A stretch of 64,000 nt of DNA from Urechis unicinctus (Eukaryota; Annelida; Polychaeta; Xenopneusta; Urechidae): NCBI GenBank assembly GCA_034190875.2, contig CM067348.1, positions 24,200,975-24,264,974 of the forward strand. The letters are read 5' to 3'. The notes beneath the pieces were generated by a model, which made no database searches, was not told the origin of the DNA, and saw nothing but the letters and a program-made list of their open reading frames with translations. Positions 1 to 64,000 of the stretch are shown here, one piece after another; the first letter of the stretch is position 1, and each line of letters begins with the position of its first letter. Both the position numbers and the translations under genes were made by a program.

Positions 1-333
1 ACCATTACACTAGTTGAATTCGTCACTGTCAAGGGTTGAGTTCACCCAGAAAATGTATTAATTTATCGTCGACTTACATTTGGCAGATTATTCGACATGG
101 AGAAACAGGGTCCTCAAAGGCAAGACAGGCAACAGGCTTTGATTGAAATAACTCACTACACTCATTTATTCTGGAATTCACATTATAATCTAGATTTTAA
201 TAATGTTGATTATGCATGCATTCCTACAAATTATTAGATTACATCTCTGTGTTTCACTGCATCCTATGGGTTGTTGTGGCTGTAGTTAAGTCATTGTTGG
301 TGAACTTTGGCATGTTATACAAGAATCAGCAAG
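1..333 (+). other. Possible 5' non-coding exon of the MADS-like gene
   Basis: No long reading frame is present. A strong splice donor (AAG|GTAAGTG) follows base 333. An in-frame TGA at 519-521 sits just before the ATG at 528, so any spliced leader upstream would be untranslated. The assignment as a leader exon is inference; the transcription start and the acceptor are not identified. No convincing inverted repeat to the far side of the neighbouring gene pair was found by eye. Confidence 0.25.
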
Positions 334-527
334 GTAAGTGAATGACTTATTGTTGTTGTTAAGTCTCTTAACCTGAGTTGGTGTTCTACACATTTAGAGT
401 TAGATTTCTCTAAAGTTTAGGCTTACTTTTGATTAACGATTCACCATTTGCACCATGTAGTGCATTTTATACTCCAACCATTTGTTAATTGAGTATTAAA
501 GCTGGAATATTGACTTGTTGACCAAAA

Positions 528-1460
528 ATGACTACGCATGCTATATACAGATATGCTTCATGGAAGCACCATACTGGGCGCTGTGGATCCACATACGTAG
601 AAGATGCCACCCAACGTTCCAAGACGCGAGTTTCCAGAAGAAACACCCTTTTCAAGAAGGCACACGAACTTGTTGCGACCACAGGAGGGAGTGTGATTGT
701 TATTACAATGACTCCAAACGGAGATAAACATGTCTTCACCAGTGACAATGGAGACTGGGAGGCCCTGCAAACTACTGGATTAAAACTTGACACTGAAATC
801 CAGAGAATGGGATTTGTGGGGTCTCCTGGTGATCTGCAGCCTGTACCGATTGCCAAGGTAACGACGAAGAGTGGCAAGAGGATGACTGTGCATTTCTCGA
901 CCGAAATTTCACAGTCATCCTTCACACCCCCAGCTCCAAGACAGTCTACCTCCAACTCCACCACAGATGAGGTTGTTATTTCTGTGGAACCAGGTTATCC
1001 AACCCCAACCAAAACTTCCCCAGGAGATGGTAACTTCATCAAAACTCTAACACCCACATGTTCACAGATGCCACCTCCTATAAACTCTCAAACGACTCCA
1101 ATGCGGCCAGCAGCCAAGGGAGTCACGAAACGGAAGGTTGTCGGGTCTGAGGGTCGATTGAGGAAATCGTTACGAGCCACTCTTGATGCTCTCAAGAAGA
1201 CCCCTTACCCGACTACCATCACTTCAGAGGAGCCTGCCACTCCCCTCAGTAGGGAGCCTACCAGTCTCCTCGGTAAGGAGCCTGCCACCCTCCTTGGTGC
1301 CCTTTCTTCCGGCAAAACTGTCTGTCCCGTGTGTACGAGTAATTTTGATGACAATGAATCCATTTGGATATTTTGTTCTGCACAGTGTGGTATTGGTTAC
1401 CACAAAGAGTGTGTAAATTTACCAGTGGACTGCACATTTGTGTGTCTAGAATGTAGCTAG
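528..1460 (+). CDS. MADS-box-like and PHD-finger protein, probable transposon accessory ORF
   Basis: Single-exon frame of 310 residues; the start is the first ATG after the in-frame TGA at 519-521. Residues about 30-72 resemble a MADS DNA-binding domain, with SRRNTLFKKAHEL matching the KR..KKAYEL helix of SRF/MEF2, followed by a hydrophobic strand (SVIVITMTPNGDKHVF) like the MADS beta-strands. Residues about 110-260 are a Pro/Ser/Thr-rich linker with a basic patch (KRKVV). The C-terminus is a C4HC3 finger: CPVC, C-x3-C, H-x2-C, C-x2-C with PHD spacing, ending three residues after the last pair. PHD fingers commonly read histone tails. Its 3' end faces the 3' end of the RAG1-N-terminus-like gene about 400 bp away, an arrangement seen in two-gene transposons. 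Animals normally carry only SRF and MEF2 type MADS proteins, so this would be atypical. The domain calls are by eye; transposon origin is inference. Confidence 0.6.
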   Translation: MTTHAIYRYASWKHHTGRCGSTYVEDATQRSKTRVSRRNTLFKKAHELVATTGGSVIVITMTPNGDKHVFTSDNGDWEALQTTGLKLDTEIQRMGFVGSPGDLQPVPIAKVTTKSGKRMTVHFSTEISQSSFTPPAPRQSTSNSTTDEVVISVEPGYPTPTKTSPGDGNFIKTLTPTCSQMPPPINSQTTPMRPAAKGVTKRKVVGSEGRLRKSLRATLDALKKTPYPTTITSEEPATPLSREPTSLLGKEPATLLGALSSGKTVCPVCTSNFDDNESIWIFCSAQCGIGYHKECVNLPVDCTFVCLECS

Positions 1461-1867
1461 TGGATTTTTTTTTACATTTACATTGTGTATATGTTAATTG
1501 CCATGTTGAGTGATTTTTTTACTTATTGTTTGTATGGAATGTAGCTAGTTGACTTTTGACATATATTATGTACATATGTTTGATGCCAAATTGAATGATC
1601 TTTTAACTTATTATTTTATTAAAGCATAGTCATAGAAAATTGTTACCTTTTTCTGTCTCCAATTAAAGACATTGTTTGGCAAGCAAGACAATGAATGCAT
1701 ATAGATAATTTTACTGATCAACATCTGCAGCAGGATTGCATCATATCACATTTAGAATGAAAGTGAAAGAGGTACCTACAAATGTTAAATCTGGGATCGA
1801 ATGCATCAACACAAATCCATCAGTTTACAAAATTAACATCATCCACATACATCTGCTGGCCAATATT

Positions 1868-4800
1868 TTAAATCACAAAATCACTGCCACTGTTTTCCGG
1901 CATGTCTGTAGCCCGAGGCAATGTGCTTTGGTATTTCAAATATTCCTGGATCTCATCAAGAATTTGCATGTATTCACTCTTGAGCAGTCTATTTCGACTA
2001 GAGCTAGCAGACTCGACCCCTACAGAGAGAGTTCCGTCTAGAGCACTCTTAAAGACTGCCTTGATTTCGGCATCAACCACACATTGTAATCGAGACTCGG
2101 TCAATTCCTGCAGCTCCTTTATTGTCTTGGAGGATAAAGAGTTGAAGGCACTTTCCTCTTCCATTGTGACAAAGACTGGAGGTTCTTTGAAGGGGACAGC
2201 TCTCCTTGACACGCTCCGCATTGGTTCAAACTCCAAGTATGCGTCAAAATATCTGGCTCGCTTGTCCCTAGCTAGCTGGCAAAATTTTCCCACCGCCTGG
2301 CTCAGCCGCTGCCCTTCCAGAGAAATGACTTCGTTTTCTTTTTCAGGATGAAGGAGGTATTGTTTTTGTCTTAATAGGACCCTGAATGCTTCTATTTCTT
2401 TGAGCTTGTCTTGCTGCTTGATGTTTGCACTCTTAGGGTCGTTGATACCTAACTGCTTAAGAGTTTCACTGCGCAAGTCAGACAATACTGTGAAGTTATT
2501 GCAGACGGTCCTCCAATCCTCGCCAGTGGGGACCTTAGGCAACCATGACTGAGTTTGTTTATTGATTTCTTCCAAACGGAAATCAGGTCCCTGACCGGTG
2601 CCAGCACGCCCAGAAATGTTTATGGACCAACACTTCATAACACTCTCTTTCAATTCCTCAGGCATTCTCTCCAGCATGATGCTGTCAGTCATTTCAATTT
2701 CTCTATAGCTGGAGTGGGGTCGACCAGTCCAGATTTTTGCAATTTTGGCACGGGCTGCGTAAGCCAAATCATGACTGCCTTCCCTGATTCCCTTTCTGTA
2801 CAAAAGTTCCAGCACAAGGTCACCGATCATGGCATATGTTTTGTCATGGACATCAGCCATGAGAAATTTGAAAAAAGTGTCTGGAGAAAGGTCAGGCTGA
2901 TCAGAGGTCAGCTGGATCCTCACCCAAGGCAAAATCAGTTCTTTGGTTAGTGCCTCGCGTGCTATCGTACAAAGTTGCCATCCCTTGTGGTGGTCAGACA
3001 CTCGTTTGGCTGCATTCAGGGCATTGTCACTTCGAAAGTTCATGAGCTGTGCAAGGGCTTTGTAGAAAATAGGCCATGTCAACTCCACAAAACTCCTAAC
3101 CATATTCATTTCTAGATGGCCAGGCCCTGGGATCAAGAGTGCCCAGTCAAATTCAAGCACCATTGCAGCATCCTTTCCATTGTCTTTGTGCCTTTCTGTG
3201 TGTTTTGATGATGCTTCAATGCCAGAGAAACTCTCTTTGCACAATTCACACATGTAAGTGGAGAGGATGAGACGAGCACAAAGAATGTATGGTGAGCCAT
3301 CACAACATAAAAATACAAGCTCCCGATCCCCTCCATAACGACGGACTCCTGCCTTACGACCAATATTCCTTAGGACCACAGCACAGGCCTCATAAGAGCA
3401 GGGATTGACAAAAACTGGGTCATTGACACAATATTCTTTTGCCTCTTCATGTACAGGATGGGGTGTCTTATCAGTACACATCATTTCCATGTTGTCATCA
3501 TTGTTCTCTGGGAAAGACACTCTGAATGTTTTTGCTGTATGCGCCGTGGTTTTTGCTGGCCTCTCTTCCCATGTTCCACATTCATTTATCCCAAGAGCTT
3601 GTAGTTCGGCTTGCTTAAGGTTGACTTTGCAACTTGGGCACTTTATTTTGCTATTAGGTACATTGGCATCACCACAGGCTTGACAAGTCCTGAAATTTTC
3701 AGCATGCTTCTGTTGTTCAACCAGTGCATCGATCGGGTCCCTGAAAGGGGAACCATGTACAGTTTGGTTGGTTTGTTCAGCAGCCACTTCTGCTATAAAT
3801 TTTCATTAAGTGGGGATACAGATGGGCATCATAGTGAATTTTTTTTTACATTCCTATCTTGGTCAATTGTTCTCACACAAGCCACACTTCCTGGGTTCAG
3901 CATCCAAATCCCTGGCTTTAGGTCTTCTCTCCATTGCAAAGTGCCAGCCTTATCAGCTTCGAATTGGACAACCATTGTCACAATGTGGCACCGAAATTTA
4001 CTCTCAATGTTCACATTCCAGGCTCGGTGCATGATCTGGTTATTGTCAAATGCAAACACCACATCCCCAGGAATGGAAGAGTCATTTGACTTGGTGCCAA
4101 GATTATGCAAAAATCGTTTGGTGCTTGGGTAGCTGGCATGGGCTGCACTTGCACATAAAACTGTAAGTGCCAAACGACTACCAGTTACTGAATAGAGGAT
4201 GAGGCTGTCTCGGAAGTGCAGGGGCATAATAAGTCTGTGGGCGGAAAGATTCATTATTGACTCCACCGTTTTTGAAATTTTGTACACTGTTTGTTTCTGC
4301 GATTCCTTTGCAGCTTCTGTGTCACCGTATTTTAGGTCTTTGTCAGCAACACCCAGAAGGAAGCCCAAACACAGCTGGGTTGCGTTGGTTCATATATGAT
4401 GTCATATTTATGTCCAGCAACGATTTGATGCTGTGGCTCATATCGTAACAATCACGCTTAATTTGGCGATGCTGGGATTTCCCTAGTGTGTGGGCAACCA
4501 TTAACAGCTGTTTTGAGGTCATGTTCCCAAATATTCTGCTACCTTCATGACAAATCAGTTCTGCAATACTGTTCTCTGTTTGTGTTGCACATTCTGCCTG
4601 ATCCAGGCATGTGGCTGTGGCGGCATCTGCCTGCATAAACTGTGGGAGGGCTTGCGTGGTGGAACAGTTCATTTCTACAGTTGTTTGTGTAGAGGAATCT
4701 GTAAGGATAGTTATTCGCATCCTCTTTGATAGTCCTTCGTTTGCATATTCATCGCTGTCACAGGGATCCTTCACACACAAGTTATTAAAAATATAAGCAT

Positions 4801-5272
4801 ACAGTCATCAAATAATCAACACACATCTTATCTAGAAAAATTGATTTTGGACTAGGCAAATAATGTAATGACTGATACATGCCCAGCAACAGACTGCGAC
4901 ATGTAATCTCTCTGAAATATGAAACAAATGATATCATAAATACAATAACAGTACCTCATTTGAGGCAAACATGGTGCTCCTTGGGTTGACATCTTCCAAG
5001 CAATCTTGAGGTTGGTTTGGAAATGTAGCCAATTCTGGGAAGGTTGCTGTGGGTTTAGGTCCTCCTCTCTTGTACTTGATATCATGATGGCGCTTCAATG
5101 CACTTGCACATTTCAAGCAACATTTTTCTGGGTGAACTCCTGGTCTGTCATCCTTATCAACATTGACATGGTACAAGTTGAAGATGAGTCTTTTTGTGAT
5201 GGGTGTAAGCCTTCTAAGATTTGATGTCTTTAGTCCGCACACACGGCACAATATCTGTATGCCCTGATCCAT
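1868..5272 (-). CDS. RAG1 N-terminus-like zinc protein, probable N-RAG-TP-type transposon protein
   Basis: Model: exon 1 5272-4955, intron 4954-4769 (GT-AG, phase 0), exon 2 4768-3879, an 86-bp intron 3878-3793 (GT-AG, phase 1), exon 3 3792-1868, giving about 1,040 residues. Exon 2 needs one frame change near 4365 (NPAVFG to FLLGVADKD), either a single-base indel or an unrecognised splice. Residues 9-60 carry CRVCG, then a LYHVNVDKDD block and HPEKCCLKC, matching the order CRICG, F.IDV..D, IHP..FC..C in the RAG1 N-terminal region. Further on are FAFDNNQ, a zinc ribbon (CQAC, CPSC), FLCCDGSPY, a canonical C2H2 finger (CELC-x12-H-x3-H) and LIPGPGHLEMN; the two aspartates and the last block could be an RNase-H-type catalytic set. 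No RAG1 catalytic core is recognisable. A mobile element with a RAG1-N-terminus-like protein (N-RAG-TP) has been reported from Aplysia. Membership here is inference. Confidence 0.6.
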
Positions 5273-5305
5273 ACTGTGGTCATAGCTGCAACAGACTGAA
5301 ACCAC

Positions 5306-6743
5306 AAACTTGAATAAGTATTTCCTTCTTCATCAGTGTGATATCAGTTTTAAGAAGACAAATATAGGGGCGCTAATGCTTTGACAGGGTAGGGACCATC
5401 TCAGACCCTGAGCAGCTGTTTCAAGAATTAGTTGTCATAGTCTTTGAAATCACCAGACATCACCAGCCGTGCCTGTACCACCCCCCCCCACCCCCCCACC
5501 CTCAAAGATAATACAGATCAAAACATTTTATAATGATTATTGAGGTAGATCCTCACAACAGTGACTTATATACCCGAATCAAGGGAATGCGAGCGACAAT
5601 AACTAGTGATAACTGGTAAGACAATAATTGTTAATCTGGTAATGTAAAATGTGAGGTGATGTGGTTGAACCGATTCTGTTTCTATGGCCTAGAGGAAGGA
5701 GAAGTAGGATAATGATACTGATATGGACGGCTCAGTTAGTTTGATTTAATGACATGCGCAGATTGATCACAATTAACAGTGGGACCAAAAGATACATGGA
5801 AGTCTGAATAAAACCATCAGCATGACCTTGTTGGAAAACAATAAGCGGAAAATGGTAAAATCATTGTTATCTATAACGAAGGGGATAGGTACAATGCAAA
5901 ATATTGTGAAGACACATGCTAAAATACATTAATTATTCAAGATGGCACCAAAAAAAAATCATCGATTAAGTCGATATATAACATTGATTCCATAATCGCT
6001 CACCTGCATCGATGAAAAATGTTCATACAATTCCTTGCAACGTGAAATATCTTTGACGATGTGGCGATATATTTAAATCCCTCAAGATGGCGACCGGGAA
6101 TGTGTTCGCGCATGCGCGTACACTTCGATCGAAGTGATTTCCTTAAAAACAGAGCAACTCCCTCGATCGAGGTATATTGCCTCGTTCGAGCTGATGTCCT
6201 TAAATTAAAGTAAATGACTAGAATCGAGGTATGAGCTTGGACCTGGTGAAAGGTCGAGTGGTACGTCAACAATTCCGATAACCGACACAGTACATCCTGT
6301 CACCAGTGAAACGTAGTGAGCAAGCTGTGAGAGGACCAACAGGCCGGTAACTATTTGCACCGCTGGAATCTTGTTTTAGCGATTGGTTTAATTGCAGATT
6401 GCACGAAAGTAACTGGGAGATAACCATAAGTCAGGAAACATTAGAATACCAGGGACAGATCAACACCGATGCCGTCGTCGGCAAGAATACAACTGTCAGC
6501 TACCCCGCCTGATATTAGCGCCTGTATTTCACACCGGACTAAATATCCGACGTCGAGTGTGATTTTGCAGTGGTCATTACGCATGCCGGCGTCTCTATTT
6601 ATTGACGCTTCAGGAGATTCTCCCTCAGTATGTCGTACATTATAATAATATAATTTTGTCAACAGCTTGCTTTTTTTGACAGGGAATACTAACAGCTGGC
6701 GTTATCATTTGCTGTTGGGTGTGAATATTATCCCTAAGCCATC
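5306..6743. other. Spacer between the RAG1-N-like gene and EXTL2-like gene
   Basis: No supported gene. A C-rich run lies near 5480-5500 and a cluster of CGATCG palindromes at 6121-6172. The last few hundred bases must hold the 5' leader and promoter of the EXTL2-like gene, but no TATA box could be assigned. Confidence 0.5.
6121..6172. repeat. Cluster of perfect CGATCG-centred palindromes
   Basis: CACTTCGATCGAAGTG (6121-6136) and CCTCGATCGAGG (6161-6172) are perfect palindromes. A near copy CTCGTTCGAG follows within 20 bp, and half-site-like GAATCGAGGTA near 6220. A longer relative lies just 3' of the next gene at 8105-8122. Function unknown; they could be binding sites for a dimeric factor or remains of an inverted-repeat element. 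Confidence 0.5.
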
Positions 6744-7954
6744 ATGCACAACAAAACTCTGCTCAACATTTTTGTTGTGATCTCATTTGGGGTCATTTTC
6801 GTACTTTTAATTTTGTCTTCGAAACTTTCCTTGCCACGATTTTGTAACGGTTCAATAAACTGCACGTGTGAAGATAGCAGATGGAAGCGAGTTGTAACGG
6901 ACACTGGGGTTATACTCGTGGATAAGAATTCGTCTCAACAAATTCGTGTATGCGATATTCGTTCGGTACCGGAAGTGGACAGGCTAGCCTGGTCCCCTTA
7001 CCATATACCTCTCACGGCACCCAACGAAACATCCTTGACTGTTGTTATTCTAACTTACAACCGCGTGGATTTTCTCAGAAGAAGCATCAAGCATTATGAA
7101 CGGATGTCTGTCGTCGATAAAGTGGTAGTTTTGTGGAGTGACGTTGGTAACAAAGTTCCCGAGGATTTGATTTCACAAAACAAGAAGCCCGTCATTGTGG
7201 AACTACAACCCGCAAATCTTCTACGATTAAGATTTCGTCCATTGAAACCCATCAAAACTGAAGGTCAGTTGTTCGTGTGTATTCATGACTCATCTTCTTC
7301 CTTAACTGTATTGTAAAGTAACGACAGGCGTGAAAGTCGCAGCAACATATTTACGCCTGCTATTATATGATTTTAGCCGTGTTAAGTCTCGATGATGACG
7401 TCATATTAGCTGAGAATGACTTGCAACATGCGCTGGATGTTTGGAAGGTTAGTTTTATGATAAGACTAACATCGGCGATGATATTTATCCCCGCCATTGT
7501 ACACTATTACATCTTGGTCATTGCAATCATTTTCCAGAACCATTCCTATGGACTCGTTGGTTTCCTACCACGCGGCCACAAAGGGTATAACAAAGATAAT
7601 CTCGCCTATAGAGGAAAAGGTGGTCTTCCTTACAGCCTCATACTGACGGGAGCAGCCATTTTTCATGTCAACTATTTACAAATGTTCAACGAGACACTAC
7701 CACTCGGAATCCAGGAAACCGTAGATAAGCTCATGAATTGTGAAGACATTGCTATGAATTTTATGGTGAATCATCATTGTAAATGCGCTGGGGTATTCTA
7801 TGTTCGTACAAAGCAAAGAGTGCAGTTGCAGCGCAAACCTGGGAATATGCTACATTCTCGTCCTGGGCACTATGCCAACAGGAGTATTTGTCTCAGACAG
7901 TTTCTGAGTTATTACCCCAACCTGCCTCTTCAAGAAGTTCGATGTGTATACTGA
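6744..7954 (+). CDS. EXTL2: EXTL2-like alpha-1,4-N-acetylhexosaminyltransferase (GT64)
   Basis: Three exons with GT-AG sites and matching phases: 6744-7263, 7377-7447 and 7538-7954, giving 335 residues, the usual EXTL2 length (about 330). Residues 5-25 form a hydrophobic segment after a short N-terminus, a type II Golgi/ER signal anchor. The GT64 domain begins at LTVVILTYNRVDFL and contains KVVVLW, the metal/UDP-sugar binding LSLDDDV motif (D179-D181, within the 71-bp second exon), VGFLPR and the acceptor-side NCEDIAMNF block (C265, E266, D267). Several Asn-Gly-Ser/Asn-x-Thr sites lie in the luminal part. The family transfers GlcNAc/GalNAc to the glycosaminoglycan linkage tetrasaccharide and tunes heparan sulfate chain initiation. 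Introns are only 113 and 90 bp. All visible motifs are intact. Confidence 0.93.
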
Positions 7955-9407
7955 CTTAACGGCATTGATATCTTAAGTTTGCTTGAGTGGCTTGCATAGT
8001 AAGAAAAGGTTGAGACTTGTTAGGTAGTAACAAGCTCGATGAATCATGTTGTCCATGTGCCTGTGTGTCAGCTCTTATCAGAAGACGACCACAGAAGGAA
8101 GTATGTACCTCGATCGAGGTACGTACTTCGTTCTGCTTATAACTGGGGATCAACGCCTCCAGCAACAACGCGCTGATGTTGTAATGATGATGCATAAGGA
8201 TGTTTGTGATTCTTGAACAGCATGTCTTACGCGCCCTAGCCCTCTGACTAGACGAGGAGCAAACTGTACAGCCAACCGAGCAGGGACTACAAGCAATCAG
8301 GTTGTCACATCGAGGGCACAGCCTGTAGGTCGAATAAAAATATGTTAGCCCAAAAAACTGTATTGAGTGAATATCCTTTGGTGTTATCCGTTTACATGCT
8401 AATGTTAAACAAGATACAATGTGACAGCTAGAATTATGATGTTCTATCAAAAACGAATCGGTACATGAATATCATATTGTGTGAAATATCTACCCCATGA
8501 GAAATACATTGATTTTATATGTACTTTTCCCTTTTAAAGTCCAGGGATCCTTAATGTCCAATGTGTTGGTATGCCCACTGGCTCAAATGAATGTATTGCA
8601 TCACAAATCATAGAATATATCAAATGATCGTGCTTATTACATGTTTTTTCTTTTAAAAACATCGCTATTACCCATGCTCCTAACGTGCCTAGAGTTCCCA
8701 CAAGTGCTTTCGTACTATTCAGATTTGTAATAAAACAATGAATACAGCACATCATCAACTGTCTTTTAGGAGGTTGATGGGGAGAAAATCACTGCTTTCG
8801 CGGTTATCCCACAACTGTGAGCCGAATGGTGGATTAAGGAGAGGAAGATAAGGCTAGGATGCTCACATGGGCCGACATTCGCTCAATCAGTGATTGTTCA
8901 ACAGATAATTTAATCCATGCTGCTGTTAGTAGCAAGAGAAACTGTCACTCGCTCATAAATCAGTTGTCATCACGCTCATTGATTTGGGATGTCTATTAAG
9001 ACGCCAGCATTATCAACACATTATCATGATGATATTATCGACATGTTTTCACTGCATCTTGGCTGGTGTGCATTGAATTGCCGAGTTGGTGTGTGCGTTA
9101 ACAATCTAATTACAATGACATGGCATCGTCATTTTCATTGCAATGATATTTCATGCACGTGAATACACACCATGTGACTATAATTCCATAAACAATCCCT
9201 CTAATGTGTGTTTTGAACACCAAGGATTACCTACACATTTCTGTCTCTCATCGGGCTCCTCCGTGTTCAAGCGCTTATTTAACCACACAAGCAGCGAATT
9301 GTCTCATTCGTTCAGGCGTTCCTATTGTTACAGTGAAGGCATGGATCTCATCCGTGGTTTATCGCTTAAATTTGTATAATCGAATGGGATATTTTTCCAT
9401 TTTTCCA
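7955..9407. other. Spacer without supported genes
   Basis: Only short frames with no recognisable domains were found. The one notable structure is the palindrome at 8097-8130. The 3' UTR of the EXTL2-like gene lies in the first part; no clean AATAAA was placed. Confidence 0.5.
8097..8130. repeat. Long palindrome around CTCGATCGAG
   Basis: GTACCTCGATCGAGGTAC (8105-8122) is a perfect 18-bp palindrome, and with a few mismatches symmetry extends over about 34 bp. It shares its core with the palindromes upstream of the EXTL2-like gene, so the gene is bracketed by the motif. Confidence 0.6.
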
Positions 9408-9566
9408 ACGACACCTTTACAGGGCATATCTGTTTTACTCACGACACCTTTCCAGGTCACATCTGTTTTACTCACCACACCTTTCCATATCACATCTGTT
9501 TTACTCGCTACACCTTTCCATGTCACATCTGTTTTACTCACGACACCTTTCCAGGGCACAGCTGTG
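9408..9566. repeat. 33-bp minisatellite, about 4.8 copies
   Basis: Unit of the form ACGACACCTTTCCAGG plus TCACATCTGTTTTACTC, repeated at 9408, 9441, 9474, 9507 and a partial copy at 9540. The unit is a multiple of three, so both strands stay open through it; that is a consequence of period, not evidence for coding. Confidence 0.9.
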
Positions 9567-10394
9567 CCACCAATCAGACGCGGTTTTGACGCCACACCAT
9601 CATTTACGAATCAATACCATTGTGTAAGAACAGACGTGTGTTTACAAGGGCTTGTGGCTCGATTTATCAATTATAGGGAGCCAATAACTGACTAGCTTCG
9701 CATCGCATGACCACACTCGTGATCAATATCCTTCGTGGTATATCCTAGCATCGAATAGTCGCAATCCATAAATAGCAAATTCTTTCATTGGAACAATCAA
9801 TTGGTCAAGGTCGTCCGAAGAGTAAAGCTGCTGAAGAACGTGTGCGGGACGACCTTTGTGTTACATGACATTCATTCACGTTTTTAAGTTGTCGAAGCAC
9901 ATGATAGCACGCACCATTGGGAGTTCTGTTTGAGGCACTAAATGAACATCTACGCGCAATAACAAGCGCCAGTTTGAAATTCCATGTTCCTATGATTTTG
10001 GGATAATATTATGTCATGAAGAACGATAGCTGCCGACAGATAAGTGAGCTCCGTTGGCGCTAAACCAATGACCATACGAGCATAGTGACTGGACGATTTA
10101 CAAACGGTCTATATGGAAAAAACAAAGTAATCAATGCGTTATTACAGGGCGGTTTATAACGAAATAAGAACATAGCAGGTTGTATGTGTGGATATAGAAT
10201 AATACACATCAAGAAGCTATAACACGTTAGCGTTTTGGGTTGCCACAGCAACAGTTGTAAGATGTATGAAATCATAAGTATCAGGTGGCTTGAAATGTAT
10301 CTAACTGTTAATAACCGTTTATGACAAACTATTAAATAGCTGATTAAACCAATAGCCATGACATATTTGCCACGACATACTTGCCACGTCATTT
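9567..10394. other. Spacer without supported genes
   Basis: No domain-bearing frame, splice-consistent exon or strong repeat was seen here. Confidence 0.45.
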
Positions 10395-11012
10395 TTGCCA
10401 CGACATATGGCATGATGGCATGACGTGCGCATGACATGTGGCATGACATGCGCTATGACATGTGCCATGACATATGGCATGACATGTGGCATAACATATG
10501 ACATGACATGTGGCATGACATATGGCATGAAATGTGCTATGACATGTGGCATGACAAGCGCTATGACATGTGCTATGACATGTGCTGTGCCATGACATGT
10601 GGCATGACATGTGGCATGACATGGCATGACATGTGGCATGACATATGGCATGACATATGGCATGACATGTGGCATGACATGTGCCATGACATGTGTAATG
10701 ACATGTGCCATGGCATGTGCCAAGACATGTGCCATGACATATGGTATAACAAGTGGCATGACATGTGGCATGACATATGGCATGACATATGGCATGACAT
10801 GTGGCATGACATGTGCCATGACATGTGTAATGACATGTGCCATGGCATGTGCCAAGACATGTGCCATGACATATGGTATAACAAGTGGCATGACATGTGG
10901 CATGACATGTGCCATGACATGTGCCATGACATATGGTATGACATGTGGCATGACATATGGCATGACATGTGCCATGACATGTGGCATGACATATGGTATG
11001 ACATGTGCAATG
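10395..11012. repeat. 12-bp satellite (ATGACATGTGGC) with 132-bp higher-order repeats
   Basis: Tandem ATGACATGTGGC/ATGACATATGGC/ATGACATGTGCC units run for about 620 bp. A block containing GTGTAATGACATG, GCCATGGCATGTGCCAAG and GGTATAACAAG occurs twice, offset by 132 bp (11 units), so a multi-unit segment was duplicated. Long frames on both strands (MTCGMTYG, MSCHMSCH type) are products of the 12-bp period. The unit is rich in near-palindromic CATG/ACATGT. Confidence 0.95.
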
Positions 11013-11286
11013 ACTACAGATTCAGTTATGTTCTTGATTTTAAAATAATATACGTTTTTTTTTACAAAACCAACATATCAACCAATAACAAAAACTGACA
11101 ATCATTTCTTGAACATCGATAATTGAACACAGAATGAAACTTCTTTATGCAGGCTAATATCATGCACCTTCGGTGTGTGTTTTAGCGTGAATATAAGTTA
11201 AATAACATACAGACAACAATAAAAGAAACAGCATTTTGGCAAAAAAATGTAATACATTAAAATTGTGGGTGGACGAAGAAGGCTAC

Positions 11287-11292
11287 TTTATT
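11287..11292 (-). terminator. Polyadenylation signal AATAAA for the Ig/vWA gene
   Basis: TTTATT on the + strand reads AATAAA on the - strand, about 185 bp beyond the stop codon of the Ig/vWA gene at 11476. Confidence 0.5.
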
Positions 11293-11475
11293 TGTCATGT
11301 GTAGGTGAGTTCGCTTGCAATAACCGTACAAATTTAACACCTAGATCTTCCTTGACAAGAATTGATCCCGTCTCGAAAAAAAATACATTATTGGGCGCTT
11401 AAAGCAACAGTTCAATAATGTACGCTTTTGTTTACATTAAATTTTATATATATTCCTCTGTCTCTCGGGGATTGT

Positions 11476-12434
11476 CTACAAACATAAACCGTGGACTATT
11501 TTCCGCACCACCCAGCGAAGCTGTCTGTAATGCTCCACGTGGAATGCGTGCTGCTTCACAGGGTCGGATGCAAGGCGTTCTAAATTCTCCATGCTCACAT
11601 GTTTTCCAACCCCAACAATAAACAGCTCGACCCCATGAAGAAATTTAGCAATGGACGATTCCCAAATGGCGTCTTCAATGTGATCTTCTGTATTATCAAC
11701 CACAATGATGGCCACGCGTCGTACGTCGGGCTCTAGTTTTCGTATGCGTGACAGCGAGAAGCTCTCTGAATACAGATACTTCAAAGTATCTTTGAGATGA
11801 ATTTTGGTGTTTTCAAATGCATCAATCTCATCAAGGATCGATAGCTTGTCCGTGAAGACACGCTCGTTTAGTGGCGGGAAATCCGGACAGGATATGGGAA
11901 CCAGCGATACCTTTATGTGAGTTTTCGCGAATTGCTGTTCGATTGTGGATGTGATGTTGTCAAAGAATGTGAGTGTGGTGTGTACGTCCGGGTAAGAACA
12001 TCCGGGTACTGTAGCCAGTGCCATGTCAGCATGGAAGTCCTGTTGACACTCTGACACACATCAACAGAACGTATAATAAAAAATTGACGTATTTTTCGTG
12101 ATAATTCTTACACAAGTTACTCATTGAAGAGCCTCAAGCGCAGGCGCAAATCCTAATAGTTGTTATGGGCAATTGTCACCTGTGATTTTGATATGAGCGT
12201 GCGCCCGTAGTTCACCAAGTGAAGAGCTAGCGACGCACGTGTAGTTGGCCATTCCTGTAACTCCCGTAAGCTTCAGCGTCTTTTGACCTTTATCGTCTTC
12301 TTCTGCCTTCATCTTGATATCCCCGTTGTACCAATGGATGCTAGGTTCGGCCAGACCACGTGATAAGCACGTCAGCTCCAACTCATCTCCCGACAAGATC
12401 GTCATTTCGTGTAACGTGGGAATCGGTCCTCGGG
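11476..12434 (-). CDS. 3' end of an Ig plus vWA-like domain protein
   Basis: Two exons with consistent phases: 12434-12180 (255 bp, phase 1 to 1, typical of Ig exons) and 12050-11476 ending in a stop. The first is an I-set-like Ig domain: LELTC cysteine, IHWYNG tryptophan, then ANYTCVASSSLG with the second cysteine. The second is a vWA-like Rossmann domain recognised from VRRVAIIVVDN, VELFIVGVGKHVSMENLERLAS and the closing helix. Where a vWA metal-ion site has DxSxS, this one reads ATVPGCS, so the MIDAS looks lost. Such proteins are usually extracellular or membrane adhesion/matrix proteins. Upstream exons, including any signal peptide, were not found before the spacer at 12.6 kb, so the model is 5'-incomplete. 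The Ig exon start is the best of two possible acceptors. Confidence 0.7.
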
Positions 12435-12570
12435 CTGACTTGATGACGGACATACCTGCCATACCGCGATCATTTGATGGAAACCATTTCAAGTCAAAGC
12501 AGCTCTTTGTCACGCGAAAAACGTTTTCAATCATAGTTATGTAAACAAGATTTATACATATAAAGTTCAA

Positions 12571-13318
12571 CGTACATAATTATGAGTTTGTCTCTTGATG
12601 CAATACCGATGTTTTATTATTAAAGGGGTTTAATTAACAAATACCACCAGGCATGCGTCCGATATTACTATACATCATATGCTGAAACATGGGCGGTTTT
12701 GCGAGCGTTATTACGACAAAATGATTGAATTCGAAATACGCAATTATTCAGTCTGGTTTCTATTAGTTCTATATGTCCAAAGGCTGCTTTCAGGGCCGTG
12801 ACCGGATCCATTATCGATATCGAATCACCAAGTAAGTGCTGCTATCACGTCCTATCTTGTCATTTATGCAAAGACAGCAGAATTATAATCCCATGAATTG
12901 CCACACAAATTAATGAATTTGGTAAAGTTGTAAGTCTGTGAGCGAGACACTAACTATTCAACGCTCAAAAATACGATGATTTCAGAGGACGTGATTGGAC
13001 AGAAGTCACGTCAGAATGAGCGGAGACATTACCGTGAGCGATGAAATCCACATCAGTTGAGCTGTTAGAGCCGGGAACACAGGTACTCTGAAACACAGAT
13101 GTACTCTCATCATCATACATGTGCAAGAGTATATTCAAGAATCTATGTATGAGATTCTTTCAACCCGGCCCACAAACAAAGATGCACTCAACCACGAATT
13201 GTGGCTTGGTCAGATAAACACGCACACTCACACACGCACGCACGCGCACAGAAAAACACACACGAACGATGATGTTCGGGATTTAATATGCCACCACACA
13301 CCGCCACCCACCCATCAA

Positions 13319-13320
<2 letters not shown>
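12571..13320. other. Spacer or intron without supported exons
   Basis: Probably intron or upstream region of the Ig/vWA gene. A short CA/CG-rich stretch near 13220-13260 precedes the microsatellite block. Confidence 0.4.
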
Positions 13321-13322
<2 letters not shown>

Positions 13323-13374
<52 letters not shown>

Positions 13375-13385
13375 ATATATATATG

Positions 13386-13419
<34 letters not shown>

Positions 13420-14092
13420 TGTATGTATGTATGTATGTATGTATGTATGTATGTATGTATGTATGTATGTATGTATGTATGTATGTATGTATGTATGTAT
13501 GTATGTATGTATGTATGTATGTATGTATGTATGTATGTATGTATGTATGTATGTATGTATGTATGTATGTATGTATGTATGTATGTGTATGTATGTATGT
13601 CTGTATGTATGTATGTATGTATGTATGTATGTATGTATGTATGTATGTATGTATGTATGTATGTATGTATGTATGTGTATGTATGTATGTATGTATGTAT
13701 GTATGTATGTATGTATGTATGTATGTCTGTATGTATGTATGTATGTATGTATGTCTGTATGTATGTATGTATGTATGTATGTATGTATGTATGTCTGTAT
13801 GTCTGTGTATGTATGTATGTATGTCTGTCTGTCTCTATGTATGTATGTATGTATGTATGTATGTATGTCTGTCTGTCTGTCTGTCTGTATGTGTCTGTCT
13901 GTCTGTATGTATGTAGTCTGTCTGTCTGTCTGTCTGTCTGTCTGTATGTCTGTCTGTCTGTCTGTCTGTATGTATGTATGTATGTCTGTCTGTCTGTATA
14001 TATATGTGTCTGTCTGTCTGTCTGTCTGTATATATATATATATCTCTCTATATATATCTCTCTCTATCTATATATATATATATATCTCTATA

Positions 14093-14125
<33 letters not shown>
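13323..14125. repeat. Compound microsatellite (AT)n-(ATGT)n-(CTGT)n-(AT)n
   Basis: About 50 bp of AT is followed by roughly 500 bp of near-pure ATGT. CTGT substitutions then grow more frequent until it becomes (CTGT)n, and the block ends in TA/TCTA. The gradient suggests point mutations spread locally by slippage. All long Tyr/Val/Cys/Met frames here are artefacts. Confidence 0.97.
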
Positions 14126-14128
<3 letters not shown>

Positions 14129-14243
14129 ATTTCCTAACGCTGGTCAAATGGGGGATTTCCGTCTACCGAGGTATGCAGTCACTGATCGTCGGTTGACAGC
14201 AGTCCTCACAACCTTAGCCTGTTTGTTTTAACTTTCCATGATA

Positions 14244-14506
14244 TCAGATTGTAGTCACATCAACTCCAGCAAGATTGTTTTCGAAAGCTTCAGATGTATT
14301 CACTCGCCTAGCACATTTCCTATGTCGGGTTTGGAACCAGCGACGCGTGGTACGATAAGCAACAATTAACATAACAAGGACTGCCAACAGCGTGGCGCGA
14401 ACCAAAATATAGTAGTAATACATCATTCGGGTGTTATCAATATCAGACGTTGAACAAAAACGCGTATAATCTTGACGATGATGAAGGCGGCAGGAACTCG
14501 GCGGTT
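14244..14506 (-). CDS. Probable last exon of a single-pass membrane protein
   Basis: The sequence after a plausible acceptor (CCTAAG at 14507) stays open for 86 residues to a TGA. It encodes a short extracellular stretch with two cysteines, a hydrophobic segment (YYYYILVRATLLAVLVMLIV), and a strongly basic juxtamembrane tail (RTTRRWFQTRHRKCARR) with about 20 further residues. The order (neutral stem, membrane span, basic stop-transfer, tail) fits a type I protein. Acceptor phase is 1. No earlier exon was identified; it could belong to the Ig/vWA locus neighbourhood only by strand. Function not recognised. Confidence 0.4.
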
Positions 14507-14646
14507 CTTAGGACACGCTCACACAGAGAGGTGCATCTTACGCTGGTTGCATGAGCAACATTCGACCTGAACCTAACTGGTGGGGGGACTCGGAAAGAAT
14601 TTGACGTTCCATTACATTCAGGATCAACGCGAATAAATCCTTTCAA

Positions 14647-15960
14647 ATATTGCGTAATGCTGAGGGGGTTGAGCGTGTGGGTTGATGATACGGTGCGTTT
14701 TGGGGGGGAGTCTGTGCGTGTTATTGCGAGTGACGGGGGCTTGGGGTATCAAAATAGGTCAATAGAGCGGTGCTTATTTTAAAGGTTCCTTTATGGATGA
14801 ATTGAAACAAAATGGCACAGGTTATTGTACAAATTAAGGTAAAAAGTGGGGAACTTAGTGTACAGGATATCATTTATTCAGTCATTGCCAGCTGAAGGCC
14901 CGATGCTGTGTTGTATACTATAGTGCACAAATTAGAAAGTGCCCCTCTCCAAATTTGACCACACATCATTTAATCGGTGGCTGTTTCTGTCAAGGTCAGC
15001 GAGTCTGTGATCTCTCGGTTATTCACGAAAACACCCCTGATTGCCGTCTGGCGGGACGCTATCCAGACGTGGCTGCATTTGATGTCAGCTCTATCAATCA
15101 TAACGTTACCTCAAATTACACCGTCAAACACACACTTTATGCGAAGGAACCTCACATTGCTCTGAAGAATAACAACAGCGAGGCCACTTACATGATCCAC
15201 AAGCAAGAGCGGTTTTTTAGAAACTCTCAAACTCGGCTATCAGCTTTTTGCACAGAATAAACTTTGTAGCTGAAAGCCATGAAAAAAAATTCCGCCTTGC
15301 CAGACAAAGCGAATCAAGGAAGCGTGCAGCTCTGTGGTTGCGAGATGTCGCTTCAACATCGAGGAATTACCAGATCGATGTTAATGAGCAATTTCCGGTT
15401 TTTTTTAAAGCAAGCCAAAGGAGCACCAGCATTTAAACGAAAGATAAACTGTCACAACAAAACTATTGTCTTCACTTTTCAAAAATGCAAAATCCTGATA
15501 AGCGAAATTCCATTTGCCACTTCACATATCAGTCTGGTTGTTTAGAAGCTGACACTTTAATGCTAGCGATATATCACATCCCATTACCTTTATTGACTCA
15601 TGAACATGTCGTAAAGAAACCTGTATAGCGCTGCCCGCGGTAGCCCTGGTCGGACGCTAATATACATATATACCATACTAACCAGGACTAACCAGGCGGG
15701 TGTTTGTGTTTGTCAATAGTTTATATTTACAGATAGACTTTTTGTGTAAAAGTCTCGGGGGATGTAATGAGGCTATCCGACAGCTGAACGGAGGCGGCGG
15801 AAGAGCGTCTGAAGATGCAGTGTGTATTTTTGTTGAAATAGATATACAGCATTATGCATAATGTGGTGGCCCCAGAAGTGTTTGTTTGCAAAGGGTGAAA
15901 GCAGCACACGAACTGAGGCGTATGGCAATGTCTGATGGCTTGACACGAGTAGAGGATACA
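14647..15960. other. Spacer without supported genes
   Basis: Several short frames are present, none with a domain, signal peptide or paired splice sites. A G-rich strand segment occurs near 14695-14750. Confidence 0.45.
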
Positions 15961-16340
15961 ATGATGAGGATGACGGGGAGGTTGATAATGATAACGATGA
16001 TGATGATGATAATGATGATGATGATGATAATGATCGCGATGATGATGATGATCGTGATGATGATGATAATGATCGTGATGATGATGATGATAATGATCGA
16101 TGATGATCGTGATAATGATGATGATCGTGATAATGATGATGATGATGATGATAATCGTGATGATCATTGCGATGAAGTTAACGATGATGAAGATGACGAC
16201 GATAATCATGAGGATTATGAATATGATTATGATGAAGATACAAAGGCTTATGGTGATAACAACGAAACTAATAATACTAATGATGATAATGATGATGATA
16301 ACGAAGGCAATGATGATGATGATGATTACTATGATGACGC
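15961..16340. repeat. Imperfect (GAT)n trinucleotide array
   Basis: GATGAT/GATAAT/GATCGT triplets over about 380 bp give poly-Asp/Met/His frames on both strands. Degenerate but long; no evidence that it is an exon of an acidic protein. Confidence 0.95.
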
Positions 16341-16902
16341 GGATGGTTATGTAGTACATGGTGATTACAGGACCACTGGTTCAAGTAACTCGACTTATAA
16401 CATCAATTAAAAATGGATATGAGAAAGTTCTAACACCTGTATGGGTGTATCAGCTGACCTTATCTAGTGTGATGCATCTATATACAGCTGCACGTTAACC
16501 CCCGCCCACTGTATGCCCAAACCCCTACCCCTCACCATCCACCCCAACCCACAGCCACCACACCGCATCACCCACCCCATCCAACTCACTCATTCAAATA
16601 ACAATAAATATATCTTGTAAAAACGTATTTCAACCAATGCTCTTTTGTAGTCAGCCCTAAGAGTCGAGTCAAGAACTCCTTTGATATGATTTTTTTTAAA
16701 GAATTTACACAAAGTTCTATTATCGCGTATTGTGAGTTCATGAATTGGTATTTACCATTTACTATAGTATGGTCGATATCACATAACTTTTATTGTATTT
16801 TGGAAGCAAACAAAAGAAGCTTTTGCTTGTTGTAAATCAAATTGAAAGCGCCATTTGATCCCATAACTTTGCTTTACCTTTGTTCTGGCTCTGTCTGAGA
16901 CG

Positions 16903-16949
16903 CCAGAGGGCGCTAAAGGCGGATTAATGAGCATGCGCGGGACTTCCGG
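16903..16949 (+). promoter_or_regulatory. Candidate housekeeping-type promoter: CTCF-like, NRF1-like and ETS sites
   Basis: CCAGAGGGCGCTA (16903-16915) is close to the CTCF core, GCATGCGC (16931-16938) to the NRF1 palindrome, and GACTTCCGG (16941-16949) contains the reverse ETS site CCGGAAGT. Tight clustering of these CpG-bearing motifs just before a frame with a strong donor suggests a TATA-less promoter. Motif matches only. Confidence 0.4.
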
Positions 16950-17019
16950 ACGTTTACTGTGGCATAATATTTGCACCAGCATGTTTGCGAAAACCCAAGA
17001 ATTCATATCATCCAACAAT

Positions 17020-17114
17020 ATGTCTGAAAAATCAAACATAGACTGGCTGCAGTCAGGTGTTGCATTACCTGAGCAGGCGCTGTTTCGGCTATTGATTACA
17101 GGTGAGCTGAAGAG
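17020..17114 (+). CDS. Candidate first coding exon of an unidentified gene
   Basis: Directly downstream of the promoter-like block, an ATG in context CAATATGT opens 31 residues (MSEKSNIDWLQSGVALPEQ onward) that run to tandem donors: ACAG|GTGAGC at 17100 and AGAG|GTGAGTG after 17114. In-frame upstream ATGs exist at 16927 and 16981. The tandem donors, 14 bp apart, would shift the frame, so at most one is productive. No later exon was identified and I do not recognise the protein. Confidence 0.35.
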
Positions 17115-18301
17115 GTGAGTGTGCCAGGTAGGCAACGGAAACCATGGCAACAGTAGTTTTGCAGCTGTTTCTATCGACGATATGGGATAGATTTATATTT
17201 TTGAGATAACTAGAACAGGGAGAATATCAATGAAAATGAAACAGATGATTAATGGGAGCGGCATTTCCAGGGCTGAAGCCTCGAGGTCATCGAGTGGAAT
17301 ATAATTTGACTAACCCCCACGCCCCTCCCCATTCCCAAACCATACTGCTATGTCCTTGAACACTAAGTGTGGGAAGAGCATGGGTCAGTAAATGTCGTCT
17401 GTTTTCCTGGTCCATTTTCATTACGTATTTTCCGCTTTTTCCTACTATCATATGAATCGTGTTTGGTTGCAAAGAACTCCCGATGTCGGTTTGTGGTGGC
17501 AGAAACCAAATAAATAATTGGAAAGTTAAGTTCTTCAAAAACCTAGAAACTAAACACTTGTAGCTGTTATGATCTGGATAAACACGCAAATGGTTCGCTC
17601 ACTTGTCAAATTTCTTCCAAGCCTTGGGCGGCTATAACGCATACAAACAGACAATGTAGTCGAAAGAGAGGAAGACGATGTTCAAAACTTTCAATTACCC
17701 TAAAGTGACCGCCTTTTTGCAGCTAGTCGTGTTCGAAGACATGCAATCAATTTTTTGGGCGATAAATCAGACAAAATGCTTCGCGGTCTACCCCTCCCGG
17801 TATATGAGCGTTACAGGCGTCTATTAAAATATATTTACGACATTCGTAAATATGATTGAGTATGAAAAACGATCTGGCACGCAACCCTGATCATTTAACA
17901 TTCCAAATCTACGACAATCATTCAGAAAACAACATTACACGTTTAGCGAACATTTCTGATTAGTCAGATACACACATGGTTGCGCAAAGCCTGCGAAGAT
18001 AAATGGTCCGAAACAGCGTGTATGACCTAGGGCCTCAAATGCGGTCCACGCGTAATAATACAAATATTCCAAATCACAGACGCAAATTCACCTGCCGGGT
18101 CTTCTCTATGTAATGTATACCAGTAAGTCAGGCATGCCCCTCTCACCCTCGGTACTATGCTCTGGGCGGTTCCAGCTTTTCTATAAACATTCCATGGCCA
18201 ACTCTAGTATCTAATATAAGGGAGTTATAATCATCTTTAAATGCACCCAAAGGCTAAACTTCAGTTATTAATGAACATTAAATCACCCAGCCTTCTATTA
18301 C
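17115..18301. other. Spacer or intron without supported exons
   Basis: Nothing convincing on either strand. It could be the first intron of the candidate gene that starts at 17020. Confidence 0.4.
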
Positions 18302-18448
18302 CCACTCAATAAGACAACCACCCCTGATTGTCAGCCTGCTAAAACCACTCAATAAGGCACCCACTCCTCACTGTCAGTCAGATATTACCACTCAATAAGG
18401 CACACACTCCTCACTGTCAGTCAGATATTACCACTCATTAAGGCACCC
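18302..18448. repeat. 43-bp tandem repeat, about 3.4 copies
   Basis: Units begin CCACTCAATAAGGC at 18302, 18345, 18388 and 18431. Copies two and three are nearly identical, the first is diverged. Confidence 0.9.
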
Positions 18449-18692
18449 ATCAGCCCCACCCCAATTGGTAACACAGTAATGATCAATCGCTAATGCACCA
18501 AACCTTATCCCCCACCCCCACCCCACAGGATATTCGCTAAAACTCACAGTATGACTATATATTACTCGCAAAACTATAGAAACCCGAAGCGGAACCTGCA
18601 AACCACTTTTTTGAACACACTTGAAAGAAGCGCTTTTTTTTTTCCATATTCCAGCTAAAAAATGAAAACTCAGTTATTTCAAGTATACTTAC

Positions 18693-18761
18693 GATAAGAA
18701 TGCAGAAAACTGCTAGACAGACTCTCTGGTCATATCTTAGAGGTGCCACACCTTTATCCAT
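18693..18761 (-). CDS. Candidate first coding exon, hydrophobic N-terminus
   Basis: ATG at 18761 in a good context (TCATAATGG) opens MDKGVAPLRYDQRVCLAVF plus CILI and ends exactly at a consensus donor GTAAGTATA. The exon is 69 bp, phase 0. The hydrophobic end suggests the start of a membrane segment or signal anchor that continues in the next exon, which would lie at lower coordinates. That exon was not found, and the product is not recognised. Confidence 0.35.
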
Positions 18762-19167
18762 TATGACAGACTCCCCTAGGCTTAATCCTGTGGACTGATG
18801 TTCACCTCCACGTATGCTGCTGTATATTCCAGCCTCTCTGCAGTGATCGCGACCAATTATCCTTTCAACTCGAGAGAGGAAACAAATTGGCCATGTAGCT
18901 GCTGGTTTCGTCAGAACCACTTGTAAAACAGATTACACTCGCCCGCTGCGCTCCCTGAGCTGCTGGGTAGGAGTATAGCACCGTACCCTGTATTTTTATC
19001 TCACAGGGCGAGCAATAATGTGTTATAATCCAAGCTTCGCCTCCCTGACTTCACTAGCCGACCGTGTCTTCTTCCCGTGTCTGCGCCAACCAATAATCGC
19101 GGTTTTAATTCAGTGGTTGGCGTAACACGGTAAGCTAATGAAGTGGTGATGTCGCGGTTTGTATTCC

Positions 19168-19371
19168 ATGCTGCGGACGGCGCGGAATGCTGTCGTCTGC
19201 GTGACAGGAAACAGACTACTCACTGATAACGCAAGGTGCTTCGCGGAGCAACGTCCAAGAAGTGTCAGCGTTTACGTCCATACGAATGAAACTAACCCGC
19301 ACGTACCGTTCATCTCCCGTCGGCTACCCCCCACGATGGTCGGAACCAAATCTTACGACTCGTTCAGATAA
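19168..19371 (+). CDS. Small CpG-rich ORF with mitochondrial-presequence-like start
   Basis: 67 residues from MLRTARNAVVCVTGNRLL to a TAA. The start is basic and amphipathic like a mitochondrial presequence, and codons are CpG-rich, unlike the AT-rich surroundings. A CCAAT box (CCAACCAAT, about 80 bp upstream) sits in a short inverted repeat CGCCAACCA/TGGTTGGCG. It may be a real small protein, an exon of a larger gene, or part of an unrecognised element. No homology recognised. Confidence 0.3.
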   Translation: MLRTARNAVVCVTGNRLLTDNARCFAEQRPRSVSVYVHTNETNPHVPFISRRLPPTMVGTKSYDSFR

Positions 19372-20339
19372 TGAGACACAGTAGCACCATTTTCAGTCTG
19401 AAATATTGCTCACATGGTAGACATACACTGTAATGGCACCATAAGTTAGTTATCAAGCTGTTGTATACGACATTACTGTCATGTATCGCATTTAAAATGA
19501 ACTTCAGAGAGTAGACATTTTTTGCCATGTTACAGTAGACGGTAGTTTTGCAGCTGTTTTTATCACCGAGTGCTTGACGTGAAAACGACATTGTGTTTCA
19601 CTTGTCAACACTGTGGAGCTGTAGTCGTGAATACAACCGCTGGAGGTTGGGGGGAGGGGTGGACAGTCGAAACTATGTATGATTGTTTTATGCGCTGAAC
19701 ATCGTTTTTAATGGTCGCAATATTACATCATTGCTGCTTCCGACATGGAGATGTTTATTTATCTGACTGTCTGTCTGTCTGTCTATCTCAATGTTCGATA
19801 GTATTGAAAACATAGGTACGGACGAATTTGGATGGAGCATTCTCAGAAGTTTGTTCATGGTCTCAGGACCTTTCAATCATATTTTAGTAATGTTTCTCAG
19901 GATTCAGGATCATTTTGAAGACAAGCTGTCAACATATAGGTAGACCGAGCGCCACTCAGATTGGCGGAAATGTGCACTTCAACTAGGGCACTCTGGTAAG
20001 ATGCTGCCATTTGATATTATTTATTGGTCCGTAGAACCGCAATGTGTTAGGCTGGTATTGCAGTGAACTTTCTGATGCAGCATACCTACTGTCGTACTGC
20101 ATAAAAGCATTTGGTGGAACGCCTATTTTTAGGAAATATCTCTCTGCGATGAAGTAAACTTGTATAGGAAATGGTGATTCATTCACGCCAAAAACATTAG
20201 CTTTGAATCTAGAGAGCGCAGGTTTGCCAGTCGGTTTGACCTAAATCTCAGTCAAAGGCTGACTGGGGCAGCCTAATCAGTGGTTCGTCATGGAGCTGAC
20301 TACGGAATGGCTCGTCATAGGGCAGATAAGGAACGGTTT
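19372..20339. other. Spacer without supported genes
   Basis: Contains a short (CTGT)n at about 19765-19785 and otherwise nothing recognised. Confidence 0.4.
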
Positions 20340-20895
20340 GTATAGGGCTGGCTAGGGAGTGTACGTTATGAGGCTGGCTAGGGAGTGTACGTTATAGGGC
20401 TGGCTAGGGGAGTGTACGTTATGGGGCTGGCTAGGGGAGTGTACGTTATGGGGGTGGCAAGGGGAGTGTACGTTATGGGGCTGGGGCTGGCTAGGGAGTG
20501 TACGTTATGGGGCTGGCTAGGGGAGTGTACGTTATGGGGCTGGCTAGGGGAGTGTACGTTATGGGGCTGGCTAGGGGAGTGTACGTTATGGGGCTGGCTA
20601 GGGGAGTGTATGTTATGGGGGTGGCAAGGGGAGTGTACGTTATGGGGCTGGCTAGGGAGTGTACGTTATGGGGCTGGCTAGGGGAGTGTACGTTATGGGG
20701 GTGGCAAGGGGAGTGTACGTTATTGGGCTGGCTAGGGAGTGTACGTTATGGGGCTGTGTAGGGAGTGTACGTTATGAGGTTGGCTAGGGGAGAGTACGTT
20801 ATGGGGCTGGCTAGGAAGTGTACGTTATGGGGCTGGCAGTAGGGGAGTGTATGCATGAGGCTGAACGTTATGGGGCTGGCTAGGGGATTGTCCGT
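20340..20895. repeat. 27-bp G-rich minisatellite, about 20 copies
   Basis: Unit GGGGCTGGCTAGGGGAGTG followed by TACGTTAT, with 26-bp variants lacking one G, and GGGGGTGGCAAGGGGAG variants recurring every few units. The recurring variant order points to duplication of multi-unit blocks. Each unit has two G runs on the + strand, so quadruplex formation is possible. Frames through it are artefacts. Confidence 0.95.
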
Positions 20896-21352
20896 TATGC
20901 GACCCACTCGAAGCATCTAGCCACAGGGCTTGGAGAATGTTATCAACAATGACTAGTTATTGTTTCGATTAAGCTATGATGTGTCATCCGGGTCAACGGG
21001 AACTTGACGAGTTACCTGACTGAATAGATTAATAGGTAATGATAAACTTCAATGAGGTTAGACAAAACTTTCAGTTGCATAAATATTTGCAGAATACTGA
21101 CAAAAAGTAATGTATCGACAGAATATTGAGATCAAAGTACTGATAGAATACAGATCATTGGCAGAATGACAACAGATAATGCTATAAAAAAACGTGACAT
21201 TGTGCCAATTGAAGTTATGATTCGTGTAGTATAAAACCCCGGTATAAAACGCAAAGCTACATCAAAGTCCACACGAACATGAAGTATATTATATTCCTGA
21301 AGCAGCTTTTGAATAAAAATATCTTGAAAGCGTAGCAATGAACAGCACTTAC

Positions 21353-21455
21353 CGCGACGAGGAACATCGCGTGCAATAGATGCACTCAACAGCTCTCCAT
21401 TTCCCAAGTATTTGTAGCCCACCCCACACAGCGGATTAACCTGACTGAAGCTGCA
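21353..21455 (-). CDS. Candidate internal exon, cysteine-containing extracellular-like
   Basis: Flanked by an acceptor (TTATTCTGAG) and a consensus donor (GCG|GTAAGTGC). Reads C-x8-C-GVGY then YLGNGELLSASIARDVPRR, ending in phase 1. The spacing of the two cysteines and the GxxY recalls apple/PAN modules, but the match is short and weak. No partner exon was found. Confidence 0.25.
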
Positions 21456-22321
21456 CTCAGAATAAAGAGCTCGAGCGCCCGCTATAGAGAGATGTCCGTT
21501 GACGACGGAGGCAGCTCTCGGAATGGGCTGCTACCGACGAAGCAGATACTTCCTTAAAATGCGTCCGATTTCTTTGCTGCTGTGTTCTCGAGTCCGTTAA
21601 CAGATCATTCTGTATGGTTCAATATACGATAAATACTCATTTATTTCATTTCCAATCACGTCATGTTCATATGTCAGTATATCTCCTCTTTTCTTATCTC
21701 CTACAGTGGCGTTCACATCCTCCTCCCAATCTCTTCTCTAACGATTCCCCGTCAGCGATTTCTGCCTCAATATGTTCTGCATACAATTGATTGAATCCGA
21801 ATGGTGGCCTTATAACAACCCTGATATTCAAGAATAAAAAAACTGCCTCATTCAAAACTTCAATGGAATGGGCAGGATCCTCCTTGGAGGAGCTTGCTGT
21901 TTTTGTTTCCTCACGCGCCTCAATTCCTTTGCCTACTTCCGGACGCCTCGGTTCTATTATTCTCCTTGTAAACACTGGATATTTGTCTTGACGGTGTCAT
22001 GGATTGAAGCGAGGAATATGGCGCACCACAAATTATGTGATAGCCTACAGTGAACGGTGCATGAGGTATTATCATCCAGTGTAGGGAGAAGAGGTAAATA
22101 AAAGACACCTGCGAAAGGAGGGGGGGGGGGAGGGGTGAATCCAATGACCGGAACCGACAGAAGATCATTAAAATATCATACAAAAAAAGCCTATACATTG
22201 TCAACAAATTTCTCCCCGTTTAGGTTAAAGCCGAACACACTCACTATCTTATCGTATTTATAGATTTTACTCGGGTGTTTTCATCATCAAAACCTCGTGT
22301 TACGGACCTTTCTATTCCCAG
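21456..22321. other. Spacer without supported genes
   Basis: Frames near 21694-21991 lack recognisable domains. A run of G occurs near 22120. Nothing else supported. Confidence 0.4.
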
Positions 22322-22362
22322 GCGATGGCTTGTACTGCAAAGGTGATCTCGTCACGCCACCT
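22322..22362 (+). CDS. Candidate 41-bp micro-exon
   Basis: A strong polypyrimidine acceptor (CTTTCTATTCCCAG) is followed by 41 bp reading GDGLYCKGDLVTPP in phase 1 and a donor GTAAGCAC. Both junctions are good, but the exon is too short to identify and no neighbours were found; it may be fortuitous. Confidence 0.2.
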
Positions 22363-22636
22363 GTAAGCACTTTTGGGCGCGGAGGTGGAAATTCCAGCGC
22401 GATCTTGTCGTCGTCAAAAGTTGGTTGTGATTGATAAAGCAATGCTTCCCTTGGCACGAAGCGTGAGGGGTTGGCCTCAAGTGTTTAATGGAGTATGATG
22501 CATTGTGGCCTGGTTTTGGCAGGTTGATTGACTTGCTCCCAGGCTAAATTGGCAAAGTGTCAAGCCAGATGTGGACTTGTTAACATCACACGAACTAGCG
22601 GGTGCCATGTGGTGAGTATACCTACGCCAGCAGTGA

Positions 22637-22935
22637 TCGTAGTAGTCCCTACGAACTGATCCAGAATCAGTGATCGTAGTAGTCCCTACGAACTGATCCA
22701 GAATCAGTGATCGTAGTAGTCCCTACGAAATGATCCAGAATCGAAATGATCCAGAATCAGTGATCGTAGTAGACCCTACGAAATGATCCAGAATCGAAAT
22801 GATCCAGAATCAGTGATCGTAGTAGACCCTACAAAATGATCCAGAATCGAAATGATCCAGAATCAGTGATCGTAGTAGTCCCTACGAAATGATCCAGAAT
22901 CAGTGATCGTAGTAGTCCCTACAAAATGATCCAGA
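22637..22935. repeat. 37-bp hairpin minisatellite, about 7 copies
   Basis: Unit GATCCAGAATCAGTGATCG plus TAGTAGTCCCTACGAACT. Each unit holds TCGTAG and CTACGA arms with a 7-base loop (TAGTCCC), so every copy can form a small hairpin. Some units carry an extra 16-bp GATCCAGAATCGAAAT insert, and there are TCC/ACC variants. Direct tandem array with no unique spacers. Confidence 0.93.
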
Positions 22936-24305
22936 TGAAACAAGGATCTTTCTCGATATTATAAAATATGACTATCATCAAATTACGGATCACAAAAAAA
23001 ATCCATGGTTTTCTTACAACGAAATGCCAAGACAATTGTCACGTGTCATCTCCTGTCGGTCACACACCTTTAAAAGGACCCTTGATACTCTAGCACACAT
23101 AGATATCCCCCAAATTCTAATTCATTGGGACTTATTTAGCGCCCATTCGGGACATTCAATTACAAATCAAGCTAGGAACTTAGATATATTGAGTGAACTG
23201 ACACACCTCCTTGTCTGGGGAAGCAAGACAGGCTAAGTATCGTCTTGATAAGTGCCCTGTTGAGAGATTAACGACGGGGTGTATCTTAACTCGAGTGTCT
23301 ATATGCTATGGAATGCCTTGAATGACATGTGTGTTGAATGTTGTCCACAGCCTCACTTGGAGGGGCACATTAAGTGAGAGAAATAGCTTAAGCAGTAGTC
23401 TGTTACCATTCTGTCAAAGCATTTAATAACAACGCTGGTTTAATCGCTCTATTGGATCACAGTGGCACCATATAAGCTCAACATGGGAATCATGGGGAAG
23501 GTTTCTAGTACCCAAAAACATTCCATCGGGGAAGGTTTCTAGTACCCCAAAACATTCCATCGCCCCCGAATTGTCATTATGTCTGAAATGAAGTCTCATA
23601 CGACACAACTGTCCAAAAATATCCCAATTTTACTGGGAGGTATCTGAGGACGTTGACGAGAATAAAACACCGTTCTTAGTAACCATTATATAGAACTAAG
23701 GCACACAATCAAAACCTATTGTTTTTATTACTATAATGAGACATACAGCTGGAAAAATGGAATACAAGAATGGTGCTTCTGACCATCATAAACGGTGACT
23801 TATACTTTGATTAAACATCGCGTCTGTAGCTCATCCTTTCTGTCTCGTAAGCTGTATGACGTCACCATGGGAGTGGTTTGAATATAGAACGGACCATCTC
23901 GACTGTTGATCTGCCGAATGAAGTGCAGTCATTGAATCTACATCAATATGCGCCATTTTCGCAAGACCCTGGAGATGAAACTTGCTTGAATAAAAAAAGA
24001 GGTTTGAATCTGTAATTCTGCCGCCCAATATTGGAAACGACCATTCTATTGCAGTGCAGTCAATTGATTCATATTATATGGGTAATGTTTCATGGAAGCT
24101 TATTTTCTTTCTGCCGTTGGACAATGGTCGTACGTGGCCAGCGCTGTTTATTGCTCGTGGTCTTTCGTGACCATTTCTGACGTCACATTCAGGAACCAAC
24201 GAGGGGGAGTTAGTTACCTTGCCTGACCCGCGCAGGGCCTCGGATGTCCAGTTTTTGGGGAGATTGTTGATCCTTTCATGTATGGTTCCATTTAGGTGCC
24301 CGGTC
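22936..24305. other. Spacer without supported genes
   Basis: A 34-bp direct duplication (GGGAAGGTTTCTAGTACCC followed by AAAACATTCCATC) lies at about 23498-23565. No gene recognised. Confidence 0.45.
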
Positions 24306-24308
24306 AGT

Positions 24309-24760
<452 letters not shown>

Positions 24761-25239
24761 GGGGTGGGGGTGATATACGTGGGCGAAGTGCTACTTAGCG
24801 TAAAGGAAGGTGTATGGGATGGTGTTCATGAGCGTTACGGGGGGTGTCAAATCTAGGCCCAAAAAGCGCTGCGTTATTCTGTATGGCTTCTGAGTGGGTG
24901 CTTTGAACAAATGCGTAATAAATCACTCTGGGGTGGGATATCCAATATGTGGGCTGATCCTTATTACTTTCACAGAACTTGTGTAACGGAAAGTATTGCG
25001 TCTTAAAAGAGTACTCCTTGCAAAATATCCTAAAGATAATTCATAGCTTTTCATAAATTACTAACCACCGAAGGTAGATTTTCAACAGGAATATATAACA
25101 TCATCGTATTCCCCTTAATCTCTTAATCTGTTTCAGCATTTGTGTGGGGTTTTTTCTCTTTATTAGTATTTGTAACGGTGTCCGCTTTGATCTATGTAGA
25201 TTAATTGTTTGCTGTTGTTATTTGTATGTTCTTTATTAT

Positions 25240-25675
25240 TATGCTCCCATGACCTACGCCCCCTGTGGGTCTTGTGGTAGAATAGACTCACTGTATCCTC
25301 CTGCATGTCGTAAGAGGCGATTAATAGGGGCAGCCTGTTGGTCGTGGGTTGAGAGTTGTGTGGGTAAACAAAGGGATCCAAGTGGTTGAGTGGGGAGGTC
25401 TTTGCGAGGGCCATATCTGCAACACACCACTGTGGCCCGGATTTCACCTAGACGAGAGGCTGGAATGGCCTGGTCCAGTCAACCGGCTGGTGGTGACTTG
25501 CCTTAGGATAATCGTTTTGATTTTTATCTTTTTGTCGTCATTCATGTGTTTTCCGCCTTTTTTCCCAATTATCCTAGAAAGCGGCTGCTTCATCAGGTCA
25601 AACTTATCTTTCTCGGCGCCATATAACACATTAGTGTTGGTGTGCCGTTAAACCCTATACTCTCTCACTCAGTCA
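25240..25675 (+). mobile_element. tRNA-related SINE with mollusc-type tail
   Basis: An A-box match TGGTAGAATAG (25275-25285) fits TRGYNNARNNG exactly. A degenerate B-box-like GGTTGAGAGTT follows at 25347-25357. A non-tRNA body contains CGGATTTCACCTAGACGAG and ends GTGTGCCGTTAAACCCTATA, followed by a CTCTCTCACTCA tail. The weak B box suggests an old copy. I recall this kind of tail from gastropod sequence, but the family name cannot be given without a library search. Confidence 0.65.
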
Positions 25676-25793
25676 TAACCTACGCAGTCCTCTGGCAAAG
25701 TTACTCAAATTTACCATGTTTACATAGACAAATACATCGTGATGGTACTGAATGGAGAATAAATCATAATGTTGCAATTAACCATAGTGTTAC

Positions 25794-25828
25794 TGCTATC
25801 ATAGCGTTTGGTGAACACTATGATAGCA
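25794..25828. repeat. Perfect 11-bp hairpin, possible MITE core
   Basis: TGCTATCATAG (25794-25804) and CTATGATAGCA (25818-25828) flank a 13-base loop. Weaker symmetry extends outward (ACCATAGTGTTAC versus GTAACATTGG), so this may be the centre of a small foldback element of about 80 bp. Confidence 0.5.
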
Positions 25829-26099
25829 ACAATGGTAACATTGGGGTATAACGTAAAGCAACGCTAAGAAGGCTCACTCGGGGTGAGCGTTTCCAGCATG
25901 CTAATCGTTAGGAGGCGCTATCGTAAAATCAACAAAAGCACCTGGGACTATTGATCCAGCTTATATTGGTTCGATGCATTGAAGAAACTGAGACAAGTCA
26001 TTGGTCGAGGCAACGGTGTTCCCAACGTAAACAGAAAAAGAGCGTGCTGCCTTCTGGTGCCGCATTTACATGTTTTGTGGGGCGTGGATCCTTCGATAT

Positions 26100-26275
26100 C
26101 GCGACGGGAATGGATGATTGTAATGCTTGGACAGCCCCCCCACTGTCCACTTACCGCTGGCCAATACTGAGCTCCGAAACCCATGCCACTTAGAGTGACC
26201 AGGATCGAACCCACAACCTGAGGGTCGAACGTCGACTTTAACTGACAAATTCGCCACGGGAACTCGCTGTGTGAA
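26100..26275 (-). mobile_element. tRNA-derived SINE head, reverse orientation
   Basis: On the - strand a perfect B box GGTTCGATCC (26211-26202) is preceded by an A-box-like TGGCGAATTTG (26256-26246), at normal tRNA spacing, within a GTGGCGAATTTGTCAGTTAAAG context typical of tRNA-derived SINE heads. The body continues towards 26100. It is not a functional tRNA gene because cloverleaf pairing is not preserved. It belongs to a different family from the SINE at 25240. Confidence 0.65.
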
Positions 26276-26279
26276 GCTA

Positions 26280-29200
26280 GATAGATAAGCACATATAGAT
26301 TCAGACGCGTCAGCGATCCACGATGCCATATTCTAAACCAATCGAACATCTTAATCGAAACCGCAGCACGACTGTCATTTATTTTACATACATATTACGG
26401 ACAGTTGTCTACAACAAGGATGCGTATATAATAGACATAGCTTTGTTGAATTCCGAGAATTTTAGTTTTTCCGATGAGTTCGCTCTGTAACAATTGATCT
26501 GGCATTTACGGAGTTTGTTTCGCCTCTTGAGCGTCCGTTGAAAAAAGGGATGCTTCTGCAATACCATGGATCATGTTATGATTTACAAGACCAAAATCTT
26601 AATCTTGCAGAGTCGCTATTTATAGATCTTGCGCGCATTCGCTCGGAAATCTGGCACCGGGGTCCGAGCATATAGGGAGAAAATGGTACAGCCAACAGGC
26701 ACTCGGGTCTTAAGAAGCCACTCGCTCGGATCTTATATATTAAGTCTTGATATATGAGAAGATGCGAGTCGGGTCTTTTTAAGCTGTTTCGTCGATCTTG
26801 GGTTGTCGATCTTCTAAATATAAATCCACCTCCGTAGAAACAGGTAGCCTGATGATATCGATGAAGGTCACCCACATACCACAAGGCCCTGACAGCTGGC
26901 CTATCAAGCTGCCCCCTTAAGCAACACGCCTGACCCTACCTAATTTGACGCACTGTTCTAATTTTTTCCGATATGATTACCAATCATGTATTAGTGGAAG
27001 CTATTGAGTGGGAAATAGACGAGACTTCTATCGATTACTAGTGCTGTGTGGGCCAAATATTATCCTTTCTAACATATATTGATTCACACACAAAAACTGC
27101 AATCCCAGTGAGGCGTGTCCGTCCACAACAGTTAACACCTCTTAGCATTAAATTGTCTGCATGACATGACCAAGAGGAATTTAAGCTCTGTCCGTTATAT
27201 GCAGGTGTTTGCAAATGTATTCAGTTTAAGCTGAATGTCACGATTAGAAAACTCGTTCAATTGAAAACAATAGATCTGACACAGGAGTCTCTCTTGATAC
27301 AATACATCTTCCAATTGATCTCGACAGGCTTTCACAGAAGCAGAACACGCACTCAAGCCGTGCTATAAAATCCGTGACCTCAGTTCGTGAAGTCAATAAT
27401 TATAGCGCAGTGAGCGGGAAACCGCGGACACGCGGCCATAACGGACCATAGTTACCTCCCGAGATGACTCATCCATGACTTCTGACGCTGATATATTGAC
27501 ATGCACTTGTAGAGGACCTCTTATCATCAAATCGATTAAGATAGCCAGGGCTGCTCCTGTTGCGGTGATTGTGGTCCACCAGGTGCCTTGACGCTTAAGG
27601 GGAGTGGTGGCATGACAAATAATCATTGCTTGCTTTGCTGTTTTCAAGGCATTGTGCGATTGGAAAATGCACTCTTGTGGATCGGTCTTATTTCGGGACA
27701 GCTCCCCTGAAAAGGTCATAGCGGTTTTATCGATCTTGTATTAAGTATCAGTGTGTAATCAGGGATGTCCCACTCACCATCGACCCGACCCCCGAATCAC
27801 GACCTCATCTCGCTCATCCTGGTTTCTAGCACACACCACGTGTTAACCCTTAATTACCGCCTCACTACCCCATTGCCTTTACCACTACCCGTAGTACCAC
27901 ACACAACCCGAACCACCCCCACTCAAAGTATCAACCATAAAGCCACAGCCACCATTTATTCATGGTTCTACCAGCCAATATTCTCACCATTTTTGTTTCA
28001 TTTTCACAAGCGGTTAACCTCTTCTACGGCGGCTCGTGTTTTTTTTTTAAAAAAGAACCTCCCACGCAATAATTGACTACACCACTTGAGATACGAGTAC
28101 GTTTTTACCTGGTCCTTGGCTTTTGTCGCCTTTTGCGGTGAAGTAATTGTTCTTAATGAGTCATGCCGGGTGTCACGTTCACGCTAGGATGACACGGCTT
28201 CGCGCATTGAAAACGCCCCCGCACTCTCGATACAGCGTGGCCAATGGTTAAATTTAGGTATACTGATCAAACACGTTCCTGATGTACTCTGTCCACGTTA
28301 TGAGTTTATTCAGCCGACGCTGGAAGTGAATCTGTATCCACGCAAAGAAGCAGTGTTTTTGTTCGCGCCGAAACCCAGCATTAATGCCCCCCCCCCCCCC
28401 CACTCCTTCCCCACAGCCCCACCAACAACATGTGAACATCTCAGCGCTTGAAGTGTTCTTGTGAGAATTCATTGTTCTCCAACGAGCAAATATGTTCAAC
28501 TAATTTATCATTGTTCCCCATCGAAGCCACAATCTTTCAACATATATGTCAATATGTTCAGAAACTGTGTAAATGTTTTCATCATGGGATGCATGCGTTC
28601 CGGTCAGGGACACAATATATCCCATCATCAAACATTGACAATCAGAATCTGAACCAAAACGATAGCATCGACACCAGCCAATCAGCAGCAACGTTACATT
28701 GATGATGTCACATGGTGTTTACGACTCTCGCAGGGCAGCGTTAAATCAGCATGTTGAAAAGACTCACTCTCCGTGGCAGACATGTTTGACGCTACGCTAA
28801 CATAACAATCCTAGCCCGCGCAGAAGCCGATGCACAAAGAGATATAAAAAAAAGTTCCACCATAAATAATGTAGCGCGAGATAGCCTCGTGCAATGGAGG
28901 GGTCACATGATACTTTTAATAAAAATCGGCATGTCACAATACATGTTTACTGGTACTAGAGTTTTGCCCGCGCGACTATATGATTTATGCAAGGGTAATG
29001 TGAGACTGGGAGTTCGTCGCTATTGAATCTCCTAACTTCTTATTTATCTGTTTGAAAACCATCATCGTTGATCCATTAGTCCCGCACCGAGCTCACTGAC
29101 ACAAATGTATGAGTTCGACTTCAGCCTTTGTTTATGCAAATATCAATGTTGCTGGTGACATAAGGAAGTTTGACCGAACTTTCAAATTCACTTTAATTCA

Positions 29201-32200
29201 TTTTTAATCCTCTTTCAGACCATTCTGAAAATAGTATCATAGAACAGACATTTGAGGTACCCTCGAATGGTGTATTCATTCAGATCCAGGATATTAATCA
29301 CTTAATGGTATAGCTTTGGTAGCTAAGGGTAAGTGTAGATATAACCTTCCATCACTATGAGTCTGTTCTGCCAAGAGTGACCTATCAGCTCACTGTATGT
29401 TTTCAGTCCGAAACCCCAGGAAATAGTTTATGAGGTTATGTTCAGAACCAATTAGAGGGGACGATGTGTTTCTGGTAGCAGTCCACAACACCTAGCACTT
29501 CCGTTTCCTGTTGATATTAAAGTGGTTCCTGTTTTAGTTGGGTATATTATCAAGCGGGTGTATATTCGGGAAGACGAACCCATTGACTTGTACCATATAT
29601 GAACCGTATTGCGCTGGTGTTATTGATACGTCTGATCTGATATGATCTGTATACAACTGGATGGATCTGACAACAGCACGCTGTATAACCGACATGATCA
29701 AACAACGCCACACTGAATTCTGAACATAATCAATCAGGAATCTACTGCATTATTAACGCCATCGATATGATTGCGTGTTAGCTTCATTGTTCAGTATCTG
29801 TTTATTGAGTTATAATATGTAATACATAATTCATCCATTTTCGCTCGCCGAGCGTCTACAAGTGAGCCCATTTTTTTCTTCTGATTCATGGAATACTTAA
29901 GGTATTTTTCATGCCTTCGATGATACCGTCCTCAAGGTCATTCAGCGCAAGGTCATAATTCTGTCAGACGCTTCAAGACGGACACATTAATAACCGCACC
30001 TTGTACTTAAATCGACCCACAAGCAACAACAACTTGAAGTGGTGCAAATCAATCAATACTATTTTTAGTATCATGAATCGTGCTCTTGTCGCTGAGGCAT
30101 GTAGTTACTCCGGTCTAACGGTAGCTAGGGAAAAGTGCTGTTGTACATGTACAACAATGGCAGGGTCAGGCACTCACAAGCAAAATACAGTTACCATTCT
30201 TGCTCCGTGTCCGTACCCCGGCGGAAATTCATGGGGCAATAAACATTGCTATAAAGAATAGTCAAGTGATTGATGGTGATTAACGAGTGTGAGACGCAAG
30301 GGTTAGACACTGTGTACTCCAAGCCTGCAACATCGTTTATTAAATCTCGATAGTGTTTGGTTTGGAAGATTTTGCTACTGTTTCGATTGTCTTCATGTGT
30401 ACCATTCATCTATCTCCCCAAACTGGCACTCAGCTTACTGCTTGATCATTCATCCAACGATCCATTCATTAACCAATAATCCAAACATCCATCCATCCGT
30501 TGCTCTTGGTTCTTTTTTTGCGTCCAAACATCAAGCTCTTCCCTTATCCCATGCATCGACTCCTCCATTCATTATTTCCATCTTCCCTTCCTTCCCTACT
30601 CCCAATCATGTCTCCCCCATGACTTATTGCCTTCCTTTATTTTTGCCTTTCATCGTCTCCCCCACGCCTTCTTTCCTCCTTCACTCCTTATATTACCCCG
30701 TTGACTTTCTGCCTAACGCTCTACCAGCATCTCTTACATTCAATACACCCGCCCCCCACCCCCCTGTGACATTGACTAATGAACAAGGATTACATATTGA
30801 CGACTCATCTGTCCGGTTATGCCCTCTTCATCTGAGCTGTAGATGTCTTGCGATCTGAGCTTGCTTCTGTAGACGTCGTACGTGAAGCCGTACACTCACA
30901 ACTGGCTCACTGGATTTATTCACTGTGTCTCTGCTATGTTTAATCTAAGCACGACTTGTTTACATCCTTGTTGTCATGACACCTGACAACCGTAGACCCG
31001 TCAGGTTACACATGGAAGGAGGTTAAGATACTGAGAAGGGTAGGTGTCGTGTTGGTGGGGGGGAGGTGGGGACATCATCTCCTATATCGTCATACGACCC
31101 TCACCTGATCGCTGGCAATACCGGACTTACTTAAATCCCCGCTTCCTCTTGAACACCCTCCAGTGGTCCGAGGCTCCTGTGTGTGGTCATCAAACCGTGA
31201 CACAGATGAGCAAATTAACTTACCTGCCCAGGTACATATGAAGAGGGTGTTATCATTCCTATAGCTGGCATCTCTAATACCACCGTAAAAGGCTCAAACA
31301 CAAGATGATGCATGATGATGTATTTGTAATGCAGTACAGCCTGGGTAGTCGTTTGTTGCCCGGATGTGTTCTGCCACCTACTCAATCAGAACATTCAACG
31401 ATATGCGTCGTGATTCATTGGCGATTTCTATGCCGTGGGTGTTAGTATTCCGTCGTGAAAACTGAATTTAACCGCGGGATAACCATGCGACAGTTTTGTG
31501 TGTGATTCATCGTAGAGATTCATAGCAGGTGTATATTTCTTAGAAATCTACCAGGGTTTCTGAACGAGGCTCCTTGTGGTTGAGGTTCATGGTTGGGGAA
31601 AATAAGTGTTTACTTGAGTTGGTGAAGTCTGGTGAGTTGGGAATGGTAGGGTGGGTGTGTGGTTAGATTAGATGTTGCCACAACATAGATCAGTGCGTTC
31701 ACATGTCGACGCAAACCGATGGTGAGAGGGCGCTGTAATTTTAGTCACCAGCTCTATAACATAGCACCCGTGATCCCCAAACTGTGAATCTAACTTGTTG
31801 ACTCGGAGCTATTGTCGACTAACAGGTCCCTAAAACACCCACAAATGACAAGCGTAAGAGGAGATATGTCGCCGTGCTGGGTATTGTGAAATGGATCTGA
31901 TAAGTACAACTGCTATGAACTGATGAATACGCAAGAGACGGAGCCGATTTCTCTGTTAGAAACAGGTGTCATGGTTACGTGAAGATTTAACCTGTATAAA
32001 CCGAAGTTACAAGTATGTCCGTTATACCCAGGTGTTCGCTATACACAGGTGTTCTCTATACCCCGGTGTTCGCTAAGTCAGGTCAATCATAGGATTCGCT
32101 TTGGACACGGATGTGTATTGAATTCTGTGTGTATTGTGTATTTGTCTTTGAGTGTATGATTGCATGTGAGTGTTCGTGAGTGTATATGTTTGTGAGTGCA

Positions 32201-33200
32201 TGTGTGAGGATCTCTGACTGTTTGCCAGGGTGATATACGTGTGAGGGCGGTAAACATGTCTTTATGAATGTGTCGGCGTGTTAACCGTGTGAGGACAGCA
32301 TTTGATATGGTCATTGCGTGAACCAAGCCTAGCGATTACAATCTCTCGACGACCTTGAACGCCACACTACCTGTGACCTCTACACCTGCAACAACCACCC
32401 GAACAATCCACGACTGGTATCAACGGCCGGATCTGAGGCAAAATACCACAACACCAATAAACAGAACGCGAATGTCCTATAATTGTGTGGGGTCATTCAG
32501 TGCAAACCAACCAGGGGATTGTCGCAGCGAAATCACGCATGTTTGAAGGAACACCGGATCCAGGAACTAAGGTGTATTCCAGGAAATAAATAATTCCGAC
32601 CTTGTAATGATCACGACGAGGTCGTTTATTGAGATTGTATAGTTCAACGAGGCAGAATACGTCAGGTCATTGACGGCGACATGTCATTTCCAAAATCCTT
32701 TTAACCCTCTGCGTCTTGCCACGACGAGAAGTGGGGATTCGAGGGGCAATGTTAACCCTCCGTGTACCACTTACCACAGCACTTGCGAACTTTTGGCAGG
32801 GTTCGGAGTGATGAGTAAATATCCCCTCTGTCCTTAACTGGATTGTGTGTATGCATTCAACAATGGATTGACTGAAGAGTTAATAATTGCTGGAAGTTGA
32901 CTGACTGATCGTGAACAATGTGACATGGTCACGGTCTGGCTGTGTTGACACCAATAACTCAACAACGGTGTGCAGCACGTTGTCTAGAAGATGTCAATTC
33001 TTAACTGTTATAGAGGAATATATGATATGACGTCATATCGAGCCAATGGACTCATTTCATAGTCTTTATAATTCGAATTCGACAATATCACTGATATAGT
33101 TATAATGAAATTGGTGCTTGTTAATGCTTGATTTGGCAGTTTTAATGGCTTTGGGTGATCATGCGATATTTTCAGAGGCCAGCAACCGAAGTACTTCCAA
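26280..33200. other. Gene-poor 6.9-kb stretch
   Basis: No gene could be supported. Minor items: C run at 28387-28401, pyrimidine-rich segment at 30430-30760, and a possible 69-bp - strand exon at 31292-31224 (phase 1 to 1, reads FYGGIRDASYRNDNTLFIC, donor GTAAGTTAAT) with no partner. Frames near 26600-26880 and 27400-27700 show no known motif. Confidence 0.4.
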
Positions 33201-33214
33201 CGCGACGAGCCATA

Positions 33215-33910
33215 ATACAATGCTACACGTCCACCATATGTGTCATAAGGCAATGCGATACGTCCATCACAGGTGTCATAAGGCAATGCGATACGTCCAT
33301 CACAGGTGTCATAATACAATGCTACACGCCCATCACTGATGACTTAATACAATGCTACACGCCCATTACAGGTGACATAATACAATGCTACACGCCCATC
33401 ACAGGTGCAATAAGACAATGCTACACGTCCATCACAGATGACTTAATACAATGCTACACGCCCATTACAGGTGCCATAATACAATGCTACACGCCCATTA
33501 CAGGTGCCATAATACAATGCTACACGCCCATTACAGGTGACATAATACAATGCTACACGTCCATCACATGTGACATAAGACAATGCTACACGCCCATCAC
33601 AGATGATATAAGACATTTCTACACGTCCATCACATATGATTTTATACAATGCTACACGTCCATCACAGATGACATAAGACAATGCTACACGTCCATCACA
33701 GATGACATAATACAATGCTACACGTCCATAACAGGTGACATAATACAATGCTACACCTCCATCACAGATGACATAATACAATGCTACACGTCCATCACAG
33801 GTGACATAAGACAATGCTACACGTCCATCACAGGTGTCAAAAGACAACGCTCCATGTCCAACATCCTACACGTCTCATATGACATAAGACGATGCTACAA
33901 TGCCAGCTCT
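33215..33910. repeat. 33-bp minisatellite, about 21 copies, open on both strands
   Basis: Unit GACATAATACAATGCTACAC plus GTCCATCACAGGT, 11 codons long. It yields an uninterrupted DIIQCYTSITG-type frame on + (33155-33925) and a YVTCDGRVALY frame on -. Variants (ACG/ACC, CAT/ATT, AGAC/ATAC) are interspersed. No start context or splice evidence supports translation. Confidence 0.95.
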
Positions 33911-34129
33911 TGTGACATAATATAGCACGTCCTTTGCAGATAGCATACAGGAATAGACGCTCACAGGTAGTATACCCATCTTCAATGTGTGCCATTACTG
34001 CATTTCAATGGTGCTTACAACACGTCATCAAATTACCGGGCAGTCAGTGAAAGGAGAATCACTTCGTTCGTAATGCAGCTGTATGGAGGTCCTTCTGGCG
34101 TAAATGATGTATCAAGCAATAGTCGCAAA

Positions 34130-37100
34130 AGCGAAAGAGCAGACTAAAACAAAAGAGGAGACTAAAACAAAAGAGAAGACTTAAGAAAAATAGGAAACTA
34201 ATGCAAAAGAGGAGACTAAAACAAAAGAGAAGACTTAAGAAAAATAGGAAACTAATGCAAAAGAGGAGACTGAAGCAAAAGAGGATACTAAAACAAAAGA
34301 GGAAACTAAAGCAAAAGAGGCGACTAAAACAAAAGAGGAGACTAAGACAAAAGAGGAAACTAAAGCAAAAGAGGAGACCAAAGCAAAAGAGGAGACTAAG
34401 ACAAAAGAGGAAACTAAAACAAGAGAGGAGACTAAATGAAAAGAGGAGACTAAAACAAAAGAGGAGACTAAAGCAAAAGAGGAGAATAGTGCAAGAGAGG
34501 GAGTAAAGCAAAAGAGGGAGTAAAGCCAAAGAGGAGACTAAAACAAAAAAAGAGGAGACTAAATCAAAAGAGAAGACTAGAGCAAAAGAGGAGACTAAAA
34601 CTAAAAAAAACAAAAGAGGAGACTAAAGCAAAAGAGGAGACTAAGACAAACGAGGAAACTAAAACAAGAGAGGAGACTAAATGAAAAGAGGAGACTAAAA
34701 CAAAAGAGAAGACTAAAGCAAAAGAGAGACTAGTGCAAGAGAGGGAGTAAAGCAAAAGAGGAGACTAAAACAAAGAGGAGACTAAAGAAAAAGAGGAGAC
34801 TAAATCAAAAGAGAAGACTAAAGCAAAAAGAGGAAAAAAAGAGGAAAAATAAAGCAAAAGAGGAGACTAAAGCAAAGGAGACTAAAGCAAAAGAGGAGAC
34901 TAAGACAAACGAGGAAAACTAAAACAAGAGAGGAGACAAAATGAAAAGAGGAGACTAAAACAAAAGAGAAGACTAAAGCAAAAGATGAGACTAGTGCAAG
35001 AGAGGGAGTAAAGCAAAAGAGGAGACTAAAACAAAGAGGAGACTAAAGAAAAAGAGGAGACTAAATCAAAAGAGAAGACTAAAGCAAAAGAGGAGACTAA
35101 AACTAAAGAGGAAAATAAAGCAAAAGAGGAGACTAAAGCAAAAGAGGCGACTAAGACAAAAGAGAGACTAAAACAAGAGAGGAGACTAAAGCAAAATAGG
35201 AGACTAAGACAAACGAGGAAACTAAAACAAGAGAGGAGACTAAATGAAAAGAGGAGACAAAAACAAAAGAGAAGACTAAAGCAAAAGATGAGACTAGTGC
35301 AAGAGAGGGAGTAAAGCAAAAGAGGAGACTAAAACAAAGAGGAGACTAAAGAAAAAGAGGAGACTAAATCAAAAGAGAAGACTAAAGCAAAAGAGGAGAC
35401 TAAAACTAAAGAGGAAAATAAAGCAAAAGAGGAGACTAAAGCAAAAGAGGCGACTAAGACAAAAGAGAAGACTAAAACAAGAGAGGAGACTAAAGCAAAA
35501 TAGGAGACTAAGACAAACGAGGAAACTAAAACAAGAGAGGAGACTAAATGAAAAGAGGAGACTAAAACAAAAGAGAAGACTAAAGCAAAAGAAGAGACTA
35601 GTGCAAGAGAGGGAGTAAAGCAAAAGAGGAGACTAAAACAAAGAGGAGACTAAAGAAAAAGAGGAGACTAAACAAATGAAGAAAATAAAGCAAAAGAGCA
35701 GACTAAAACTAAAGAGGAAAATAAAGCAAAAGAGGAGACTAAAGCAAAAGAGGAGACTAAGACAAACGAGGAAACTAAAACAAGAGAGGAGACTAAATGA
35801 AAAGAGGAGACTAAAACAAAAGAGGAGACAAAAGCAAAAGTGGAGACTAAAACTAAAGAGGAAAATAAAGCAAAATAGGAGACTAAAGCAAAAGAGGCGA
35901 CTAAGACAAAAGAGGAGACTAAAACTTAAGAGGAAAATAAAGCAAAAGAGGAAACTAAAGCAAAAGTGGCGACTAAGACAAAAGAGGAGACTAAAACAAG
36001 AGAGGAGACTAAAGCAAAAGAGGAGACTAAGACAAACAAGGAAACTAAAACAAGAGAGGAGACTAAATGAAAAGAGGAGACTAAAACTAAAGAGGAGACT
36101 GAAGCAAAAGAGGAGACTAAAACAAAAGAGGAGACTCAAGCGAAAGAGCTAGTAAAGCAAAAGAGGGAGTAAAAGCAAAAGAAGAGACTTAAACAAAGGA
36201 GGAGATTCAAGCAAAAGAGAGGAGAGTAAAACAGATAAGAGAGTAGTAAAACAAAAGGGGAGACTGAATCAAAAGAGGAGAATAAAACAAAAGAGAAAGA
36301 GGAGACTAAAATAAAAGAGGAGACTAAAACAAAAGAGGAAACTAAAACAAACGAGGAGACTGAAGCAAAAGAGGAGACTAAAACAAAAGAGGAAAATAAA
36401 GCAAAAGAGGAGACTAAAACTAAAGAGGAAAATAAAGCAAAAGAGGAGAGTACAGCAAAAGAGGAGACTAAGACAAACGAGGAAAACTAAAACAAGAGAG
36501 TAGACTAAATGAAAAGAGGAGACTAAAACAAAAGAGGAGACTAAAGCAAAAGTGGAGACTAAAACAAAAGAGGAGACTAGTACAAGAGAGGAGACTGAAG
36601 CAGAAGAGGAGACTAAAACAAAAAAGGAGACTCAAGCAAAAGAGGAGACTAAGACAAACGAGGAAACTAAAACAAGAGAGGAGACTAAATGAAAAGAGGA
36701 GACTAAAACTAAAGAGGAGACTAAAGCAAAAGAGGAGACTAGTGCAAAAGAGGAGACTGAAGCAAAAGAGGAGACTAAAACAAAAGAGGAGACTCAAGCG
36801 AAAGAGAGAGTAAAGCAAAAGAGGGAGTAAAGCAAAAGAGGAGACTTAAACAAAGGAGGAGATTCAAGCAAAAGAGGGAGTAAAACAGAAAAGAGACTAA
36901 AACAAAAGGGGAGACTGAATCAAAAGAGGAGAATAAAACAAAAGAGAAAGAGGAGACTAAAATAAAAGAGGAGACTAAAACAAAAGAGGAAACTAAAACA
37001 AAAGAGGATACTGAAGCAAAAGAGGAGACTAAAACAAAAGAGGAAAATAAAGCAAAAGAGGAGACTAAAACAAAGAGGAGACTGAAGTAAAAGATGATAC

Positions 37101-39060
37101 CAAATCAAAAGAGAAGACTAAAGCAAAAGAGGAGACTAAAACTAAAGAGGAAAATAAAGCAAAAGAGGAGACTAAAGCAAAAGAGGAGACTAAGACAAAC
37201 GAGGAAACTAAAACAAGAGAGGAGACTAAATGAAAAGAGGAAACTAAAACAAAAGAGAAGACTAAAGCAAAAGAGGAAACTAGTGTAAGAGAGGGAGTAG
37301 AGCAAAAGAGGGAGTAAAGCAAAAGAGGAGACTAAAACAAAGAGGAGACTAAAGAAAAAGAGGAGACTAAATCAAAAGAGAAGACTAAAGCAAAAGAGGA
37401 GACTAAAACTTAAGAGGAAAATAAAGCAAAAGAGGAAACTAAAGCAAAAGTGGCGACTAAGACAAAAGAGGAGACTAAAACAAGAGAGGAGACTAAAGCA
37501 AAAGAGGAGACTAAGACAAACAAGGAAACTAAAACAAGAGAGGAGACTAAATGAAAAGAGGAGACTAAAACTAAAGAGGAGACTGAAGCAAAAGAGGAGA
37601 CTAAAACAAAAGAGGAGACTCAAGCGAAAGAGCTAGTAAAGCAAAAGAGGGAGTAAAGCAAAAGAAGAGACTTAAACAAAGGAGGAGATTCAAGCAAAAG
37701 AGGGAGTAAAACAGATAAGAGAGTAAAACAAAAGGGGAGACTGAATCAAAAGAGGAGAATAAAACAAAAGAGAAAGAGGAGACTAAAATAAAAGAGGAGA
37801 CTAAAACAAAAGAGGAAACTAAAACAAACGAGGAGACTGAAGCAAAAGAGGAGACTAAAACAAAAGAGGAAAATAAAGCAAAAGAGGAGACTAAAACTAA
37901 AGAGGAAAATAAAGCAAAAGAGGAGAGTACAGCAAAAGAGGAGACTAAGACAAACGAGGAAACTAAAACAAGAGAGTAGACTAAATGAAAAGAGGAGACT
38001 AAAACAAAAGAGGAGACTAAAGCAAAAGTGGAGACTAAAACAAAAGAGGAGACTAGTACAAGAGAGGAGACTGAAGCAGAAGAGGAGACTAAAACAAAAA
38101 AGGAGACTCAAGCAAAAGAGGAGACTAAGACAAACGAGGAAACTAAAACAAGAGAGGAGACTAAATGAAAAGAGGAGACTAAAACTAAAGAGGAGACTAA
38201 AGCAAAAGAGGAGACTAGTGCAAAAGAGGAGACTGAAGCAAAAGAGGAGACTAAAACAAAAGAGGAGACTCAAGCGAAAGAGAGAGTAAAGCAAAAGAGG
38301 GAGTAAAGCAAAAGAGGAGACTTAAACAAAGGAGGAGATTCAAGCAAAAGAGGGAGTAAAACAGAAAAGAGACTAAAACAAAAGGGGAGACTGAATCAAA
38401 AGAGGAGAATAAAACAAAAGAGAAAGAGGAGACTAAAATAAAAGAGGAGACTAAAACAAAAGAGGAAACTAAAACAAAAGAGGAGACTGAAGCAAAAGAG
38501 GAGACTAAAACAAAAGAGGAAAATAAAGCAAAAGAGCAGACTAAAACTAAAGAGGAAAATAAAGCAAAAGAGGAGAGTAAAGCAAAAGAGGAGACTAAGA
38601 CAAACGAGGAAACTAAAACAAGAGAGTAGACTAAATGAAAAGAGGAGACTAAAACAAAAGAGGAGACTAAAGCAAAAGTGGAGACTAAAACAAAAGAGGA
38701 GACTAGTACAAGAGAGGAGACTGAAGCAGAAGCGGAGATTAAAACAAAAAAGGAGACTCAAGCAAAAGAGGGAGTAAAGCAAAAGAGGGAGTAAAGCAAA
38801 AGAGGCGACTTAAACAAAGGAGGAGATTCAAGCAAAAGTAGGAGTAAAGCAGAAGAGAGACTAAAACAAAAGGGGAGACTGAATCAAAAGGTGAGAATAA
38901 AACAAAAGAGAAGGACGAGACTAAAATAAAAGAGGAGACAAAGACAAAATAGGAGACTAGTGCAAATGAGGAGACTAGAGCAAATGAGGAGACTAGAGCA
39001 AAAGAGGAGACTAAAACAAAAGAGGAGAACATGCAAAAGAGGAGACTAAAACCAAATAAA
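34130..39060. repeat. 5-kb polypurine satellite (GAGGAGACTAAAACAAAA) with 1.48-kb higher-order repeats
   Basis: Units of about 18 bp, GAGGAGACTAAARCAAAA, run for nearly 5 kb with 17- and 19-bp variants. The + strand is almost entirely purine apart from the CT of each unit and scattered C. Diagnostic variants show higher-order structure: the segment with CGAAAGAGCTAGTAAAG occurs at about 36141 and 37625 (offset 1,484). GGGGAGACTGAATCAAAAG recurs at about 36257, 36907, 37734, 38384 and 38872, with two matching 650-bp intervals. Lys/Arg/Gln-rich + frames and Leu/Phe/Ser/Cys-rich - frames are by-products, broken wherever a unit is not a multiple of three. Confidence 0.97.
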
Positions 39061-40298
39061 AGATGTATCAAATACATAAATGTCTGTGGAAGGTGGCTAT
39101 CAATGTTTGTTTACAATTTGTGTTGAGTTTGTTGTTATTGTTCGTGCTGTTCTGTTGATGATATGGCAAAATATCTTTATCACACTACGTGGAACTAGTT
39201 TGTTACAGCATACATGATTTCCCTTATAGACGCGAGGCTCCAGATAACAACATCGGCGCTCGGAAGCGGCTCGGAAGCGGCTAGGAAGCGGCTAGGAAGC
39301 GACTCGGAAACGGCTCGGAAGCTTGCATAAGCAACCGAGCGCTTGTGATGTCACTGGTGTGTGGTCAATTTCCCTTCGTGTCATTATATAGATAGATACC
39401 AATATTGTCGATCGTATGTAACGAGATAATCATCACATTTTTGTCGTACGGATTAACCGTATATCTTGCTGAACTGAAGCAGATATTTCAAGGAGCTGCT
39501 TGTCTCAAAACCTGAGGTCGTTCTATCGCTGCCCTAATCTCCAGAAGTCAATATCATACCACCCACGCTCGCCGAACAAGTGCACTGCGTAAAAAAAAAA
39601 ATCAAGGATAGACCAAATATCAAAACATATAGCTGGCAGCAGGCGGAGGACATATGTACGGGTTGACATAGAGGGCGTCTGGTCTGGGTGCCTGGGAGTG
39701 TTAAAGGGGTATGGAGTGGAGACGAAGGTGTGTATCTGAATTAGTCATATGTCAATAACTTCGATCCAAGTAAAAACATTCCCGTCAACCATTGAGTTGC
39801 GAACAATAAGCTGGTGCTTTCTCACGCCGACGTGCCTACCGTGAAATAAAAGTATATATTTACTTAGAGGTTTGACGCCAGGTGTAACGGTTTATCTGAT
39901 CCTGTCAAGACCGACTCATGAATAGTAAAGCTTGGAAAAAAACCTTTTATGAGCCAATAAATGGTTATTTTCCAGCCGAGCCTCCCTGGCGTATATCCAA
40001 ACCGCAAGCCACATGTGGACACAGTATAGAGCTTGTCTCCACATTGGACTGATTTTGAAGGATGTCATTAAACGTGGTCACACTAGGGCAATCTAGGTTC
40101 GGTTTACATGGTTCGTGAAGCATACCATGTAACGTCTGGGATGCGAGTCGAGCCGTGTAACAGAGCTTGCCAATTGCACGGCATGTGACCGCTTCCGGAT
40201 CCGCATGGATCTACAGGTGCCGTCACTGGCCATAACATGTTGATTGAAACACGATACATGCAGGTTTTCTACAAACGTCACCGGTCAATTTGTTTGTA
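39061..40298. other. Spacer with a short 11-bp tandem repeat
   Basis: CGGAAGCGGCT/AGGAAGCGGCT units repeat about six times at 39258-39322. Otherwise no gene recognised. Confidence 0.45.
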
Positions 40299-40545
40299 TA
40301 TTGTAATAGACCACACTCACGGATTACAACATAAATTCCACTGTGGCTTCCCATAGACTTCGATGACCTACCATTTTTTCTAATTTCTGTTCATAGTAAA
40401 TACATCACTGCACCATATTACCAAGTTTACTTCAGTAGTCAGTGGTCAAATTGTTTTTATCGAGTTTTGAATATTGTAATAGACCATACTAAAGTAATGC
40501 AACAAAAAATCCATTGTGGCTTCCCATAGACTTCGATGACCTAAA
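40299..40545. repeat. Direct repeat pair of about 75 bp
   Basis: TATTGTAATAGACCA followed after a variable stretch by CCCATAGACTTCGATGACCTA occurs near 40299-40370 and again near 40472-40543. The copies are diverged by substitutions and small indels. Confidence 0.75.
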
Positions 40546-40599
40546 TTTTTTTGTGATAATTCAACTGAATACTGATGACCTACCATAATTGCATTTTTA

Positions 40600-41205
40600 A
40601 GTGGCCGGGTGATCATCAAAATGCACACTGACTATTGTGAACTGCACACTGACTTCGGGTGATTATTGAACTGCACACTGCATCATTGAACTGACTGATA
40701 AAGATTTAAGTGGCCGGGTGATCATTGATGCACACTGAACTGCACACACTGACTATAAGATTTAAGTGGCGGGTGATTATTGAACTGCACACTGCACATT
40801 GTGGCTATAACTGATTATAAGTTTAAGTGGCCGGGTGATCATTGAACTGCACACTGATCATTGAACTGCACACTGACTATTTAAGTGGCCGGGTGATTAT
40901 TGAACTGCACACTGACTATAAGATTTAAGTGGCCGGGTGATTATTGAACTGCACACTGACTATAAGATTTAAGTGGCCGGGTGATCATTGAACTGCACAC
41001 TGACAATAAGATTTAAGTGGTCGGGTGATCATTGAACTGCACACTGACTAGAAGATTTAAGTGGCCGGGTGATCATTGAACTGCACACTGACTATAAGAT
41101 TTAAGTGATCATTGAACTGCACACTGACTATAAGATTTAAGTGGCCGGGTGATTATTGACCTGCACACTGACTATAAGATTTAAGTGGCCGGGTGATTGG
41201 ATACT
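40600..41205. repeat. 44-bp minisatellite, about 13 copies
   Basis: Unit GACTATAAGATTTAAGTGGC plus CGGGTGATCATTGAACTGCACACT. The left third is scrambled by deletions; the right part is regular and nearly identical, which suggests ongoing homogenisation at that end. ATC/ATT alternation (GATCATT/GATTATT) follows runs of units. Confidence 0.93.
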
Positions 41206-41640
41206 GTAGCGGTCACTCCCACCAGAACCTTCATCCTGGTGGGATGCTGAAGCGGCTCCTCCCATCAGGGCCTTTAACCCGATATATTTTTCTTGATTCG
41301 TCATCAATGCTGCTAAATCAAAGATATCGACCCGATTGTATACATGCGTAGTTTATCAGTTTTACATGGCGCATTTGACAAAGAATCAATTGACGAGACC
41401 ATAATTCAGTGCCAGCATCAACTTCTGCCTACTGTAATAAAGCCGCACTAATGCAACGTCTCCTCAGTACGACGCTCCTAAGAAGGAAACCATCCTAGTA
41501 TTGTGGAGGTGTAAGACGTGACTTGTATCGGGAACAATCAACTCACTTTACCCTCCCCAGTCATGGCAATATATTATTGTTCCTTGCGGTTTTGATACAT
41601 CCCAATATCTCCAGAGAATGCCCCACAACCGCCCCCTCAC

Positions 41641-41941
41641 TCACCACCCGTTGTCGTTTAAGCGTTTGGACGTAAAGATATCTGAAATGAGGCCCAGACT
41701 TCCGGTCCCAAACGGATAGCACGTGTTTGACATCCATCCGACGACCGCAAATGAGTGGAATGTTGGGAACGACTTCCGGGGGAGGGTTGCCCGATGGCAT
41801 ACAGCCAATATCCGAGTAGAGCAAGGCCGCCGTGGGCGCGTAAGCGGGATCCCGGACCAGCATAGAATTAAGGCAGACATGTTATTAACTTCTTCTCTAT
41901 ATCTGCCTGCCGGGTCATACATGAGAGTATGTGTGCCCAGC
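41641..41941 (-). other. CpG-rich segment, possible exon, frame undecided
   Basis: On the - strand an acceptor-like TTTTAG precedes about 300 bp of CpG-rich sequence that ends at a donor GTGAGTGAG near 41644. Two and partly three frames are open, one reading MYDPAGRYREEVNNMS, another LLYSDIGCMPSGNPPPEVVP and DVKHVLSVWDRKSGPHFRY, so the coding frame is undecided or the copy is frameshifted. A second similar segment (about 42480-42300, reading NIWFDTEITKTPQKLDATV) lies upstream on the same strand and may belong to the same unknown gene. Confidence 0.25.
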
Positions 41942-41949
41942 TAAAACCA

Positions 41950-44200
41950 TCTGGTTGGTCATGTTTTCGTAAGCAATCAATCGTTACTTATCTGTCACTA
42001 ATTTTTTCAAGCACTCTGTACAATCAGAGGAAAAGCACATCATTTTGAACGAATTCCTAGGGGATGGTTAATGTAGCGTGGCCTAATATTTCTCATATCA
42101 AAACAGTTAGCTGTTCCTATGTTGGGAAAAAGAAAACGTCGGTCGGTCTTAACTTATCAGCCTGTCTTGCTTCGCCGTTAAACTGTGTACCTAAAAACCT
42201 TACCTGTCGTGTGAGGACAGTAAGTCTAGTAAATGAAGTAAAGATAACATTGATAGGTAAACAAAAACAAAAATCTCTTTGGACACCTTAGCGTTACGGC
42301 TAGCTGCACGGAACATCGTCGTTTGTTTTGTTTGTCTGAAGCAAAGACCGGTATATGTGTCACTGTCTGGAGCGGCCACCTGCCAGTAGCGGACAGTTGC
42401 GTCCAGTTTCTGGGGTGTCTTGGTTATTTCCGTGTCGAACCAAATGTTACGATGCAATATTCCCAAAACGTAAAACCCTGTCATATTACACACCAATAAA
42501 CTTGTTCACTTACTTGCAGGACATTTGTTTGTTTACAAGGGACGAAATTGCTTATATTCAGTACAGAACGCGGGTTCAAGGATGGGTGCATTCCGCCGTT
42601 GACGGTGCCAAAGCAAAAACGCGAAAAAATTAATCGAGACCAAAATACAGTATCGTTTGACTGCCTGTGACGTCAGAACGACATTCACAAAATTTCCATT
42701 ACTTCCCGTTGGATACAAATGTGCGTTGTTAGATAGCAAACATGTCCTGTTTTCGTACCAAACCTCGTGCTGATGATGAGACGCTTGTCAGCGGTCATAT
42801 TGGCAGGAAGAACGCAATACTACGGCTGCAGTATGCTTCACTTGTTATATTAAATATACAAAATGCTGCGAAATGATGTGATCCATAATACATAAATGGG
42901 CTGTATATATTTGGTGTTATCAGTGTATGAGTGTGTGGGCATTAGTGTGGCTGGTTGTATGTGTGAGCATGTGTGTGTGGTGCGTATATGTCCATCTCTG
43001 TACGTGTGCCTTCCAATGTGTCTGTGCGTGCGCCTGTGCATATGCCTGTGTGTGCAAGTATGTGTGTGTATGTGTGCATGTATCCGCACACACCCTTTGT
43101 CGTTTAATACTGCGCGACAAGCTTTGCAGAGCCCCTCACACAGACGCACCACTCGATTGAACTTGACAAGGTGACCCACTCATACCAGCGCGTTCGTCGG
43201 CCGTATCCCCCCATAAGTGACGTCAGTTTATAACTGACCAGCAATTGACAGATTGGAGGCCTTGTTGGTTTCACGGTGTACTGTTTAACCCATACAAGCT
43301 CGGATAAAATACCCCCCAAATCGCCCTACAAAACCACAATAGGTTGGGTTGATGACTATATTTAAACCTTCACCCAATTTAGCGGAGGACTGATTTAATA
43401 CGAAGGTTTCTTGGAATCAACCCGGGCGGTGTTGCGCGGGTTGCAATCGACACATTCCTGGCCAAGCTCCGAAGCAGACGGAGATTATGCAACAGTATGT
43501 TATCTCATTCAGTCATAAACAAGTTTGGTTCCCATAATGCACTGTGTTTGGTATTTATGAATGAAGTCGTACGTGCGTGAATCAGGAACACAAACGAATG
43601 AGTCAACATCGTTCGTTAATTTCATCTGCAGATGTTTTAATGCATTTCTAAGATGCAGATATTCCCTCCGATTCAGGACACAACACAAAGCTATAGTTCT
43701 CCGCGACAAGATATCTGTGTTGATACAGGAACAAATGACAAAACAGTCCGGGCGGCTCTAAATGCTTTGTTAAACAATTACTTTCGTGCTAACAAAGTAG
43801 AAAGTGTTCCGTATGTTATCACTCCAATATCAGGCACTAAACCTGTCTTGTTTCATATCCATATGCGCTCGTGAACACAAAGTATATAGTGACATAGTCC
43901 ATGACACGTAATCGCCGTGTTGTCATCTTAACCCCAAGCCTACCACTCACAAATTTTTCCCAACATACATCACTCTTACACAAACAGACAAAGATGAAAT
44001 CACCAATTCCTGTCAACTTTAAAACGGATGGGACCTGATGGGTCGCAACAGCGGTCCACAAAAAACACCCAATTGGCTGCTCGAACTCGAGCGTTCTGTT
44101 GTTCACCTCGTTCTGAGGTTAAGTGGGCGGGGCCTGATTTTACCACTGGTGTGTTTTACGCGCACGCGATACTATTATGGATAAGTGGCGTTTACGTCAG
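41950..44200. other. Spacer, with a GT-rich stretch
   Basis: A (GT)n-like imperfect tract occupies about 42925-43090. Apart from the candidate segment near 42300-42480, no coding sequence is supported. Confidence 0.4.
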
Positions 44201-44211
44201 CGGGTGACAGA

Positions 44212-44249
44212 TATATAAGTAAATGGTTGCGCTGGAAGAAGTCAGTATT
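44212..44249 (+). promoter_or_regulatory. TATA box and initiator of the secreted metallopeptidase-like gene
   Basis: TATATAAG at 44212-44219 is followed 30 bp later by an initiator-like TCAGTATT (44242-44249), the canonical TATA to Inr distance. The ATG at 44306 would give a leader of about 60 bases. Confidence 0.65.
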
Positions 44250-44305
44250 CATAGCACATACGATATCCAGTCGCTGTTTGGCATAGAGAAGCATTCATTG
44301 ATAAT

Positions 44306-46176
44306 ATGACTGGAGTCACACAGAACCAGTGGAGAGCGATCGTTTGGATCAGCCTGACTTGTGTTGTGACACGCGTTGAATCTCGGGCTCATAGCAGGTT
44401 ACATACAGGTAGGGCAGTACTTAGATTCATATTTAGATTCAGATTAACCTGGTTTAGCAGACACGATCACACTATATACACTTTATCCCAGAGATGGCTG
44501 TGGAGAACTAGTGACTTAAAATCAGTTCTACAGTTTTTGCGTTGTGATATTGAAGGACGTAAAAATCAATGACATATAAAAGTATTTGTTTTAAAACTTG
44601 TTTTACACGAACATGCTGAGTTGGTATAAGTGTCCGTTTTAAACAGGTGTCCGCTAACCATGGTGTCACCTCTTGTTCTACGCTAGAGTAAACTCAAAAG
44701 ATGCATGGAACCTCTTATAAGAACTATCGTTAATCATTTGACATAAGGAATCAATCGAGCAATCATTCTTCATAAATCGTTTACATGTAGCATGATTCTG
44801 ACAATCCCTCCTGCTATTTTTGGACTGACATATGTGTTCGACGTTTGGTGGAGAGGGGGTACGACGTTGGCTAATTAGTCACTGTGTACTGACGCCAAGC
44901 GGGTGTTTTTCCGATTTCAGGTGATAATGACGTCATCAAGACGGCCGTACATATTCCCGTTGTGGCACCTGACTTCCTGGAAGCATATTACTACGGCATT
45001 TACGAGGGTAAGTCGTACTCATAATCATTTGCGCTCTCGTCACAGTATTAGGCATTCACCAACCGACTCGAATCAGAACGAGGCAGATTCGGCGTGGGCG
45101 TTCTGATAGCAGGTGATTGCATCATGCGAGTGGACTGAAGCATGGGGAAATGATATTGTTGAGCCTGATCTTTGCAAAGATTCAAACATGCGTAATGAAA
45201 TAGTTTGCCGTATATAACGGATACTCTAGCGCGCACCACATTGTCTGGGCTTCCTGGACAACAGCCAAGTTCTGAGGATTGGTACGTGTGAACGAGTTAA
45301 GATTAGCTATGATAAGACTTTTTCTGAGCCAGCCAGCCAACGGTGGCTGGGTTTTGGAGGCTTATTATGCGATGATTGCGGAGGGTCGGTCAGCTGCCTT
45401 TCATATATTCATGTTCTTCCTGAAGTTAGTGCATTTTCAACTCGCGATTGCCACCAACAGATGGCGTTTTCCTACCCTTATTTCCACCTGTATCCAACAC
45501 AGCTGATCGTGCGCGTTGATAAACCCTTGTAGGCCACCTATTGTTCATCACAATGTGATCCGAATTCACCGGTCTTCAAATCATACCTGATAATCGATCA
45601 CGACACATGGAAATCAATCACGGCACCTGACAATCAATCAAGGCAACAGCTCATCGATGACTTCGAGTTACCTTATCGCGAGTCGTGAGTGCAATGTACA
45701 AGTTTTACAATATATTGATACAAGACACTGAATACCAGCATGTGGCAGCCACATGAGAATGACGTTGATATAAGTCATTGAGTGCATTCGCTGTGTTTGG
45801 TGATAAGTCGTGAAGTAAGAGGTTGTGTAGCAAGGTGTAATGGAGTGTTACAGCGCTTGGCGATTGCCAGAGACTCACCTGTGGTTAACCAACTGTACTC
45901 ATCAACGAGTTACTATTAATTCGTAGTTATAGGGCTGAAGATTCAACTACCATGCTCATCGCAAGTTTTGCTCTGACATGGCACGATTACAACGACCTTG
46001 CAATGTAGGTTGAAGGTCAATTAAGTTCAGCAAGGGCATGGCTGGTTATCAGTATATTGAACACGATTGGCTATGTCAATTAAATTAGGCCGGGTATATT
46101 AAAGCTCAGAATGGCTCAGCGTACCACTTTAATGAGAGGTTGTAACCTCACAGCACGTCACAGGTGCACAATGTCG

Positions 46177-46229
<53 letters not shown>

Positions 46230-46232
46230 TAT

Positions 46233-46331
<99 letters not shown>

Positions 46332-46391
46332 CTTTCGGTTCACAGAGCCCCATATTGCTATACATGTATACCGCACCCACACCCCCCCCAA

Positions 46392-46489
<98 letters not shown>

Positions 46490-48724
46490 TTTGTCATTTC
46501 ACACCCCATTAGCGTGCATCCACGGTATGTCTCAATGATGCGTCAGTGGCGCACAGACTTGTCATGTTTCAGGCAGTGAGTGGGCAATTTTCATCCATAT
46601 TATGGCGCAATAAAACACGAATAGGTCACTGCTGGCCACATTATTTGAAAACAAATCTAGGTCATTGCAAGGACATTAAGTAAAGCGGCTTGAAAAACAG
46701 ATGCTTGGATTCTGAGGCCCTGTCCACTTTTTTTGTTTCAGATATTTGCAAATCGAATGTTTCCTATAATTTCACCAATTTATAACAAACATTCGTTGAT
46801 ACTTGCTACTAAAATCTACGCTTTTTTACCAACAGAGGAGAGTTCAAGCATGGACAGTATGTACCACGGCCGACACGGCACCGCAACGCGGACTTCCGAT
46901 TGTGACGTCATCAGTGACGTCCCCGAGGAGCTGAGATCGCCTCTCCATATGCGACCTGACGGCATCGTGCCCTACTACAGCAAATACACCCAAGCCTATG
47001 GCATTCCTGTGATCGGTAAGCTTTTGTGGTTTGTGAAAAATATACAGGGAAGTTTGAGCGTTTCTAAGACGCAGTTATATTTTTATTTGATTTATTATAT
47101 TTACCCTCAGAGATGAGGAAGTAAAAATGTAAGTCGATATACAAATGCACATTTCTCATGGCACACAGAACATGCAATTAAAAATTCAAAAAGCTCTTAA
47201 AAGGTATTGAGCAATTGTTTTCTTCTCATAAGTATAATCAGCAAAAAATGTGCCAAAGATGGTCGATCATCATTCGAGACTGGCGCTTTCATCTTGTGCA
47301 AGTACAGGCCATAGTATTTGCCTCTTGCGCCATTAATGGGGTGTGACTGAAAAAGGTCAAGGCTGCACACGCTAGAGATTTTGCTTCCTTTAAGTTATAG
47401 TAATGGCTAGCTAGCTGATGATAACTACTGTGTAGTTAAACGTGAAGCTATGTTAAGCGTGAAGGTAGGTTTATTTCCTGAAACACACCCACCATGTGTA
47501 CACAAGTTAATCTCGACAGTTAAAAACTGCATAGCTAACTGTGTGCTGCATTGGTTCTACCGAAGTAGACTAGCAGTGTGGACCAATAAGATATGTATAA
47601 TGAGACTTATTCCATTATGAGATGTGTATTATCATGAACCCATTGAAGATTGAGTCACGTGTTGGTTTCAGCTTCCGGTAGCGTTTCTGACCGCGCTCTA
47701 ACACGTGCCTGCTACGTGCTGCGCTTCCTGTTAGCTGACCGAGCAGACGTGCGCAATGCTTACTACAAAGCGTACGGACGTGTGGCTATCATTCCAGAGG
47801 GACAACCCATATCGAAGATCCCGGAATACACCTTTATCAGTCATCAATTTGATGTAGCGACGCGCGGCCTAGGGGCGACGCGTTTTGCTCGCGTCAGCTC
47901 AGCTGGCGAGGAAAACATTAGGTGTATCAATGGCGACCGATACGGTAATGAAGATATCTTACTACGAGAGATCGCTCTAGGGATATTTCACCTTGCCATC
48001 AAGACGCGCGTCGACCCGGCCTTAAGTGCTAAACTGCACGGGATCTATGAGCATGCTATGGAAAGCGGTTGGTGGAGCAATACATACAGCGAACACAGCG
48101 CATCTGCCTACCTAGTAAGTTGTCACATGATCAACACACAATGTTTTAAAAAACAAAACCAACGTCATAGCTTTAAAAAAAAAAACATCGTCATAGCTGG
48201 CTTCATAGTTTGAGTGAAAAAAATATATGTGAACGCAAGCTTCCCATAAATTTAACTTACTTTATAAGAGGAGACAGAAACAAAATGATAAATTGGATGT
48301 TAACAATTATGTTATCACTTCCAGGGTGAAGGAGTTCAGAGTTTTTTCAATGCCAACGCATATGCCAACCCAGCCGATGGGCGCCACAATAATATCAACA
48401 CGCGATCCAAGTTGCGCGAATACAATTACGCTCTCTATGACGTCATCAAGTCGATCTTCCCATGCAGCAATAATTATCTGAAGCGATGCAACACGAGAAG
48501 TAAGAGCCTCAAAAGTCCACAATATACCGCAATATTCCTTTCTCATTCTTGACAAAATCGCTCAATATTTCAATTTCTCTCCAATAGTCATAAATAGTCC
48601 TGACGATGCACCATGAAGTTACTCTCTGTTGTTTTGCATTGCAGTGAATGAAGTACACCAACAACTCCGCATGGACTGCCCATCTCAAGCATGGCGACCA
48701 ATGAACAGGAGGCGATATTCATAA
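44306..48724 (+). CDS. Secreted metallopeptidase-like protein with lost active-site histidines
   Basis: Six exons, all GT-AG with consistent phases: 44306-44408, 44921-45007, 46836-47015, 47672-48114, 48325-48499 and 48645-48724, totalling 355 residues. A hydrophobic N-terminus ([12 protein letters not shown], then RVESRAHS) is a likely signal peptide. The core begins YGIPVIGSAS...[19 protein letters not shown], followed by AIIPEG, GEENIRC and [11 protein letters not shown]. Downstream are [31 protein letters not shown] and a Cys-containing tail. From memory, bacterial and invertebrate relatives share these blocks and have an HEFAH-type zinc site after EDILL. Here it reads REIAL (R222, E223, L226), and the next His is Phe. 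A catalytically dead extracellular protein is therefore likely. The substitutions need several base changes, so they are not a simple sequencing slip. Intron 2 holds a large microsatellite. Confidence 0.8.
46177..46486. repeat. (TA)n and (CA)n microsatellites within an intron
   Basis: About 150 bp of TA with one ATTTTC interruption, then about 100 bp of CA (46396-46486), inside intron 2 of the secreted metallopeptidase-like gene. The adjacent ATG-led frames are artefacts. Confidence 0.97.
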
Positions 48725-49048
48725 GATAACTTCTCCTTCAAATCATTCCTATTACCTCTCTGAGTGTGCATATACTTAGAAGATTTGATTAAGTGCTGTT
48801 CTTCCAAGAGAGCGACTTATAAAGACTGATTTTGAGTTGTGGCCTGAGATTTACAGTGTAGTAATCTCAAGACTGTTCGTTGATGGGCCGACCATTGGGG
48901 TAGCATAGAACGCATGCGTATGCCGGCGTTCAGTCGCCCAAACTTACAAGTAAGGTGTCATTTTAGGATAATCAAAGCTCATACCGATAATTGCACAGAT
49001 ATATTCTATGCAGTTTCGAATCTGAATATAACTATTTATGTATATGTA

Positions 49049-49054
49049 AATAAA
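49049..49054 (+). terminator. Polyadenylation signal AATAAA
   Basis: AATAAA about 325 bp after the stop codon of the metallopeptidase-like gene; another GCAATAAATC occurs near 49125. Either could direct 3' end formation. Confidence 0.45.
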
Positions 49055-49129
49055 AGAAAGTGGTATGATGAATATAATATGCAGCTCCTATGTATAAACA
49101 GTTTGTTCTTTTTTGTGTCTTATTGCAAT

Positions 49130-49895
49130 AAATCTAATTTTATATGAATAGTGTTTTTTACTACTTCGAACATTAATTGCCAATGCCGCCACATTTCTAA
49201 TGGCTTCGTTGAATAGGGGGAAACTTCGAGCTTGCGAGTTTGCTATCAAGAATATTCCTGAACCAGTCAATCCATACACATTCACTTAGATCAATTGGCG
49301 TGCTTTCCCATGACCTCAGTCAGTATATGCCCTGCTAATCGCTGTTTTTGTTGCTTCTAAAATATTGGACATTAACCATGGAAATTCAAAGGCAAATGGT
49401 CATTTTTGTCAATTGGCTGTTGATCCCTTTTTATGTCGCGTCGACGAAGATAAATGTAATATTAGTTATTCGAAATGATATTAACCCCGACTGGAATGAC
49501 TGGAATGAGACCCAGAATGCGAGCGACAGGATGACTGCGTGGGAAGCTCCACCTGTTTATCTAAACGAGTGCAAATGGAATTTCATTGAAACATAATGTT
49601 TAAATTGACAATAATATGAGGACTTCACTAGAAACGGACTACTAGTTGTAGGGAGCTATTTCCTGTCACCGTTGTTTGAAGTACTCTGTGTACTTCAATG
49701 TACCATGTTACAAACACAAATTGATATGACAATACGGCTTTGACGGCGTCATTAACCTTGAATGTAATGGGAAGATGGACGGGGGTAGTTGTTATGATTG
49801 GTGACCTTAACATAACACCTACAGCTGGTAGTGATATATGACACCCGAAGCATCTTGTGCAACTATTGATCCGACGAACGGAGTCAAGCAATTCA
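49130..49895. other. Spacer without supported genes
   Basis: Convergent region between the metallopeptidase-like gene and the small - strand gene end. Open frames carry no recognisable domains. Confidence 0.4.
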
Positions 49896-50354
49896 TTAAA
49901 GCCCAGCGAAACACCAAAGATTCCCGGGCAGCGTAGTCTTAGTCTGAAAGAAAACAATAGGGTAACCGAAGTATGGTATTTGATTGCGTCTATGAATGTA
50001 GGAGCCTCATTGCCCAGCTAAGGTAATGTGAGTTCTTGAGGAGGCCATTATGATACCACCAGTGTGATCATACTGGTTTACCTCAGGTTCAAAGTTTCAG
50101 CCAAGAGATTGTAGTTTCACCTATAGGAAACAAATCGTGAAACCGCCACTTGTGCGTAGTTTGCCATAACGTCTAACCTGAAACCACATGGAAATTTGGA
50201 GGCGCGGTCGCCTTGACCAATAAAATGACTCCATTACTTACATGCTGTGCTTTTGTGGATTTGCTTTTAGCGTCGGCGTGCTCGAAACGCTCACCCCACA
50301 AGTCAATTAGAGTGAGCCCTCTAATCGTAGCGTTAACCTCCTTGTTGCACAACA
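49896..50354 (-). CDS. Candidate 3' end of an unidentified gene (two exons)
   Basis: Exon 50354-50242 has an excellent acceptor (TTGTTTTTTACTCAG) and donor GTAAGTAATG. It enters in phase 1 and leaves in phase 0, reading LCNKEVNATIRGLTLIDLW and then a charged stretch GERFEHADAKSKS. The last exon starts at 49943 after TTTTCTTTCAG and reads TKTTLPGNLWCFAGL before a TAA at 49898-49896. Phases join correctly. Fewer than 55 residues are visible and the product is not recognised. Earlier exons are not visible before the carbonic anhydrase gene ends at 51594, so they may be very short or nested. Confidence 0.35.
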
Positions 50355-50402
50355 CTGAGTAAAAAACAACAATTTGATTGCTCTCATGTAACATTTATTT
50401 GT

Positions 50403-51593
50403 GATCGTGGCAAGATCGAATGCGGCATGGAAACCCGAAACAGCCGCGTGTTTTATACCATCAGTTCACTATTTAATCACACATATCAGCGTAGATGCAA
50501 AGAAATCATATGCTTTCATAGTCCAACCCTTAAGGATACACCATGATGCACACACAAGAATGGATCATTTGGATTGCTTGTTACGTTATGACTGGCACAC
50601 GCAGAGGCTATAGGTTTATTCAATATGCACCTCGGAGACGATTCCTCACACTAAATCCACGTGGAGACCAGTTTACAAAAGATCAAAACATTATCGCAGT
50701 TCAAATTATGCTAAATCAGCACAGAATCAAGCCTTCCATATCTAACCTATATTCTATGTTAATGAAAGTACATATATATAACATTGTAACTTAAATAAAA
50801 GTTTAGTCACAGGAATTGACTCATTGCATTATATGTAAAAAAATGAGGCCAACAATGAGGAACGCCTAAAGCTGGCCGACCTACTGGGAGTTATAATCAT
50901 CTGCATATATCCTTCATCTCATATGTAGAGTCATGTTGTTACCAAATATGGGGGAATTAATTCAACCCCATGATGACATCATGGTGTGATGGTTCAAGAT
51001 GATTGTGATGGTTCAAGATGATTGTGGGTTGAGATGATTGTGATGAACCAGGAGAGTCAAGCTGATCACATGGTTATATTACACAACTCCAAGTTAGAAT
51101 ATTTAGATCAAGATTTCAATATCCTATCACAGAGACATCGATGTTATACAAGTTGACGATGATGGTACCACTTTGTAGGACACATTTCATCACAGAGAAC
51201 CCAATGAATGCCTACTCAGCATTGTAGAAAAACTGACAGATACAATGACAAGAGAAGCTTTACTGAATCACTATTGGGGGTGCAGTTACATACATGAAAC
51301 TAGTCAAACCAATACAAAGGTTAGTAATAAGCTAAAAACATAAAAAAATATATACTATATTAACAACTTCCCACAGGAAAATAAAGAGGTATTGAGACCG
51401 GGCTATTTCAAAAGCCCTCGGTGACTGGCACTATCAGCTGAATGGGGCAAAGCCACCATATAGGCTAGGTTACATAGTAAATATCAGCTTCCACCAGGGC
51501 AGAGGTAGACACCAGCTACAAATATAATGTTGTTTTTCTTATGCACTGATGTCTTAACACTATGTACCTGGTATGCCTTTAGTTGTACGAAAG
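50403..51593. other. Spacer, 3' side of the carbonic anhydrase gene
   Basis: No supported gene. Short direct repeats of GGTTCAAGATGATTGTG lie near 50985-51040. Most of the 3' UTR of the carbonic anhydrase gene is expected here. Confidence 0.4.
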
Positions 51594-53346
51594 TTAGTCT
51601 GATCGAATCTTATCAGGGGTGGTCTCACCGTCGTGGATGAGTAGCTCCAGGTTATCGTCAATCACAGGGAGATAGCGCTCCTTGGATCGGCTGAACATAT
51701 AGAAATTAGCATTGTAGACGTCAAACCAGAAGGCATTGACGCACACTTCGTTGGCGCCAATTTTATCGTGGATTACAGGGTGGCTTGAGATGTTCTCAAT
51801 CTGCTGGAGGGCATTCACCTGCAGAGGGTCAAAGGTCAATACAATGTGAATAAATTAACCAGGCAGTAAAGGGAAATGAAATAATGATCAGAAGATATCA
51901 CTTTGTTTTGTGGGGCATTCTTCAATGAAATATTAAATCGAGAATCACCCTCACCTAATTGACCTTATCTAAACTATTTCACCTCATCACAACCCTTGTC
52001 TTTTATAACATCTAGTTATCTAAGTTGTCTGAGATTGCTTATCATTGGTAAGGTCACTGCAATGTACCTAATTATCAGGGGATGGGTGTCATTTATTGTT
52101 CACAATGATCTGTGCTAAGATCCGGCACTCGATTTTCCATTATGATCTCTTTACCAGTTACAAGACAGATGTTGATCCTATATAAACAATGAAATATTTT
52201 GGTGCACAACTTGGTTTGAAACAACAATGCGACATTGCTAGGTTTTTAGACAGCACCGCTCGAGTGTCACTGCCAACACTGTATGACCATATGCCTACAC
52301 TTGGTTATGATGGAACCAGACAATTGATACTACAAACTGTCCTACACTTGGTTATGAATGGAACACAGATCCACATGTGACCATATGCCTACACTTGGTT
52401 ATGAATGGAACACAGATCCAATGTGATACTACATAACCACCTTTAAGGCTTTGGTACCACTACACTGGGGAGAGTTGATAACCCTTACCTGTGATAGCTT
52501 ATCAGCAGGTGCAAATTTATCCTCTTCATCAATGAACGCATTGAAGTATTTATTCGGATCTTCAGCTTGGAACTGAATAGATCCATGGCCACCTGGTGTG
52601 TCAAGTAGCTTTTGATACTTGGCGAGACTGTTAGCACCATGTTTCCTCAGCCACATATTGAGAGGGGAATCATCGTTGGCGTGCATCGAGTCTTTAAGAG
52701 CATAAAGCCCATTCATGGCCTGGAAATAGATGCACTATAAAGCTTAGTTTGGGGTAAAATATTTTTTTTGATATTTTTTTTCACCACCTTGGGCTCAACT
52801 GCTGCACAAAATTTATCGCAATAATTTGAATTGACAAAGAGTATCTATTTAAATGAATAAAACATGACAAATGACGATTCCAATTAGCAAAGGGTAAGTG
52901 TATCGAGCAAAGGGTAAAAAAACAATATCAATCATGGGTAAACATGACAAATGACGATTCCAATTAGCAAAGGGTAAGTGTATCGAAAGCATCATTAAAC
53001 TCAACCTTACATTCAGAATTTCCAAAAAACATATATCAATCAAGATAAGATATTTTTAAAGCAGCAGCAGCCCCGAAATAACCTGTATTATAAACAAGTC
53101 AGGTTTTAATACTGAACTGACCTTGCAGTCTGAATGTCCGCACACAAGCACATGCCGGATGTTGTTTTTGACACAGCCAAGCTCAAGTGCACCAGGCTCG
53201 GTTGATATAGCTTGTGAGTTGAGAGTGTGGTTGTGTGGGATCAAGTTGCCAGCATTCCTCACGAGGAACATGTCGCCAACATCGCACTGAAGGAGTCGAG
53301 TGATGAGAATACGGCTGTCCATACAGGAGAACATGACAGCTGTGGG
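51594..53346 (-). CDS. Beta-class carbonic anhydrase, 5'-incomplete
   Basis: Three phase-0 exons: 53346-53122 (75 codons), 52719-52489 (77 codons) and 51818-51594 (74 codons plus stop). The first carries every catalytic hallmark: CMDSR (zinc-ligand Cys and the Asp-Arg dyad), VRNAGN, ISTEPGALELG and CGHSDCK (zinc-ligand His and Cys). The second has AMNGLYALKD and a helical linker; the last has WFDVYNANFYMFSR like the usual beta-CA C-terminus. It catalyses reversible hydration of CO2; animal beta-CAs are often mitochondrial. At 226 residues it lacks about 30 N-terminal residues, which must lie in an upstream exon I could not find. An intronic minisatellite lies 110 bp before the first exon. Confidence 0.93.
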
Positions 53347-53455
53347 CTGGTACACATAACATGTGTGGGATGGTACACAGTGAGCTAGCAGATATAGAAA
53401 GGGTATTGAGCTGGTATACATAAAATATGAGGGCAGTCTGTTAAACTTAGGGCAG

Positions 53456-53716
53456 TGGTCTGGTATACATAGAACATGATGACAGTGGTCTGGTAGACTT
53501 AGAACATGAAGGTAGTGGTCTGGTAGACCTAGAACATGAAGGTAGTGGTCTGGTAGACCTAGAACATGAAAGTAGTGGTCTGGTAGACCTAGAACATGAG
53601 GACAGTGGTCTGGTAGACTTAGAACATGAGGGCAGTGGTCTGGTAGACCTAGAATATGAGGGCAGTGGTCTGGTAGACCTAGAACATAATGGCAGTGGTC
53701 TGGTAGATGCGAGCTG
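53456..53716. repeat. 30-bp intronic minisatellite resembling the carbonic anhydrase splice acceptor
   Basis: About nine copies of GTGGTCTGGTAGACCTAGAA plus CATGAGGGCA. Read on the - strand each copy contains CATGTTCTAGGTCTACCAGACCAC, close to CATGTTATGTGTACCAGCCCAC at the real acceptor (53347). The frame stays open through the array into the exon (10 residues per unit). Confidence 0.9.
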
Positions 53717-53759
53717 GTACAGAGACAGAACAAGAGGGCAGCGAGCTGTTATGAACAGA

Positions 53760-56431
<2,672 letters not shown>

Positions 56432-56585
56432 ATGCATATATATATATGTATATGTTAATACAACTAATAGCTCGAGTGATGTGGTCATCGTACACAATCT
56501 TTGGTAATATACAGAACTCGGCTAATTTAGAGAATTTTTGTTCCGTTTTTGTACTGAATAGACTATAGACTGGGATCTCCAAATC

Positions 56586-56766
56586 CAGGCCCGTAACCAA
56601 GGGGGTATCGGATGATACCCCCAACTCAGCCTCAGGAGTTCCGCTCTTATACCAAATATATACTTTTTTCATGGTCAGAATGGCAGTCTATGCTAGAAGT
56701 TCCGCTTAACTCAATTCAGATACCCCCCCCCCCCACTCCCCACATTAATTCGTGGTTACGGGCCTG
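56586..56766. mobile_element. 181-bp TIR element (MITE-like) with 5-bp AAATC target duplication
   Basis: Perfect 14-bp terminal inverted repeats CAGGCCCGTAACCA (56586-56599) and TGGTTACGGGCCTG (56753-56766) are flanked by direct AAATC copies at 56581-56585 and 56767-56771. The interior is non-coding with a C run. A related sequence at 60130-60240 has one AAATC and no insert, an unoccupied site. The superfamily is not assigned; the 5-bp duplication and CAGG ends narrow it but do not settle it. Confidence 0.75.
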
Positions 56767-56824
56767 AAATCATCCTTTAATTAATTAATATCGGCGCTTT
56801 CAAAAGCACCCTCTGAACTTTATC

Positions 56825-56940
<116 letters not shown>

Positions 56941-56977
56941 TGCAAGGTGTCAAAAGTTCTTAAATCGCAATGCGATT

Positions 56978-57129
56978 GGGACCCCCTGTTATTGGAGCCA
57001 GTCTCACACCTTTTAGCGGGCGCGACTAGGGGTCGGGTATGATTATGACGTCATAATCCCATCCGACCCAACGTTGCCCCCGCAAAAAGGTGCGAAAACA
57101 GTAAGACTGGCTCCAACGACAGGGGTCCC
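56978..57129. mobile_element. 152-bp foldback element centred on a TGACGTCA palindrome
   Basis: The two halves pair almost end to end. Outer arms are GGGACCCCCTGTTATTGGAG against the reverse complement GGGACCCCTGTCGTTGGAG; both continue into CCAGTCT. Inner arms pair around CACCTTTTAGCGGG and GGTCGG. The centre GATTATGACGTCATAATC is a perfect 18-bp palindrome. It sits just upstream of the truncated LINE. No clear target duplication was found. Confidence 0.7.
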
Positions 57130-57189
57130 TATAGCTTTGGTGTACATGATAAGGACGCCTTGTGTTTTGTCCTTAAAACTGTTTCTAAC

Positions 57190-58837
57190 TGGTGAAACTT
57201 TCATATGGGGGTCCCAATGGAAGCTGGCAAACAAAAACTGTAAGGACTTCTGGAGAGAGGTGAACAGTGTAAATAACTGTAAAACACCTCTACCCACTAA
57301 CATTGATGGAAAAACTGGTTGTGATAAGATAATAGCACTGTGGCATGGGCATCATCAGAAGCTATTTGATTGTGTCAAAAGTGAATTAAAAATGTTGGGG
57401 TTGTTCTAGTCTGCGTCCCAGACTCCAGGGGTTCCGCTACGCTTCTCGCCCTTTGAAGGCGAGACTATTGAACATCAGTAACATGTAAACAGCGCCCGCA
57501 GCCATCAGGCTAGGGGACCTTGACTAGGGTTGTTCAGTATACTGAGAATATGTTGGTCAGTCCAGAGGAAGTGCAGTGTGCTATTGATAAACTAAAAGAC
57601 AACAAATCTTGTGGTTTAGATTTTATAACAGCTGAGCATTTAAGATATGCCAGTAAAAAACTTGTCCATTTACTTTCTATGTGTTTTAGTGGCTTTTTAG
57701 TACATGGATTTCTCCCAGACTCCATGATCTCAATGTTGCTTGTACCTATTATCAAGGACAAGAATGGAAGAGTCAATAGCAAAAACAACTACCGTCCTAT
57801 AGCCCTGGCTTGTGTCATTTCAAAGGTTGTTGAGAGAGTGATGCTTGATAGACTTGAATCCTATATTATCAATTGTGATAACCAGTTCGGGTTTAAGCAA
57901 GAGTACAGTACGGATATGTGCTTATATATCCTGAAGGAGGTTAATTCCAGATATCGCACTTTAGGGTCTACTGTTTTCACATGCTTTCTTGATGCCTCTA
58001 AGGCATTTGACAGGATCAGTCATGGTAAATTATTTCATAAATTATCTCAGTGTGGTGTACCTAAGTATCTCATTAGAATAATAGCATACATGCTGATCAG
58101 GTGGGGTAATGTTTATTCTGAACCTTTTAGTGTCAGTAATGGTGTTAGACAAGGTGGTATTTTATCACCATTTATTTTTCACACTTATATGAATGATTTG
58201 TCTAATGAGTTGAATTCCTGTAGATCTGGATGTATGATTGGCTCATTTCTTGTGAACCACATTATGTGTGCTGATGACCTGGTAATATTGTGTCCTTATA
58301 GTGCTGAATTACAAAATATTCTAAAGATATGCACCAGATATAGGATGAAATTCGACATTATGTACAACTCTAATAAGAGCAAATTAATGATATTTAGATG
58401 TAAACAGGATATGATATTGCCTTTTCCCAAGTTTCATTTAACTGGTAAGGTGTCAATTGTCACTGAGATATCTTGGCCACATCATAAATGATGACATAGC
58501 TGATGATGACATTCATCGGCAATGTCGAATGCTATATGCCCAGGGAATCATGTTGATACGTAAATTTAATATGTGTAATATCCATGTGAAAGTTGCCCTA
58601 GTTCGAGCTTACTGCACACCAATGTACACAGCACATTTGTGGTTTAAATTCAACGACAGCAGCATGAGAAAACTGAGGGTAGCTTATAATGATGTTATGA
58701 GAATGCTCACTGGTGTACCGAGATTTGCCAGTGCAAGTGAAATGTTTGTCAACGTAGGTGTACCTTCTTCTATGGCTGTACTCAGAAATTTAATGTATAA
58801 ATTCATGTGCAGGCTGGAAGATATAACCACATTGTAA
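57190..58837 (+). mobile_element. 5'-truncated non-LTR retrotransposon (LINE) with frameshifted reverse transcriptase
   Basis: The copy starts within the linker after the endonuclease (KNCKDFWREVNSVN), so endonuclease and 5' end are missing. A stop and spacer separate this from the RT frame at 57520-58491. RT blocks seen are KDNKSCGLDFITAEHL, KNNYRPIAL, FGFKQEYSTD, FLDASKAFDRIS (motif A Asp), GVRQGGILSPFIF (motif B) and CADDLVIL in place of YADD (motif C). A frameshift near 58457-58490 moves into a frame reading YLGHIINDDIADDDIHRQ and the thumb region to 58837. The product is jockey/CR1-like in general layout; the clade is unassigned. Dead copy. Confidence 0.88.
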
Positions 58838-59340
58838 AAAACCTAGTAAACCCTATCAGAAGCTGCACTAGATTTTCTTCTGACTTGTGGAGATACTGGT
58901 ATAAATGCCTTAATACGCTGTATGTTTAACATGTTAATCTGTTTTATTTATGTGTTATATGTTCTCTTTGTATATATGTTTAGTATGTTGTCTATGGACC
59001 TCTTATACAAACATTTAAAGAGACTGTTCAGTCCCATATAAGGCAATCAGAGATCATTTCGTTATTACATTACTACGTTTAACGCAGACGTAAGTAATGC
59101 CATCTTCTAATTTGTGCCGCAAAGTTTACATGATGGAACATTATGTTGATCAGTTTTTAACATTATTATTTGACTGGAAATATTCATGATCTACTGTGGA
59201 AATCTGTTTTATTCAGTTATGTCGTTCCATCGATAACGGTGCCTCCCTAAAACCATGAACCACGCTAATGTTAGCTGTAAATCATAACGCGCTCTGAATT
59301 TACCTCGCTATCGATGTGTATTCTTCCGCTTTGGTTACGT
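58838..59340. other. LINE 3' tail and spacer
   Basis: Probable LINE 3' UTR to about 59020. No poly(A) tail or tandem tail is obvious. Nothing else recognised before the second retroelement fragment. Confidence 0.4.
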
Positions 59341-59353
59341 AATGTAGATTTCA

Positions 59354-59545
59354 TCAAATCTTCACTAACTCTTTGTCCTCGTTAATGAGTAGCCAGAGAA
59401 ACAGGTGTTCATTAGTCAACTGCCTTACATTGGGGTTCATGAAGATTGTGTTCTTCAGTTTTTGTCTTTCTGTGTGGTACAGGGGACATTTGAGCAATGG
59501 CTCAATGGCTTGTGCTGCACAGAATTGGCATATTCCATTATTGGG
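59354..59545 (-). pseudogene. C-terminal fragment of a second reverse transcriptase
   Basis: Reads NNGICQFCAAQAIEPLLKC then PLYHTERQKLKN and a hydrophobic end, the layout of the zinc-like tail found after many LINE RTs (C-x2-C, then hydrophobic residues, CPLY, R). The upstream RT domain is absent. Confidence 0.6.
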
Positions 59546-60129
59546 GTCTATCTTGTGATAGGGCTGGCCACCATTGACCAGGGGACTTAAGCAAACACCC
59601 ATCATTGAACACCATATTGGATACCCATCACAAAACAATCCATTGCTATACTCGCTGTCAAAAATACGTACCTATTGGTATACCAGGTCATTGCCAAAAA
59701 ACCCCGACCCATTGCTTTACCTGTCTTCAAGAAATAACGACCCATTTGTATACAAAAATGCCACATCCCCACCCCCCCCCCCCCGTGATAATATGCCAAC
59801 GTTGTTGAACTCGCGCACACGACCGACAGAATACAGTATATAAAGTGAATCCTCAGAATGGACGATATTTTTGGTATTAATTATCACAGACAGCTTCTTT
59901 GAAGGAATGACGAACACTTCTGTCGTCATGTATTAACTACACCAACTACAATTTTGGCGTCAAAGGTGTGCGCTATTGTCGTGCTAATTTGTTTATTGCG
60001 TTTATATTGTGAGCTTTTGTCTTGTGAACTCGACATGCCAAACATGGCAGTTCCAGAACTCCATGGACATGCAGGCGTCAATCATCATCTATCAGTGTAT
60101 TTTCGATGGTCGAATGTGTACATTGCAAC

Positions 60130-60240
60130 AATTTTAATACAGCTATATAATAGCTCGAGTGATGACATCGTCCAAATCATTTTACATTAATCGATATCGG
60201 CGCTTTGAAAACACCCTCTGAATTTTGTTTTCTGATATAC
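60130..60240. repeat. Dispersed repeat copy, unoccupied site for the 181-bp TIR element
   Basis: AGCTCGAGTGATG, CCAAATCAT (60172-60180), ATATCGGCGCTTT and AACACCCTCTGAATTTT correspond to blocks at about 56468, 56579/56767 and 56787-56830, where the TIR element and about 75 further bases intervene. Confidence 0.7.
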
Positions 60241-63030
60241 GTAAATGAGCAGCGTTCGGATCAAATAACTATACGCTTGTGCAATTCCATAATTTGTTTT
60301 TCGTTATCGTTATAGAAAAGACCATCATTTTCAAATTTAGTATATAGGGAATTGATCCATGGAGTTGTTTTCTCATTACAATTTTGATTATTTATTTTCT
60401 GAAATACACTTGTAAATAAAGTATAAGACTTTGCATATTAAGAACGAAGAAGTAAAACACACAGCATATACAGACTATTCTGAAATGTCATAATGTTATC
60501 GGGGTGAGGGGCAGGTGTTGTCATGAGCTATTTATCAGATTAATCCTGGCATGTATTCAACGGCGCCACCGGTATCATCTTGCCACTCTGCTGTGTAGCG
60601 TTGATGTTATATATGCTGCCATATCAAATCAAACAGAATAAACCTCTTAAACGCTTAAAGATAAGAAAATCTTCCTGCTAGTAATCTGATCTGTGGCCAA
60701 ATAGGGCTACAATGTGATATGTTTAGAATCTGGGTAGTCCGCACCAAAGAGTATGAAAACTTCCTGACTCCACGTACAGGTGTTGGCATTAAACGGTTGT
60801 TTTATTCACCAAGCTGACCTGGCCGTTACGCTGAGTATAATAAGTATACTTTCATCTAACACGTGCCCCAAACAACCCTCGGACACGAACCCTAGTGGCT
60901 TTTTTCAATTCGGAAACCCATCTTGTTAACTATGTAAGAACTTTTGACGACTGCCATCTAACGGAAACAATTATATATGGGCCTTACTTTAAAAGTGTTT
61001 AGGAGCCAATGAGGATCAGTATCAGGGATGTGACGTCAAATTGTGTAGCCCTCGACCTTTGTTTATGACCCTAGAAAGCTGGATCACTTCAATCAGCTTT
61101 TTAGCTTTGCTCAAATTAGTCTTAAAGGATTACCGGGTAAGTTAAGAAGGCCAAGTCATAGTGCTGTAAAAAAATAACATCGATGTATTATTCCGGACTC
61201 AACGGATGCGGAACTTATACCGAGTTCGTGTGATATGCAATTGGACATTAAAAAATCTTGCAAGGTAGATTTACCGAATTAGTTGATAAAAAATGGTTAC
61301 GCTTCATTTGATAAGCTACGGTAAATAACGATTTAGCATTTGAAAACTATAACTAACATATCTTATTGTTATGCGCTTGTAAATTCTAATATTTCATCAA
61401 GTATTCGAAAGAAAATCAGGTTTTCCGCTAATTGTTTACAATCGTCTGTCCGAACGTATCGACTTTTGATTGGCCGGTGAACGAGTACTGTCCCCTGTGT
61501 CTAATTATTGATTATATTGTTGTTCACAACGGTCGAAAAGGATACTGAGCTACCTAATAAGTAGACAAATAGACCAGAAATTCGAAAGCCATTAGAATCT
61601 TGATGAAACATTTTCAATTGATTACCTGCAATTGTCATTACACTGTCATCGCATTAAAATTCTGGATAAATGAATGCCAATCTTTGTTCGAAACTAATGC
61701 TCGAGACGAACTATGAATCGTAAGCACCTATACACCTGTTCTTCGATAATTTTGTGCTTGTTGGACCTATAATAATTGCCAAGTAAAGCTCTTGTCATGA
61801 TTATTATCTTTCCACCCAAATGAGTAGATGGCTAGCAGCTAGTCATTTTCATTTAAGGCGTAGTTTTTTTAGCAATATTTGTGATGTCAGTATCTGTCTC
61901 TGAAGCAACTTTCAAATCACTTGGTATTACAAGTGACCCAAATACAATCCCTGTTGGGAACAAAACCACTTTGGCCTGCTGTTAACCATGTATGGTATAT
62001 AGTCTGGTAAATTTTGTCTGAAGACAAGATTTAACAAATGTGCAAGACCTAGTTATTCCCAATGACTTTTTGATATCAGTTAAGCATATTAATTCATCCA
62101 AAAATTACCTCCTAACTGCATTTGTGTTAAAAATTGTTGAGAGAACTACATCATTTATTCTGTGAGGGTAATGATGGATCCGTTTAACCTGTAGGGTTTG
62201 TGGGGGATCGAGATTCTTCGTAAAATACTGAATAGTCGAATGTAGTCGTTTTCAATTTCTGCAAAACAGCCTTGTGCCAGCGAAAACAACAATCATTTCA
62301 AATTTTGAAAACACACTGCCATTAGAACTATGAAATAAAAGATCAATCTAGGAATTTCCTGAAATGAGCCATTGGCTCCGTCCTGTCATAAGTAGGGCTG
62401 CCCTTTTGAAATTGAAGAGCCAACCGACGGGTATATTTACCGGGCTCGAAATTAGCCAGATCCTTCATCGGCCAAGTTGGCCGGTAACCTTGAAATTGTA
62501 CCAGCCATACAAATTTTTTACCGGCCCTACTTTTTCTGTTATAAATAATGGTAAAAAAATATGTATAACACACTTTTATTTTTTTTAATTTTTTTTTGTA
62601 TATGCAACATTTAATTCAATATTTACCAACATAACATGTCATTGTAAAATACAAAAAGCAGGCATTTATTCAATTTAGTCAGTGTCACAATTTTCTCCTC
62701 TTTCACTAATTAACCAGACAGTATTCCAGCGTCTGCAGCACTTCTCTTTTTCATGCACTGCTCTCTGAGCTTTTTCATCCTCTCCTAATTGGCGCTTCTC
62801 AAGCAATAATGGTTTAATACCGTGAACATAATGCCAAATAGATACCTTCAGAAATTGCATACAATTAAAAAATAGCATGTAGTTATATAAGCTTGCTTAC
62901 CGACGAGTAAGTTGTGCTTGCTTTACCCGCTTGACACCGCTCTTTCACATTTGTGATCAGAGCTGATGTAAGCGAAGTGTTTTCTCTGTGGCTGTGACTG
63001 GACCCCTCTTGCGTGTTGCCTGCACGTTAG
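60241..63030. other. Gene-free AT-rich stretch
   Basis: No supported gene. Local self-complementary CCGGTAA/ACCGGCC pieces occur near 62430-62530 within a - strand frame (62573-62343) that I cannot assign. A polyT run lies near 62578-62597. Confidence 0.4.
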
Positions 63031-63034
63031 CGCT

Positions 63035-63095
63035 CACTAGTGTGGTTCACTAGCACGGTTCACTAGCGAGGTTCACTAGCGCGGTTCACTAGCGG
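63035..63095. repeat. 13-bp tandem repeat
   Basis: CACTAGCGCGGTT-type units, about 4.7 copies, with one-base variants (TGTG, CACG, CGAG, CGCG). Confidence 0.9.
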
Positions 63096-63609
63096 TAAGT
63101 AAGGGAGAGAGGTGGGTGTAATGTGTTATATCCCAAATAATTGCCAGATATTGCTCGCTATTTCTAAAATATATTCTAACTCCTCGATTTTATGCGAGGG
63201 AGGATGTGATTCAGGTGTAATTTGTACTCATTTCCCCCTCTTGGTGAAATGCTGTTTTTCTTTTCATCTTTGACTCGGCGTGTGCTTTGCTTCGATTTCG
63301 CGCCCTAATGACGCAGTGCATGGATCTATCTGACGTGACAACAAATGAGTCATTCCACACTGTGTTTTAAACTGTAAAGGTGTTATGAATGCTGATGATG
63401 AGGCAAGGGAGAGGATAGCGACAAGGTAACTGATTGTATATCCAAAGCCAGGGGTGAAAATAACATACCAGCCACCAGGGCTGGTAACCAATATAATAAT
63501 ATAAGCATATGCCCAAATATGAATCTTTATTACCCACTACGGTACACAGATAAAATATGCACTAAGACAAATAGAAATGAAAACTAAGTACGCCTTAACC
63601 GCAAATACT

Positions 63610-63935
63610 CGTCACTTGTCTATGCTTGTGAAATGAAGCAGTCTGTCCGCACCCACACACACAGTATCTAATGAATCAGTCTCACTGTCTGGATAGAAGT
63701 TGTGAATATCAGGAGACTGAAGAAGTACACTCATGAGGTTGACTTATGTAAAGTGGCATAAACTGGACCGCCAGTCACTCTTGGTTTGGCCAATCCCATT
63801 GAAGCCTCTCTCACATTCTGCCATAGATAAACAATTTGTTAGTACCAGGTCAAACAAATACAAAGCATTCGGGGCCAGCTCAAACTGCTCAGCCCTATCG
63901 AACCAAGTGCAGGAGCTGCGGTAATAAAACCTCAA
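63610..63935 (-). pseudogene. hAT transposase C-terminal fragment with an in-frame stop
   Basis: Reads FDLVLTNCLSMAECERGFNG then IGQTKSDWRSSL, the hAT-family dimerisation block (usual form S...CERGFS...IK...RSSL). A TAA at about 63746-63744 interrupts it; beyond the stop the same frame continues VNLMSVLLQSPDIHNFYPDS, which fits the end of the family. The rest of the transposase would lie beyond the right edge or is lost. Inactive copy. Confidence 0.7.
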
Positions 63936-64000
63936 GTTGGCCTGTTGGGCTACCTATCATATATTGACATGAGTGAATTTTATCTTTGGTGAACTGCGCT

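Follow-up and report, generated by a model that had tools for sequence, protein, structure and literature searches.

The convergent gene pair at positions 528 to 5,272 makes up the protein-coding portion of a DNA transposon of the cut-and-paste type, one that probably combines a DDE transposase with a chromatin-reading, DNA-binding accessory partner. The assignment to a transposon follows from the existence of many copies with exact ends and 5-bp target duplications, from the position of both genes inside the unit, and from the recurrence of the pair in six subfamilies. Positions are given throughout for the window, the whole 64,000-nucleotide stretch of Urechis unicinctus DNA that was analysed, in which the two genes are arranged as follows:

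528..1460, plus strand: partner gene, MADS-PHD protein (single ORF, 310 aa, one exon)
1871..5272, minus strand: putative transposase gene (DUF6589), split into several ORFs where homopolymer runs break the frame

The genes meet tail to tail with about 410 bp between their stops, in line with the approximately 400 bp given in the initial annotation, which had also proposed looking for the pair elsewhere. The pair does recur: 33 of the 58 DUF6589 clusters in the genome have a MADS partner in convergent orientation within 4 kb (none has one on the same strand), as compared with 0.012 convergent pairs expected by chance. This arrangement is kept in six subfamilies, even in partners only about 30% identical to that of the window. 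Some clusters of either gene stand alone, which, like the broken frame of the window transposase, might be taken to suggest two unrelated host genes or separate elements that are adjacent by chance. We attach virtually no weight to this explanation, which is refuted by the presence of both genes between shared ends with target duplications in repeated copies, and which is at odds with the excess of convergent pairs and with their retention across the six subfamilies.

Extent and ends of the element

The following features define the transposon within the window:

1..6245, no strand assigned: transposon part within the window (delimited by comparison with copies C10 and C17, and by the shared right end)
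6123..6172, no strand assigned: subterminal 12-bp palindromes of the CYTCGAWCGARG type (sites at 6123 and 6161, 38 bp apart)
6222..6245, minus strand: right terminal inverted repeat, reading inwards CAGGTCCAAGCTCATACCTCGATT; then GTGAA

Aligned with copies C10 and C17, window positions 1-6245 prove to be most of a DNA transposon of about 6.7 kb (6,736 bp in the C17 copy), whose left end lies about 494 bp beyond the window start and whose right end is window position 6245. Among 13 copies examined, 12 have this right end in common and 7 the left end, all of these ends being read outside subfamilies B-F. The ends carry terminal inverted repeats of about 24 bp (CAGGTC...GACCTG), with the right repeat identical to the left terminus of other copies at 20 of 24 positions. 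Target duplications of 5 bp flank all 7 of the examined copies in which both ends are readable, a count that refers to copies other than the window's own, the left terminus of which falls outside the window. The terminal repeats and target duplications that the initial annotation had proposed to look for are present in copies elsewhere. When the window was searched by itself (1-527 against 5273-6737), no terminal repeat better than shuffles was found; this is because the left end lies outside the window, and it was the other copies that settled the ends.

Just inside these ends lie clear 12-bp palindromes, two per end and 38 bp apart; in the C17 element all five palindrome sites are located within 111 bp of an end. 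The sequence CAGGCTG was considered as a left end and rejected, since it marks where an insertion borders the element in a single rearranged copy, C10a. A CAGG/5-bp scan of the non-autonomous repeats found no duplication. A 16-nt inverted repeat at 38-53/5124-5139 is probably a chance occurrence.

The DUF6589 protein as a putative DDE transposase

The minus-strand gene is read in four ORF pieces (5272-4958, 4804-4343, 4389-3829 and 3802-1871), probably with an intron between about 4957 and 4770, as judged from candidate splice sites. Its product matches Pfam DUF6589 (PF20231) with 30.1 bits, above the cut-off of 27. Precomputed annotation assigns DUF6589 to 6 of 24 relatives; when nine relatives were scanned, P0005 was the only one above the cut-off, and P0014 was without a match. 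The features of the protein are:

5108..5248, minus strand: N-terminal zinc module, CRVCG...HPEKCCLKC (RAG1_imp_bd and zf-AD matches below cut-off)
4036..4050, minus strand: FDNNQ, proposed first catalytic Asp (sequence motif and predicted structures)
3290..3304, minus strand: CDGSP, proposed second catalytic Asp (sequence motif and predicted structures)
3188..3250, minus strand: CxxC...HxxxH zinc module in the interval from second Asp to Glu, resembling C2H2 fingers
2558..2584, minus strand: DFRLEEINK, helical segment with the proposed catalytic Glu (sequence motif and predicted structures)

Structures predicted for the relatives P0003 and P0022 have an RNase-H fold with the D, D and E in place. 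These models strongly suggest that the DUF6589 protein is a DDE transposase of the RNase-H-fold type. Among the families compared, the two predicted structures most resemble the P element, Hermes and ISCth4, and then RAG1, with the P element and Hermes about 4 Z above RAG1. Foldseek on its own returned no match at E <= 0.001. A search of the transposase sequence against solved structures (PDB) gave no RAG1 match at E <= 10 and no match to the P element or hAT, so that the likeness to the latter lies in the predicted fold alone. No relative was found in the viral and prokaryote contigs scanned.

P elements generate 8-bp target duplications, and we know of no MADS-PHD partner in either P elements or hAT elements. 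The 5-bp duplications of the element differ from the 8 bp of both groups; since some hAT lineages have duplications of 5-7 bp in place of the usual 8 bp (PMC12730594, in the text available), a 5-bp duplication is on its own no bar to a hAT affinity. The term DUF6589 was not found in the literature searched, nor was a description of such a two-gene element. To a Pfam family without a stated function, the element adds a mobile unit, ends and a partner, and DUF6589 would thereby probably be assigned the function of a DDE transposase, one for which the ends and the target duplication are defined.

A partner protein with a MADS box and a PHD finger

Three conserved regions are recognisable in the partner:

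597..734, plus strand: MADS box, aa 24-69 (SRF-TF match and profile search)
999..1037, plus strand: conserved linker PTPTKTSPGDGNF, shared by the partners of all six subfamilies, though degenerate in that of D
1323..1454, plus strand: PHD finger, CxxC...C..C....H..C...CxxC (Pfam scan, alignment and profile search)

The region that had been annotated as "MADS-like" is a genuine MADS box, matching Pfam SRF-TF in the window (E=4.1e-8; 33 bits against a cut-off of 26) and, in a search with a six-subfamily profile, SRF (3e-8), MCM1 (9.7e-8) and MEF2D (3.6e-7). The homology to SRF, MCM1 and MEF2 is at the level of the domain (profile E 3e-8 to 1e-6); unlike these proteins, the partner has its MADS box fused to a PHD finger and is borne by a transposon, which places a MADS box on an animal transposon.

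The C-terminal PHD finger is likewise upheld across the family, although taken alone the finger in the window falls below the cut-off (E=0.026; 15 bits against 24). All eight C4HC3 ligands are invariant across eight aligned partners (six subfamilies and near copies). The Trp that precedes the third PHD Cys is also invariant, and the best profile matches are KDM5B, BPTF and KDM5A. A query built from an alignment of five partners gave matches, and a search with a single partner sequence gave nothing at E <= 0.01; three MADS-PHD relatives lie on other public contigs. P0026 and P0027 score above the PHD cut-off, P0026 and P0028 above the MADS cut-off, and L023 just below the latter with 25.6 bits. 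The partner frame is open in C3, C5, C17 and C10a (99-100%) and in C10c (89%), and the dN/dS between the window and C10c is 0.31.

Comparison with RAG and related elements

RAG and RAG-like elements (RAGL, ProtoRAG), as described in the text available of PMC7204232, have a convergent gene pair, a PHD partner, 5-bp duplications and a zinc module before the DDE core. The element has each of these, its DDE core by prediction, and as far as layout is concerned the resemblance noted in the initial annotation stands; none of the three results named there as refuting it was obtained. The resemblance does not extend to the core, the predicted fold of which is closer to the P element and Hermes, or to the RAG2 kelch domain, which Pfam scans found neither in the window partner and seven others nor in P0026-P0030. 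The element further differs from RAG/RAGL in having a core without a RAG1 sequence match, a MADS box in the partner, and ends that start with CAGGTC rather than CAC.

As to the proposed match to the RAG1 N-terminus, the CRVCG...HPEKCCLKC pattern is present, with profile scores below curated cut-offs. For RAG1_imp_bd (cut-off 23.3) these are E=0.2 (11.7 bits) in the window and E=0.0027 (17.8 bits) in the relative P0003, with zf-AD about equal on the same module (E 0.015 and 0.054). A family profile placed a RAG1 sequence at the top of 5,001 targets, 0.3 bit ahead of the highest-scoring shuffle (14.7 versus 14.4 bits); when the query was just the window sequence, RAG1 fell outside the best four. 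The three other readable N-termini, those of subfamilies B, D and E, have a different C...FCxxC module.

One reading of these data is descent from the RAG/Transib/Chapaev (CMCT) clade, with the N-terminal module, the convergent PHD partner and the 5-bp duplication inherited and the core diverged. CMCT elements are characterised by CA..TG ends, a 2-5 bp duplication and, between the D and the E, C(2)C plus H(3-4)H (PMC12730594, in the text available); the element has ends, duplication and a C(2)C/H(3-4)H arrangement of this kind, and its predicted fold is nearer to P and hAT. We nevertheless regard such descent as improbable, given the higher fold scores of the P element and Hermes, the want of a RAG1 sequence match, N-terminal scores near those of shuffles, the other module form in subfamilies B, D and E, and the missing kelch domain. 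In addition, the CxxC...HxxxH region resembles an ordinary C2H2 finger (profile match to ZNF462, E=0.014), and the ends read CAG, versus CAC in protostome RAG-like elements (PMC7204232, same text). RAG1 kinship of the element is not established; the N-terminal zinc module, alone among its parts, may share descent with RAG1, and the likeness to RAG is best explained as mostly convergent.

Taken further, the element could represent an undescribed animal two-gene superfamily that reached the RAG1/RAG2 plan independently, with an open-chromatin-guiding partner and a zinc module that is the source or sister of the RAG1 N-terminus, a composite proposal that we consider doubtful as a whole. N-RAG-TP is reportedly the first hint on the origin of the RAG1 N-terminus, the half of RAG1 said to be still unplaced. 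Judged by its description, this Aplysia mobile element, said in the available text of PMC8355894 and PMC2996935 to encode a RAG1 N-terminal-like protein, could be a member of the same superfamily.

A proposed role for the partner

In the mechanism that we favour, the DUF6589 transposase would act on the CAGGTC ends and insert with a 5-bp stagger, with the MADS-PHD protein serving as a dedicated accessory protein. The palindromes of 12 bp near each terminus would be the binding sites of a MADS dimer, and the tail of histone H3 would be recognised by the PHD finger. KDM5B, BPTF and KDM5A are K4-methyl readers that use the corresponding Trp; from these best matches and the invariant Trp, the mark read would probably be methylated K4. 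The partner might thus tether the ends to open chromatin or steer insertion into it, a role analogous to that thought to be played by the RAG2 PHD finger.

MADS proteins are usually transcription factors and PHD readers also act in transcription; moreover, each gene starts near an end and runs towards the middle, which puts palindromes 5' of both. It is possible, if on balance unlikely, that the partner is instead the element's own transcription regulator or an anti-silencing factor, bound to the palindromes and standing outside the insertion machinery. Against this, the start codons are about 1 kb inside the element while the sites lie so near the termini, and a placement close to the cleavage sites better suits the binding of ends.

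The element offers an independent comparison for a question posed by V(D)J recombination, namely why a transposase travels with a convergent PHD partner. Copies of subfamily B are near-identical (99.2-99.5%), making excision and targeting assays feasible.

A convergent gene pair carried by a transposon

The initial annotation had placed two convergent genes in the left part of the window, and open reading frames were found at both positions:

528-1460, + strand: partner gene, a single ORF of 310 aa
5272 to 1871, - strand: transposase gene, in four ORF pieces

The naming of the proteins held in part. The MADS box of the partner exceeds the Pfam cut-off (SRF-TF, E=4.1e-8) and its PHD match is weak (E=0.026), while the transposase body, previously unnamed, is DUF6589 (E=2.7e-7, exceeding the cut-off). 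An imperfect direct duplication (window 1438-1527 and 1526-1616, about 75-78%) spans the 3' end of the partner gene, here and in other copies. A perfect 16-nt inverted repeat (38-53/5124-5139), the right copy of which codes for VHPEK of the transposase's N-terminal zinc module, is perhaps due to chance.

The pair recurs across the genome. A search of 1.19 Gb in 926 contigs with the 644-aa transposase ORF gave at least 90 matches (69 of 281 candidates scored), and a partner search at least 131 (128 of 443 scored). Every one of the 90 transposase matches entered the count of pairs, together with 78 of the 131 partner matches; the 53 weakest partner matches, mostly frames of about 100 aa resembling those of a MADS-only repeat (L090-L092), were excluded. 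The transposase matches form 58 clusters, 33 of which have an opposite-strand partner at most 4 kb downstream (gaps 334-2,684 bp) versus about 0.012 expected under uniform placement; same-strand partners within 4 kb were found in none of the 58. This 33 of 58 is a lower bound, because at least one of the 25 clusters without a partner match (C15:4893582, locus L026) still has a convergent PHD ORF. Twenty-eight of 61 partner clusters do not adjoin a scored transposase.

At the DNA level, 18 of 29 other loci fetched from the genome match the window (86-99% over the longest aligned piece), some pairs among them being two halves of one copy, and L002 and L003 span essentially the entire 368-5302 stretch, both genes included. 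When we compared 13 copies, that of the window among them, the right end (...GCTTGGACCTG, window 6245) was identical in 12, with different flanking DNA beyond it each time; copy C6 is without it. The left end (CAGGTCTGAGCTCATACTTCGAT...) is present in seven copies, is rearranged in C10a, is missing from the stretch compared for C1, C2, C13 and C6, and is unreadable in the window copy. Terminal inverted repeats and target duplications, both sought on the suggestion of the initial annotation, are present: the two termini are identical at 20 of 24 positions, and all seven copies with both ends have a perfect 5-bp duplication (TTTAA, TTTAA, ATAAG, TGTAT, GTGAA, TTCAA, TTGAT). The ends, the duplication length and the joint mobility of the two genes are established. 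The C17 element measures 6,736 bp, its base 495 corresponding to window base 1.

Subfamilies, recent movement and a probable derivative

Subfamilies of related transposase and partner pairs in the genome
A: window
B: L008-L012
C: L016
D: L025
E: L023
F: L024

Transposases of the other subfamilies are 39-47% identical to that of the window. The partner layout is constant in all six, with a MADS block, a linker PTPxK...GDxNF (degenerate in D) and a C-terminal PHD finger; the partners of B, E and F are only 28-34% identical to the window partner. Repeat arrays lie between linker and PHD in the subfamily D partner, in the public predicted protein P0027 and in the subfamily C partner (L016 with L058), where the array is long, in frame and Pro/Ser-rich and the whole protein has 631 aa.

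A full-length partner ORF is retained by C3, C5, C17 and C10a (99-100% identity) and by C10c (89%), with a dN/dS of 0.31 against the latter. In the window transposase the reading frame is broken at homopolymer runs that vary in length between copies, as either decay or assembly error would cause. Five subfamily B copies are 99.2-99.5% identical (each compared with L009), and the transposase frame is open in L009 (1,017 aa), as is the partner frame in L008 (343 aa); both genes have thus moved recently. In L012 the partner frame is split.

Among the matches of the partner search are many more that have MADS alone, their frames being about 100 aa long. One repeat of about 1.9-2.8 kb, fetched in three copies about 94% identical (L090, L091, L092; about 1,800-4,660 in these loci), has as its sole frame a 102-aa MADS-like one of subfamily C type between CAGGTC- and CCTG-type ends, and is probably a non-autonomous derivative.

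Domains of the partner

Profile searches for MADS and PHD, proposed in the initial annotation, recovered both domains among solved structures. A profile of six MADS blocks matched SRF (3e-8), MCM1 (9.7e-8) and MEF2D (3.6e-7), and one of six PHD fingers, in which eight ligands and the Trp preceding the third Cys are invariant, matched KDM5B (4.5e-7), BPTF (7.8e-7) and KDM5A (8.9e-7), with RAG2 far lower (0.0044, no single stretch above threshold). Single partners gave Pfam PHD values of 4.8e-5 to 0.0096, all under the cut-off, and SRF-TF values of 8e-6 (L023) and 0.0018 (L024); in the B, C and D frames of that scan the MADS block was largely or wholly missing.

Against public predicted proteins, a five-partner alignment matched P0026-P0030 (3.9e-52 to 2.3e-23). 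P0026, P0027 and P0028 combine MADS and PHD (the two Pfam cut-offs are cleared by P0026, that for PHD only by P0027, that for SRF-TF only by P0028), so the MADS-PHD architecture, as read from the proteins, is not confined to the Urechis unicinctus genome. P0029 and P0030 have the MADS part only, and the weaker matches P0031-P0034, two plant proteins and one fungal among them, score through MADS alone.

The zinc module and RAG1

The likeness of the zinc module to the RAG1 N-terminus, also raised initially, stands as a residue pattern: CRVCG...HPEKCCLKC, and the fuller module of public protein P0003 with an extra Cys pair (...FQPHCNQCTVC), match the RAG1 pattern. Profile scores fall under the cut-offs, both for RAG1_imp_bd (P0003 0.0027, window 0.2) and, on the same modules, for zf-AD (0.054 and 0.015). 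Against a RAG1 sequence and 5,000 shuffles, a four-sequence profile placed RAG1 first by a bare margin (14.7 vs 14.4 bits), as did P0003 alone (13.4 vs 13.2 bits); with the window module alone RAG1 fell outside the best four. A C...FCxxC module takes its place in L009 and L012 (subfamily B), L025 (D) and L023 (E), and the two of these scanned gave no RAG1 profile match. Kinship to RAG1 is unproven. In form, the element has the traits of the CMCT transposon clade (CA..TG ends, 2-5 bp duplication, C(2)C and H(3-4)H) as defined in PMC12730594; its CxxC...HxxxH, however, resembles an ordinary C2H2 finger.

Subterminal sites and a possible role for the partner

Five matches to CYTCGAWCGARG (at most two mismatches) occur in the C17 element, all close to its ends: two on the left, 17 and 55 bp in, and three on the right, 54, 73 and 111 bp in. 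At either end the two clearest are 38 bp apart. Five in the terminal 150+150 bp compares with a shuffle mean of 0.057 and maximum of 2 (2,000 shuffles), a count that is descriptive because the consensus was picked after the ends were inspected; three more matches occur in the rest of the window (57,755 bp). A single CArG-like site lies mid-way along the C17 element, which contains no MEF2-type site.

We infer DDE chemistry at the CAGGTC ends. A MADS dimer could bind the subterminal palindromes at each end and the PHD finger histone H3, and jointly they might anchor the ends to open chromatin while these pair or insert. That the partner is instead a transcription regulator is the main rival, since these palindromes also sit 5' of both genes.

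A literature search covering mainly open-access papers, those on N-RAG-TP and AcademH and Repbase Reports excepted, found no paper on DUF6589 and no description of a transposon pairing a transposase with a MADS box/SRF-TF and PHD partner; an earlier name for the element is possible.

Other features of the window

About 500 bp past the transposon's right end begins a glycosyltransferase family 64 (exostosin-type) gene fragment (6744-7316, the frame continuing to about 7954; Pfam E=5.6e-12). A 44-bp near-palindrome at 8092-8135 (…ACCTCGATCGAGGT…) matches the subterminal palindrome of the L090-L092 repeats and is probably the remnant of an end, close to the neighbouring gene. A tandem repeat region at 10319-11098 can be read through in several frames of either strand, giving runs such as MSCHMSCHM. 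Between 34001 and 40000 about 6 kb are purine-rich, and the two strands differ very strongly in composition (AT skew 0.43-0.76, GC skew 0.26-0.44).
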